Source: Jaapia argillacea MUCL 33604 (taxonomy: Eukaryota; Basidiomycota; Agaricomycetes; Jaapiales; Jaapiaceae). Taken from it: a DNA stretch of 64,000 nucleotides. Each line of letters opens with the position of its first letter. Positions within the stretch are counted from its first letter, which is position 1. The notes under the pieces are model-generated. The model was not told where the DNA came from, ran no database searches, and was given only the letters and a program-made list of their open reading frames with translations. The translations under genes and the position numbers were made by a program. This document shows, piece by piece, positions 1 through 64,000 of this stretch. Location of the stretch: the NCBI GenBank assembly GCA_000697665.1, contig KL197709.1, positions 597,877 through 661,876 on the forward strand, given 5' to 3'.

Positions 1-461
1 TCTCCTAATAAACGGAGTTGGATACCGGATTGTTTAAAGGAGGCAAAAGGGGTGATTTGGACGTTGGGAGGTGGGTTGGGGAATGGGGGGAAGGTGAGGC
101 GGTCTGGTAGTGGGCCGTTAATATCGGTTGACATATTGTTTATGCCGATCACCATGCAGCAATGAGTTCACCGTTTCATTCAATGGATTATATGGTTCTG
201 ATGCAACCCTATCGATTCTCGATTCAGGGGTTATTGTCGTGACCGTAGTGTGACCATTGTGACACGACGCGACAATGGGGCGTCGTTGATATTCCCACGC
301 CCATAACACGCGACAACGGTGCTTTTGCAGGCTGCTTTGACTCCAGTGCCCATATATCCCTTTCTTTCCTTTCTTTTCTCTTTTCTTTCTCACAAATTCC
401 CCTCATCTTGTTCCTGCATATAACCAACAGCATATCCTGCAAATCACCCCACTCAATCACC
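1..461. other. Intergenic region upstream of first gene
   Basis: No convincing coding exon is seen. A pyrimidine-rich stretch (about 357-393, mainly C and T) lies about 70-100 bp before the ATG at 462. Such tracts are common near fungal transcription starts; that is family knowledge, not proof here. Confidence 0.4.
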
Positions 462-2345
462 ATGGTTTTCGGATTATTTACTCGCAAAGTCGTTCCGGCG
501 CCTACTCCCACCAAGGATGATTTCGTCGCACCAGTTCCCCCACCTCAAGAATCCTCGTCAGAATCGATTCAGCATCCACAAGAACGAGAACGAGAGCCTA
601 CGTATCCGCTGGGACTTCGTACACCGTCGCCTTCCGATATCGGGACGAGCACAGATCGTCAAATCGCGGACGCATCACCCGACCAACCCAGCACATCAAC
701 ACCAGAACCGACTCCGTCTCCCGACCCCATCGACCCAGAAGCCCTCATCACCCTTATCACCTCCATCCCTCCCAAAATCCTGCACACCTACATCCTCACT
801 CACCTCACTCACCTCGCCTCCCCCCCATCCCCAACCTCCTCCCTCCTCCTCCCACTAACAACTCCCTCAACCCAAGAAACCCTCCGTACCCTCCAAACAT
901 TCTTCTCCCTCCTCACTCCTCCCCCCGTACTCCACTGCATGAGATGTCATAAAGGGTATACGGAAGTCGAGAATGATGATAGGAGTTGTGTGTCACGTTC
1001 TTTTTACTTTTGATCATATGACACGTAGAACATTCCTTACTATTCCAGCCCATAGCATTAACGACTCTTCTGACTCAGCCATTGACTCTCTGCCAGTAGC
1101 ATTAAGATCTCAGTATGACGCCTTATGGTCCCACGGACTATTCTTAGGGTAGTCATGTAGTATATAAGCTTGTACCATCTTAATGCAAACGCCAGTCTTG
1201 AGCTGGTCTATTCCAAACCAGCCACTCTTGTGTGTCATCGGTCGACCTCATTACTCCTTGTTGCTACTCGCACTCCTCATCCAGCGCTGCTGCCAGTCAC
1301 ATCCCTGGTTGTTGTTTGTTGCTGACATTGTGTGGTGGCGCATGATGATGATAGTGCCGAGGTTGAGAGGGTGGGTGCTAGAGGTGGTTCGGGAGGAGGG
1401 AAAGGTGCGAGTGGGTCGGGGTATGAGACGCTTTGGGGGTGTTGTGGCAAGACTGTTGAAGGTGATGGTGATATGGGTCCTCCTGACGGTTGGTGTTACG
1501 AAGGCAGACATACCGTACGCCCCTTCCCTCCATCCCCCCATAATCATAATTAACTCTAATATGATATATCCCAGACCGATATGAAACGAGCCCGATTCCG
1601 CGCAGACTCGACACCAACAGACGACAAACTAGTAACCTGCTCCAAACTCCACTGCGCCCATATCCAAACATCCAACCTTGCGAATCCTTCATCGACATCA
1701 CCGCCCCCTCATGCTCGTATCGCGGATAACTACTCGCCAGGCCACCGTCCTCTCAAACGTCGACGTTCTCAGGTCCAATACCTCGAGGAGGATGAAGATG
1801 AGAGTGAGGGGGATAGTGATAGTGGGATGGAAGAGATCGTTGGTGGTGCGACGATAGGCAAAGGGAAGGGGAAGGGAAAAGGGAAGGAAGTGGTTAGGAA
1901 AGAGTCTAAAGCCAGTCTGGGCAAGTCAAAGTCGAAGAAGGGGAAAGGCAAAGAGAAAGCTCGGGAAGAAGATATCAATATGGATATCGACCAAGAAGAA
2001 GAAGTCCAAACCCAATTACCCGACCTCTCGGACGAAGAAGACTCTCAACCCATCCATTCCTCACCCGTCAAACCCCTCACACCACCATCGACGACGAAAC
2101 CCCTATCCAAATACCGACCCACGGCACCAAAGGCCAAATCCCTTCGATCGCTCAAGGAAGCTACCATCCCGACCTTGGCTGCCACACCACGACCGCCGAA
2201 ATCGACATCGAGAGGTTCGATAAAGAGTTCGATGAAACCCCGTTCGAGTACCGGCAAGCCTGTGTCGAAGGCTACTACTCTCCGACATGAGGAGAGTGAG
2301 AGGGAAGAAGGGAATGTTAGGAAGAAACGCAAGGTCGTTGCTTGA
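462..2345 (+). CDS. CHORD-like cysteine/histidine-rich nuclear protein, interrupted by a solo LTR
   Basis: Three coding blocks are visible: 462-990, 1333-1514 and 1575-2345, the last two joined by an intron with GTACGC and CCCAG borders. The first block starts MVFGLFTRK and has a Pro/Ser-rich spacer. Across the blocks runs CxxC, N, C, H, then LWGCC and a WCYEGRHT segment, which resembles the spacing of CHORD zinc-binding domains (C..C..N..C..H..W.CC..GC..GxH). The C-terminal third is low complexity, Lys/Glu/Ser rich, and ends with a KKRKVV nuclear-localisation-like motif, so a nuclear role is inferred. A 337-bp LTR sits between codons of the zinc-binding region. The host reading phase is the same on both sides of it, but an unspliced transcript would stop 23 bp into the LTR (TGA at 1011-1013). 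No splice pair removing the LTR in frame was found. The domain call is by pattern only. Confidence 0.55.
991..1327. mobile_element. Solo LTR of an LTR retrotransposon (337 bp), fossil
   Basis: The segment begins TGTCA and ends TGACA, giving the TG..CA ends and short inverted termini typical of LTRs. It is flanked by an exact 5-bp direct repeat, TTGTG, at 986-990 and 1328-1332, as left by retrotransposon integrase. A TATATAAG box at 1161-1168 fits an LTR promoter. No internal domain, primer-binding site or second LTR is next to it, so it is read as a solo LTR. It lies in the + strand coding region of the CHORD-like gene. The perfect target duplication suggests a fairly young insertion. The superfamily (Ty3 or Ty1) cannot be told from the LTR alone. 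Confidence 0.82.
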
Positions 2346-3311
2346 ACCGAGTTTCCCAATATCAATCTCGTCACGGAGCTGCTTTCATCCCCACCACACA
2401 CACGCGCGATCTCGTGACCTTCCATTAGCCACCCTCCACATACGCACACAGACGTTCTGGCCACTCGTCTCGCCACAAGCCCAACCACCATCCAGCAAAC
2501 TATGCATTCTTATCTTTAATTTATCATATTATGCATAACTCGACTTCTCGACGTGGTTTTTCGGTCTAATTTATCCTATCCTACCAACAACACTTGATTT
2601 CCTATCTCTATCCTCCGTCACCACGAGGACCTGAGAGAACAGCGCCGGTCGCTGTGCTCTTTCACCACTCGCCGTCTTGCACGCCGATTTCCGATGCTGG
2701 TCGTCGAACCACCCCTATTCCCGTGGGTCCGTTTACAAGCACACCGCCACCCGCTCGTATACCCACACATCGACATCCTTGATGAACTCGCATGGCCCCA
2801 CGCCACGAGCGCTCACCCCACACCTCATCCCACACCTCCCTCCCCCCCCCCAAAAAAAAAAGACGTTCTTTACATTTGATTATGCAGTACCATCATGGTA
2901 CCTGCTCCACCTTCCTTCCACCTTTCCTTTCGAACCATTTCCTTCTTTTGGACTGTTGATTTTTTTTGTTGTTTACGACCTCTCATGATAGACTGATATT
3001 TCGTAGGGTACGTTTTGTGTGTAGGCAATGGAGCCGTGTACTCGCCGCTCGGTGTTTCTTGGATACCTTTCTTAAATTTATTTTGGTTTCTCTGAAATTC
3101 CGTTTCAGTTTCGGGCATGCAAGTTTTGTGTATCGATAGGCTTCTTGAGACATGTGTGTTCACCGATGACGATGGCCTGTTCGCTTCGCTAGTTGTACGT
3201 CCACTATTGAACAGATCCTTATCGTGTTTGAGGATCTCTTGGGGAGCTGTTCAAGTTTCGATAATTGAATCAATTCACCTCGCCCAGTCCCATTTAACAA
3301 ATCTAGTCAGC
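2346..3311. other. Intergenic region between two genes
   Basis: No supported gene was found. Short open frames here lack domain features. A C-tract followed by an A-tract (about 2841-2870) is present and looks like simple sequence. The region holds the 3' flank of the CHORD-like gene and that of the convergent ATG22 gene. Confidence 0.4.
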
Positions 3312-5801
3312 TCATTCTTCCCTGCGCTCGCCCACACCTCTCCTCTCCTCCGCCCACCTCCTCGCATCACTCCTCCCCTTCTCCACATCAACCCCAAACC
3401 ATATCACAACACTCGCCGCAGCGCACAACGCGAACAAGAATGGGAACCCTTGCCAGTTGTTTCCTGTGCGGTCTATGATGACTTGGATGACGTTTGGGCC
3501 GACCATGGAGGATGCACGGTTTGATAGGCCGAAGAGACCGAAGAACTGGGTTGGTGGGTGGTCAGCAGTGCGAGGGGAGAGTAAGGGGAAGGGCATACCA
3601 TGTTGTCGAATCCGGGAGGTGTCAACTCTGCCATCATTGTCTGAGCGAAAGCGTAGTATGGTGCTTGGAATAGACCGAATACGACGTTATACATCCTACG
3701 GTTCAGCCCTCAACTCAATCCCGATTACACCAACGAAACAGCGTGTTCTCGTACCAGAACTCCCAGGCGTTGTGAAACCTGTATCGGCGTGAATACAGAG
3801 CAGGAAAAGACGTAGAGGGGGAAATCGCACCCGATCTTATTCGTCCAAATACCAATCATTCCCCATAATGGGATCAAGATCGTAACCACGTTAGTGATGA
3901 TGAACTACAACGCAACAGTCAGCATTAAGTATAAACCCAACGATAAGCATTAGGTAGTTGGCGCTCACCATCCGCTTTGAACTAATCTTGAAATACCTCT
4001 GGAAATACCAGAAACCCAACGTACTCATCGTTGAGGTTATCGCCTGCGAGAGACCTAGGTACGTGCTTTGAAGGAAAGAAAAGTTGAATTTGGCGTTTTG
4101 GCAGATCGAGATTAGGGTTCCTGTGGTGTTTAGGCCCTGAAGAACAAACGTCAAGGTTAGTCCGATGGAAAATATGGACGGAGGGAAACGGCGGGGGAGG
4201 CGGAGATACGCACGTCTGCCAACAAGAAAAACGCGAACAAGTAGACGAATGTGTAAGGTAATTTCTTGTATTGTTTCATTGCGAGCCAGATCTAAATACC
4301 GTCCACGTCAGTGTTTCCTATTGTATAGACAGCAAGCAAAAACGAAGGAATTTCGAGGTGACCAACGAACCTGTTTCCACCCAATAGTGAGATAATGTTC
4401 GCCTTTAGGTAGAGGAGGTCCTGGCCGGGGTTGTTGGAATATAACTGCAGGTAACGCATTAAGAAACGCCTGCATACAACGGTAGAAGGAGAAGGAAATT
4501 GTAGAGATACATACACCACCAGATACCCGTTATGACCCAATAAGCATTCGTCCTATATATATCATCGAAAACTCAGTACAATTGCGTTAGACAGTCGAGG
4601 GGGAGACGCACAAAACGATCACATAGTTGTTCACTTTCGTGTTCGTGGCGAGCGGGAGGAGGAGGGAGAGGTTGAGAAGCAGGGTGGCGATATAGCCAAT
4701 GTTGCTATGGGTCTACGCAGTCCTCCTCAGTAAAAAAGCGAAATACGAAGATGTATAAAGCATACTGTGCTGATATTACTTATCCGGCTTCTCTCCATTG
4801 CTTCTTCCCTCTCCCACTCTCCTCCATCTGCTCCCTTATTCTCGTCACGCTTCCGTTTCAATTCCCTCGACTTCGCGGTGTTGCGAGCAAGGATGGGAAA
4901 GACTGCTGCGTAAAATACGAGTGTTGCACCGTACGAGGTATAGCCTAGGATATAGAGAGCCATTGCTGTTGGCCAGCGTGACGGAGCTACAGGAAACGGG
5001 GAAATCAATTTCAATTTCCTGAATTGAAAAGGAAAGGGGAGAAGCGTACTCGTCAAAACCATACTAGCAAACTGAGCTGCCCAACAAATTAGTGTTACGA
5101 CAAGCAACAACCACCTCCCAAAAGTCCCATAATCGGCGGCTGAACCTATAGTAGTGAACATTGCAGTCATGATCTACCGCCACCCCACTCTCTCATCAAC
5201 GGCTGATATGCGCAAGGGCGAAGAGCAGACGTACAGCAAAACTAATGCCGTTAGCGACTAGGACGATCGAGCTGACGCTCTTCGTACCACCGCCTGGACC
5301 CCAGGGAAGGACACATTGACCTGAAGCATTTGGTCCTGTGCAGGAAGAGGCCGAGCCTGCCAGGGGGTCGTAGCCAGCTGCAGTTGCAAGGGATTGGAAA
5401 AGAATCATGGAGTAGTCTGTAATGTGAAGGTGAACGATAAGTCCAACCAAAACGAAGGGTATACGCACTTCCTGGTCCGACGCCGTTGTCGCCATTGTAG
5501 TAGACTAAGGAATTGCTTGGATAAGTGAACTAGATAATGAGGTTGGGTGTTGTTGCGGCGTACGGTAGTAACTCCACAGTTCTGCCCTGGTCACGATGGG
5601 CTCTTCCCTGCCTCCGCTCGAACCCAACCCGACCTCGCCCAAGCTATCAATGCTCTTATTCGGCCGTATCTCCTCTACAACTTCAACATCCTTTGACTTT
5701 TCATATTTGTCGGAGTTGTCGTCAGGCCCGGAGATTAAGACAGGTTGGATCAAGTTTAAGCTAAGCTGGGGAGTAGGTTCTGGAAGTAGTTGGCGAGACA
5801 T
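3312..5801 (-). CDS. ATG22: Autophagy-related protein 22-like vacuolar transporter (UMF1/Atg22 family)
   Basis: Members of this MFS-related family export amino acids from the vacuole after autophagic breakdown. The product starts MSRQLLPEP with a hydrophilic N-terminus. It then has ELWSYY spliced to LYYNGDNGVGPGNYS (exon 1 ends at 5564; junctions use GTACGC..TTAG and GTGCGT..ACAG). This is the characteristic first segment of Atg22. Many hydrophobic helices follow, including ADYGTFGRWLLL, and a LYILGYTSYGATLVFYAA stretch. The C-terminal exon has GLSNRASSMVGPNVI and ends WFGVDVEKG plus a charged tail. There are about ten exons. It runs toward the CHORD-like gene and away from the F-box copies. 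A scrap matching its 3590-3658 part recurs at 7681-7745. Confidence 0.85.
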
Positions 5802-5944
5802 CGTACCGCCGTATCCTCCCTTGGAGCTGGGAGTAGGTTCGAAGAGGAGGAACCTGGGGTTGATTGACCACCTTGTGAGTTATGTCTTGTGATCATAATC
5901 GTGCACTTCGATTCTTCCTCGGCATGTGGGGATGGAACCGATAA

Positions 5945-7640
5945 GATAGTAGGCAGACAGAACCGTTGTTCGACGTTGCCTATCGGTCGGAATGTCGTAA
6001 AGAAACTCCGGGCTGCTATATTTACATGGATATGAGGAAGCTGACAGTGTTGTTCAACATGAGAAAATAAAATGTAAAGCAAGATCTTGACATGGGAACA
6101 CAACCTGTGGCTGTACATACCGGCCTTGCTTCGATCCAATACAAGGACGCTGTGAACTTCATCTCAGGCTTAACAGAACAAACCTTGGCTACAAACATAT
6201 CGATCTAAATGCAACGCCACCATTATTATCCTCGGGATGCCATCACATTGATATGCCCCTGGCTTACGAGTCCCAGTTGCGGCTCCATTGCGGTCAGAGC
6301 ACGTAAACCACCGAGTGTTTTTGCTCCTAGCCTTCCAGTTTCGGATACCAGCAAAAAGGCAGAAACTAACTGGTGAGAAGGTATTTACCTCTGGCTTTGG
6401 TTTGCGAGTAATTGACGTCTCTCGAGATCAGGCTCAACTTGCGACAACCACTTTCGACCCTCCCAACGGTTTGACTACGTTTCCTATCCCCAGCTCCTTT
6501 TCCAACGACCATGTCTACTCTGGTATGCAAAGATAGCGCTACTGCTTTGCAATGCTTCCCCGCGGAGATTTGGAAGGCTATCTTCGCCTTTGCATGTCTC
6601 GACGATGGTACCACTGGGTGCTCGCTCGCACTGGTATCAACTTACATCGCGGAGGTATCACGAGAAGTTCGATATCAATCTGTTTCAATCAACGGATATT
6701 CGCAGCTGCTCGATTTGATATCTACACTGGAGCAAGTTCCTCCAGTTGCGCGCCGAGTCCGTCACCTTTTCGTAGGGGAGAAATTCGATCCAACATGTGC
6801 CATCCGGGCAACCTTCCCGGCTGTAATGTGTTCTAGGACTCGAATTGAGCTATCCTGCCCTAGTAAGCCACCTCTACTTCACAATTTTCAGTCAATCAAG
6901 TAACGCCAGCCCTTATAGGTGTTAAACTTTCCGCGGAATTTCATAACACAGTCGCGCATCTCCTCAGCCTCGTCTCTTCCACACTCGAAACCCTAACACT
7001 CATCATCCTCCCATGCGACCCAACTCCCTTCAGCATTTCCCCTCTTCCATCCCTCACAGAACTGTCAATTTACGGTGGTTGGACGGAGAGACCCATCTTC
7101 ACAAATGCATGCAAACTCACCCAAACAGCCACGCTATTCCCCTCCCTCCTTCGCCTCCACTTCTCCGGGACATTTTACCCCACCGCGATTTGTGTCACCC
7201 TCCAATCTACACCTTCCTTAACAGCTCTGCGATTGTCAGGCATAGAATACGTAACAGGCGTCCCTGCACTCATACAAATAATCCAAGGGCATCAGTCACC
7301 CTACTTCCGTCAAAATCTACTCCCCCATGCTCTACCTACCCTCCAGCTAATAATAATACAACCCGTGAGTCTTTCGGACGAGTCTCAACATGTGTTACCT
7401 TTTCCTATCCCCGGCCAGAGGTCCCACGTAGTTATGGAAAAGATATTGAAGGGAATTGAGCGGTGCAGTGGTGAGGTTGGGGCATTAAGGATTCGGGTAG
7501 TGAAGAAGAGAGATTGGAGTGGAGGTGACGTTGGTAGTGCAGGGCGGGAGGAGGCGATGACTCATTGGTTAGGGAGGTTGGCTGCCAGGCCAGAATGCTG
7601 GGAAGAAAGGGTTTGACAGAGGTCGGAGTACTTATGGGAA
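5945..7640 (+). repeat. Tandem duplication, copy 1 (F-box unit)
   Basis: This stretch and the one starting near 8335 match closely over about 1.7 kb, including non-coding sequence upstream of the F-box gene (the shared block begins around AGTAGGCAG) and the downstream flank after the stop codon. The copies differ by scattered substitutions and small indels. Confidence 0.8.
6511..7616 (+). CDS. F-box-like protein, tandem copy 1
   Basis: Exon 1 is 6511-6862 and exon 2 is 6919-7616; the intron has GTAAGC and TTATAG borders. Near residues 13-30 the protein reads LQCFPAEIWKAIFAFACLD, an F-box-like helix as used to bind Skp1 in SCF ubiquitin ligases. It continues with the LALVSTYIAEVSREVRYQSV segment typical of basidiomycete F-box proteins. 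A long substrate-side region with leucine-rich stretches such as TALRLSGIEY follows. The frame is open from ATG to stop. Its paralogue at 8911 is 85-90 percent similar by eye but carries a stop. The substrate is unknown; the F-box call rests on the N-terminal motif. Confidence 0.65.
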
Positions 7641-7680
7641 CGACCATCCAGACCCATTAGTCGGGAGAAAGAAGGGGGGG

Positions 7681-7745
7681 AGGGTATACCATGTTGTCGA
7701 ATCCGGGAGGTGTCAACTCTGTCATCATTGTCTGAGCGACTGTAG
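7681..7745 (-). pseudogene. Fragment of an ATG22 exon
   Basis: About 60 bp here match 3591-3658 of the ATG22 gene almost base for base, including the splice-site neighbourhood and the codons for MMAELTPPGFDNM. The orientation is the same as in the parent gene. It is too short to function. Its position between the two F-box copies marks the border of an ancestral ATG22 plus F-box tandem duplication. Confidence 0.8.
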
Positions 7746-7778
7746 TACATGTGCCTTGCGGGCCTACTCGGCTAGTCT

Positions 7779-8320
7779 GGCTACTCGGTCAATCGCATTT
7801 TGTGCCACACACAGCCTAAGATTTTTGGATCTCTTGGTACGGTCATATACTAGTAGTACATCTACGAGCCCTATGCCTCCCAAAATTCCACGCAAATTGG
7901 TCTGCAGTCCATGGAGTTAAATTGAATCTGAGCACGGCCGGTGGGTTTTCGGCCAGAATCACTAATTTCGGTCTCCATCCATCTTTGCCCACCCATCCAA
8001 GAGCATTCACCCTTTACCACTCAGGTTTTCTTTGGTATATTACCCTTATGGGCATTGAGGAACACACTTTAAACACAAGATACACCAAATATATAATCAT
8101 AGAGGGCTAGTTGCCCTTTGGCCGAGTAAGGGTGGCATTCCCCATTTTTCCACCCTCAGAAAAGAATTGCCCACTGTACAGCAAATACTTAGGCCACGGA
8201 GAAAGTTGAGGGGGGATTTTATGGCCAAGATAGATTACTTCGAGGTAATCCAAGTTTGAGAGGCAATGGACCGGGAGTTCGAACGGTAGACGGACAAAAC
8301 CACAAAGTGGCCGAGTAGCC
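7779..8320. mobile_element. Possible MITE-like non-autonomous DNA element
   Basis: The segment starts GGCTACTCGG and ends with the inverted CCGAGTAGCC, a 10-bp inverted terminal match, with looser similarity (TTTTGTG/CACAAA) just inside. It is about 540 bp, has no coding frame, and fills the gap between the ATG22 scrap and the second F-box unit. No clear target-site duplication is visible, so the call is weak; unrelated spacer DNA is an alternative. Confidence 0.25.
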
Positions 8321-8334
8321 GACAGGGCACAGTA

Positions 8335-10060
8335 GGCAGAACCAGTGTTCGACGTTGCCTATCGGTCGGAATGTCGTAGAGGAACTCGGGGCAGTTATAT
8401 TTACATGGATATGAGGAAGCTGGCAGTGTTGTTCAACATGAGAAAAAAAAGAAACGTCAAAGATTGGGAAAGAATCTTGACATTGGAACACAAGGCCGTG
8501 GCTGTGCTGGCGCTTGCTTCGGTCCAATTCACGTGACAGCGTGGACTTCATTCTTATAAGAACAAACTTTGACTGGACTAGATACAGCTCCATACATATA
8601 TATATCGATCTATCGATCTAAATGCAACGTCTACATTTTTATCCGCCCGATACCATCACATTGATATGCCCCTGGCTTACAAGTCCCGCAGAGCTCTTAA
8701 ACCCTCAAGCGTCAGGTTGCTCCTTAGCTCCCCAGTTTTACATACCAGCCAAACGACAGAAACTAACTGGTGAGACGATCTTTACCTCTGGCTTTGTTTA
8801 TCGAGTAACTCGATGTCTCTCAGATCAGGCTCAACTTGCGGCAGTCAATTTCGACCGTCCCCCTGACGATTTGACCATATCTCCTATCCCAAGCTCCTTC
8901 TCTAACTATCATGTCTACTCCGGTATGCAAAGATAACGCTCTTGCTTTGCAACGCTTCCCCGTGGAGATTTGGAAGGCTATCTTCGCCTTCGCATGTCTC
9001 GACGGTGGTACCACTGGGTTCTCCCTCGCACTGGTATCAACTTACATCGCGAAGGTATCACGAGAAGTTCGATATCAATCCGTTTCAATCAACGGACATT
9101 CGCAGCTGCTCGGCCTGCAATGTACGCTGGAGAAAACTCCTCCAGCTGCGCGCTGAGTCCGTCACCTATTCGTAGGGGAGAAATTCAACCCAACATGTGC
9201 CATCGGGTCAACCTTCCCGGCTGTAGGGTGTTTCCGCACGACTCGAAGTCAGCTACCCTGCCCTAGTGAGCCATTTCTACTTCACGGTTTCAGTCAAACA
9301 AGTAATGCTAGCCCTTATAGGTATTAAACTTTCCACGGAATTTCATGACATAGTCGCGCACCTCCTCGGCCTGGTCTCTTCCACACTCGAAACCTTGACG
9401 CTTATCATCCACCCATGCGACCCAACTCCCTTCAGCATTTACCCCCTGCCATTATTAACAGAACTATCAATTTACGGTGGTTGGACCGAGAGACCCATCT
9501 TCACAAGTGCATCTCCACCCACCAAACCTGCCACGTTATTCCCCTCCCTCCTTCGCCTCCACTTCTCCGGAGCATTTTACCTCACCGCGATCTGCGCCAC
9601 CCTCAAATCTACAACCTCCTTAACAGCTCTGCGACTGTCAGGTATAGAATACGCAACTGGCGTCCCTGCACTCGTACAAATAATCGAAGGGCATCCGTCA
9701 CCCTACTTCAGCCAAAATCTACTCCCCCATGCTCTACCTACCCTCCAGCTAATAATAATACAACCCGTGAGTCTTTCGGACGAGTCTGAACTTGCGTTAC
9801 CTTTCCCTATCCCCGGCCAGAGGTCCCATGTAGTTATGGAACAGATATTGAAGGGAATTGAGCGGTGCAGTAGTGAGGATGGGGCTTTAAGGATTCGGGT
9901 AGTGAAGAAGAGAGATTGGAGTGGAGGTGACGTTGGTAGTGCAGGGCGGGAGGAGGCGATGACTTATTGGTTAGGGAGGTTGGCTGCGAGGCCAGAATGC
10001 TGGGAAGAAAGGGTTTGACAGAAGTCAGAGTACTTTCTCATTTCCTATGGGAACGACCAT
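8335..10060 (+). repeat. Tandem duplication, copy 2 (F-box unit)
   Basis: Second copy of the block at 5945-7640, same orientation. Similarity runs from about 8335 through the F-box coding region into the 3' flank, where both copies share GGGAACGACCATCCAGA before diverging. Confidence 0.8.
8911..10018 (+). pseudogene. F-box-like gene, tandem copy 2, nonsense-disrupted
   Basis: It aligns end to end with the gene at 6511-7616. Exon 1 would be 8911-9265 and exon 2 9321-10018, with GTGAGC and TTATAG borders. Exon 1 has an in-frame TGA at 9154-9156 where copy 1 has CGA (Arg), so the product would stop after 81 residues, just after the F-box. The rest, including the whole of exon 2, is open and well conserved. 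A CGA-to-TGA change is the expected C-to-T deamination product. Either the copy is a young pseudogene or a short F-box-only peptide is made. Confidence 0.75.
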
Positions 10061-10283
10061 CCAGAGACATTAGTCTGTACTAGTCACTATTATCGGAACT
10101 CTTTGCCTGGTAGTTGGCTGTCAGCCGGACGAGCACACCAACGGCACGGGAGGAGCGAACGCCATGAAACTGACGAAGGCGTGTACTTGCTGAATCAAGC
10201 CAATTGAACAAGCTGAGATGAATAGCATCCCAAGAAAACATATCGTACCAACGACAAGCTATGTAACAAAAGCTAGAACGCCA

Positions 10284-11416
10284 TCAATCATATCTCGAGC
10301 CACCCCTCCTCCTTCTCGGGGGACTCCTGCTCCTACTCCCACTCCTCCCACCTCTCCCTCCTCGATAGGTAGGCGGGGACTCGCCCCTCCTCGGGATGGG
10401 CGGTCTCCTATCCCTTTCCCTATCTGCCCTATCTCTATCACCTCGCTCCCTCTGACTCTCGAAATCTCTATCCCGATTTGCAAAATCACGCCCGCCCTCC
10501 CCACCTCTCCCGCCTCCACGACCTCCACCCCTACCACCACGTACACCGGGAGGGGGAGCGTTTGATTCACCTCTCCAGTGCCCACCTCCTCTACCTAGTC
10601 CGCCTGGAGGACCACCTGAAGCGCCTAGTTGACCTCCCCATCCTCCATCCCCACCTTTCGCTGCACCACCAGTCTTCCACGCACTTCGTGGACCCTCACC
10701 AGGTCCGGCAGCAGCAGCAGCAGCCGGAACTCCAGCATTCCCAGGCCCAGCAGCTCCCTTTACATTCAACCCCTCAGCCGTAGCGCCTGGCACGCCAACA
10801 ACAACGTTCTTGGGCAAAATAACCCCCACACACAAATAATCCCCAGGAACAAACCTCAACTCATCCAATGTCCTTTCTTCCTTCTCTCTCTCCGTCATCT
10901 CCCTCCCTTCACCATCGACATCCTCCAATAACCTGGGAGCTGCTGAGTCGAGAGAACCAGGTTCGCCAAGGATGTCGCGAGAGTAGACAATGCCGAGGTC
11001 TTTTTGTGAGAATCGACCGCGGGAGGCGGAGTCGGCGTAGATGGCGCGGAAAGTGTAGCGCGCGAGGGGGTGTCGATATTCCGGGGTTTGGGGTGCGGTT
11101 AGGCGCAGAGTTGTCAAGACTTCGCGCAGGGTGGCATCTTTCCTGTAATTATCAACTTATAAACTGTGGGTTCAACGCGCAAGATTCGAGAGTTGGGTCG
11201 TACCAGGTGAAAATCTGCTGTTCGTCCGTGGTAGGCAAGCTTCCCTCCTCGAACAACTGCAGACGGTGGAATCCACCAATTTTGATGAACGTCCTTATCA
11301 GAAAGGGCGCGGTCTTTGGGAGAGGAGGAAAGTTAGTTTCAATAAACATCGTACGATTGAGAAGATACCTTTTCCCTGTCGACAATGGGTCTTCCAGATG
11401 CCGTTGTATCTTCCAT
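10284..11416 (-). CDS. SAP18: SAP18-like Sin3-associated / splicing-linked protein with RGG and SR-like tail
   Basis: SAP18 is a ubiquitin-fold subunit of Sin3 histone deacetylase and ASAP/PSAP splicing complexes. Exon 1 encodes MEDTTASGRPIVDREK and splices (GTATCT..CCAAAG) to TAPFLIRTFIKIGGFHRL, the family's signature start. A second intron (GTACGA..TTACAG) joins FTW to KDATLREVLTTLRL. GRFSQKDLGIVYS completes the fold near residue 120. About 180 residues follow that are unusual in length: Ala/Gly-rich, then RGG repeats, then RS/RD-rich, ending RRRRGGSRYD. Such a tail implies RNA binding. The next gene diverges from it, with only about 110 bp between start codons. Confidence 0.88.
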
Positions 11417-11525
11417 CGTTTCGGCCTTGCTCGTGGCGGAGGTTGGGAAGGTGGTGTGACTGCCAGTGGTCACCGGTGACGGTGTCACGTCTAGTCCTGC
11501 CTACGACCTTGCCGCGACCACCTTT

Positions 11526-12966
11526 ATGTACCAAACGAACTCTATGGACTACACAGCACCGTCCAAGGTATTCAACATACCGGAATTATGTCTTGCAATC
11601 CTTCGCCACCTCGAGCCATACGAATCCGACCCGCGTTTTGAGAGGTTTCCTCGGAGTAAAGTCTCCTTTCTACTTTGCCTCAACCGAGTCGTCGCCTCTG
11701 TTGCTCTGGATATCATTTGGGAGAAGGTCTGTGGAATAGATCATCTCCTCCTGCTGATATCTGGTGTGGAACGAGATCCTTCGACTGGTGGCCAGGCACC
11801 ACCGCCGGCATGTTGTTCTTGCTCTGATCGCTCAACGCCGGAAAAACTGATCATTTCCCAAGTAGATTTGCGTTACTAGGCCATTGTCGCAGGCTGATTT
11901 TCATCGATTCGACATTTACGCTCCCCGAGTGAAGGCCCTATCCATCTACAAAGTTACCCCGTTTTCCCTCGCAGAAATTTTTCGATGGCGCCCGTTCCTC
12001 CCCGCTTTGAAGCACCTCCGGATTCACGCGGAGGTGGGAACGATAATGTGGGAGGGATCCCCAACCAGAGATGCTGCTACATCATTTCTGTTTGGGCCGA
12101 TGCTAAGAGTTGTTGACTTGGACCTCACGCGTGATACAGAGGCAGGCCTTCTTGATTGTTTGCCAGAAAGGTCGCCTTACCTGGAGACTTTTGACCTTGT
12201 TTGTAAAGGCCACCCTTTCTCGTTGACATCTGTGGCGAGACTGCCACACCTTAGGTCACTCCATCTACGAATTCATGGGGGAAAGGTCATCTCCAACCAA
12301 ATAATACCTTGCACTACATGCTTCCCCTTCCTCGAATCTCTTACCGTCGTCGGAGGAGACACAACCCTAGCTTGTCGACTTCTTCAGTTGGCCCAAGGGT
12401 CGCCCCTGCGATCATGTCGGGTCACAATCCTAGTGGGCCGTCTGAGTACCGAAGACTATTCTGCCCTCATCGCAGCCCTGTCAAGGCGGCCTACATTGAA
12501 GAAAGTCACCTTACACATCCAGCGTGATCTATCCTCAAAAGAAATTGTGGCAATGGTCCTTGGATGGCCCAATGTCGAGGTGTTGAGACTTTACGGTTGG
12601 CATGTAGATTCTCTGCATGACCTCGTGACTATTGCGTCGGGTTGCAAAGCTCTTCAAGAGATCTTCCTTGATAGAATCGATGTCCAGGACGCAGAAGTCG
12701 ACAGCATCATATCCGACCCTTCACCCTGCTCTTTTCCGTTACGGCGCCTCTCAATTCAAGATGCTAATCTTATCAGGCACAATGTCTACCGCCTCGCGAA
12801 AGCACTCAGCATCCTCTTCCCTCACTTGCAAGGCAATCGCTGGTCGGATATTCCACTGACTCGTGCACTGGGTCGGGTGAACGAGGTGAAGCAGCTACGC
12901 GCAATAATGGCGGATGCTGCTAGCAAACGTGCGTTCGTCAGCTTTCTTGTTGGACTTTTCGTCTGA
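11526..12966 (+). CDS. F-box-like protein with leucine-rich substrate region
   Basis: The product starts MYQTNSMDYTAPSK, then VFNIPELCLAILRHLEPYE, an F-box-like helix, and LNRVVASVALDIIWEKVCG, the usual follow-on of basidiomycete F-box proteins. One intron lies near 11765-11852: the acceptor CCAAGTAG at about 11852 restores the frame into TRPLSQADFHRFDIYAPRVK. The donor is uncertain; GTGGAA after the LLLLISG codons is in phase but weak. The second exon (to 12966) has repeated leucine-rich units such as LKHLRIH and LETFDLV. It is divergent from SAP18. It is a different subfamily from the tandem pair at 6.5 kb. Confidence 0.65.
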
Positions 12967-13394
12967 TGGTTCATCCTGTCTGTAGACACACCGCCTGGCG
13001 CGGTTTGAGGTCCTGAGGATCTGCCGTAGTCACTGACGTCCATCTTCCAGCTACGACTCCTAACGGGTGAGTTAATCGATTGCAGCTCCCCAGTAACCAC
13101 GACGTTGTGCTTACTACCGCAACAGGAGTCAGTTCTCGGACTGCCTTTCCCTCGCCGTTTCCATTCGCTAGCTGGCTTGCAACACATGTGTGGTAGATTC
13201 CCTTAGCTCCATTTCGTTCTGCAATCGAGTCGTCAACAACAACGACCATCGTCTCACCAATGGTTCAATTCTGTCTTCACTTTCTGCCACTTCATTTTTC
13301 CGTCTATTTTCATTCCTAGAATTGCGTTCGTTTGCTTGCTCTCTTAGCGATCGGAATGTGGCGCAATGAATCAATTATCGCAGGCACTACAAAC

Positions 13395-13600
13395 AGAGGC
13401 TAGGGTTGTTCAGACTGCGTTCTGTTGCGGCAAATGCCTCATGAGATGATTTACCCATCGTTCCTCTGGGTGCGAAAGCCGCCAAACGCGCTCTATTTCA
13501 ATATTGGGATCTGAATGAAAAGAGCTTGGAGAATCCAGGCATTCCTGGTAGGCCCCTGAACCCGCATACCAGACACCGGGTCAAGTCAGGTGTAGTCTCG
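13395..13600 (+). pseudogene. F-box gene fragment
   Basis: About 170 bp encode, in shifting frames, MIYPS, AAKRA, YWDLNE and NPGIPG, matching in order MLYPS, AAKRI, IWDLNE and NEGIPG of the F-box gene at 15.4-17.1 kb (its region 16630-16800). No start, F-box or open frame surrounds it. It reads as a decayed piece of a second copy of that gene, left next to the 3' end of the aminopeptidase gene. The rest of 12967-13610 shows nothing supportable. Confidence 0.6.
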
Positions 13601-13610
13601 AGTTTTGATT

Positions 13611-15209
13611 CTACCGAGTCAAGACTTCAGCTCCGGTCTCGGTGATAAGAACCATATGCTCTGCTTGAGCGCTCCTTGCACAATTCTAAACATCAAGCAC
13701 AAGTTTGGTTAATGTTCGGTTCTAACCCACAAGATTCTCGTCGTTGTGTACTAACCTCAGTTGAACTCGCTACATATGAAAGCATCGTCAACTATCGACC
13801 AGAAGGGTAGAGGGTTAGCGTAGGACGTACTCCATCCATCTGGGAATATCCATCCTCGAGGGTTAGTTCCTTGAATTATACAAGGCTACGAGTCAAGTCA
13901 TATAAGCATCAAAAAGTCGATTTTGGGAGAGAAAAGAACACACCTCGATCGTAAAGCAATGTCCGGGTAACATGATGCCAGGTTCATCATTCCCTGTACC
14001 GCCAGCTCAAAAATCAACCCCAAACCCTCACGAATACCGTTGAGGAGGTGAAAGGCTTACGGTGATGTAATATCCAAGGCGGCCTATGAAAGACACTCCC
14101 GATCCCGTGTCCTGTGAACTGCTGCGAAACACAATAATCCCACCTTTGTCCAGCCGAACCTTTCCTTTCGGAATGAACGAGGTTGTGAATGGCGGCTCCT
14201 ATTTCTTTAAAATGCTTGCCTGGACCACAGACGGATATACCAGTTTCGAGGGCTAGGGTTGTTAAGTGGGTCAGGTGTGTGCCTCGGGGGTCCTGTTGTG
14301 GAGGGAGAGTCGTCAGTGGTCGCGGGATGAATTGGGTGGGGGAAACGAGGAGAGACTGACGACGTTTCCGACGAGGAAAGTACGAGAAGTGTCCCCATGG
14401 TAGCCATCCAGGTAGACGGTGATGTCAATATTGACAATGTCACCATCCTCCAACGGTCGACTATTTAGACAACACGAAGGATTATCAGCCATAATGCGAG
14501 TTACCAAGGAGAATATTAAGAGACCAAACTGGAAAGAATCACAGAAGAACAGAGAGGGACTCACTCGTCTGGGATACCATGAGCGATAATGTTATTCACA
14601 CTCGTACAACATGATTTCGGGAAGCCAGAGTACAAGAGGGGTGAAGGGTAGGCATTCCGTGTGGTTACGAAAGAGTGGACTGATGCGTCGATGAAGTTTG
14701 TTGTCACTCCAACCTACGGCACGGTCAGCCCAATGCACAGTTTAGCAAATGGGATGCTGTCATACCTTGATCAAACTCCCAGCAGCGTCCAGAATCTCCT
14801 TGGCGAGTCTAGCAGCCTTCCTTATACCCTTCTCCTCCTCCCCGCCCAACCTAATCCTACCGTCACCAGTCCAAGGGTCTCCGTTGAACTCGTCCTGGTG
14901 CTCCCCTTCTCCCACGGAAGATGAGTGAAGTTTTGGCACATATGGAGGTCTGGGTATGTGCTCCGGCACAGGATGTGGTGATATGTGCGAGGTGCCCCAA
15001 ATGAAAGGTTCTATCGGTAGGATGATGGAATAGGAACCAAAGTCGTCAGAGTCCACGGTTGCTGTTTCGGATGAAGAGTTAGGGAGAGTGGTGGAGAATA
15101 GATGGCGGGGAGGGATAAAGCTAGACCTATAATTTGGAAGGATACAGGTTGGACGGATAAGCGAAGGTAGCAAACGGTGAAGGAGTCCATGGGGGCGCGT
15201 GAAGATCAT
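13611..15209 (-). CDS. MAP1: Methionine aminopeptidase type 1, probably mitochondrial
   Basis: The enzyme removes initiator methionine using a dinuclear metal site. The N-terminus [15 protein letters not shown] is Arg-rich without acidic residues, as in a mitochondrial presequence. After a linker come [20 protein letters not shown], then [19 protein letters not shown], holding the two metal-binding Asp residues. [17 protein letters not shown] gives the metal His, [17 protein letters not shown] the metal Glu, and the end reads [18 protein letters not shown], with the last metal-binding Glu in ITETG. There are about seven exons. No N-terminal zinc-finger module of cytosolic Map1 is present, which supports the organellar form. 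It diverges from the F-box gene at 15.4 kb over about 160 bp. Confidence 0.88.
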
Positions 15210-15371
15210 GGAATTGTGAAAACATTGTTATATCAACATCCCAACAAGGGACATTCGAACAGGTCACGAATGTCACGCTTACCGAAGTGCCTCCCACCAG
15301 CTCCTGCCGTCAGCCTGCCACCACAGCAGTGATTCACCTTGGGTTCTCCACTTGCCGGCATTTGCCTCGCT

Positions 15372-17149
15372 ATGCTAGATGATTTATCCGTCGAGCTCAC
15401 CATCGAAATTCTGGAGCATCTCGATATATCTAGCCTTCTCAGATGTTGTCAAGTTTGCCGCCACTTGTGTGCCATCATCAAGGAGTCAGATACTTTGCAG
15501 TACAAGAAGGAATTAGCTTTAGCTGGGATGACTGATGGCGACGGAGGGAGTGTATATACTCGCCGGCAGCAACTAAAGGAATACTCGTTGGCTTGGAAGG
15601 AGAAGGAGCCGACGATTGTGACTCTTGATCCCATTACTTCCTGCCAATTTCCCCCAGCCCAAGTCCGTGGCGGAGTCTTGTCCTATTCGCATCTGTCTTC
15701 GCAAGTGAACTTCGTCCGATTACCCTCGGCGAGGCGTGGGGTGGAAGAGCATCGGTGGTCAGTGGATATTGGTTTCACAATTCATGATTGGGGCGCCGAT
15801 CCTTCTCAGGATTTGTTGGTGGTTGTTCTCAGCCGCGTGCAGTACGTGATTTACTTGACTTCTAGCTCCATCGTTGCTGATCTGGTTGATATGGACAGCC
15901 TTCAAGCTGCTTTTGTGCCGTTTGAAGTCCGCTTTCTCTCCATGACATCTGGGGAACCACACCCGTTGGCTCGAGTGGCTTCATGGAAACCTGACTCAAG
16001 CGAACTGGATCCGAGCTCCTATCTCTATGTCCAGATATCTGGAGACTACGTTGCCATCCACTTCATGCGCGGGGAGCGTAGGGTCCTGGCCAACAAAAAC
16101 CTTCTAGTCTGGAATTGGCGGGCCGGCGAAGTGACCATTGTGAGACCGTTTCTAGATTGGTTGGATTTTTCTGTTAATTTATCGACATTGAAAGCATTTG
16201 ACTGGGACCAGTATGGTTAACGCGACCATCCTTCCTGAAAATTATATTGCAGTTGGGTCCGTAGACTCCACACACTCCCGACTGCGAGTGTACTCCCTCC
16301 AGGACCATTTTCCTTGCGCCGTATCTGTAGATGGCCCAGATTATGCCTTCTCGTTCGACATGCTCGACGACCCGTTTTTTGTCTCAAGTATCCATCTCCA
16401 CATCAGCCCAACATTGTCGTGGGACCGACATCATCCCCCAAGCCTCCCCTTCTTCCCTTCGGCCGAAAATTACCTCCTCTACATCACTTTACAATTCGAA
16501 TTTAAAGGAGAAAATGGTGTCATTTTCTCCAACCCGAGGACGGTGTGTGTACCGGTCTTCGCGTTGTTACGGTATATTCGCAGCCATCGCTATTCAAGTC
16601 AGAACCCGAGCGCCTCGTGGAAGCAATGGGCACCGCTGTTGCGTCAAGTGCCTCAGGACATGCTGTATCCATCACTGTTGGGCACGAGAGCTGCCAAACG
16701 TATCCAGCCTCACTACGGAACATATGGAGACTATTACTTCAATATCTGGGATCTGAACGAGGCGAACTTCATGAATGAGGGTATACCCGGTACCGAGCAG
16801 GGTGCTACTATGGGGTGCTCTGGATTCATATCGTCCACTTCATCCACCTGGCCTCAGGTTGACCACGTTCTCAACCTGCCACTCTTGTCAGTTCCCAAAA
16901 GGACTGTGACGTTTACGGAGCGTCTGCGCGGCACTATCTTTGCATCTGATTTCTTGACAGAAGATGGTATTCTAATTCTGCGCACAACTGACCTTGGTCA
17001 TGTATGGATCTCCCGAATACTTTTGTGTCCGTCGCTAACCCATCACATTAGCGTGGCGTTTTTCACCCCGCCATGTTGTGCTTCTGAACAGAGCCGGTGA
17101 ACTGTGTCCGACGTTATGGTCGTACATACAGCGAATTGGCTTATCATGA
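15372..17149 (+). CDS. F-box protein (MLDxLxxEL subfamily)
   Basis: The start MLDDLSVELTIEILEHLDIS is a good F-box, followed by LRCCQVCRHLCAIIKES. Exon 1 (15372-16139) ends WNWRAGEVTI at a GTGAGA donor. The acceptor ATTGAAAG leads to exon 2 at 16195, in phase. The same intron position exists in the F-box gene at 43.5-45.1 kb, which also shares the WNW box. The C-terminal end is uncertain: the frame stays open to TGA at 17098-17100, but a weak final intron (GTCATG..CATTAG) would instead give WRFSPRHVVLLNRAGEL, a plausible conserved ending, with TGA at 17147-17149. Function beyond SCF adaptor is unknown. Confidence 0.7.
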
Positions 17150-17542
17150 TCAACTGGAAGGACAGTTCAGGAAGGGAATTGCGGTGAATATCTTGTAGAT
17201 ATCCACCGTCTTTGTTGTAGTTAATTTGTCTGAATATTTCTCGCCACGGATCTTTCACGAGCTGGCGAGTCGTGATCGGCGCTCTATTGTGACTGGTGGT
17301 TCACTTCCCCTACGCCCTGCATGGAATTTGACCAGACACATATTTCGAGACTGGGTTCACCCCCATCACATCATAACATCCTACATGGAGAGTCAGTACT
17401 CGTCATTCCTTTCCTTGAGCTGCAATGAATTAAAGTTTAGCATTCATATCCGCACCAAGTGGGTACTTTACCCTTTTGGTCCTGTCCACCATTTCCCGCT
17501 CGACGAACTTGGTTCTCATCCTCGACTGAGCCACCAACGTTT
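17150..17542. other. Intergenic region
   Basis: No supported gene. It separates the F-box gene from the following + strand gene and presumably holds the promoter of the latter. Confidence 0.4.
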
Positions 17543-19754
17543 ATGTCCAACAATGCCACCGCCAGTAGCAGCACCTCCCACAAACGCCTCAGCACAATCC
17601 ACGATCTAGCTTCTCTCCGTCTCCACCCTGATGGAACCCGCGTCCTGCCCTCTCTTCCTTCCAAGCATCACGCTATCAAACCAAAGAGGAACGCGGAGAG
17701 GTCTAACACTGATCTTAGAGGAAATAGAATCGCGACCGATGCAGGTGGGAGTGGGAGAGTTAAGAGGAGGAAGAGGAGGGTCGTTAATGTTAATGCAGAG
17801 GAGGGAGAAGAAGAGGAAGGAGATGGAGAAAGGAGGAACGTAGATTTGAGTGGCGTAGGTCTGGTAATGGGTTTAGGAGATGGTGCCCTTCCTTCCGGAG
17901 CGAAAGGAAAAGGGAAGGAAAGATCTAGGGACTCGGATTACGAACAATCCGAAGAAGATAGTTTGAAAGACGTTCGAGCGAAGAAACGACGGAGGTTCTT
18001 GGATGACCTCAGTTTCCTGGATCGTCCTCCCCTTCCATCGACTGCTACTCCACCAGTTACTACCAACCCAAGTGAAGCTTCGACCTTTGAAACTCACCGT
18101 GCACATGAAGATGGTCAGCCGTCATACCCCGTCGAATTCCCTAATCACATACCATACGATCAACCTCCGCCGAACTTACCTTCATCCGTACGTCCTCACC
18201 TGATCTTTTTCATCTCATCACTCATGTCTCATCCATTGACTCGCTACATAGGATTTATTGAAATGTATCCATCACTTTGCATCTACCTATTATACATCCA
18301 AATCCCAACTATTTGATTCTACGAGGGAAGCGAGGTTGGTGAAGAAGCAGAGGAGACTGGACAGACTTAATGACGCTGCTAGTTTGAGAGAAGGGAGTGT
18401 TGAGTCTGTGAGGAGCAGGGGGAAGGGAAGGGGAAGGGGAAACGACCGTGGCTCGACGGGTAATTCGAAGAAGAAGAGGAAGCGAGATGATGGCAACACA
18501 ACTGAAGAAGATGAAGTGTTATTGGACGAGAACGAGCGATTGGCGGCTACGACAGCTGCGAGAGGAAAGAAGAAGAAAGGCAGGCGGAGCACGAAGTCGA
18601 AGTCGCGCGCTCAGTCTACTGACGGAGATGGGGAAGCAGAAGGAGGAGAAGAAGAGGAAGTCGACATAGAAGAGGAGAGCGAAGGCGATGAGCTGAGAAG
18701 AGATATGTACAAAGCTTTCGATGGATCCGCTTTACTCGCTCTCGGTAAGCCTCTCCACCATATTACGAAGTTCATGGAGTTCAACCGTCTCCCACCTTAC
18801 TTGCTCCGCATACCAGGTATGTTACTACAAACACATGTTAAATCCCTCCTCACGCCCCATATTCCACCTTCATGGGAAGAGGAGATGGAAGAATTTCAAG
18901 TGGGTGGGTATACATCTCTAAATGCCCGTCAGTCTCTCGTGGCAGGGTCTGGGCAGGAGGGGGGAAAATATCCAACGAGGGAGAAGGGGAAAAGGAAGCA
19001 GAAGCAGAAATTGGAAGATGGAAAACAGGAGGTGGAAGGAACTGGAGAAGGTGAAGAGGGTGCGCCATCAGGACAGACTCGCTCGAAGGGAAAGGGTAAG
19101 AAGAAAGCACAAGATCCAAACAAATACTCGTCACCTCCAAAACCGAAGCCCAAGCCCGCCCCGAAACCGAGACGGAAACTAGATCCCAAACCGTCCCACG
19201 AAGGACCATCACAACCCTCCACCCTCCCCAAATCTTCCATGGCACCACCTTCCCTCCCTCCCCTATTCACCCACCAACCCCTCTCCCAACCCAAGTCAAA
19301 ACCCTCCAAACGTCCCAAAACCAAGGACGTAATCACCGACTCTATGGAACTAGCAGCAGAAGCCTTTGCTTCTCTCCCTCCTCCATTCATCACCAATACG
19401 GGCAGAGTGAATGTGGGGTTGTATTCGGAGGAGTTAGCTAGGAGGATGCGGATGGGTTTGGCGCGGGAGGGGGAAGAAGTGGATGAGGGTGGGCTGGAAG
19501 CTGAGGAATTGGGGGTTAGGAGGGACGAGGAAGAAGCGAGTGAGGGGGATGAGAGGGATGAGAGGGATGGCGAGGAAGGTGGGAGTGGGAGGAGGATGGA
19601 TTGGGGAGTGGCTGGGGATAGGAGCAGGAGTGTCAGTGTCAGCGCTTTCAGTCACGGGAGTGATGCGTTGCTTTTTGACGGAGAGATTGGAAGTAGGAGT
19701 GGTAGTGTCAGGAGTGATCTGAGTCAGTATGCACCTCCGCGATCGTCCACGTAG
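17543..19754 (+). CDS. Probable RNA polymerase I initiation factor, Rrn9-like
   Basis: Exon 1 (17543-18187) starts MSNNATASSSTSHKRLSTIH and is basic and low complexity. An intron (GTACGT..ACATAG) joins it to exon 2 at 18252. Exon 2 opens DLLKCIHHFASTYYTSKS, and the intron at 18745-18816 splices MYKAFDGSALLALG to MLLQTHVKSLL. This pair of segments, with a long charged insert between, resembles the RRN9 domain of the yeast upstream activating factor, which directs Pol I to rDNA. A further optional intron may lie near 18900-18950. The C-terminal 250 residues are Lys/Pro then Glu/Ser rich, typical of nuclear factors. The domain assignment is from memory of the family pattern and is moderate. Confidence 0.55.
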
Positions 19755-19898
19755 TGTTACGATGTCGTCCTCTGATGTTCAAGGAAGAGAGCATGGCTTG
19801 TGACCGGTCATCCCCCCAAAACGGGGTTACGTAAGGAATGCTCAAGGCGAAAAGATTGATATTCCAAAGAATAGATTAAACCACATCACCACCATGAA

Positions 19899-20647
19899 CT
19901 ACGAGATCCTCTCCCGTTTATCAACCCAAGCCTGTTGCAACGTCCCATCCTCCCACCGCTTGATGATGTTGTGTTTGAAGATGCCCATGTCGTTACCCGA
20001 GAATATGCGGAGACGATCCAGTCGACGGTCGCGAAGTTTGTTCTTGGGAAGCATGCCCGAGACTGCGTGGCGGATGATCTGGTAAAGAGGATGGTATTTA
20101 GTGGAGGGACGTGGAGGAATGGTAATCCGTTATGGAAGGAAGGAGGGAAAGAGTAGAAGATACGGGGGTTTGAGGGAGGGAGCGAATGAACTTACTTCCT
20201 CAGGTTTTCGGTCCATCATATCCTTGTAAACAACCTCTTTCAACCCACCAGGAAACATGGTATGTTTCCTGTACATCTTCTGTTCGGCTTTCAGACCTGA
20301 GACTTTCACTTTCGTAGCGTTTGTAACGATCACGTAGTCTCCGCAATCCACTGTAGCGCGTTAATTGGATGGAAGGGTGGGTTGTGAGATGAGTGGTCTT
20401 TAGTAAAGGAGGATATTTCGCGTAGGTAAGATTTAAAACAGACCTGAAGGATCGTAGATAGGTTTATGCTTCCCCATCAACACGAGCGCTATGCGCTCTG
20501 CCAGTTTTCCGAGAACACGATCCGAGGCGTCGACGTGGTGCCATACTCGCGCGTAGGCCAACACAGTCTACATAATGGGTGATCTTAGTGGTTAGGCGTC
20601 GAGAATAATAACGACATTGAACATACGTTGCCTATTGACTGAGACAT
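19899..20647 (-). CDS. MRPL13: Mitochondrial ribosomal protein uL13m
   Basis: Four exons give a protein of about 160 residues. Exon 1 is MSQSIGN; a GTATGT..TGTAG intron leads to [20 protein letters not shown], the conserved bL13/uL13 start. [20 protein letters not shown] then splices to [35 protein letters not shown] and [15 protein letters not shown] complete the family core. Length and motifs match organellar L13 rather than cytosolic L13a (also uL13), which lacks this arrangement. It is convergent with the Rrn9-like gene, with about 150 bp between stops. Confidence 0.9.
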
Positions 20648-20744
20648 TGCGGCTGAAGACTTAGAGGAGGAAGGTGTTCGCTGGTGTTCGAGGTCGCGGA
20701 GGGAGAAGAAATGGAGCGTGGGAGAAACATACCTACTTGAGATA

Positions 20745-22400
20745 TCACTTCATAACATATGTCACGTTCACTTTTTTCCCTCCGAGTCTCTCTCCTAACC
20801 TCACCCTGGCTTGGAGAACTAGTTCGTTTTTTGAATAACGATTCATTCTTGACGGTTTGTATAAGTCAGATACACGGTCTACGAGGCTCAACACCGATCC
20901 CTTCCCATGGTCCTGAGCAATCGCCGAATTAATGTACCAACTTGACACAATTGCAACTTCTCGACGTCGCACTTGGGCAGTAAGTATGCGGACCTCTAGA
21001 TGACATATAGGCAGATTATGTGTGTCATTGAAATTACATTCTTCGTCCATGGTGTGACCTTGATCAGATTGAATATTGAAACCCAAGTCGACTCGGAATA
21101 CTTCGAACGCCTCGAGGCGAAAGGATGAACCGGCATCAATTTCTAGGAATTATCCCCAAGGCGGTGATTCTGGTAGATCTCGGAGAGGGCCTGGGGGGTG
21201 ACCCACTTGAAGACGACCATGAATTTCCAGTAGACCCAGGAGAAATTTAGTCGTCATCAGACGGTCCAGTGGTTCTGAGACGGGACGACGAGCGGTAGGT
21301 CCACCCCAAACGGAGTTCTGGAGGATCAGGACGCTGCTGGGTGATCCATATGGAAAATACCTCAAAGGTTTCCCGGAGAAGGGGTGTGAAGGCGACGGGT
21401 TGAACTTCGGAATTGTTTGGTTTTGACACACCTCATCATGGGTTTGAGTTGGCCAAGGATGATTTAGAACTTCTATACATCCCGTGTGTCGTTACGAACA
21501 GATACGAAACCTCGTCCACTAGGCTATCGACCGGCGTTATCGCCGGTGAAACTATGAATGGTATTGAATAGAACACGCCAAATTGACGTCTCAGGAGGCA
21601 GCTCGACAAATAAAGAGGGCTCGAAATTGCTACTTCAAGAATACAAGAGTTAGGCCAGTTTCACCCCAAGCTGGAGCTCGATCTCGTCATGGTGCAGGGT
21701 CACCTAACGGATCAAATACGACACTCCGATAGACATAATCGAGTCCACGTGGCAGGCAAGTCCCCATCATCTTGTTTTCTCAGGTTTTCGGCAACGATGC
21801 CTCTTGGACCAGGAGTTGTTCTGCTATGGCATATACGACGGGGGTTGAGGGATAATCGGAATATATCTATGTCCTCCCGCTCTATCGAAGAAACCTTCGT
21901 CACCGGGCCGCTCGGAGTCGGTCATCACTCCCCGAGCAGCGCAGTCAGTCCAGAGGGGAGGATTACCTGGCCATGCTCTAACTTTGTGGTTAACCTAGCT
22001 ATCTTCACCGGTTCCCTCGATTCTCTCTATTCCGTGCTTCGGTGAGCACCACATCGACGAAACTTATGACCGCACAGCCTCGTCTTCCGCTCTGGTGGTG
22101 CCCTTACCCGAGATCATCTTGCCTTTGTGTCGCATTATCCCCAGGTATCTGTTCCGGCAATTGCTGACCCTTCGATATCATGGACATTCAGCGCCAGGGT
22201 CAAACCAACTTTGCCTGTCGGTACCCCAATCAACGGCGCCACCTTACGTTCGTCCCGACTATCCTTGCTTCTAGTCGAGTCCATCCACACTCGCTTCTGT
22301 CCAAATGTTTGGGAGGCGCTGCCGGAAGTCGAGCGCTCCGACTTTATCTCGCTATAGGTTGTGGTATATGAAGGGACTTCGTACCAGTGAGTTTGGTACG
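20745..22400. other. Unassigned coding-like region
   Basis: No product was recognised. On the - strand 20745-21120 is open and protein-like (LEAFEVFRVDLGFNIQ, then HLEVRILTAQVRRREVAIVS), and 21150-21430 holds another open frame (FTPLLRETFEVFSIWI); these could be exons of one gene. On the + strand 22127-22357 has ISWTFSARVKPTLPVGTP followed by a leucine-rich stretch, which looks coding, and 21689-22045 is open too. The beta-rich look brings arrestin-like folds to mind, but this is only an impression. A degraded gene pair is possible. Confidence 0.3.
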
Positions 22401-22431
22401 AGCAACTTCGAAACCGCGAATCTACTCAATA

Positions 22432-23165
22432 ATGCCTACGAACAGCAATGCTCTCACCCCTTGGGGTAGCTCAAACTTCGGACCCTTTACCAATGCTTCC
22501 ACACAACCCTCGGCGAACGGTACCGTTGCCCCTTCCCCGACTACTCTTACAGCCCTCTCTACCTCCGGCCCAACCCTCTTTCTCACCTTCACCAACTTCA
22601 CTCCTTCGGTTCTAAACTGTATCGTCATCGATCGAAACTATGAAACCGTCCGCCGCATTTGTTCAAATATCTCGCCCATCTTCACTCTCATCAAAGACCC
22701 CGAGGGACATAATTTGGCTTTGATCGAGTGGAATTCACTTCCTACGGTCGAGATTACCGGTGTTATCCCCAAGCAGAAGGCAAGAGATTGGCTGGCTCTA
22801 ACTCCAGAGGGAATGTAGGTTGACTTGTTCGCATATTTTATCTTCATCCTGCTGACTTCGATTTTCGCCTAGGTCGAGGATAATGACAGTTGGCCAGGCT
22901 TACTACGTCTGGGCGCCGGCTGGTAAATATGTTTGTGTGGGTTTTCCCCCTGCACCTAGCCTCCGCGAGACATGCTTACCCCCGTACCATTTGTTCATGG
23001 TAGCTCTACTCAACCGTGTCTTCTACCCTCAAAATCCTGGCCAGGATTTGCAAGACTCCAATGAATGTTGCGCTAGAGATGAGTCAGGCTGCGATTGATC
23101 TAAGTCTGTTGGAACCTTGTGTGGTTGCCACCGTTCTTCTCCAGTCTGGTCGAAACATTGATTGA
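22432..23165 (+). CDS. DUF6593-like protein
   Basis: Three exons: 22432-22814, 22873-22936 and 23004-23165, with GTAGGT..GCCTAG and GTGGGT..GGTAG introns. The N-terminus is Thr/Ser/Pro rich. The core reads NYETVRRICSNISPIFTLIK, GHNLALIEWNSLPTVEITG, then SRIMTVGQAYYVWAPAGKY. This matches the ordering of the DUF6593 domain of basidiomycetes (a small beta-rich domain with an IEW motif and Y.W box). It ends NVALEMSQAAIDLSLLEP, like that family's C-terminal helix. The function of DUF6593 proteins is unknown. The splice model is supported by restoration of the conserved tail. Confidence 0.6.
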
Positions 23166-23389
23166 TTTCTTTAACATGTCTCATGCGCAACTTTACACTA
23201 GATTTTCATTCGCGATATATGGAACTTGCGTATCTCTTTCCGATCCCTCTTTACCAAGCACCTTCGTCTTTTACTCTACGGCATTTGTACAATTTTGCAT
23301 CACTAGTAATACACCCTCTGCTCAGAGATAAAGAGGTCCAAATATAAAATCTCCGTCGTCAAACATGTCCTTCCCAAACCTCTGATCCT

Positions 23390-23635
23390 CGACAGGCCGA
23401 GGCTGAGACCAACGGCGTGCCGAAGAGACATACAAGTGTTGCTCGACTGACCAACATCTTCATCCCTGAACTTGGCGTTAGGTCCGGCCACAAGTTCCGA
23501 CGTAATCGGGTGGTTGGAATTCGGAACTATGGGGCCGAAACATCTACAAGCCTCTCCTGGAACAAAGTTGAACGGCAAGGAAAAGAGATCGCCTGGATAG
23601 GTGCCGAAGTGGGAGGAATGTTTGAAGGTAGATAA
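23390..23635 (+). pseudogene. Short DUF6593-like gene remnant inside the left arm
   Basis: A 72-codon open stretch includes LTNIFIPELGVRSGHKFRRN and VERQGKEIAWIGAE. The GKEIAWI segment recalls the IEW strand of DUF6593 proteins, such as the neighbour at 22.4 kb. No complete gene surrounds it. The right arm holds the same sequence in more decayed form, so it was duplicated together with the F-box gene. Low certainty about identity. Confidence 0.3.
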
Positions 23636-23786
23636 CTACTCGCCACTGGAATGAGCGCTATCAAGTGACGAGAGGATGGGTAGGCCGCGGTCGTGGGATG
23701 CCACAACATCCTCGACTGCTTGGAACAAAAATAATTCATGGTGTGCTGGAATTAAATATGATGGTCGACGGATCAGTTTGTTGGTA

Positions 23787-25025
23787 TCAAGTTTCGGGGA
23801 ATACCAAAACGCCATCCATGTCCTCTATCCGATATTGGCGCGAGGACAATGATTCCATTCCTTGAGAAAAGACCTTGGGATGATGATAGCGAATGTGATC
23901 GAGGAGACGACGATCCAAGAATCGGAGGAGCTGGAGGTTCGGCGCATTTAAGGTGCTTAGCCTGGCAAAAAATATTTTTGCTTGGTGTCTGCTAACGCTC
24001 TCCTCGGTGTACACCAAACCCAGATGGGCGGTGGTGGGCAACTCTGCCGGGAAGCCATTCATGAAACGGATATGTATAACCATCCTGCGGAGGTTTGGGC
24101 ACAAGGATGCGACGATGGGTACTGCATTTTCCAAGTGGCTTGTCCTGAGTGTGATGGAACTGAGCTGGTCCCTATACTGAGTGAGAAGAAGGCTTGGCAG
24201 CCCATTCCAACCGCTGATGGCGAGGTGATGGAGGGAGGGGAATGCGGGAACGTTTTTGGTGTCAAAATAAGGTGCCGATCTCCCTGCCATCTCCAATGAA
24301 ACCAAATAAGGGAGGTGGGGTCCCACCTGGAGTTGCGCTAGATTGTTGTGAGCCTCTGGCAGCTCAAGGATGCGGAGGTTAGGGGCTGCACGAAGGAGTT
24401 GATCCCATTCAGAGAGATCGGGGTACGGGGACCGTCTCCATCGAAGAACTCGCAGTGCGGGGCCGCAGCTGGCGGCCAGATCCCCAACGATAGATGAAGG
24501 CCATGGGGGATGGTAGTTGTCATCACGGGCGACGATGAGAATGGCCAGGTTGGGGAGGCAGTGGAAAATATCCGATAAGTGGGAGATTTCTTCGTCCGGC
24601 GGGATGCCTTCTGGTGCGTAATGAGTCTGACTCCTTCGAGCAAGTTCAAACCGCTTCGTATGCCATCCCAGTGAGGGCACACCATCTCCGTCAATCTCTG
24701 CCCTCCGCTTCGAATCCAATAGGTTGGTACGCAGAGACACTAAATCCCGTCGGTTGTTGATGATGATGGCCTCGTAAAGGAATGGTAAGGCCATCGAATG
24801 CCATGCCTTGCAGACGCGGACCAGAGCTCGCTTGGTCACGAGGGATTCGCGAAGAGATTCCACTACTTCCTGCTCCGACAAGGGAGGAGGCAGCTTGAAC
24901 GGGTCACGAATATCTGTGTCGAGGACTTGTGGGGAAGCGGCGGTCGAAAGTTGGAAGATTGCTAACCATATCTCAGCTGGTAGAGTAAAGTGATGGGAGG
25001 ACTTTCGCCTCCTCTTTCCACCCAT
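23787..25025 (-). CDS. F-box protein, inverted copy A (intronless, 412 aa)
   Basis: Intronless 412-residue frame starting MGGKRRRKSSHHFTLPAEIW, where FTLPAEIWLAIFQLSTAAS is the F-box-like helix. A second helix VTKRALVRVCKAWHSMALPF and YEAIIINNRRDLVSLRTNL follow, as usual in basidiomycete F-box proteins. The C-terminal two thirds have irregular leucine-rich units (LRILELPEAHNNL, LHHLAISGWN). Copy B at 27372 is highly similar throughout and also open, so both look functional. The arrangement is divergent around a third F-box gene. Expected role: substrate receptor of an SCF complex; substrate unknown. Confidence 0.72.
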   Translation of the reverse strand: MGGKRRRKSSHHFTLPAEIWLAIFQLSTAASPQVLDTDIRDPFKLPPPLSEQEVVESLRESLVTKRALVRVCKAWHSMALPFLYEAIIINNRRDLVSLRTNLLDSKRRAEIDGDGVPSLGWHTKRFELARRSQTHYAPEGIPPDEEISHLSDIFHCLPNLAILIVARDDNYHPPWPSSIVGDLAASCGPALRVLRWRRSPYPDLSEWDQLLRAAPNLRILELPEAHNNLAQLQVGPHLPYLVSLEMAGRSAPYFDTKNVPAFPSLHHLAISGWNGLPSLLLTQYRDQLSSITLRTSHLENAVPIVASLCPNLRRMVIHIRFMNGFPAELPTTAHLGLVYTEESVSRHQAKIFFARLSTLNAPNLQLLRFLDRRLLDHIRYHHPKVFSQGMESLSSRQYRIEDMDGVLVFPET

Positions 25026-25490
25026 CTCAAGCGAAGATATCCTAAGCTCGGGCTCATCAACTTGAAGGTTTGACGATGTTAGAGACGAGTCGCGTTTACC
25101 TATTCACTCGGATTAAGTATGCCACCTGAATCCCAGTCAGTCTTCACAGATGTTGCAGGATGGGGTGTGGTTGAACAGAAGATAAGTCGACAGTTTATGA
25201 GTTACAGTTTTACGTATATAAATAAAAACAATTATCAGAGTGGATAATCAGGATACACGACGGTATAAGTGATCGTCAGCCCTCTGAAGTGTTGTCCAAG
25301 TGACTTGCTCGGCCACCCAACTATGATGGCAACCTATCCCAGCCCTAACAGTCAACATACTCGTTGCCTCCTCGAGTCAAGTCCAACGGGCACGTATCCT
25401 AGAGGATGCTCGGCTGTGTCGAATCGGAGGAGACACATTGATTTAGTCGTAAGCAGAGAAACATGGTTGACATTCGCCTGACGCACCACC
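25026..25490. other. Intergenic region
   Basis: The first 60 bp belong to the inverted-repeat arm. The remainder shows an A/T-rich stretch with GTATATAAATAAA near 25214 and no gene. Confidence 0.4.
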
Positions 25491-27048
25491 TCAAACTCTA
25501 CGACGGTCATCCTCGCGGGCACAGCGAATAGCAATAAATATGTCCACTACCTCCCTGAGCTTCATCTCTCGAGAATCGGGCCAATCTGGCGTGGAAAAGG
25601 ACACTGTTCGTAGATATGGGAAGAGTCGGTCGAGAAACCGAGCAGCATTGGCTGTTTGGGTGACTCCCATATCTCCAAGAGCCACTTCCCGGAGTTGGTG
25701 GCGGAGGACTGGAATGTCTGTCCATACATATGGTGCTTCTCCATGAATGGGAATCTTGAGTTCGACAAGGTGGGGGCACGACAAGGCAAAGACTTGAAGA
25801 CAATGGATCTTGGTTGTGCATGAGAGGTAGATTCCACGACAATTGCTAGGAAGGATGTTGAGAGTTTCGATCTCGGGCCATGAGGTCGCCATGCAACATG
25901 CATGTTCATCGGAGAGGGCGGGCGTCGATGCAATGCTATCGATGACAAGGTGTTGCAGATGGCGCAATTTTAAAAGAGGTTCCAGAGGCTGGAAAGGCAT
26001 TGTGCGGGGTATCGTACTGGGATGAGCTGTACCCGCCTCGCATCGAAAGTCAACTCGGCGAAGCGTGGCCTGAAACCTTTCTTGCAGTGTGAGAAAGCAG
26101 TCGCCCCACTCCTCCCACTGGTGACCCGAGAGATTGCGAATGACAGAATCCTCTAGTCTGTCTGACGAGATAACTCCAAGCACCGCGACAACGTGTTCCA
26201 GTCTCCCTTTAAGATCCAACTTGACCAATCGGAGAAACGTGATGGTAGAACACCCATGTGTTAACGTTGAACCGTCGACGTTGACACCCAGCTGCGTCAA
26301 GTGGGGCATCGCGGAGAAGAGGAGGAGAGAGGCACCGTCGACGACGGTCTCGATGTTGTTGAGCATGAGCGAGCGGAGATTGGTCATTTTGACAATTAGA
26401 TCCATAGGCGGTTGAAAGGTGACTCTTTGGATATGAACGTGCTCCAAGTTCGGCACCTGCGAAACGAGGACACTCAGAAGAGCGGCGGCTGGTAATGAAA
26501 ATGTGGTTCCTCCCGATGGAATATCTACAGTGCGAAGTGATGGTGAGATGAACGGAAATAAGCGGCTCGATGTGGAAAGCAGGTGGATACGTCGCAACTC
26601 CGGGAAGATGGGCCCTTGACATAAACCAAGGAGGACATGGAAGACGGAATCATGAATCGCGGTTTCCAATGTAAATCGGTATTCGCGGACGCGATGAGAG
26701 TAACTTAAGAGGCGTTTGACCTCAGAATCGACGGTAACTCTGGTCAACATCTATTGCATGCGGAAACATGTAGAAAGTGAGAAAGAAACGTGTAAGCATG
26801 AAGGAAAGACCTACATAAGTGCCATTCACCACTTCAAAGCACGACATCATCTTCAAAAACGGGATGATGGTGTCCATTTTACTCCAAAATACATCTAGAG
26901 CGGGTTCCTCCAGTACTCGACAGGATCTTGCTACGCAACCTAGGGCGGCTAAACAGCCACTGTCTTGCGGGTCAGACAGCCCTTGGAGGATGAGGTCCAA
27001 AAGCTCCCGCGCTTGCAGAACCTGGTGCATACGTGACGGATAGTTCAA
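25491..27048 (-). CDS. F-box/LRR-like protein in the spacer of the inverted repeat
   Basis: Exon 1 (27048-26815) starts MNYPSRMHQVLQARELLDLI and contains LDLILQGLSDPQDSGCLAAL with VARSCRVLEEPALDVFWSKM, the N-terminal pattern of one large Agaricomycete F-box family. The intron 26814-26751 (GTAGGT..CAATAG) is in phase and leads to the 419-codon exon 2, which begins MLTRVTVDSEVKRLL. Leucine-rich segments recur (LRRIHLLSTSS, LRSLMLNN, LRTVSFSTPDW), suggesting a solenoid substrate domain. Total about 497 residues, uninterrupted. It differs clearly from the flanking inverted pair. Confidence 0.7.
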
Positions 27049-27304
27049 CGGCGTAGTATTATCTCAGTTCCACGTAGTGTCGAGATGGTGGTCGTTCGGG
27101 GATGCTTATGGGCCAGGGATATCCAAATGTGATTACGGTATATAACAAGTAAATAGGCTATCTAAGCCTATCTTTCGACTATAAGTTACTTATGCTAAAT
27201 ATAACCAGATTCAACGACGCCACCCATCCTTGACCCATCCTGCGTTGAAACATTGTTGATGAAGACTGACTAGGATTTAGTTAGTGAACAGGTAAATTCG
27301 TCTC

Positions 27305-29055
27305 GTCCCTGAGATCTTCAAACCTTCCGGGTCAAGTTGATGAGTCCGACATCAGGATATCTTCGCTTACGATGGGTGGAAAGAGGAAGCGAAAGCACTC
27401 CCATAACTTTACTCTCCCAGCAGAGATATGGCCAACAATTTTCCAACTTTCGACCGTTTCTCCACAAGTCCTCGACACAGATATTCGTGATCCGTTCAAG
27501 CTGCCACCTCCCTTGTCGGAGCGGGAAGTAGTGGAATCTCTTCGCGAATCCCTCGTGACCAAGAGAGCCCTGGTCCGCGTATGCCAGGCCTGGCATTCGA
27601 TGGCCTCACCATTCCTTTACGAAGCCATCATCATCAACGACCGACGGGATCTAGTGTCTCTGCGTACCAACCTATTGGATTCGAAACGGAGGGCAGAGAT
27701 GGACGCCGATGGTGTGCCCTCACTGGGATGGCATACGAGGCGGTTTGAACTTGCTCGAAGGTGTCAGACTCATTACACACGAGAAGGCATCCCACCGGAC
27801 GAAGAAATCTCCCACTTATCGGATATTTTCCACTGCCTCCCCAATCTTGCCATTCTCATCATCGCCCAAGATAACGGGGACCATCCCCCATGGCCTCCAA
27901 TTATCGTTGCGGATCTGGCCGCGAGCTGTGGCCCCTCACTGCGAGTCCTTCGATGGAGACGGTACCCGTACCCCGATCTCTCTCAATGGGATCAGCTCCT
28001 TCGCGCAACCCCTAACCTCCGCATCCTTGAGCTACCAGCGGCTCACGAGGGTCTAGCGAAACTCCAGGTGGAGCCCCACCTACCCTGTTTGGTTTCATTG
28101 GAGATGCCAGGGAGATCAGGTCCTTATTTTGACACCAAAAATGATCCGGCATTCCCCTCTCTCCATCACCTCGCCATCAACGGTTGGAACGAGCCGCCCA
28201 GCCTTCTCCTTACTCTGTATAGGGACCAGCTCAGTTTGGTCACACTCATCACAAGCCATCTAGATCGTGTAACACCCATCGTCGCATCGATGTGTCCAAA
28301 CCTCGGCAGGATGGTTATTATTCTCCGTTTCATGGATTGTTTACCGGCAGAGCTGCCCACCACCACCCTTCTGGGGTTGGTGTACGTCGAGGAGAGTGTT
28401 GGCAGAAGCCAAGCAAAAGCATTTTTTGCCAGGCTAGGCACTTTGAACGCACCGAACCTTCAGCTCCTCCGATTCTTGGATCGTAGTCTCCTCGATCACA
28501 TTCGATATCATCATCCCAAGGTCTTTTCTCAAGGAATGGGATTATTGTCCTCGCGCCAGTATCGGATAGAGGACATGGATGGCGTCCTGGTGCTCCCTGA
28601 AACTTGATGCCCGCAAACTGTTCCGCCCACCATCATATTTAATTCCAGTGCACCATGAACCACCTTTGTCCCAAACAGCAGAGGATGTTGCGGTATCATA
28701 CAACCCTGCCCATACCCTGGTCACTTAAAAGCGCCGATTCCAGTTGCGATCGCGGCGTGGTAGCCATCTACCTTCAAACACTCCCTCGACGTCAACTCAT
28801 ATCCAGGCGATCCCTTTTCCTTTACGATCAACTTGTTCCAGCAGAGACTTGTAGATATTTTCGGTCCCATAGCTTCCAACCACCTGATTACTTCGACACT
28901 AGTAGCTAGACCTGACGCTAAGTTCAGGGATGCAGATGTTGGTCAGTAGACCGACATTTGTATGTCTCTTCGGCACGCCGCTGGACTCAGCGTCCCCCTG
29001 TAGAGGCTCGGACATTTGGGAAGGACATGGCCGACGATTGTGATTTAATATTTGG
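27305..29055 (+). repeat. Inverted duplication, right arm
   Basis: Reverse-complement partner of 23340-25085. Coding parts are more alike than the 3' flank, which has diverged by many substitutions. Confidence 0.8.
27372..28607 (+). CDS. F-box protein, inverted copy B (intronless, 411 aa)
   Basis: Starts MGGKRKRKHSHNFTLPAEIW and aligns over its full length with copy A on the opposite strand, with one residue fewer after QLSTVSPQ. The F-box-like helix, the RALVRVCQAWHSMASPF segment and the leucine-rich tail are all kept, and the frame is open. Differences cluster in the C-terminal part (LVTLITSHLDRVTPIV versus SITLRTSHLENAVPIV), as expected for diverging substrate receptors. It is transcribed away from the F-box/LRR gene toward the convergent superoxide dismutase gene. 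Confidence 0.72.
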   Translation: MGGKRKRKHSHNFTLPAEIWPTIFQLSTVSPQVLDTDIRDPFKLPPPLSEREVVESLRESLVTKRALVRVCQAWHSMASPFLYEAIIINDRRDLVSLRTNLLDSKRRAEMDADGVPSLGWHTRRFELARRCQTHYTREGIPPDEEISHLSDIFHCLPNLAILIIAQDNGDHPPWPPIIVADLAASCGPSLRVLRWRRYPYPDLSQWDQLLRATPNLRILELPAAHEGLAKLQVEPHLPCLVSLEMPGRSGPYFDTKNDPAFPSLHHLAINGWNEPPSLLLTLYRDQLSLVTLITSHLDRVTPIVASMCPNLGRMVIILRFMDCLPAELPTTTLLGLVYVEESVGRSQAKAFFARLGTLNAPNLQLLRFLDRSLLDHIRYHHPKVFSQGMGLLSSRQYRIEDMDGVLVLPET

Positions 29056-29182
29056 GGACCATGTCAACAGGAAAAATCCCATAAACACTTTCTCCGGTCA
29101 TCCTACAAATGATCATAACTACTTCTGCTGTGTTCTGAACCTACACACGCCAACGAACTTCAAACGACGCCCCACTAACTTC
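28608..29182. other. Intergenic region, mostly right-arm repeat
   Basis: Up to about 29055 this is the decayed counterpart of the left-arm 3' flank. No intact gene is seen. Confidence 0.5.
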
Positions 29183-30047
29183 TTAAAGCTTGGTGGAGCC
29201 AGATGTCGCCTCCGCGAACCTCTTCTCAGCTTCGTCGAAGTTGATGACGCTCCAGATTGCGTTGAGGTACTGTATGAAGAAATCAATGACCTGCCTCACC
29301 AAATCAACAGCGTACGTACGTCGACCTTAACGTTGAGGTACTGAAGGTAGAAGGCATGCTCCCAAATATCGACACCGATGATGGGGTGGTGGGTGAGGAG
29401 GGGATCTTGGTTCGAAGTGGTGGTGATTTCAAGGCGCTTCGTTGATGGGTTAACGCCCTGTACCAAGACGCGCATTAGTTCTAAAGCATACAGCAAGATA
29501 TTGAGGGTGACGTACGAGCCATCCCCAACCGGAACCCTGAATGCCAGCGGTGGTGGTGTTGAACTCTTTCTTGAGGTTATCAAGAGAGCCGAACGCCTCC
29601 ACAATGGCCTTTTTGAGAGGGCCCTCCTTCAGGGCACCGCCATTACCCTTCTTCTCAGAAGAAGCGGGTGCAAGGTTCTTCCAGAACAGAGAGTGGTTGA
29701 TGTGTCCTGTGAAATCACGAGGTTGTGTACATCAGCCAACCAAAATCCAAGCGAAGCCGCGGACAATCCGATAACACCACGCCCCTCAAGGTTGCACTAC
29801 GGCGTACAAAGAATGAAGACCGATATTTACCACCACCATTGAACTTGAGCGCAGCCTGAAGGGCAATCCTCTCCTTCGGGGTCAACGCCTTCGCGTACGC
29901 CTGCTCAGCGGAGTTGAGGGCATTGACATAGGTCTGATGATGCTTCTTATGATGAAGCTCCATTATCTGCCTCGAGATGAAAGGTTCGAGAGCATCATAA
30001 GGATAAGGAAGGTCGGGGAGTGTATGTTGGCCCGGAGTGAATGACAT
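29183..30047 (-). CDS. SOD2: Manganese superoxide dismutase, no obvious presequence
   Basis: It converts superoxide to hydrogen peroxide and oxygen. Four exons give about 210 residues. The start [20 protein letters not shown] goes straight into the Mn/Fe-SOD fold. [15 protein letters not shown] carries the first metal His, [13 protein letters not shown] the second, and [13 protein letters not shown] the metal Asp and last His. Junctions: NGGG (GTAAAT..CACAG) HINHS; GWGWL (GTACGT..TACAG) GVNPST; KVD (GTACGT..TACAG) YLNAIW. GSGWGWL and GG.QGSG-type segments favour Mn over Fe. The absence of a mitochondrial leader suggests the cytosolic form known from several fungi, though an upstream leader exon cannot be excluded. 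Confidence 0.93.
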
Positions 30048-30603
30048 GGCTGTGGACGTAGAGTGGAATCTGGGAGAGTTTAGTTGCTATCTCCTAGCTA
30101 TATAAGCGCAGACAGAAGACCCAGTAAATCGGTATTTATGGCTGAACAATGCCGGAAAGTCAGCGGGACCACAGGCTGATTCATGATCGATAGAGGATGA
30201 GCACAGGTGACGTTCTTTATCTCACAGTCGCCACCCGGTCCTCGTCTCCGAGATCACTTCGAATTCTTATGGCTTTTTACTGGCTTGCTTGTGATATGCT
30301 GGCTTGCTCGAATCCTTGCGCCATTCGTTGTTTATATCACTCCCACCGAATCTCCACCTTGTGTATGAAAGGTTCTCACTGCTAGGGCACGAGTTGAGAG
30401 GGATCATTACGCTGATATCAGGACTGAATGCAACGGCGGCATTAGCGAGCTGGCTGGTCGCTGGTCTGCCCTCCTCAGCGCCGCTACAGCGCTAACTTGA
30501 TGGTTTTTTTTTGTAAATCGTAATCATACCCGAGGTACTTATACAACGCGGGGGTCAGTACACTCTCGAGTCTCTGCTCCGCTAGTCCATCTTCAGTACA
30601 GAA
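30048..30603. other. Divergent intergenic region
   Basis: It lies between the start of the superoxide dismutase gene and the start of the dehydrogenase gene on the other strand, so it carries both promoters. No gene is seen. Confidence 0.45.
30098..30107 (-). promoter_or_regulatory. TATA-like box of the superoxide dismutase gene
   Basis: Reading on the - strand, CTTATATAG lies about 50-60 bp before the ATG. The sequence fits a TATA element; the start site itself is not known. Confidence 0.45.
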
Positions 30604-31754
30604 ATGTCGAAGCAACTCGTCTGGTTGATCACTGGCACCTCGTATGTTTCCCCCTTCGCCTTCTCCTTGAACCCACTGTAATACCCAACCAGCTCAGGCA
30701 TAGGTCGCGATCTATCCCTCGCAGCCCTAAACTGAGGCGACAAAGTAATCGCTACGGCACGAAGTCGTTCCCTCTCAAAACTCGAAGACCTTCGAGCCCA
30801 AGGAGCTGATACCTTGGAATTAGACGTCACCTCCGGTCTAGATTCACTAAAGGAAGTAGCAAAGAAGGCGGTGGCGATATATGGGCGAGTAGACGTACTC
30901 GTCAATAATGCTGGCTATCTCCTCTTTGGTGCTATCGAAGAAAACACCCCAGAGGAGACTTTTGACCAGTTCAAGTGAGCTTGTGCACTTATTGGATCAA
31001 ATCGCGAAACTTTGGTATTCAGTTGTCTTTTTTTGAGCACCAATGTCTTCGGCGCCCTCAATGTCGCTAGGGCATTTCTCCCACACATGCGAGAACGGAA
31101 GACTGGCACGATAATATGGCTCGGGTCTGTCGCAGGATGGTGGTGCGTCTAAGCCCCTTTCAGCCCTCTTGTCGTCATACTTATCTATTCCTTCACGTTC
31201 TAGGACAGGACCCAGCTTTGGGGTCTATTGTGGCACGAAACATGCCATCCGAGGTCCATTTCTTCCCTCTTGCTTTACTCCTTGTGTCTTATCTTGTCGT
31301 CATTGACTTCATAGCGATTTCGCAGAGTTTACACGATGAAGTCGCCCCACTGGGACTACGAAGCATTTGTGTTGAACTTGGATATTTTCGCACAGATTTG
31401 TTGTCCGGGGACAATCGGTCTCCTTATATTTCACGAATTGGAGATTATAAGGAGATTACTGCGGAAGCTGATGCGCATCTTGAAGGTTCGCTGCTAGTCC
31501 ACTGTGCCTTCCTCGTTTTCGTTCGATTAATTTTGACATGTCTAGCATCCAACCAGCACCAGCCTGGTGACCCAAAGAAAGGTGTAGAAGTCATCGTTGA
31601 CTTGGTGAAGGGAGAAGGAGCAGCGACAGGGAGAGAAGTCCCGGCTGTGATCGACCTCGGGACTGATTGTTATCAAGGTGTGAGGGGTGTGTGCGAGAGC
31701 ACGTTGAAGAGGTTGGAAGAGTGGGAGAGTGTTTCGAGGAGTACTGATTTCTGA
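30604..31754 (+). pseudogene. Short-chain dehydrogenase/reductase with one in-frame stop
   Basis: Exon 1 starts MSKQLVWLITGTS and splices (GTATGT..ACCAG) to SGIGRDLSLAALN, giving the TGxxxGIG nucleotide-binding motif. The next codon is TGA (30733-30735), followed in the same frame by GDKVIATARSRSLSKLED and the full remaining fold: LELDVTS, VDVLVNNAGY (NNAG motif), an SV.G strand and the catalytic YCGTK (YxxxK). Later introns (GTGAGC..TTGAG, GTGCGT..TCTAG, GTCCAT..CATAG, GTTCGC..GTCTAG) are all in phase. Nearly everything is intact, so this is either a very young pseudogene, a sequence error or a polymorphic null; CGA-to-TGA is the likely origin. The substrate cannot be predicted. Confidence 0.82.
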
Positions 31755-31861
31755 ACTGATAAGCAGAAACGACTGATAAGTAACTAAAGCAATAACGCCG
31801 AAGCCTGATCGTTGTAATAGTAAAAACGATGCAAAAGTTTCTATCCAGGATATCTCTCGAA

Positions 31862-31934
31862 TTCCCGCTAGCCGATTTGAACGACTGACCTCGTCATTAC
31901 TAGTGACGCGCTCTACCAACTGAGCTAAGAGGGA
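31862..31934 (-). tRNA. tRNA-Thr (AGT anticodon)
   Basis: On the - strand a 73-base cloverleaf can be drawn: D arm TAGCTCAGTTGGTAGAGC, anticodon stem CGTCA/TGACG with loop CTAGTAA (anticodon AGT, Thr), and T arm AGTCG TTCAAAT CGGCT. The acceptor stem TCCCTCT/AGCGGGA pairs except at the fifth pair, which is T opposite C. There is no intron. A- and B-box sequences (TAGCTCAGTTGG and GTTCAAATC) are intact. The single mismatch leaves a small chance of a weakened copy. Confidence 0.88.
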
Positions 31935-32104
31935 CTTAGGGATCGAGGTTTTTGAACATTCTCATGCATTTCGTACTCAAGGTGGCTCATGCCGAGACTC
32001 AGAGGGCACCGCCACCTCCAGGTCTCACCTTATCCAAAATAATCCGCTCCACCTCGCAGCATGGAGTACTCTACGAGATCATCAAGCGTCATCCGTCTCT
32101 CCCC

Positions 32105-32111
32105 TATAAAA
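32105..32111 (+). promoter_or_regulatory. TATA box upstream of the glycine-rich membrane protein gene
   Basis: TATAAAA lies about 90 bp before the ATG at 32197, a normal spacing for a fungal TATA promoter. Confidence 0.45.
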
Positions 32112-32196
32112 TGCCACACCCCTCGGATTGAAAAATCACCTTCTCTTCAATCCTTGAATCGCCTTTCACGAACTTGAAAAAATCCTCGATTCTCAA

Positions 32197-32838
32197 ATGA
32201 CCATCACCGCACCTCTCGTTGTTTTGAGTTGCTTCGCGATTTCTGTTTCTGCTCAGTATGGCGGAGGATATGGGAATGGGAATGGGTATGGATACGGAAA
32301 TGGTATGGGCGGAGGTGGGATCGCTGGTGTTGTAATCGGTACGTCCCTTCTTGTTCATCTACTTAGTTCCAACTCATTGACTGGTCCATAGCCGTCGCTG
32401 CTGCAATCCTTTTGTGCTGTCTCTGCGCATGTCTAATGCGAAGACGACGTCGCGCTCGAGCGGGCGCCAACACCGGGTATGGAGGTGCTCCAATGACGTC
32501 GACTGGCGGTGGATTATTCGGCCGGAGTAACAAAGGAATGGCCACTGGGCCGCAGACGGAAGCTGGATATGGACCCGGTCCTAATACCGATTACGCTGCT
32601 GGTCCTGGAGCTGGTTATGGGAATGGAGCTGGCAATGGATATGATGGCGGCGCTGGAAATGGTGCTGTCCCTCCTCAGTATTCTAAGTTTGAGCCGGTGA
32701 GGTTTTCGTCTACCTACTAGTCTGGACTCCTTACTGAGATGTTGGACTTATTTTTAGCCCGCTGGTGCTCCACCGACTGCTCCCCCTCCTACTGCTACGG
32801 GAGGTTTCATGGGTAGACTTGGACGCAATCGCGCCTAA
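32197..32838 (+). CDS. Small glycine/tyrosine-rich single-pass membrane protein
   Basis: Three exons: 32197-32338, 32392-32696 and 32758-32838 (GTACGT..CCATAG and GTGAGG..TTTTAG). The N-terminus MTITAPLVVLSCFAISVSAQ is a signal peptide with a likely cut after SVSA. A short Gly/Tyr/Asn-rich outer segment follows, then the transmembrane stretch GIAGVVIAVAAAILLCCLCA, a stop-transfer block MRRRRRAR, and a cytoplasmic Gly/Tyr/Pro-rich tail ending GGFMGRLGRNRA. This layout is like small cell-surface or signalling adaptors of basidiomycetes. No named family was recognised. Confidence 0.7.
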
Positions 32839-33218
32839 TGCCCTTCGACAAAATCATCCCCTTTGCCGCACGACTCTTTCACGAATAGCGTCTATGCAGA
32901 TACACATATCACTATTCACCCCATCCAGTATTTCTGCGACACACGTCCCCTTAATGCTTTGACTACCGATACGCGGACTTTCTTGGATACCCAACTTTTA
33001 CTCTCTGTAGCACATTAGCACTGTATCTATAATTGAGTCTGACGTATCAAAATCATCTTTGGTTTGCTTGCAAAGGCTTGCATTCCACCCCTAGTTTTCT
33101 CGCAGTCGCGAGTGTAGCGCGTCATCATCGTCATTGTCACATCATCACATGATAAGTGTCACACCAGTCGTCGACGCGAGTGCAAGGAGACCCCCAAATA
33201 CCACATGTGAAAGATGTC

Positions 33219-34275
33219 TCAAGCCGCCACCTTTTCTCTTGCATCCTTCTCCTCCTTGGCCTTCGTTACCGCCTCCTTCTCAGAAAAGGCACGCTTGATA
33301 GCGGGTCTGGCCATCATCCTCTTCATCCAAGCATCGGCGTAAGGAGCCTCTTTGGCCATGTCGTAGTTTTCGAGCAGAAGGGTCGTTGCCAATACATTCC
33401 AGATGATGAAGGACTGTGCCACACGAGGATGATGAATCTGGGGAACACGTGGAGGAGGGAGAGAAGACAGACCATGTCGGCGATGGAATATTTGTTCCCG
33501 ACGAGCCAGTCTGATCCCGATTTGCTAAGTACGGAATCTAGGACACTGATAACGCGTTTCGCCTCATTTCGGTATCGCTCTGCGGCGGCGGGGACTCTAA
33601 AAGATCCAACAAGCTTTTTCAGCAGGTGTGAAACTTTACGATATATAACAACTTACTCTGGCATTTGGGATTTGAACCAGAATCCCTAAGGAAGGGTGAC
33701 TTAATTTGAGTGTGCGATAGTTGAGGCGAAGAGGGTTCGAACCTGTCCGTAATATGGGCCTTGCCCTGAAGCTTGGAAGTAAAGCCATTGTGTTTGTTCA
33801 TACTAGGGAGAACAATGTGAGGGTCATATCCCGACGGTTGAGAAGGGTCCTTACCTTCTCGGGACCAGTCAAGAAATGAAACTTCCCCTCCTTGTCATAT
33901 GTATCAGCGATGTATGTGATAATCGCATTGGATTCCCAGATTGCGAAGTCGCCGTTCCTGGAAAGTAAGAACGAAAAACACGATGATCAATTACAAGAAA
34001 GAATGAGATCGAAAGACACGACCGAACTTATGGTCGATAAGGGTCGGGATACGCCCATTGGGGTTGTATTTGAGGTGTTCTGGACTCTTCTGTTCCTTCT
34101 TCGCAAGGTCCAAGAAGACATTCTCGTACTCAAGGCCTAATTCTTGGAGGAGAAAGACGACTTTCCAGCCATTCGGGCCAAGCTGTTTCATATGGGTGTC
34201 AGCTTCGTTGTGAAAGTCTGACGTTCAAGAGCGAACCTGGGAATTGTAGAGCGTGAAGGGCTTTCCGTGAGACAT
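33219..34275 (-). CDS. Glutathione S-transferase, Ure2-like class
   Basis: Glutathione-conjugating enzyme, cytosolic. Exon 1 is MSHGKPFTLYNSQ, then LGPNGWKVVFLLQELGLEYE, the thioredoxin-fold start with the Ure2p-like PNGWKV. YNPNGRIPTLIDHK carries the cis-Pro of the glutathione site, and GDFAIWESNAIITYIADTYD the E-S pair that holds the gamma-glutamyl group. EQTQWLYFQASGQGPYYGQ and GFWFKSQMPE follow over two short exons, then LDSVLSKSGSDWLVGNKYSI starts the helical domain. It ends in the Lys-rich KAKEEKDAREKVAA. At least seven exons, all with GT..AG borders. Confidence 0.85.
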
Positions 34276-35544
34276 TGTGGCAGATGGTTCGAAGGTTGTG
34301 GTATTGTGTCGGTAGGTTGCCCAAGGCGGTGAAGATCGATGAGAATGTTCCCGGATTCCAAGTCCATTTAACGACAATTAGAGGACTCTAAATAACGGCA
34401 GCTTTGATGAACACGATCATGAGGTGTGCTGCGCTGAGCAGGAGTTCTGTCAGCATTCGAGATTTGCTATCAAGTATCGACACGTTCTCACCGTTTTCGC
34501 ATACAAGCAGCTCTGATGGATGATAAATCACCGTTCATCCTCGGCGCAAACGAGGTGGTGAGTCAGACGATGATCACAAAGCGATAGAGCCCAGTCGTGC
34601 AGGAACGCCAACAGGCGCTCGACACGTACGTGCACGTCGCTCGAGTCGGGGATCATCAGAATGACTATTTGTGGCTGCCCGTGCCCAGCGTTGTGGAGGT
34701 CATCTAGTGATATCTTACATATCAATCTCCTTTCAGCTGAGGGTATTCCTGGTTCAGTGGCTGGATCGAACAGCTGAGTCCGTGAAGGCCGAGCGGTGAG
34801 TATCCTGGCTGTCTCGCGTGGCGCGTGACGATCTGAGTGCTGTGACCGATGTGACATCGTATGTCAGGTTGTTGAAAACTTGAACAATGCCAGTATTTCA
34901 GTCGGCAGGCGCCTCTGCAACTCATTTCCCATCCCAGATGACATTGTAATCATTTCTCGCTTCTCAAAACCAGTTAATCTTGTGGCCATATGGTGGGCCA
35001 GAACCCGAGACTTCCCTGCCTCCCGCTTCCCTGGCTACCGTGATTCTTCCTTGGAGTGGAACCTGAGACCTATCGACCTATGTCTTGCCAAAGCCCACTC
35101 CGAGACTCTCTTCCTTCCCTGCCTCTTATTCTCGCTCCCGTTCCTCCCTTGGAGTCAGGGGCGTGAGGATGCTTAAACCGTCGGTTGTGTTTCTCGATCA
35201 AGCAACCCCCCTGGTTAGGAGCTCCCAGCAGGGTGGAAATGGCGACGGTTGGTGCCATTGCTGAACCCCTTATGTTCGGCCACCGAGTAAATTTCTACAA
35301 CACAGACAGACGCCTACCAGCTAAGCTCTATGCGATAGCCTCGAGTTGGCTACATTCGCGAAACATCCGCGCTCATCCACACTTCGCCATGTACAAGACT
35401 TTTATAGAATGTCGATCAGGGCATCGCGGATCGAATGCGGCTTGACTTGCACCTCGACTTCTATGAGCCCGGCGTACGAAGTTGTTCGCGCGTTTGGATA
35501 AAAGACCTCCCTTCATCTCTGGCATCCCTCCTATCGGCTCTGAA
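34276..35544. other. Long intergenic region with one possible coding fragment
   Basis: On the - strand 34528-34860 is open and contains LDDLHNAGHGQPQIVILMIP and HVRVERLLAFLHDWALSL, which look protein-like but match no family recognised here. The rest shows nothing. The upstream exon(s) of the membrane-protein gene could lie in 35430-35540. Confidence 0.3.
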
Positions 35545-37869
35545 ATGCACCTCACTCAACGTTATCGTCTGGCCCTGCACCCCATTCTTGTCCTGTTCTC
35601 TCTTGGTTCCTTCACCTGCATTGTCATCGTCTGTTCAAACCCTGAGTATGGCTTCCCAACGCCAGATATCGTCCTTCTTTCTATCTACGGATCTGTGTCT
35701 CTGATATCCCTCACGAGGTAAGTTGAGCCCTGCTGAATTAAAGTCTGATGCGAGCCCTTCCCAGTGCGATGCTCCTCATCTGGCGCGCACGAAGTATCCT
35801 ATCAAGCTTCTGGCTCGAAATGGTATGGCTAGGATGTCTAACTGCAGTCTTCGCATGTGAGTCGATCTCCAGCATGAACCTCCCCATCTCTAATGCTCTC
35901 CTTGCCTTGTAGTCGGATCCTTTTACTACTTTTTCCCATTCACGATAGCGTCATATATGTCGACGTTCCTCTTTTTCATCCTGGTTGTCGCGTGGGTATT
36001 CCAAGCAGCTGGTGCCATCACCGCCCTCGTTTTAGTGGTGATACTTGCGACGTTGACCTGGAGGCGCGTTCGTCACGTCCGGATAAAGGTGACTTCAGAC
36101 CCTACGGACTGGAACCAGTCATCGGCGTACCGAGAACTCGAGAACAACGGAAAGCACTATTACGGGACACCATTGGAGGATTTTTCTTCCGACACACCGT
36201 CTTTCGCAAGTACCCGTATGAAGCACCATTTCGCCATCCTACCATACCCTTCGTTGACTTACGCTGTGCGATTTAGGTACGAGTCAAGCTCCATCGCGCT
36301 CGTTCGCGGATGCGTGGCGATTATTGCGGTCACCTGCCTCAGCCTCTATGCCCTGGATCTCTTGGTGGTGATGCCCACCGTCGAAAGTGCCTTCTTGCCA
36401 GTTCGTGTCTCAACGGGAATGCCGTTATGGCAAGACTATGAGCACTCGCTGGGCATCAATCGCATTGATCGTATCATATTCGATCGACCAGTCCTTAGTG
36501 ATATTGCATTTGTTTATTAAAGAGTACCTTCCTCATGCCGATGGGTAATTTATGTTTTTCTAGGGCCAAATGCAATATAACGCGTCATCCCCTCCATCTA
36601 GCAAGAGGCCCTTCTTGCTTTATGATTTCCACCCGCCACCTCCGGGTGCAATCATCAACGCATCCGTCCTGAATATGGATGGCTCGACCTGTAAGCTTGA
36701 CCACTCTTACATCGACCATCGCTGACTCTCTGATAAGTTTCTTGTCCAATATCCATGATGTCCGCGTATTTTCAAGAATCTGGGCCGGGGCTCACAGTGG
36801 TCAACTGTAGTCATACGGACGGTATGTCAACGCGCCACATATTTTACATAATGCTAAGTCGAATTTCAGACCAGATGGTAGCACAGCACATTCGACTTAT
36901 CGTTGATTACTCGGATTTGACCCAGTCCAACTACTCCAGCGACATCAATTTTTTCACCGTCCAATCCAGCTCCTTCGCAGATACAGCGGAGATGTTCTTT
37001 AACACGGTGATTCCATCTATATCCGCCTTCCCTATGGTGAAAAATGCGTTTATCCGTGCTACCACCTGTTTCGGGGGACGTCGCGTCATTAGGCAATCAT
37101 GGAAGGACGTCCTGGGTGTCGGAGCGGTGAGTATCGCCGTTCCTGTCCAAATTCAAGCTGTGTATCTGATCGAATATTCAGGACTACACAGAATTTAGCA
37201 CCTATTCTCACGGTGAGCATCTTCTCTCTCAGGGATCTCACTCGTACAGCCGTACTTACTTTCCAACTTTCGTTCAGATAATCTTATCATGGATGTTCCT
37301 GCCATGGCCACGTACCCTGACACCGCATCGACACTCCTGTTGTCCCCAGCCGTCGACTTTTCGAACTTCGAAGTTCAGGAGGACTACCGCCAGCACACGA
37401 CGTTGGCGGGACTGGCAACTGTTGGTGGTTTCTTCACTATCGTTGATGGTACATTCGCGATTCTTTTTGGTATCACACTCTTCAGCGTCATACTCGGTAC
37501 GTTCCTTAGAGGTCCCTATCATTTTCGTTTTTGACACCCCTTGGCCCATATTTAGGGTCCAAAGCTATCTCACCGTTTGGAGCCTTGGGCCTTTTCATGC
37601 GCCAGAAACTACGCCGCGCCATTCGTGACCAGTATCCTGCGCTGCGTGGACAGATCCAGGAAGGTGGCATGGCGACTTTCTTACACGACTTTGCGGTGGA
37701 TATCGATATTCTTGACGATGATCCTGATCGGGATCCGCGCCCTTCGTCGGGTCAGTACGCCGGAGTTGTGCCTCTGAGTCCGGGATCGCCAGGTTCTCCC
37801 GAGTTCAAAAACCTTTATGATTCACAAAGCATACATCGATTGGACGGGGCTGTGCTGAGATCCTGCTAG
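35545..37869 (+). CDS. Multi-pass membrane protein with MARVEL-like N-terminus
   Basis: About nine exons. The start is taken as MHLTQRYRLALHPILVLFSL at 35545, though an upstream exon is possible. Four hydrophobic helices in the first 150 residues (LALHPILVLFSLGSFTCIVI; VWLGCLTAVFAFGSFYYFF; FLFFILVVAWVFQAAGAITA among them) have MARVEL-like spacing. After TWRRVRHVRIKV and a soluble stretch come a fifth helix (SIALVRGCVAIIAVTCLSLY), a long outer domain with several N-glycosylation sites (YNASS, IINASV, SNYSS), a last helix (TVGGFFTIVDGTFAILFGIT), and the cytoplasmic GLFMRQKLRRAIRDQYPALR. This build is known from large uncharacterised Agaricomycete families. Splices are in phase throughout. Confidence 0.6.
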
Positions 37870-37902
37870 AACTTCGTCGTATATGCCCGGAAGGAATTGT
37901 TT

Positions 37903-39416
37903 CTAGGACTTACATTCATTTGTCCATACCATCTTCATAGCCCGTTTCGCCATCGTTGAAGGGCCGCTATTGTCGTCTCGGGACCGCTTTGCTGAGGGAA
38001 TACCAAGGCTAGAGGCAGATATTAACGTCCGAATTATTGAATTCGGTATGCAACCACATAACCTGTATGAAATTATAGATACAGTAGATAGTGTACTCGG
38101 AGTACTTTCATCGGTCCTTCGATATATCCCCCCGACGGCTGTACCCAAGATCATCTATCCTTGGGTTTCCTCCTTTGTTTGATAGCACCCCCTCTATCAG
38201 GACACCTTCGCGATGGCAGGATGAGATGCTCACTGGTTCGCACATGTGGTTGATGGAGTCGGGCATGTTTTGGTATGTTCAAAAAGGTTGTGACTGGCGT
38301 GACCTAGCTGTCACCTCTTCTTCTTGCCTACAGACATCAACATTGCCCTTCCAAGGCGCATCATTCTGGTTCTTGTTCTACTCCAGGGAGACTATGGTCT
38401 CTGCAGGCGTAGTTACACGCTGCCACTGATAGATTTACCGATGCCAGGTCATGGGTTCGCTTCAAGTTGCGCAATCAACGGTGAGCAACACTTTCATATG
38501 AACTTCCAATGCCTTCAGGAGACAGCTGGGGTTCAGGCATTCCGTATTCACGCGATGCCAGCCTCGGTGTCAACTCGGCCGTTGTAGGTGCTATGACGAA
38601 ACCAAGCAACTCTCCAGACAGCCTGTTCGGTCGACCGGCTGGGTTTATGTCGCCATCATTGGTGGACTGTAACCGCTGGAGTGACTGGACAGAACAAAGG
38701 CTGGATGACGGCAAGTAATTTGCAACCGGAGCACTATTCCTTTACATCTTCAAACAGCTTCCCTCTTGTAATATGGCACTGACACTTCGCTTTTGAATTT
38801 GCAGCACATTGAAACGTACGAGAAGTCATGCTCTTAGTCCCTAACCCCCCAGGACTGCGCCCAAACGTTGAAACAGGCTACACCGTGCATCCCTTTTCCC
38901 TTCTTTACCTCGAATTGTTTTGTTGCGGCTTCTACTGGACAATCAGCACATTGTCGTGTCTCCGAATCCTGCTTCCCATCTTCGAGGCGGGTGTCAAGCT
39001 CCATGATCTGGTCCTGTCCACTTTTTTCTTCTACCGTATTTCTGTTCGTCTGTACAGTAGTATATCGCGTCTACGTATATTATTTTGTTCAGTGCAGGCT
39101 CAGCCACAACATGATCGAGAACCCAGCGCCACCTGCCAACTTTGCTCTTGCAAGTCGTGAGCGCTTGACCATCCCAAATGTTTTCTCCTTCAACCTCAAG
39201 GTCTTTAGAAACGACGAGGAGTCCAGGTGTTCCAAAGCCTCGTGTGCGCTGTTGATCTCAGCTGATTTGGAGCGTGATGGTGAATTTGAACAACGCGTCC
39301 TCCTGCCCTTGTTCATGATCGTCCTCACCACCTGTCAATCACAACTCGACCATTTCTCTTGTCTGTTATCCCGCAAAACAGAAATCCTTGTTCTTGGACA
39401 CACAAAGCCCCGATAA
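37903..39416 (+). pseudogene. Degenerate relative of the upstream membrane-protein gene
   Basis: Around 37950-38090 one reads GPLLSSRDRFAEGIPRLEAD, which parallels the C-terminal GLFMRQKLRRAIRDQYPALR of the gene just upstream. From 38180 PLFDSTPSIRTPSRWQDEML, then INIALPRRIILVLVLLQGDY and EQHFHMNFQCLQETAG resemble ectodomain pieces of the same membrane-protein type. No continuous splice model was found, so it is called degenerate; a real gene with unusual introns remains possible. Confidence 0.35.
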
Positions 39417-39450
39417 CCCATCTCGTCGATCTTGTGCCATCAACAATTAG

Positions 39451-41468
39451 ATGGGGAACAACGCGTCGCGATCCGGGGATTTTCGCGATGAAAGATATGG
39501 GCGCGGTCAAAGCAACATTCAGGGGACGTACACAACGGGTACGATGGAGCCCAAATCGACCTCCGTTTTTGCTTTTGGGAGAAAGAAGACGAGGAAAGGG
39601 AAGGAGAAAGAAGGGGATGGGTACTATCCGGGTGTGTTACCCCAGAATGGACATCAAGCCAACGGATTTTACCTGCCTCCGCCACACGCGTTGAACGGTT
39701 ATCCGTATACCATGTGTACGTCTTCACGTATTATGCTACACGATGTCTGGGACTGACGACATTCGTGATAGACCCACAAGGACAGCAGTACGCTTATCCA
39801 CAGGCGTCATATTCTCAGCCCCAAGGTCAGGCTCAAGCACAATATCAGGCTCAAGCCCAGCAACAGGCACAAGCCGCCCATCAGACCCCACGACGTCAGC
39901 AAACGATGTCCATGCCCGTTCCCCAAACTGCACAGGTGCAAATCGGTCCAGGTTTCATCTCTCCAAACCAAAACCCCAACAACCGACCTGTTATCCCCCC
40001 ACCTCCTCAGGGACCCGCTCCGATCATCGCGAATGTCGGCGGAGGTGGTCCAGGTCCTACACCCATGCAGATGCCAACACCCCTTGGCCCGCCACAACCT
40101 TCTGCGTACGGACCACCTCCTGAACACAGCCGTCATGACCGTCACGACCGTCACGAACACCACGAACACCGTCATGAGCGCGAACATTCAAGAAATCCAC
40201 TCCCTCCCCCTCCGAAAGACATATACGAAATGGAACCATTCAAATCCCTCTTTGCGCGAGGAGGGGCAGGGGATTTGGGTGATGTGTGGGGTCATCCATG
40301 GCTTGATGCTTCTTCGGCCTCTGAGGACGATGAAGCTAGAGGCAGTGGCAGGAGGAAGAAAAAGAAGCGAAGAGGGCTTTTTGGGTCGTTGTCGATGGGT
40401 AGAAGAGAGAGGGAGGAGGAAGATGAGAGGCATCACGACAGAGATGGGTTGTTCAGGTCGTTGAGTGCGCTGGATTATGCGTTACGGGATAGAGGAGACT
40501 TCCCCATGCCTTCTCTCGACGGCGCTATGTACGGCCCAGACGCTGCGGTACCTGCAAACGGCGCCCCACCACCACCACCAGGCGAGCCTGATGATCAGCC
40601 ACAATTTCCACCAGGTTTCGTCCCAACCATGCCTCCTGAACCCCCATCCCAAGACCCACGCGGCCGACAATCAACGACGATGATGCCAGAACCATTTATC
40701 CCTGGTGCAGAAGCTCCTGTTATTCCTCCTCCGCTCTCCCCAAACCCGATGCGTAACCCCAGAAGTAATACACCCTTCCCGCGCGGTATCGTACCAAACG
40801 ATTCTCCTGAATCTACTCCATCTCATACTCCCGCCCCCATGACCATGCCTTCCCCGCGTCCAGCTGGTGGGCCATCGAACATCAACCAATCGACTCTTGG
40901 CCTATCGACTCATCCTTACCTCCCCATGCCACTACCAACGCTAAGCCAACCTCCACCCACGCCGATTCGTTTCTCCCAAGACTCACCACACAGGTCTTTC
41001 CTTCCAAATTCCAGCCACAGGATCTTATACAGGGACCGACTGTTCCCTACTGTATTGCATCTTCTAGAAGCCTTCAAGTTTCTTGACGACAGAGATGACT
41101 TAGCGGAACATCTCAGGATGTGCGAAGACGTTGTTGTTATGAACGAGAATTCGCGGCGGCTAGAGCATTTGGCGAGGCCTGGTTGGGGCAACCACGTCCT
41201 TGAGTGGGTAAGTGTCCCAGTGTCTCCGTTCATCTGGAGTATTCATCATCACTAATACCTCAAATAGATGGACGAAGCACTGTACCTCAAATTTACACAG
41301 CACGCAGACCTTCGCGATCTTCTCCTCAACACAGGATCGGCAGATCTCGTCTTCGCCTCGACGACGGATCCGATATGGGGAGACGGTCCGGACGGCCAAG
41401 GAGCAAACTTCCTGGGAAAGGCGTTGATGAGGTTGAGGGACCGGCTCCGGATAGAGATGAGTGGTTGA
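39451..41468 (+). CDS. N-myristoylated low-complexity protein with C-terminal NADAR domain
   Basis: Exons 39451-39715, 39772-41207 and 41268-41468 (GTACGT..GATAG and GTAAGT..AATAG). The start MGNNASRSGDF is an N-myristoylation consensus (Gly2, Ser6), implying membrane tethering. A Lys-rich patch, a Gln/Ala-rich and then Pro-rich disordered region with an Arg/His/Asp-repeat at about residues 165-185 follow. The last 170 residues read LFPTVLHLLEAFKFLDDRDD, HLRMCEDVV, RPGWGNHVLEWMDEALYLKF and ANFLGKALMRLRDRL: the NADAR (DUF1768, YbiA-like) fold. Bacterial NADAR proteins act on ADP-ribose linkages, including removal from guanine in DNA. The fungal substrate is not known. Confidence 0.8.
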
Positions 41469-41793
41469 TGTGTGTGAACCTGTTGATGAGTTGCAGTTTG
41501 TTTGCATCTATGTGTGTTCTACTACGCTATGTATGACAGACTAATGTTCATGCTGGCCTCATCACAGGCCATGTCCTTCTGCTTGTGCTTCCGACGTCTA
41601 TCCACACGGCCCGCCGCCGTGGGCAATGAGCGCGGCTGTTTTTTCACTTCGTCGCATGTGAGATAGGTTTGGTGGACCCCTGCGCACTTCTCAAACTTCG
41701 CGGACCGGATCCGGGCCCCCGCTTCGACGCCCCTATTTCAGTATATGAGTGCTATCTCAGGAGAGATCCACCAACATCCAACCGTCTCTCAAC
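41469..41793. other. Short intergenic region
   Basis: Promoter region of the glycerol dehydrogenase gene; CAGTATATGAG near 41740 lies about 50 bp before its ATG. No gene is seen. Confidence 0.4.
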
Positions 41794-43038
41794 ATGCCTA
41801 ATCCCAACAAGGTCCAAGAGAAAGTCTTCCAATCTCCCTCCAAGTACATCCAAGGACCATCAGCTATCAAAAATGCTGCTCGTTATCTTTCGAAGATGGG
41901 GAAGTCGCCCTTGTTGATCGTGGACAACTTTGTGTATGGGTTGGGTGAGCGAACCGGCCTCCCTACATCGCAGATGGATCGCTGATTGTCCTGATTATCT
42001 AGCTGGGAAGGCCTTGATTGATGCCCTCGAATCGCATGACATCCATGTTACTCATGGCAAGTTCGGCGGCGAGGCGTCTGCGGAAGAAGTCAGCGGCCTC
42101 ACACGCCTCGGAAAGGAGTCAAAAGTGGACTTTATCATCGCCCTCGGTGGTGGCAAGACCATCGACACAGCAAAGGCGACCGCTGATGCCCTCTCCATTG
42201 ACGTTGCTGTTCTCCCGACCATGGCATCTACCGATGCCCCATGCTCTGCCCTCTCGGTTCTTTACCGCCCCTCTGGAGAGTTTGATCGATACGCATTCTT
42301 CAACAAGAACCCCGCGCTCGTCATGGTCGACACTAGCATCGTCATCAAAGCCCCGGCGCGTTATCTGGCTGCTGGCATCGGCGATGCTCTTGCTACGAAC
42401 GTCGAAGCCCGGCGGTGCATGAATTCGCTGAACTTTGGAGGAGGTCAGCCGACAAATGTGTCAGCCGCCATATGTCAGAAATGTGAGGAGATTCTGTTCA
42501 AGTATGGGAAGATGGCGTATGAATCGAACAAGGCGGGAGCCATTACTCCTGCCTTTGAGGCTGTGGTGGAGGCGAATACCTTGTTGTCTGGGTTAGGGTT
42601 CGAGTCTGGAGGATTGGCTGCTGCACACGCTGTGAGTTCTTGAGCGGAACCATCAGTTCAAATCCGATATTAACTTTCGATCATTAGATCCACGATGGTT
42701 TTACCGCCATTCACGAGGTCCACTCCCTCATGCACGGCGAGAAAGTCAACTTTGGCACCATCTGTCAGCTTCTCCTCGACAACACCCCCTTGGAGGAGGT
42801 GGACCGCTATTTGACCCTCATGCGAAGCGTTGACCTTCCCATAACCTTTGCGCAACTTGGCGCACCGAACGTGACGGAGGAGCAACTCCGAAAGGTCGCT
42901 GAGTTGGCTTGCAGACCTGAGGAGACAATTTGGAATCTGGACATCGTGATCAACGAAGATGTGGTATACAACGTGCTGAAGGCCGCGGACGCGGTCGGGA
43001 GGGACTTCATGCGCAGGACAGAGGCAAAGTCGCCGTGA
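41794..43038 (+). CDS. gldA: Glycerol dehydrogenase (iron-type alcohol dehydrogenase family)
   Basis: It oxidises glycerol to dihydroxyacetone with NAD and a divalent metal. Exons 41794-41944, 42003-42631 and 42688-43038 (GTGAGC..TCTAG, GTGAGT..ATTAG). VFQSPSKYIQGPSAI is the usual start; VDFIIALGGGKTIDTAKA is the NAD-binding loop. VLPTMASTDAPCSALSVLY and LAAGIGDALATNVEAR carry the metal Asp; GGLAAAHAIHDGFTAIHEVH and HGEKVNFGT carry the two metal His residues. Length (about 376) is normal, and sequence is closer to bacterial-type GldA than to typical fungal AKR-type glycerol dehydrogenases. The last 80 bp recur at 45766 through the tandem duplication. Confidence 0.93.
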
Positions 43039-43450
43039 AGATGTTTTCTCGGTGGTTGGGCGGGTAGAACAAAGAACTGTTTTGATATTGTATCAACGAT
43101 CGTAGTACCGCGTCAACCGAAGTGTCAATGCTCTTCTCACCTCAGCAACAAACGAATAAAGCAAATCCAGGGAAGAGGACAGACCGGCCTACAGAAAGCA
43201 ATGTTGTGCTACGGTCAGGGCAATATCACCCGCAGTTCTGTCGTCGAATCAAACGATAGCACCGCTATTTATTTGACAGAGTGATGATCTATAGCTGAAT
43301 GGTATGTGCTGAACGTGGATCTAGGCTGATTACCCGCCCCCCGCAGTGACAATACCGCGCCAGGAAATTCTATCCGAATAAAAGAATGGACGGGAAAGGA
43401 CTCCAAATATTAAAAATACAACATCTCTAGATGCTGCACGAATGGCTGAG

Positions 43451-45123
43451 TCATGCCCTAAAGATCTCAACTTCAGTACAATCCAGATGCCATAAAATGA
43501 ACGGGAAACCTACGAGAAACCAATTATCGTAGGCTAAGAGGATGCCATCTTCAGTAAAATAGGGGTTCAATCGAAGGGAAGGGCGACCTGGGCGATATTT
43601 AAAGATTCTCGTGGTGAAGGGAGGGAGTCGCAGGTTGCTGAATACACCCATTCTAAATCCCCATGGATACGCTATGTCCTCGTCATCGTTGGGATCATCA
43701 AGCCCGGTAGCACACTCGCTTGCCTCGAAACGAATCCGATTGAAATCGTACACCTTCAATTCGACGGCTCCCGTAGTTGTGAGATCTGACATCTCGACCC
43801 TGAGGGCTTTCATGCCGAACTGACTGCGACAGTCATTAACAATAGGCAAAGGGACGAGTAGGAGATCTTTCCCCCATGTGGCCCATGGCACGGAAGCGCC
43901 TACATCCACGTTGTCGGATCGGGTGTGGCGCAGAAGAGTGGAGGCGGGGATAATGCACTTATGTTTCCGCTGAAGTCCAGCTGGTATGGCCGATCTGGGG
44001 CTGAAGCAAAAAAATGTGATGAAAAGGAGGCTGCTGTTGGGAGACGTTGAGAAAGGGCCTGCGAATTGGGTGGACAGGCGCCAAGTCGGCACCTCGGAGG
44101 ATTTGAGTTCGTCGATACGGGCTCCAGCAGCAACATAGCTAGATGGGAAATGAAAGGTATGGGAGGGTGATTCGGGGAAATTGTGGTGGAGGTCGTGTAC
44201 CACGATGTGAGGTGAGGGATCCTGATGACTGGCAACCAACAAGTGGCCGGAGGGGAGGAGGACGGAATGAAAAGGTGGAGCTGAGATACGCTAGAAATTG
44301 TCAAACAATGAATCCATCCATGAATGGCGCTACAAAGGCAGTTTGCTCACCAGCCTCTGATCTCCCGAAACCCAATTCCAGATAGTAGCAATATGTTCCT
44401 TGACATGCTGCCCTAGCCATACACAAATAAAATCTCCAGAGATGCGAAGGATGATTTCTCGCGAGTTGTAGGTCCCGCAGGGCAAGAAGGACCGGACAGC
44501 AGATGGATGGGGTTTTCCGGACGCCAAGGATAACAGACGGATCTCGACGGATGAACGACCGGCTTGCATTCTGTCGAATTAAACAGAATAAGCGAGGAAC
44601 ACGCTGTGGAAGTTTGCGCCGCATACCCGTCGCCAGGGAGTATCGCCACAAACACCAGGAGGTCTTGAGAAGGGTCGATGGCGTACTCCTTGACATCACT
44701 AGCACTAACGGTCCAGCGTCGCTCTAGGATGCCCCGTCTCTCTGACGGCAACCTCACAAAGTTGAGCTTCCAGTCGCTCTCTACAGCCTGCTCTCGAGAA
44801 CGATAAGCAACAACACCGCCCACCACTTTATGGCCGTAGTAGTCGGGACTTTTTATTGGTTCCAGCTTCAATACATTGGGCTCCTTCTCCTTCCATGCTG
44901 CCGTGTATTCCTTGAGCATTGCCAGACGGGTGGGTATCGTGTCTTCGCCGGGAGATCCATCCACCATCCCCGCAGCGGTGAGCTCGTTTTTGTACTGTAG
45001 CGAAGCGGAATTTTTGACTATGTTCCCCAAACGTCGATAAACCTGACGGCATCTAAGAGCGGAGAGAAGGTCAAGGCGGTGAATAATGTCGATTATGAGT
45101 TCGTCTGGCAATGAATCCAGCAT
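43451..45123 (-). CDS. F-box protein (MLDxLxxEL subfamily), tandem copy A
   Basis: Exon 1 (45123-44627) starts MLDSLPDELIIDIIHRLDLL, a good F-box, then LRCRQVYRRLGNIVKNS. The 56-bp intron 44626-44571 (GTATGC..GACAG) brings LLVFVAILPGDG into frame with MQAGRSSVEIRLLSL. Exon 2 ends IWNWVSGDQRL at 44351; a GTGAGC..TTCTAG intron leads to exon 3 at 44290 (RISAPPFHSVLLPSGHLL). The paralogue at 15.4-17.1 kb shares the last intron position and the IWNW/NWR box. A final intron after YDNWFL is possible, placing the stop somewhat further down than 43451. It appears intact. Its tandem copy at 46.2-47.9 kb is not. Confidence 0.68.
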
Positions 45124-45269
45124 CGCGATGAGGTGGGAGACAAGGTCGTGGATGGGAATTTGCGTCAGACATGAGATATTTTTAATGGGAGACCAAAACC
45201 CTTTGCATGGTCTATGTTGGTGTAGACGCTTTGGGCAGCTTTGCTGCACACTTGTAATTCTGAAGTGCA

Positions 45270-45660
45270 CTAATTATGGGCGCATATGGAGCATTTTGTC
45301 TTTCTCCCCAGCGATCCTATCCTATCGACCTTCGTTCCAACGTTCCCATAACCAGCGTGCAAAGCACTGCCCTAAGGGATACCAAGGGTCCCCATACCCT
45401 GGCCGATATCCCTATCTTCTCCCACCGATTTCAAAGCTTCTCCTTGGTTCGAGCGAAACTCACAAACCTCCTGGAGACCACCCACTTTCTGGACCTATCA
45501 TTTCCATGTCTACGGAGTCTTTTCGTCAGGAAGCATCCCCCTCTACCACCGAATGGGGGACCGAGAAAATGGGAGGAGATTGCTACCTTTGTAAGGCCTC
45601 TGCGTATCGCTCGGGAAGTTGATCGGATGCGATGCGATGGAGAGGGACGACATGAGTCAT
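45270..45660 (+). pseudogene. 3' remnant of another F-box/LRR-type gene, unit 1
   Basis: The sequence encodes pieces such as TLADIPIFSHRFQSFSL, LFVRKHPPLPPNGGPRKWEE and ATFVRPLRIAREVDR, in a frame without start or F-box. Unit 2 holds the same tail at 48600-48960. It looks like the truncated C-terminal end of an LRR-type F-box gene copied with each unit. Confidence 0.4.
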
Positions 45661-45765
45661 GATGAACTCGTTGGGAGTGCAGTGTGCACCCAGACTTTGG
45701 ATAGGCGGCAGCTGTCGTTGCATGTCTGCTATGTCGTCCATTCTCGGTTTTATTGATGTCTATAG

Positions 45766-45849
45766 GATGTGGTATACAACGTGCTGAAGACCGCGGACGC
45801 GGTCGGGAGGGACTTCATGCGCGGGACGCAGGCAAAGCCACAGTGAGTG
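45766..45849 (+). pseudogene. Glycerol dehydrogenase 3' scrap
   Basis: Encodes DVVYNVLKTADAVGRDFMRG and a stop, matching the last 27 codons of the gldA gene at 42958-43038 with a few changes. It has no start or upstream exon and marks the left border of duplication unit 2. Confidence 0.88.
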
Positions 45850-46197
45850 TATCGGCGGTTGGGCGAGTAGAACAAAGAAGTGGTCCTCGTGAACAGAAGT
45901 GCCAATTCTCTTCTCAACTACATCGCCTCAGCAAGAAACCAATAAAACCAATCCAAGGAAATGAACGCAGGGGCCCTGGTCGATCAGCGCAATCAGTCGC
46001 GGATAGGTATATGCTGAACGTGGATCCAGGCTGATTACCTGTCCCTCGGGGTGAATGATGGCAATACCGCGCCGGGGATTCTATCCGAATAAAAGAATGG
46101 ATGGTCCTCCTCCAATGTTAAAAATACAACATTTCCAGATGCAGCACGAATGGCGGAGCCATGCCCTAAAGATCTCAACTTCAATCCAATCCAAATG

Positions 46198-47855
46198 CTA
46201 CAAAATGAACGAGAAACCTACGGCAGGCCAATTATCGTAGGCTAAGAGGATGCCATCTTCAGTGAAATAGGGGGTCGATAGACCGGAACGGCGACCTGAG
46301 CGATATCTAACGATCCTCTTGGTGAAGGGAGGGAGTCGCAGGCTGCTGAATACACCCAATGCTCCCCGGGGATACTCTCTGTACTCGTCATATAAATTCC
46401 CATCGGCATCATCAAGTCTGGTAGCGCACTCGCTTGGTTTGAAACGAATCTGATTGAAATCGTAGATCGTGATATCAGTGGCTCCCGTTGTGGGACTCAA
46501 CAAATTGGTCCTGACGGCTTTCATGCCAAACCGAGTGGGAAATTTCATGCCGAACCGAGTGGGACAGCCCTTAATAGGTGAAGGGGGCAGTAGGAGATCT
46601 TTCCCCCATGTGGCCCATGGCACGGAAGCGCCTACATCCACATCGTCCGATTGGGTGTAACGCATAAGAGTGGAGGCAGGGATAATGCACATAACTTTCT
46701 GGATAAGTGGAGCCAATTTGGGGACGCCGCAAGAAAGTGAGATGAAAAGGAGGTTGCTGTTTGGAGACATTGAGAAAGGGCCCGCGAATTGGGTGGACAG
46801 GCGCCAAGTCGGCACCTCGGAGGAAGCGAGTTCTCCGATATGGACTCGAGCAGCAACATAGGTGGGTGGGAAATCAAAGGTATGCGACGGTAATTCGGGA
46901 GAATTGTGATGGAGGTCGTGTACAGCGATGTGAGGTGAGGGACCCCGACTCGCAACCAACAAGTGGCCGGTGGGGAGGAGAACGCAATGGGAGGGGAAAC
47001 CTGAGATTCGCTAGAAATTGTCAAACAGTGAGTTCACCCATGAATGGTGCTACAAAGGTAATTTGCTCACCAGCCTCTGATCTCCCGAAACCCAATTCCA
47101 AATAGTAGCAATATGTTCCGTGACATCGTATTCTAGCCATACACAAATAAAATCTCCAGAGATACGAATGATGAAATCTCGCTGGGTGGGGGGCACACTG
47201 GGCAAGAAGGGCCGAACAGCAGATGGATGGGATTTTCCGGACGCCAAGGACAACAGACGGATCTCGACAGGTGAACCGGATAGTTCTCAGTCGAATTAAA
47301 CAGAATAAGTGAGGGACCCGTTGCATAAGTTTGCACCGCATACTCATCGTCGGCGGATTCGTCGCGAGAGTGTCGCCACAAGCACCAGGAGGTCTTGATA
47401 CGGGTCGATGGCATAATCCTTGACATTACTGGCACTAACTGTCTAGCGTCGCTCTACAATGCCCCGTCTCTCTGACGGCAACCTCACAAAGCTCAGCTCC
47501 TTCTCGCTCCTTCTCGCATGATCTCGAGAAAGATGAGCAACAACACCGCCCACGACTTTATACCCGGAATAGTTGGGGATTTCTATTGATTCCAGTTTCA
47601 ATACCTTGGGTTCTTTTTCTCCTTCCAGGCTGCTGTGTATTCCTTGAGCATCGCCAGACGAATGGGTATCGTGTCTCCGTGGGGAGGTCCATCCACCATC
47701 CCCGCAGCGGTGAGCTCACTTTTGTACTGTAGCAAGGCAGAAATTTTTATTACGTTCTCCAGGCGTCGGCAAACCTGTTGACATCTGAGAACGGAGCGAA
47801 GGTCAAGGTGGTGAAGAATGTCGACTATGAGTTCGTCTGGCAGTAAATCCAGCAT
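46198..47855 (-). pseudogene. F-box gene, tandem copy B, degraded
   Basis: It starts MLDLLPDELIVDILHHLDLR and follows copy A closely, but exon 1 shifts frame at KEKKNP (about 47610; copy A reads KEKEPN). The small 56-bp intron of copy A no longer joins frames here, because the codons before it have changed and the acceptor now reads GACTGAG. Exon 3 (46962-46198) is still open and carries an in-frame duplication giving RFGMKFPTRFGMKA. Copy A, 2.8 kb upstream, keeps all frames, so copy B looks like a recent pseudogene. Confidence 0.75.
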
Positions 47856-47959
47856 CGCGGTGAGGTGAGTCAGTTCGAACTTTTGGTGTGGTGGATTCAC
47901 TTTGGTAAGCACCTAGTTTTTCCGGCGGGCACACTTGTCAACCGCTTCCCGTTAGAATT

Positions 47960-48960
47960 CTCAGCAGGGCGGTGTTGGACTCTGAACGTCAGCGCTTTAG
48001 ATCCTATACAGGGCGCGTCTGCTCTTTGGTTCTACGGGAAGAATCCAAGAGCACGTCGGCCAAGGTTCTGTGTTTCCGTCGCTGAGCCACATGGAATTAT
48101 GGTTACCAGAGACAACGAGCCACCCTACTTTGTCTTCTATCTCTCCCTCTGCCACTCTTTGACGATCCGCAATCGAGCACCCACCCGTCATTTCTTTCAA
48201 TGCCTTCCTGTCTATTTTGGTTTTTTGGTTTCCAAAGTGACATACTTGGAGGACTTTCGATATTATGGACAATCTCCCCAGCCCCAGAAATGCGAAACCT
48301 ACGTGTCTTCAGTGTGGCAAAGGCCCAAATTGCTGCCAAGTCATGATCGCTGCGAGGTCTCTTCACAACTACCCCACCTCACTAGATTGGCAATCACCAC
48401 AAATGGCGAGAAATGGGAGGACTGTTGCTCGATATTCCACGCGCAATTTGGGAAGAGCTTCCCGAACGTCAACTTGCTAAAAACCGTCTCCAAATTTAAA
48501 GGGAATGTGGCGGTTGTTCCACGCCGAACCTGGCACCCTTGCTCGAGATATCACAATTACGATCACTACCGGATGAAGATATTCGAAGGATAGCGCAATC
48601 ACTCGCAAATGGAGCGTTTTGTCTTTCTCTCCAGCGATCCTGTGGACCTTCTTTCCAACGTTCCCATGACTAGCATGCAGAGCGCTGCCCCAAGGGATAT
48701 CAAGGGTCCCTATACCCTGGCCGATATCCCTTCCGAGGACCATAAAGCTCTCTTTAGTCCCAGCGAAAGCCACAAACCTCCTGGAGACCACGCCTTTTCT
48801 AGATCGATTATTTCCGTAGCTATAGAGTCCTTCGGTCAGGAAGGATCGCCCTCAACCACCGAATGGGGGACGGCGGAAACGTGAGGAAGTTGCTTCATTT
48901 GTGAGGGCTCTGCGTCTGACTCGGGAGGTTGATCGGGTGCGAGGCGATGGAGAGGACGAT
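47960..48960 (+). pseudogene. F-box/LRR-type gene remnant, unit 2 (longer version)
   Basis: Segments YLEDFRYYGQSPQPQ, LPHLTRLAITTNGEKWEDCC and FGKSFPNVNLLKTV have the look of a leucine-rich substrate domain. From 48600 the sequence matches the unit 1 remnant at 45270-45660. No start or F-box is seen and the frame breaks several times. Unit 1 has lost the first 600 bp of this piece. Confidence 0.4.
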
Positions 48961-49369
48961 ATCATTCGCGGTGAACTCGTTGGGAGAGTGCACCCAGACT
49001 TTGGAGAGTCGGTGGCGGCTGTCGCTGCGTGACTGCTATATGTCGTCCATTCTCGGTTTTATTGTTGTCTCTATTAGGCTCTAAGTAGTCCGAGACCTCT
49101 CCACATGACTGCACATGCGGAGGAGCAGTTTCCAAAACAAATTCTTGCCTCCCGTCGTCGGTGTGGTGATTCGCTGATTATGATGTACGTAGACCCAGAG
49201 CAGCGTCGACCTGAATATTTGACCATCATGTCACGTAACTTCATCAGCCTGTTGTAACTGGAAACCTGCCTTGCCACGGTTTTCTTTCCGCTCCTGTACT
49301 CAAACGATACCTCTCAACAAACGAGATTATTATATGCGCCCCGCCAACTAGCTATTCTCACCAAACCTA

Positions 49370-51994
49370 ATGCGCCTGTGTTACTTTCCTTTCGTTGCGG
49401 CCCTCTGGTTCCTGTCCGAAACTTCAACTGTTGCCGGCCACGGTGTCGGGCGCAAGCATGCAGAACTCACAGCAAAGATGTCGAAGAGGCAGACTACTAC
49501 CTGGTTGAAATGGTGTGGAAAGAATGTGAGTCCAAACTGCGCAGGCACTTTCAGAATACTCGTATCCCAATCCTTTTCACACTCTGCCCTTTACGCCTGC
49601 CCGTAAAACGTGTTTCTAGCCGTTTTACTAACGCCATGATTGTAGTATCAAGTTGGAAGTCCCGTAGACACATCTCTCGTCGACCCGGGCCGGATGACTG
49701 TTCCTCAGACTTCCAGCGCACCTCTCCTGGACTTCCGGTGCACCCCCACCATCCAACCATATCTTAACTCGTGCGCTTGACTTTTTCTCGTTTATCGACT
49801 TGGGCCACTGATCTGATCTTTTTGTTCGTAGTGACACGTCGGGCTCCTTCATCATCGACGCAAATATCACCCACGATGTCGGACAGTCCTTCAATTCTGC
49901 CATCCCGACTTCTTCGCTCAACAGCTCATCTCTTTCTATCACCATATCACTCTCTTCATCTTCCAGTCCTTTGACGACGTTTACCGTCCCTGTTGGCTCA
50001 ACAGCCTTTGAGTCACCCTCCGTAGACCTTTCATCCTTCCCGGCTTCGACCACGGGGTACAATGTAACCTGTGTCGCCACCCTGTCCGTTTCAAACCAGA
50101 AGCAAACCTTCCAAGCAACTACCAGCGTGAAGAGACTGCCTGCAAACCCGTATGGCGGAAGCACGACGAAAATCGATCGACGAACGGGCGGTTTGCTTCG
50201 GGAGAGTGCAAGTGGTGCCTGGGAACCCCTCATTCCGTTTGGCTTCTACACATACGTCGAGGATATCGTTGCGAATATGTCTCTCCTCACCGACATGAAG
50301 AACGACGGGTGAGTGGACTCCGGGGACGTCTTATCTACCATGGTAATGCTCACTCCTGAAGTTTGACTCGATAGATGGAATGTCGTCCATCTTTCACCCC
50401 CGTATCCCGACGCTGCCTCGTTGACAACCGTTCTGGATGCCGCGGATGCCGCCGGTGTACGTCCTTCTTTCTTTTCCCCATTATCTCTCTTTCTTATTCT
50501 CTCGCTGGTTAGATCACCTACGTCGCTGATTTCCGTGACATCTACACAAACATTACTGCTATGACTCCGCTCATCCAACTCTTCCGGGCTCGCAAAGGTT
50601 AGGTCACAGTCACCCCTCCCACAGATTTGCGTTTGACCTCCATTTTTCAGGCCTTCTGACTTGGTACAGCGCTGACGAGCCAGACGGTACCCACGACCCC
50701 GTCGCTGGGATCACTGCAGCATACGACCTCATCTACCAGCAGGACGGTTATCACCCCATCGCGCTTGGTAAGTTATGGGTCTCCTATAGAGCATAGAGGA
50801 ATGCTAATTTCATTGTGATCGCAGTGTTGAATTGTGCCGATTTCTTCTGGTTGGCCACCTGATTCCATCTAATTACAATGTACCCTCTGACAGCTTCTGT
50901 TTTCTCTTACCTCTAGGGCCGACTACACCTCCGGCGCAGACATCTTGTTCTCAGACGCCTATCCTATTGGCTGTAACACAACATTCTCAAAGTCGTACCA
51001 TACACCTTGTAACGCGACTTATGGCTGTTGTGGGTGTGATAACTGCGAGTGGGTGCAATTCTTCCTTCTACTATGTGAACTTAGTGTGCTGATGTCGGTT
51101 TCGGCGCAGGGGAGATTTGGCAGATATCTCGAATAGGTTCGATTCTTGGTCCGAGCGAAGAAGGTGGATCGGGAGAACCAGAGACTTGCCCATGTGGAAT
51201 GTTGCACAGGCGTTTGGTATGTCCCTTCTCACCTCTTGTGCCTGACATCCTTTGTTCCCGCTTGCGGCTTACTTCCCGCTGACATGGTATGATTCCATTC
51301 CATCAGATGGCACATCTGAGCAATGGACCCTCCCAACTGGAGCCGAATTCAAACTCCAGACAGTCCTCGGTGCCAATCACGGAGCTGTTGGTATGTGGCG
51401 TTTGCTCTTTCGGTGTTTGGATATTAACTCTCGTTTGCTGCTAATTCAGGCATCATGCCCTGGTCCAATCCTTACCCTATCCCAACCCTCGCACAGGCCA
51501 CTCGCGAAATTGCCCCAATCTTTGCGCAAACGCTAGCTCCGATCATTGTCAACCACACCGCTAACTGGGCTGCGCTGAAGGCCAATGCGTCTGGCGTCGA
51601 CGTGGCCTCGTGGAGTGTGATGACGTCCACCAATACCGCCCAAACATTGATCATGTTCGCAAACACCCAGTACAGCAACGTCGTTGCGGCCGTTGTCCCA
51701 AGTTTCGACTTAACTGCCAAGGGCATATCGGTTCAAACGTTGTTCGGAAACGGTGCGGTGGCAGAGGGCCAATTGGTGGTCCCAATGGATAGCACTGGCG
51801 TTGCAGGGTTCCTCGTCCAGCACGCGGCCACCCCTGGAGATGCCAGCGGTGGAGGTTCTGGAGGTTCTGGGAGCACCGGCAGTTCCGGTGGCAAGAAGAG
51901 TGCTGGTGGGAAGTTGGCACCAATCTTGGCGAACCCATGGGCTGTCGGTCTCGCGATGGTTGCTGTTGGGGCTGGGGCTTTGGTTGTGAACTGA
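49370..51994 (+). CDS. Secreted GPI-anchored protein with hydrolase-like barrel
   Basis: About ten exons. MRLCYFPFVAALWFLSETST is a signal peptide. A Ser/Thr-rich beta-sandwich-like part follows (TSGSFIIDANITHDVGQSF to ATTSVKRLPANPYGG), then a barrel-like catalytic region: PFGFYTYVEDIVANMSLLTD, WNVVHLSPPYPDAASL, ITYVADFRDIYTN, GLLTWYSADEPDGTHDPVAG, and GADILFSDAYPIGCN. DEP and the strand-loop order recall glycoside-hydrolase TIM barrels. CNATYGCCGCDNCEGDLADI gives a Cys cluster. The end has a Gly/Ser linker followed by a hydrophobic AVGLAMVAVGAGALVVN tail, a GPI-attachment signal. Several NxS/T sites. It probably acts on the cell wall or outside the cell; the exact enzyme class is unproven. 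Confidence 0.68.
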
Positions 51995-52750
51995 ACGGCG
52001 GCCGATCTCTCTTCCATCCCAAGTTATCCTAACCTATTATCTCTTGGACAAGCGTAGAATAGTTGCAGCGTACATACCCTTTTAGCGTTGATCGTTGACG
52101 TGTTATTGCTCGCGATAACACAATTTGTAATTCTCCCTCCCCAGGTATCATCTGGCTACCCACTATCGTTCTTCTGTCCACCACGCAACTCATTGCACCA
52201 AAAACGGTCTGTCAGACCATTTTGACCCTTGCCCAAGTTTAAATCTTTTCCTTCTGTTCGAATGGTGGAGGTGGCACTTGAGTTTCTCACCGTGTCACTC
52301 CTCACACTCTAGCTCTGACGATATCTTCATCCTGATACGACTGGCATTGCGGAATTCAATGGAATGATTCTCGTGACCTGGACGTGGTCGATTTGCTGGG
52401 TCATCGTCTTCCTCGCGAGAACATCGGAGGGCCTGCCCTTGCTACTCTCGTTCGCGATCTACAAGAGCGGTAGTCTTCTGTTGCCACGTCCTGGTTATCC
52501 CAACGCACTCCACGTCTATATGACTCCGTTAAATTACAATGTGGATCGCCATCGGCTCCACTACGCAATCGCAGCTGCGTCAGAGGGGGCCTGCAATTCC
52601 GTTAATCATGGGAACCTCAACGTTTTGGAAGAACGGAAGGCTCAACTACGAAGGGCCCCTGGGCACAAGAATTGAAAGATTGTCTACTTATACCACGATT
52701 TGCGGGGCGATGGGTGAACATACTGAACTCCTGCCCTTCAGCTTTGCCCC
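51995..52750. other. Intergenic region before the P450 pair
   Basis: No supported gene. A short open frame at 52364-52675 starts with a hydrophobic stretch but has no family match. Promoter of the first P450 is presumed here. Confidence 0.4.
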
Positions 52751-55154
52751 ATGGACTTCAACTTCCAACCCCTATACGTGCTTGGAGGAGCGACGATGGT
52801 CTACCTGATATCCCGTCGTTTCGCTCGTATCTCTCTTCCCGAAATACCGGGCCCCAAACCAACGAGTTTTCTCCTTGGTAGGAGCCCTTTACACCTCCGG
52901 ATTGCTCCAGAACATGCTAAATCTTCAACAAAGGTAACATGGGACAACTCCAACAAAGCAAAGCAGGCGAAGCAGACTTCGAATGGACCAACACTTATGG
53001 AGGTATCATTCGTGTCAAGCTACCGTTTGGGGTGCGTCGTATTGTCAGGTAGAACGCTGTGTCGTGACTAAAATCACTCTACCGCAGGAGGATTCACTCA
53101 TGATCACTGATCCAAAGGCGCTGCAATACATTCTGTCAACCTCCGGATATAACTTTGTCAAACCTCCCGATAGGCGCGAGGTTGCTCGTGCTATCATCGG
53201 GATAGGTCTCATTTTCGCCGAAGGTTGTTACCGTTTATTGGTATCAATAACAACGTCACTCACGGTTTATCCGTCACCGTTTGAAGGTGATGATCACAAG
53301 AGGCAAAGGAGATTGATGTTACCGGCATTCGGTACGCCTGAAACCAAATCCTTTTTCCCTGTCTTCCAGTCAATCTCCGAGCAGGTATACTGAACACAAC
53401 ACTTATGCGAAGCTATTATCGCTCATCTAATTTCCCCTTCAGCTTGTATCGATGTGGAAAGAAACTATCACCATGGAGGGCTCGCAATCATCCGTATTCA
53501 ATGTACATTCCTGGCTGGGTCGTGCTACCCTTGATGCCATCGGAGAAGGTAGTCGTTGTCGTTGTTCCCTTTCCCCCACTCATGTAGAAATATCAGCCGC
53601 GTTTGACTACAAGTTTGGTGCCCTCGACGAATCTGATAACGAATTGGGACGTGCATATAGCAACTTCTTGTGCGTTTTTACCCAACTTTCACTTTGGCGG
53701 TTGGTTAATCCTGCACGTCTGACAGTGCTGATGCATTTGCCCTACCTTCGTCGGTCAACGTGTTCGCCGAGAATGTTACGAAGTTTCTTCCCTTATCCCT
53801 CGTCAAAATGATCTACGAGAAGCTGCCTGCTCCTGGTCTCCAGCGCATCCGTTCCACCTCAAATTTAGCCGACAAAGTGGCAAGACAACTTGTCGAGTCG
53901 AAAGGCGAGGCGCTGGTTCACGGCAAGAACAAGCGTGATGTCATGACTCTACTTGGCACGTACTCTTCGCTGAGATATTCGGATTGGTTCTAATTGACGT
54001 AATTGCTAGTCAAAGCGAATGCCTCTACAAACGCGAGCAGCGGGATGTCTGAGATGGAGATGCTTTCTCAGATGCGGTATGCATGTCACATCTTTGAACT
54101 GCGCTTGAACTGATTCCTCCTTCAGCACCATCATTCTAGCCGGACATGATACCAGTGGTACGTACCGTTCCATGCCACGAAGGTTATTCTTGACATCTCC
54201 CGATTGACAGCAAACAGTTTGGTAATCTCATTTCCCTACTGAGCACTTTACATTCATCACTGAATGTGCCGGCGTCTCAGACCTGGGCTCTATGGGAGCT
54301 GGCAAAGAATCCGGAAATGCAAGCGCGACTTCGCCGAGAAATCAGAGAGGCAGAAATGAGTGTTCGCCAAAGGGGAGACCCTGAATTCGCCCTTGCAGAC
54401 ATCGAAGCCATGCCATACCTGCAAGCAGTGCTGAAGGTGCGGATGTTTTCTCTTCTTGAGGCTCAATTGGAGACCGATCCTTATCCTAGGAATCTTTGCG
54501 CCTCCATCCAGTGGTTCCTCAGATTCCTCGCGAAGCCTCCAAGGATGATGTGCTCCCGCTATACAAACCCATTCAGACCGAGTCTGGGAAGCTTATCCAT
54601 GAAGTTCCTATCCCTCAAGGCACCCGGCTGATTCTCTCAATAGCCGCGTATAATCGGTTAGTTTTTAACGAGTTCCTTCGGCTCGCCTGCTAACTCGGAA
54701 CAGTTACCCCGACATTTGGGGCTCGGACGCTCATATTTTCAACCCTGATCGCTGGTTGACTGACCATGTGAAAGATAACAAGGTACCGACTGTTGGGGTC
54801 GTTGGAAACTTGTTTGTACACTTCATACTTCTACATGGAGCCCGCTCTGAAGTTTTCTTTTCGCAGGCTCACATTTTCCAGTGGCCTGCGGTCCTGCATC
54901 GGATGGCGATTCGCGTGAGATTCCTTGGCCTCTCACGCCTCTGTATTGCGGAACTCATTATTCCGATCTGTTGTAGGATGGTCGAGATGCAGACTCTCCT
55001 GGTTGATCTAGTCAACAACTTTGAATTCTCCCTCACTGACGATAGCAAGAAGATCACCCGCCTCCCAGCTTTAGTGATGGTGCCGATGGTGGAAGACAAG
55101 TACGATGAAGGTGCACAGATGCCCTTGATGGTTTCTATCGCCCCTAGAGATTGA
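52751..55154 (+). CDS. Cytochrome P450 monooxygenase, tandem copy 1
   Basis: Haem-thiolate monooxygenase on the ER membrane. MDFNFQPLYVLGGATMVYLI is the N-terminal anchor, then a Pro-rich IPGPKP hinge. IILAGHDTSANSLTWALWEL is the I-helix with the oxygen-activating Thr; ESLRLHP is the ExxR motif; FNPDRW follows; FSSGLRSCIGWRFA is the haem loop with the Cys ligand. At least 14 exons, several very short, including an 11-nt microexon at 54211-54221 coding for part of SANSL. One intron, after DVMTLL (about 53957), needs a GC donor (GCACGT) where the sister gene has GTATGA. The product ends PLMVSIAPRD. CYP family number not assigned. Confidence 0.88.
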
Positions 55155-55950
55155 GCGGCACTATTTCCTGTCTGAGTGAAGGAGGGAATTGAGGCATTTC
55201 TTTCTTCTCCGGTTTCACAGAGTGTTGCTGCCAGTGTGCTCCTTCAATGGCGCCCGGCTTTACTTCTTGGTAGGAAGATCGTTGATTAGGATGATTCCTA
55301 ATTACAACGATCCAATGCCTCTGCCAACAATTTCTCAAGTCCTATAGAGCTCTGATGTGCTCACCACTGTCAGATGGCCACCCCGAAAGTCAAATTTTTT
55401 TTTACTTACATAAATTAGCGTCAGCTGAGGCAGGCAATGGCTTCTCCTCTCCTGTCCCTTGGAATTGGAATGAAGTCTTGATTGAAGTTCCCAGGCTTGC
55501 GCCAAGTCTGATCACAGCGCACACCGACTTCCATGGATCCTTCCAGTACATGCCACTTAAACCGCCAGCTATTCTTCGAGATGCCATCAATTTGGGCGAA
55601 CGTTGAACGTTGATCACGAACATCATGCCACCTTCCGCTATCGCATTGACTGAATCAGGCCTGCTCCTTCACAGTCGCCGGTCGTTTTCTCTCCCGACTA
55701 GTACTAGCAGTAACCCGATGGAATGCGGTCGCCATAGGCAACATTGACACTTTCGGTTGGAACATACCAATCTTTTTCCAGGGCGCAATCTCTTTCTCAG
55801 TCGCCAATATGGGTGGCCAATATGGGCAAGTCGTCTTTAGGCTTGATTCCTGATGTACCGGCGGAAGAACTTTGACGGTCATAAGCGTACAATGCAAAGT
55901 TATATACGGGGTCGTCAGATGAACCATGTCCATCCCCTTTCCCCCCTGCC
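55155..55950. other. Intergenic region between the P450 genes
   Basis: No supported gene. An open stretch at 55355-55606 (VPWNWNEVLIEVPRLAPSL) has no family match. TTATATAC near 55897 lies about 55 bp before the second P450 ATG. Confidence 0.4.
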
Positions 55951-58383
55951 ATGGACTTCAACTTCCCATCCATCTACGTGTTTGGATTCGGAGGACTCGC
56001 TTTCATCTTTGTGGTCATCGTTCGCTTCTGTCGTAACTCTCTTTCTGACATACCTGGACCGAAGCCCGAGAGTTTTCTACTTGGTGAGAGCGCACTTCCT
56101 TTCCTACCTTGAGTTTCTTGATAGAGCCTCGTACAGGCAATATGCGGCAGCTGCAGCAAGGAAAGGCAGGTGAGGCAGACTTCCAATGGATGAATACATA
56201 CGGAGGCATCATCCGCATCAAGATCCCGTTTGGCGTAAGTCAGGTTGCAGCAAGAAAAACCTATGTTTCGACGGTATTCACATGGCGTCGAACAGGAGGA
56301 CGCACTCATAGTAACTGATCCCAAGGCCTTGCAATACATATTGTCGACTTCCGGCTATAGCTTCATCAAGCCTCTCGACTTGGTCGAAATTGCTCGTGCT
56401 TTAATGGGAGTGGGTCTCGTTACCGTTGACGGTAAGCAACTGTCATGGCTTCACTTTCAACATTACTCAAGTATTCGCGTTGAAGGTGACGTTCACAAGA
56501 GGCAGAGGAAGTTGATGTTACCAGCGTTCGGTACACCTGAAACCAAGGCATTTTTTCCTGTCTTCCGGTCGGTTTCCGAGCAGGTATGTTTAGCATTGGG
56601 CCGCGTAAAATGTTGACGACCGTATCCATGTTTGTCATCAGCTCATATCGATGTGGAACGAGTCTGTCAGCAACGAGGGCGGACGAGCTGTTCTCGATGT
56701 ACTCTCCTGGCTCAACCGTGCTGCCCTTGATGCAGTTGGAGAAGGTAATCGTTATCGTTTCCTCCTAATCACCTGCTTATGGTCAATTACAGCTGCATTT
56801 GACTACAAATTTGGCGCCCTTCACGAGTCTGACAATGAATTGGGTCGGGCATACAACAACCTCTTGTCTGTATTGTCACTCAAACCTACTGAACTACTTG
56901 ACGTCAACTCTCACTTCGCAGTGCGGACGCTTTTGCCACACCTTCAGCTCTCAAAGTATTTGCCGATAGTACCACGAAGTGGATCCCCCCTTCCGTCCTC
57001 AGGGTGATCTACAAGAACTTGCCTGCGCCTGGTCTCAAACGTATCCGGTCCACTTACGCTCTAGCTGAAAAGGTGGCAAGACATCTCGTTGAGTCGAAAC
57101 GGGAAAGTTTTCTTCGTGGCAAGAGCAGTCGCGACGTTCTGTCTATCCTTGGTATGAAAACTCTCAAACTACTATTAGATCGGTGTTACCTGAACTTGTC
57201 CGGCTTAGTTCATGCAAATTCTTCCACGAACCCCGCCGCCCGATTGTCTGAATCAGAGATGTATGCCCAGATGCGGTATGCTTGTCCTCGTGTTCGAGCG
57301 CCCGGGTCTCCTACATCTCACCTACTTCCCCTCACAGCACAATGATTTTAGCGGGACATGAAACGAGTGGTTCGTATGATGACCCTTTTGAGAATTCTTG
57401 TTTCTGATTCCTTATAGCCAATAGCTTGGTAATCATTCTTCGACTTGTCTGCCGACATCCAAAGAAATAATGACAATCTCAGACTTGGACGCTCTGGGAG
57501 CTTGCAAAAAATCCAAAAATGCAGCTACGCCTTCGCCGCGAGATCAGAGATGCGGAAGTGGCGGTCCGTCAGCGGGGGGATTCTGAGTTTAGACTTGTGG
57601 ACATTGAAGCCATGGCTTATCTACAAGCCGTACTGAAGGTATGGTTGTCTTAAGTATCCCTCGCAGGCTTCTGTCGGTGACATGCTGATCATGGCTTCAG
57701 GAGTCCCTTCGACTCCATCCAGTGGTTCCTCAGATGCAGCGCGAAGCGTCGAAGGACGACGTCCTTCCGTTACACAAACCCATCCGAACTAATTCAGGAA
57801 AATTAGTGTCTGAGGTTCCAATCCCTAAAGGCACCCAGCTGATCCTCTCTGTCGCGGGATATAATCGGTTTGTTCCAAAGACCGCTAATTCGAGCCCATT
57901 GATTGAATCTGCCACCACTCTAGTCACCCAGACGTATGGGGTTTGGACGCCCATTCATTCAACCCTGATCGCTGGTTGGGTAATGATGCGAAAATTAGCA
58001 AGATCCCGGCGGTAGGGGTTGTTGGAAATTTGTGGGTACCACCTTCAAGAAGACTCTGCTTGCAGTCGAATCTGATTCTCTCCCAAAAGGCTCACATTTT
58101 CGAGCGGTATACGCTCTTGCATTGGATGGCGGTTCGCGTACGTCTCTTCGCCCTGTCCATGAAACTGGCTGGCTCACGCCGCTCCCGTCGTCTATTCTCT
58201 CACAGAATGATTGAAATGCAGACCCTGCTCGTGGATCTCATCAACAACTTTGAATTCTCTCCCACTGCAGACAGCACGAAGATCATCAGGCTTCCAGCTA
58301 TGGTGATGGTACCCATGGTAGAAGGGAAGTACAACGAGGGTGCGCAGATGCCTTTGATGGTCTCTGTTGCCGCTCGAGATTAA
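55951..58383 (+). CDS. Cytochrome P450 monooxygenase, tandem copy 2
   Basis: Closely related to copy 1 over its full length with the same intron layout. MDFNFPSIYVFGFGGLAFIF is the anchor, then IPGPKPESFLLG. AGHETSANSLTWTLWELAKN is the I-helix, again assembled through an 11-nt microexon (57418-57428, CCAATAGCTTG). ESLRLHP is the ExxR motif, FNPDRW the PERF-like box, and TFSSGIRSCIGWRFA the haem loop with Cys. It ends PLMVSVAARD. All junctions use GT..AG. The pair arose by tandem duplication; the different residues around the substrate-recognition segments suggest diverged substrates. No terpene or polyketide synthase is nearby, so a biosynthetic cluster is not supported. Confidence 0.88.
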
Positions 58384-58394
58384 GCCACGACGGA

Positions 58395-58600
58395 GAAAGG
58401 CACTTTGGTTTCGAATGTCACTTATTTATTCGTCTCGGTATGCATGACACTTCGAGGTCCAGTTTCACTGTATTCGTTGGGACGAGAAGGTTGATGTTCT
58501 CTCCTGAAGGTAGCGACGGCCACACAAAAATAAGACCACTAATGTCAAGACACCCAGTCGAACCTTAGCGCTATGGCCACTGGCCATCGTCGGTACTTGT
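58395..58600. repeat. Direct repeat copy 1 (about 200 bp)
   Basis: Matches 59100-59300, sharing GTATTCGTTGGGACGAGAAG and TTGATGTTCTCTCCTGA. In the - strand reading it encodes the C-terminal hydrophobic tail of the 205-residue frame next to it. Confidence 0.75.
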
Positions 58601-59082
58601 TTCTCTCCCCCTTGCGTGTTCAGATCTACGGCGGCAACATCGTCAACGACGTCATTCAAACCGGGCAGACCATGGTGCCTACATCGGAGTAAAGTCGAAA
58701 GTCCCAAATCGTAGTAGCGAAGTTCTGAGAAGAAGTCGTTAGAGAAAGTTGGGTTTTCAAGGATGGTAACGAGAAGAGACTGAAGTGCCGCACAGCGTCC
58801 GGGGGGAGTCCAAATGCTGCTTAAGAGTCTGAGTTTCGTATCTGTTAGCCTGATCGAAAGAGAGCTGGATACGGCGGTTTGTTGTACCGCATGAGTCAGA
58901 CTCAGCGAGAGCCCGAAGATTAGACTTGTTGGAATCAGCCTTTGAACTCGAGTAACCGATGTAGTGGTCCATATCCACAACCGCGGATGTATATCTTCGT
59001 CATAGCCGCTATAGCCGCACAAGTCAATCAGTGGCCCCTCAGTATACCTCGTTGGTGTGATACAGAAATCTACATCCCACAA
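58465..59082 (-). CDS. Possible tail-anchored membrane protein (205 aa), unassigned
   Basis: One uninterrupted frame starting MWDVDFCITPTRYTEGPLID. The middle is mixed polar (SELRYYDLGLSTLLRCRHHG), and near the end GHSAKVRLGVLTLVVLFLCG is a good transmembrane helix followed by a short basic tail, as in tail-anchored proteins. No family was recognised. Its last 130 bp are also present as the second direct repeat just upstream, so its 3' end was duplicated. A start further upstream cannot be excluded. Confidence 0.4.
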   Translation of the reverse strand: MWDVDFCITPTRYTEGPLIDLCGYSGYDEDIHPRLWIWTTTSVTRVQRLIPTSLIFGLSLSLTHAVQQTAVSSSLSIRLTDTKLRLLSSIWTPPGRCAALQSLLVTILENPTFSNDFFSELRYYDLGLSTLLRCRHHGLPGLNDVVDDVAAVDLNTQGGEKQVPTMASGHSAKVRLGVLTLVVLFLCGRRYLQERTSTFSSQRIQ

Positions 59083-59099
59083 CTCCGTAACAATGGAGA

Positions 59100-59300
59100 G
59101 GCAGTTTGGTTTCGAACTGCCACTTGTTTATTCTTCTCGGTATGCATGACCCTTCCAGCTCCAGTTTCACCGTATTCGTTGGGACGAGAAGTTTGATGTT
59201 CTCTCCTGATGGTAGCGACAGCCACACAAAGACAAGACCATTAAACGTCAAGAGACCCACGTCAAACCTTGGCGCTCTGTCCATTGGCCTCGGTCAATAC
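59100..59300. repeat. Direct repeat copy 2
   Basis: Second copy of 58395-58600. It overlaps the extreme 3' end of the LARP7-like gene, whose TAA-side flank therefore derives in part from the repeat. Confidence 0.75.
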
Positions 59301-61330
59301 TTTTTTCTCTTCCTCTTCCGTTTCGCCTTGTCCTCGTCACCATCTTCAATATGACGCCCTCCATCGGCCACAGCGCCTCGCAAAGCTCTCTCCACAGCGG
59401 CTCTCCGAATCTTCTCAGGCACCTTGTCCCAGTACAGGTCCTCTTTCTTGCCGGTCACTGCTTCGACTTCGATTGGCTGTCCCTCTTGACCCTTACTGGT
59501 GCTTGAGGTCGAGAGGAGTTTGGCACCTTCTGCATCGAGACCATCACGTTGTATAATTGGAAAGGTGGCGAAGTGCTCGACAAGCAGGGAATTGTGATCG
59601 GGTGTGGCTACGCGGAGGTAACACTGAAAACGACGGCGTGAACAATCAGCTGGCGGCAATAAGAAAAGATATCGAAAAGGACGTACGGAATCCATTCCTT
59701 TGGTAAAATCAACATAATCCAACCCATCCGTGTCACCACCCCCGGCCTTCGACTCGTCAGAACCATTCTGTGCAGAAGCAGTTAGAGTTCTGGAGAACAG
59801 TGTTCTGAGCGTTGTCTTGTTCGTTGAGGGATGGACATTGCGAACAAAGAGAAGGCAATTGGGTGGATATGGTGATACGATGGTCAGCGGCTGAGATCCT
59901 GAACCGTTCAAGGTTGAAGGAGGTGGCAGCGGGGTTTGTTTGCGAGTTTCTTGTCGAGTCTGGGATGGCGGCGCCTTCTCCGCTGCGTCTTCCACCGAGC
60001 GCTTGCGCTTCGTAGATCCTTGACGACCATCCTCCTCTCCGTCGTCGCGGGTCCGACTACCTGGTTGTTGCTTGGTCGAAGGTTGAGACTGGGAATGACT
60101 GTGCGAATCGAAAGAGGCTGCTTCATCCAACAACCGCTGTCGATAGGCGAGGTACTCATCCTTAAGCTCGTCCCACTTCCTTTTGCTCAGCGTCCGAAAT
60201 CCCAAGATTCGAGCTTCAACTCGCAATTCTTCCTCCCTAGAGTCGTCTCCATAGGCCTCGGCATCAACGGATTCGTCGTCGTCGTCCTCTTCGTCTAAGC
60301 TTGAACCTTTTCCTTTCAAGTCTGCCACGCTACCTGTAGGAACCGGGGGGTGACGAATTGGCTTCCAAGGCCATTCTTCTAAGATTCGATCCACGTCTTC
60401 GGTCCGAAAGAGGGTAACAAGTGCGAAACCTTTACATTTCGGTTTGTCGCCTGGTTTATCGAGGTGGTGCGCGGGTAATATAATGTTCTGGACGGCAGGG
60501 AGGTGACTGTCGGTTGAGGAGAGAATGATAGTGGCGAAACGATATATGCCTGGGATCGTTCGATAGGCTGCTGGTATGTTTTCCTGCAAGGGTGATTACT
60601 ACTGGGCAGCCGGAGATTCAAGACGGCGGGAAGACGTACGAGAGAAACACATCGTTTCTCCCAAAAGTCCCTTGACGTGCCCCCCACTCTCTCAACCATA
60701 TCCACCCAGTCCGATCTCCTAACTTCATGCCCACCCAGAACGTCTCTAACATTCCCTACTTCCTTCTTATACCAATTGGCTCGCGAGGGAGAGGATACGA
60801 GCATTCGTACCTCCAGTGCACCCACGTCGCTGGTAAGAGCTCGAATAGACTTGACGGCTAAGAGCTCACTTGGGTTGGATATGTGAGCAAAGTAAGGAGA
60901 ATGCTGGAATATGAAACTAAGAGGGATGACTTTGGTTCCATCAGAGGTTCCTCGAAGCGGATGGTAAGACGAATGAACACGTACATCCTTCAGAATTGGA
61001 TTCGATAGTTCGCCTGAGGTCTGGTTCAGACCACAACGCGTAGTCCGACAGGGCAAGGGATATAAGAATCCCATAGTCATCCTGTGGAATGGACATATCC
61101 GTTTCTTTCTCTTTCCCTTTACCCCATCCCCCTGGCTGGGTCCCATAATGTTGCGCTTCCCGTGGTTCGAACCCGTCAGCCTCTTCACTTGCGCCGATGG
61201 AGGACTTGGGTGATTCGACGGTCTCGCGTGAGGATACGACAGTGGCCCCAGCAGGCAGACGTCGCGTCCTTCCCTGGTTTTGGCTAGCTTTCCCGAGTTT
61301 ACGAGGAACGAATTGGAAGCCTGTGGACAT
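59294..61330 (-). CDS. La-related protein 7 / Pof8-like RNA-binding protein
   Basis: Family members bind telomerase RNA or U6/7SK snRNA and protect 3' ends. Start MSTGFQFVPRKLGKASQNQG. DYALWSEPDLRRTIESNSEG splices (GTACGT..CAAAG) to FIPLSFIFQHSPYF, the core of a La motif. SALEVR-like strand and DFWEKR follow, then ENIPAAYRTIPGIYRFATII (spliced via GTACGT..TGCAG) as an RRM-like unit, an acidic and basic linker, and a C-terminal xRRM: NCLLFVRNVHPSTNKTTLRT, YVDFTKGMDS to CYLRVATPDHNS, then GKKEDLYWDKVPEKIRRAA. The LYWxKvPEKiRR box is typical of La/LARP7 second RRMs. It ends in a Lys/Arg-rich nuclear tail. Confidence 0.72.
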
Positions 61331-61710
61331 TTGCTTCGGCCTCCAGCGGTCTTATATGTCGAAACTTGGCGGAAACACCGTTGGCCTGCAGTCAGAAACT
61401 TGAAGGGAGGACAGAAACGTAACGGAAACACCACATCCTTGCTGCATCCCATTTTAGGAGTTCGAATCTTCAAACTTGAGTGGGCTTCTGATTCAAGAAA
61501 CGGGGAACTTCTTGGGTTGTCGTCCGCTTCTATCATCTTGTCTATCTCGAGCCACCAAGTTCTGATACTGTATAAAGGCCATCTACCAGCCACACAGTCG
61601 TAAGAACCCATCGCCATTGCTGCGATATCTTGAAAACGGATTGATCTGACGATCAACTTGCAGGATCGCCTCACCATCAACTATCCCAGTGTTGTTGGCC
61701 TTTAGCCATT

Positions 61711-63350
61711 ATGCCAGCCCATCAACGGCCCCCCCACTGGGTCGAAACCTGGCAAACCGACGAAGAGACTGGCTGGTTGAATAACAAATACGTCCCAGTG
61801 TAAGTCCCCTCCATCCACTACCCATTTGCCTCGCTTTACAAACCCCCACCACTAAATTCCATTGACCTGCCGCAGAAATCTTCATGCCAAGCCACTCGAA
61901 GACCGCCTTTATCTTGCCGCGTCTGCATTTGCACGACTGGTCAAGTGGCCCTCTCCTCCTACCGATGTCCCTCCAAAGCACCGGCAAGAAAGCTCCCTGA
62001 AGGAGTTATGGCACCAGGTCAGTCTCTGGATCCATTTCCAGCTGCTGATAATTCAAGCTGGTTCCTACCCCGTTCTATTGACCAGTTCACGTACTGGATC
62101 GGCATCCTCACCTACCAGCCAGACCCCGACCGACTTACCAATGCCAGACATTGGCAAAATGATTTCCGACCAAAACGCACATTCAAGCAGGAGAAGCGCC
62201 TTGATTTGTTTACGCTATACCCTCAAATTTCTGTCAAGGCATTTTTGTCGTCTTTTTTCGAGGAGCGGGGTTATACTTATGAAAGGCGGAGGTGTCACGA
62301 AGCTGTAGTATTGGTTGGGACTTTCCTGAGGTTTCTAAAACGAATCGACTTTTACCGATCCGAGGGAACCGAAATGAGTGATTTGCTGGATGAAGCGTTG
62401 GAAGTTGTTGGGACGGTCAGTCGTGCTCAATAATCTCAGCCGATCCAGCTAATCTTGTATGAGTACCTGACAGGCAAGCGAAGAACTCCCAGCCACAAGA
62501 CAAATATCCACACTCATCCCATGTTCATTCTCCCAAGGATGTACGCATATTTTCGTGGAACCCGTCCCACCCAGCTATCCTTCAGTTACACCGTCGCTCG
62601 AGGTCCTCGTATGCAACTGGGCCGACCCGGACTCGTTACCTTGGGATTCTTGGGAACTTGAAGAAGAGGGTGAGGATGTCGAAGATCCATTGATGCATGC
62701 CCTTTCACGAACACACAAACCCGGTCCCGCGACTGCCTGCCTCAAAAGGCGGAAGATCGTCGGGATTCACCCCCCTCGTCCAGGTGACAAACCGTCGTTT
62801 ACCTCTAGCGAGTCGATCGAACAAGGAATTCTCCACCGATTTGGGTGTATCGTGCTCGAGGCGTGGCCCACATCTCGTGACGTGTGCGACCCCTCCCTCT
62901 CGCCGGGTTCCAGTGCCTCCACCCCGCATGGGACTTCCGATATCATTACAGTGCCCGTTGATCCTCAGGTGCTGGACTCCCTGAGAATAGGGATGATTCT
63001 CGAAGGTGTTTGGGTTGGGTTGATCCCAAACAGCGATGCTGAGAAAAATACCAGCGGTGGTGATGATGAAAACAAGGGAAACGGAACCAGTGAAGTCCCG
63101 AAACCCATATTCCACTATCTAGAACGCATTTATGCAGTTCAAACAAGCTACCACACGATCATCAAGGACGTGCAAGAAGATCGACGTAAGTAGCGTCCTT
63201 TGTGATCTGGTTTTGAGTCTACATCTCGCCTTTGCAGCTGCTTGGTGGAGTCCCCGCGAGACGGATGAGAGCCTCGGGCTCACTCTCGCTGGGAGAATGG
63301 ATTTATTGTCTTCCATTCGGGCATATCTTCCCCACTCCCCAGAAACCTGA
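61711..63350 (+). CDS. Unrecognised conserved-looking protein, six or so exons
   Basis: Product not recognised. Starts MPAHQRPPHWVETWQTDEET; GTAAGT..CGCAG joins KYVPV to NLHAKPLEDRLYLAASAFAR. GTCAGT..ACCAG joins ELWHQ to FTYWIGILTYQPDPDRLTNA. Further on, RCHEAVVLVGTFLRFLKRID, LEVLVCNWADPDSLPWDSW, GILHRFGCIVLEAWPTSRDV, GMILEGVWVGLIPN and ERIYAVQTSYHTIIKDVQED are visible. The last exon (from about 63240) ends SIRAYLPHSPET. Trp-rich, soluble, without obvious motifs. Divergent from the LARP7-like gene over 380 bp. The junctions around 62430-62580 are uncertain. Confidence 0.5.
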
Positions 63351-63541
63351 AGTTTTTGACCACGTAGATGATTGTATTACCAGGTTGTGTGTACTTTTTG
63401 ACTTCTCTTGTTTGTAGTTCGCGTGCTGCTGTATAACGGCTCTCGTTGAATGAAATCGGACCTTTTTCTTGGCAAAACGAGGAGACCTGGCTTGATTGAC
63501 GAAAACAACAGGCAGTGGTATATACGACAAGTGGGCGCCGA

Positions 63542-64000
63542 CTAAGCAGTGATACTGGGTTCGATTTCCCCCAAGAGCAGCGTCCCGTCCTTGCTCGCGG
63601 TGAGAACTAGAACAGATTCTCAATCAATATCTGGCTGCAATGTAGTACCAAAAAGCCACTTACTAATTGGTTCCTTCGGGTGAAAGTCAACCGCCGTCAC
63701 TGTTCCCTTATGGCCAGGCAACTAAACACAAGAATCGACCCAATGTTTAGAAGTTGATCCTCGACGTCAACACAAACCAGCGTACCTTATATTGCATCTT
63801 CCCACTATCGACATCCCAAATGCAGACACATCTATCAGCACCGCCTACAGCGACTCGTCGCCCTCCGTCATCCTTACTCCAAGCTCCCTTCAATAAAGCA
63901 TGTTCGAAACCGGCAGGGGCGCCCGTCAAGACCCTGTGGATTCGCGAAGGGGAGGGTGAGAAGGGTCGAACGTCGTGGATGATGGTTTGGGATGAGAATG
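63542..64000 (-). CDS. SNRNP40: U5 snRNP 40-kDa WD40 protein, partial (C-terminus)
   Basis: Only the 3' end lies in the window; the gene continues beyond 64000. GFEHALLKGAWSKDDGGRRV, then GGADRCVCIWDVDSGKMQYK (a WD repeat), spliced (GTACGC..TTTAG) to LPGHKGTVTAVDFHPKEPI, then (GTAAGT..TCTAG) to LTASKDGTLLLGEIEPSITA and stop. The order and the ending TLLLGEI match the last two blades of SNRNP40 / fission yeast Cwf17, which sits on Prp8 in the U5 snRNP. Other WD40 proteins rarely show this C-terminal sequence. Confidence 0.82.

Follow-up and report, generated by a model that had tools for sequence, protein, structure and literature searches.

A Tf1-type Ty3/gypsy LTR in the first coding exon of a single-copy Jaapia argillacea gene, beside a scaffold gap that may hold the rest of the element

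The 64,000-nucleotide stretch of Jaapia argillacea MUCL 33604 DNA analysed here (the window; contig KL197709.1, positions 597,877 to 661,876) carries, at positions 991–1327 on the plus strand, the LTR of a Tf1-type Ty3/gypsy retrotransposon belonging to a 337-bp subfamily. The identity of this segment as an LTR, based on its match to a genomic family and on its fixed ends, is close to certain. We give slightly better than even odds (a probability of about 0.52) to the reading that the site holds a full-length element of ~8.1 kb, a Tf1-type insertion that interrupts a single-copy gene in its first coding exon. The LTR family, the LTR ends, the target duplication, the interrupted host frame with its stop codon and the duplicated flank around an upstream N run can all be read directly from the assembly. 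Retrotransposon insertions in genes are common, and the finding is an ordinary one.

The LTR starts with TGTCACGTTC and ends with GTTGCTGACA (TGTCA...TGACA; 337 bp). It is bordered by TTGTG both on the left (986–990) and on the right (1328–1332); with the LTR ends fixed, such a 5-bp flank match has a chance probability of ~1/1024. Target duplications of 5 bp are of the kind produced by integrases. A TATA-like box of the LTR promoter, recognized as a motif only and found also in the aligned LTRs of the family, lies at 1161–1166 on the plus strand. The 11-nt self-primer AGTCTTGAGCT at 1194–1204 (plus strand), an exact complement of the primer binding site (PBS), begins 33 nt downstream of this box and likely marks the 5' end of the element RNA (start of R). 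The first-pass annotation of this locus had described an LTR with TG..CA termini in a coding exon, a perfect 5-bp duplication and an internal TATA box, and each of these features was recovered, the coding exon as an apparent one and the LTR proving in addition to belong to a genomic repeat family.

The assembly (43.7 Mb in 95 contigs) was searched for this family, as the first-pass annotation had proposed, and relatives were found: the window LTR matches at least 76 pieces at no fewer than 40 scored places, the window counted, the 40 being a lower bound among 86 LTR candidates. This repeat status weighs more than the 5-bp flank match in calling the 991–1327 segment real. The window LTR is 98% identical to the copy on C23 and 95% identical to that on C10. 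A subfamily-specific segment of 75 bp is matched at 74–75 bases at four loci (window, C23, C10 and C8) and at only 37–43 bases at seven further loci; 19 other aligned LTRs do not possess it, and 17 of these are 294 bp long. Sequence was read out at 34 of the 40 scored places, of which C23 and C8 are readable at one end, leaving 32; the 3' LTR on C17 brings the set read at both ends to 33. All 33, the window LTR among them, start with TGTCAC and end with CTGACA; 15 are accompanied by a PBS, 15 by a polypurine tract and 3 by neither. The six remaining scored places (two on C26, C4:246136, C5:1606461, C33:184390 and C21:369517) adjoin interior matches by coordinates and therefore do not look solo.

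Two elements with 294-bp LTRs are free of gaps (8,015 bp on C44 and 8,105 bp on C33), as is a 7,959-bp element on C17 whose LTRs measure 293 and 243 bp and whose outer flanks are mismatched. The distance from LTR start to LTR start ranges from 7,129 to 8,325 in six elements with N runs located between the LTRs, compared with 7,721 (C44) and 7,811 (C33), a spread which implies that the assembly gives gap sizes only approximately. In all three other members of the window subfamily (C8, C10 and C23), N runs cut into, interrupt or abut the copy. The C10 copy is full length and flanked by GGGTG at either end; we considered that it might be a mirror-image artefact, with its 3' flank repeated in the 960 bp past the LTR, and rejected this since these 960 bp are element interior starting with the PBS.

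A spliced intron, or some other non-repeat insertion, is a highly improbable reading of the segment. A donor-like GTGTGT does occur at 988, at the insertion junction, but the segment matches a multi-copy LTR family with identical ends, and none of the splice pairs tried (GT consensus donors at 941–1340, [CT]AG acceptors at 1001–1500, intron length at least 45) gave an in-phase, stop-free frame. The repeat family and the failed splice pairs both speak against an ordinary intron, and the view that this is a repeat insertion, also taken in the first-pass annotation, stands.

Judged from its sequence, the element is of the Ty3/gypsy class and of the Tf1 kind, the domains having been read on the C44 relative and not on the window copy. 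Seven frame pieces of the C44 element yielded Pfam matches to zf-CCHC, RVP_2, RVT_1, RT_RNaseH, Integrase_H2C2, SH3_Tf2-1 and rve (the last at 30.2 bits, under the curated cut-off of 32.6), and the pol order on this element is protease, reverse transcriptase, RNase H, integrase. The integrase SH3 domain is of the Tf2-1 type (PF24626, E 2.2e-13). A chromodomain at the end of the integrase is a feature of chromoviruses; no chromodomain family was matched in the seven C44 pieces up to E 0.01, the stretch from the frame end to the 3' LTR lying outside this search, and we do not assign the element to the chromoviruses. Priming is predicted to follow the Tf1 mode. The PBS located 2 nt downstream of the C10 5' LTR is an exact 11-nt complement of the LTR self-primer; TTAGCTCAAGACT comes after the LTR in 15 of the 15 5' LTRs read, and AGCTCAAGACT and the AGTCTTGAGCT of 1194–1204 are exactly complementary. 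Further counts of primer and PBS were pre-selected on TTAG or TTAGCTC and so add little. Fifteen 3' LTRs are preceded by a polypurine tract.

In the portion of PMC7175516 dealing with Tf1, the self-primer is given as the ‘first 11 bases’. Tf1 and Tf2 of Schizosaccharomyces pombe (Tf1/sushi group) resemble the present family, with its 5-bp target duplications, in the Ty3/gypsy domains with a Tf2-1-type integrase SH3 domain (read on C44) and in the 11-nt complementarity between LTR and PBS; distinctive here are the LTR lengths (294 or 337 bp) and the element size of ~8 kb. The excerpted account of Tj1 from Schizosaccharomyces japonicus (PMC4600332) is that of a Gypsy/Ty3 element, proposed to be self-primed, with a 244-bp LTR and a 5-bp duplication. 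It thus resembles the window family in class, proposed priming and duplication length; Tj1, however, measures 5,003 bp (against ~8 kb here) and, according to the title of that paper, targets sites upstream of pol III genes, whereas the window copy interrupts a coding exon. Another fungal LTR retrotransposon for which self-priming as in Tf1/sushi was proposed is, according to PMC7175516, Tcn1 of Cryptococcus neoformans, likened here by description only.

The perfect target duplication had been taken in the first-pass annotation as the sign of a young insertion, a conclusion that the family does not sustain. Duplications of 5 bp are perfect in 9 out of 10 full-length-looking copies (C53, C44, C73, C33, C6, C4, C5, C40 and C10), the tenth (C17) having mismatched TTCAA/CACAA. 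In the eight of these nine in which both LTRs are complete, the LTR pairs mismatch at 0 to 10 of 294 positions (maximum 3.4%), so that one element with a perfect duplication has LTRs differing at 10 of 294 sites. The 5-bp duplication consequently gives no date, and a perfect one is unfit as a clock.

The surroundings of the window proved informative. On scaffold C1, a 7,822-base N run that begins directly after a first TTGTG ends exactly at window base 1, and positions 1–990 of the window (plus strand) are an exact duplicate (100%) of the 990 bases preceding that run, probably an unmerged contig overlap. The edges of the N run are thus also the edges of the duplicate, with the 990 bases on its left identical to the 990 on its right, a coincidence at both edges that unmerged overlapping contigs produce. 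Since the window opens where the N run ends, the first-pass annotation was blind to both the upstream gap and the duplicate. When the duplicate is dropped, the insert amounts to 7,822 + 337 = 8,159 bp, whereas retaining it gives 9,149 bp, ~1 kb too long and a poorer fit; by arithmetic, gap-free interiors combined with two 337-bp LTRs would come to 8,097–8,191 bp. Dropping the duplicate was our own choice, which makes the agreement in size to some extent post hoc. Among the 12 N runs with both edges read, 1 (the run at the window edge, 990 bases) has edges that overlap exactly over a long stretch; elsewhere, C21 has a 40-base exact overlap and C17 a displaced overlap of 99.3%. Duplication of flanks as an assembly-wide habit was considered and rejected: the 5' flank of C8 (800 bp) occurs once, and the 3' flank of C23 has a relative of 87% identity ~6 kb further on and no second exact copy. 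N runs occur at irregular positions across the copies of the family, which suggests that the one at the window edge is an ordinary sized assembly gap rather than a stretch masked with N.

Three of the 33 LTRs read at both ends have neither PBS nor polypurine tract alongside: that of the window, one on C17 and C40:232360. The last has TACAA on both sides and no N within the 1.1 kb read. Its 5' flank (C40:231900–232300) recurs on C40 at 95% and 92% identity, the repeats ending at the insertion point; they carry no family LTR among the scored places and may therefore be paralogous empty sites. At C17:439651–449035, a solo-form LTR (TTCAA twice) is neighboured by an element that looks complete but has TTCAA as its left and CACAA as its right flank. 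Beyond a 31-base N run, the 5' flank of the solo-form LTR is found again, next to a 5' LTR with interior, and the arrangement is either a misjoin or the product of recombination between elements. For the window, C17 cuts both ways: joins made through such LTRs may be false, and so may the scaffold gap. The C17 3' LTR has lost ~50 bp, the self-primer 11-mer included. The right flank of this element, CACAA, is identical to the duplication on the left of the C36 LTR; a cross-join of C17 and C36 was nevertheless rejected and the match treated as chance, because the C36 LTR is without the variants common to the three C17 LTRs.

In the full-length reading, a self-priming Ty3/gypsy element would have entered the first coding exon and duplicated TTGTG, its 5' LTR and interior would fall in the N run upstream of the window, and two near-identical LTRs would have been merged in the contig that opens the window, which accordingly reads 5' flank, one LTR, 3' flank. 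The full-length state, the LTR merge and read-out transcription are the parts that we infer. This reading is favoured because identical 990-bp flanks bracket the N run while the 3' half of the gene is present once, and because C8, C10 and C23, of the same subfamily, are all affected by N runs and C10 is full length; the closeness of 8,159 bp to the gap-free sizes of 7,959–8,105 bp (elements with shorter LTRs) makes full length somewhat likelier than a settled solo LTR. Against it, the contiguous sequence reads as flank–LTR–flank and its duplications match, and C40:232360 offers a cleaner LTR in solo form from the same family. Moreover, C17 indicates that the scaffolding around this family may be wrong and the window gap spurious. 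The first-pass annotation had called the segment a solo LTR, which in the available part of PMC8969392 is defined as one LTR with intact target duplications left by LTR–LTR recombination. The window has this form, that is, a single LTR in contiguous sequence with matching duplications, but has an element-sized N run and a duplicated flank alongside, and the solo state, unproven, is more likely wrong than right. A true solo LTR, with the upstream N run and duplicate being a scaffolding error, is on balance unlikely. Such an error would be in keeping with the possibly chimeric scaffolding at C17, where the element is flanked by TTCAA at its left end and CACAA at its right, and C40:232360 provides another solo-form copy with no N in the stretch read. 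A plain solo locus would, however, leave unexplained why two copies of one flank are separated by 7.8 kb of N, and the form occurs in only 3 of the 33 LTRs read at both ends, two of the three having an N run and a duplicated flank next to them.

Less probable still is that the sequenced DNA contained both forms, some nuclei or cells having the full-length element and others the solo LTR, and that the two were placed in tandem on the scaffold. The layout flank–[N run]–flank–LTR–3' half is what such a tandem would look like, and on C17 the solo-form LTR and the junction of 5' LTR and PBS share their 5' flank (861 aligned positions, 0 mismatches, 1 gap). On the other hand, the duplicated window flank is 100% identical across 990 bp, one 8-kb stretch of the window that was tested has no second near-identical copy or haplotype in the assembly, the mismatched outer flanks of the second C17 element indicate a misjoin or inter-element recombination, and the solo-form LTR of C17 has a 3' flank present in one copy. 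If both forms did coexist, the culture would record LTR–LTR excision within a gene in the form of a standing polymorphism, possibly one that separates nuclei, and the site would offer a simple PCR assay for such excision. For annotation, the lesson is that a window starting at a scaffold gap can mimic a perfect solo LTR where there may be a complete element; an assembly artefact yielding false solo LTRs is not stated in the portions of PMC6265445 and PMC9674265 at hand.

The host gene is cut whether the element is solo or full length, because its frame stops 7 codons past the junction. Its first coding stretch, modelled by eye, runs on the plus strand from an ATG at 462 to the insertion at 990; the frame then meets a stop codon in the LTR at 1011–1013 (plus strand), 183 codons from the ATG, giving on translation a truncated product of 183 aa. 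Beyond the insertion, the exon resumes with a Cys-rich piece (1333–1514), followed by a putative 60-bp intron of phase 0 at 1515–1574 (GTACGC...CAG, proposed by eye) and by the last coding stretch (1575–2345), which contains an in-frame ATG at 1581; all three lie on the plus strand. The frame is open from 1333 to the putative intron and then to the stop ending at 2345, and both pieces of this 3' part are single copy in the genome. The insertion does not fall between codons, as had been claimed, but within a Val codon, whose first base (990) it separates from the other two (1333–1334). The further claim that the host phase continues is right in part: the LTR plus one duplication amounts to 342 bp (3 x 114) and keeps the phase, but the stop at 1011–1013 interrupts the frame.

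A zinc-binding domain had also been assigned to the host protein and is at present an eye-read candidate function. The three host pieces, searched separately (which weakens the test), matched 0 Pfam families up to E 5, and a solved-structure search with the Cys-rich piece returned 0 matches up to E 10; the zinc-binding reading therefore depends on eye-read Cys/His spacing. In each of the three exon pieces, the proposed frame had the top codon-usage score, by a small margin (0.106 versus −0.062, 0.073 versus 0.020 and 0.143 versus −0.085); the score was trained on eight ORFs of the window, several without a family match, had no held-out control and was applied to frames picked because they were open. 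With the frame cut, the full-length host protein would be lost. The LTR promoter may drive RNA, starting near 1194, through the 3' half of the gene, and such read-out RNA could yield a C-terminal product, for example from the ATG at 1581.

Elsewhere in the window, an inverted repeat of ~1.77 kb with 85% identity is formed by positions 23338–25108 and 27283–29055. Its arms contain open frames of ~411 aa on opposite strands (23787–25025 minus, 27372–28607 plus), both without a match in Pfam. A tRNA-Thr (AGT) lies at 31862–31934 on the minus strand. The open frame at 59294–60589, also on the minus strand, encodes an xRRM domain (PF19977, 6.6e-38), which occurs in La-related and telomerase proteins.
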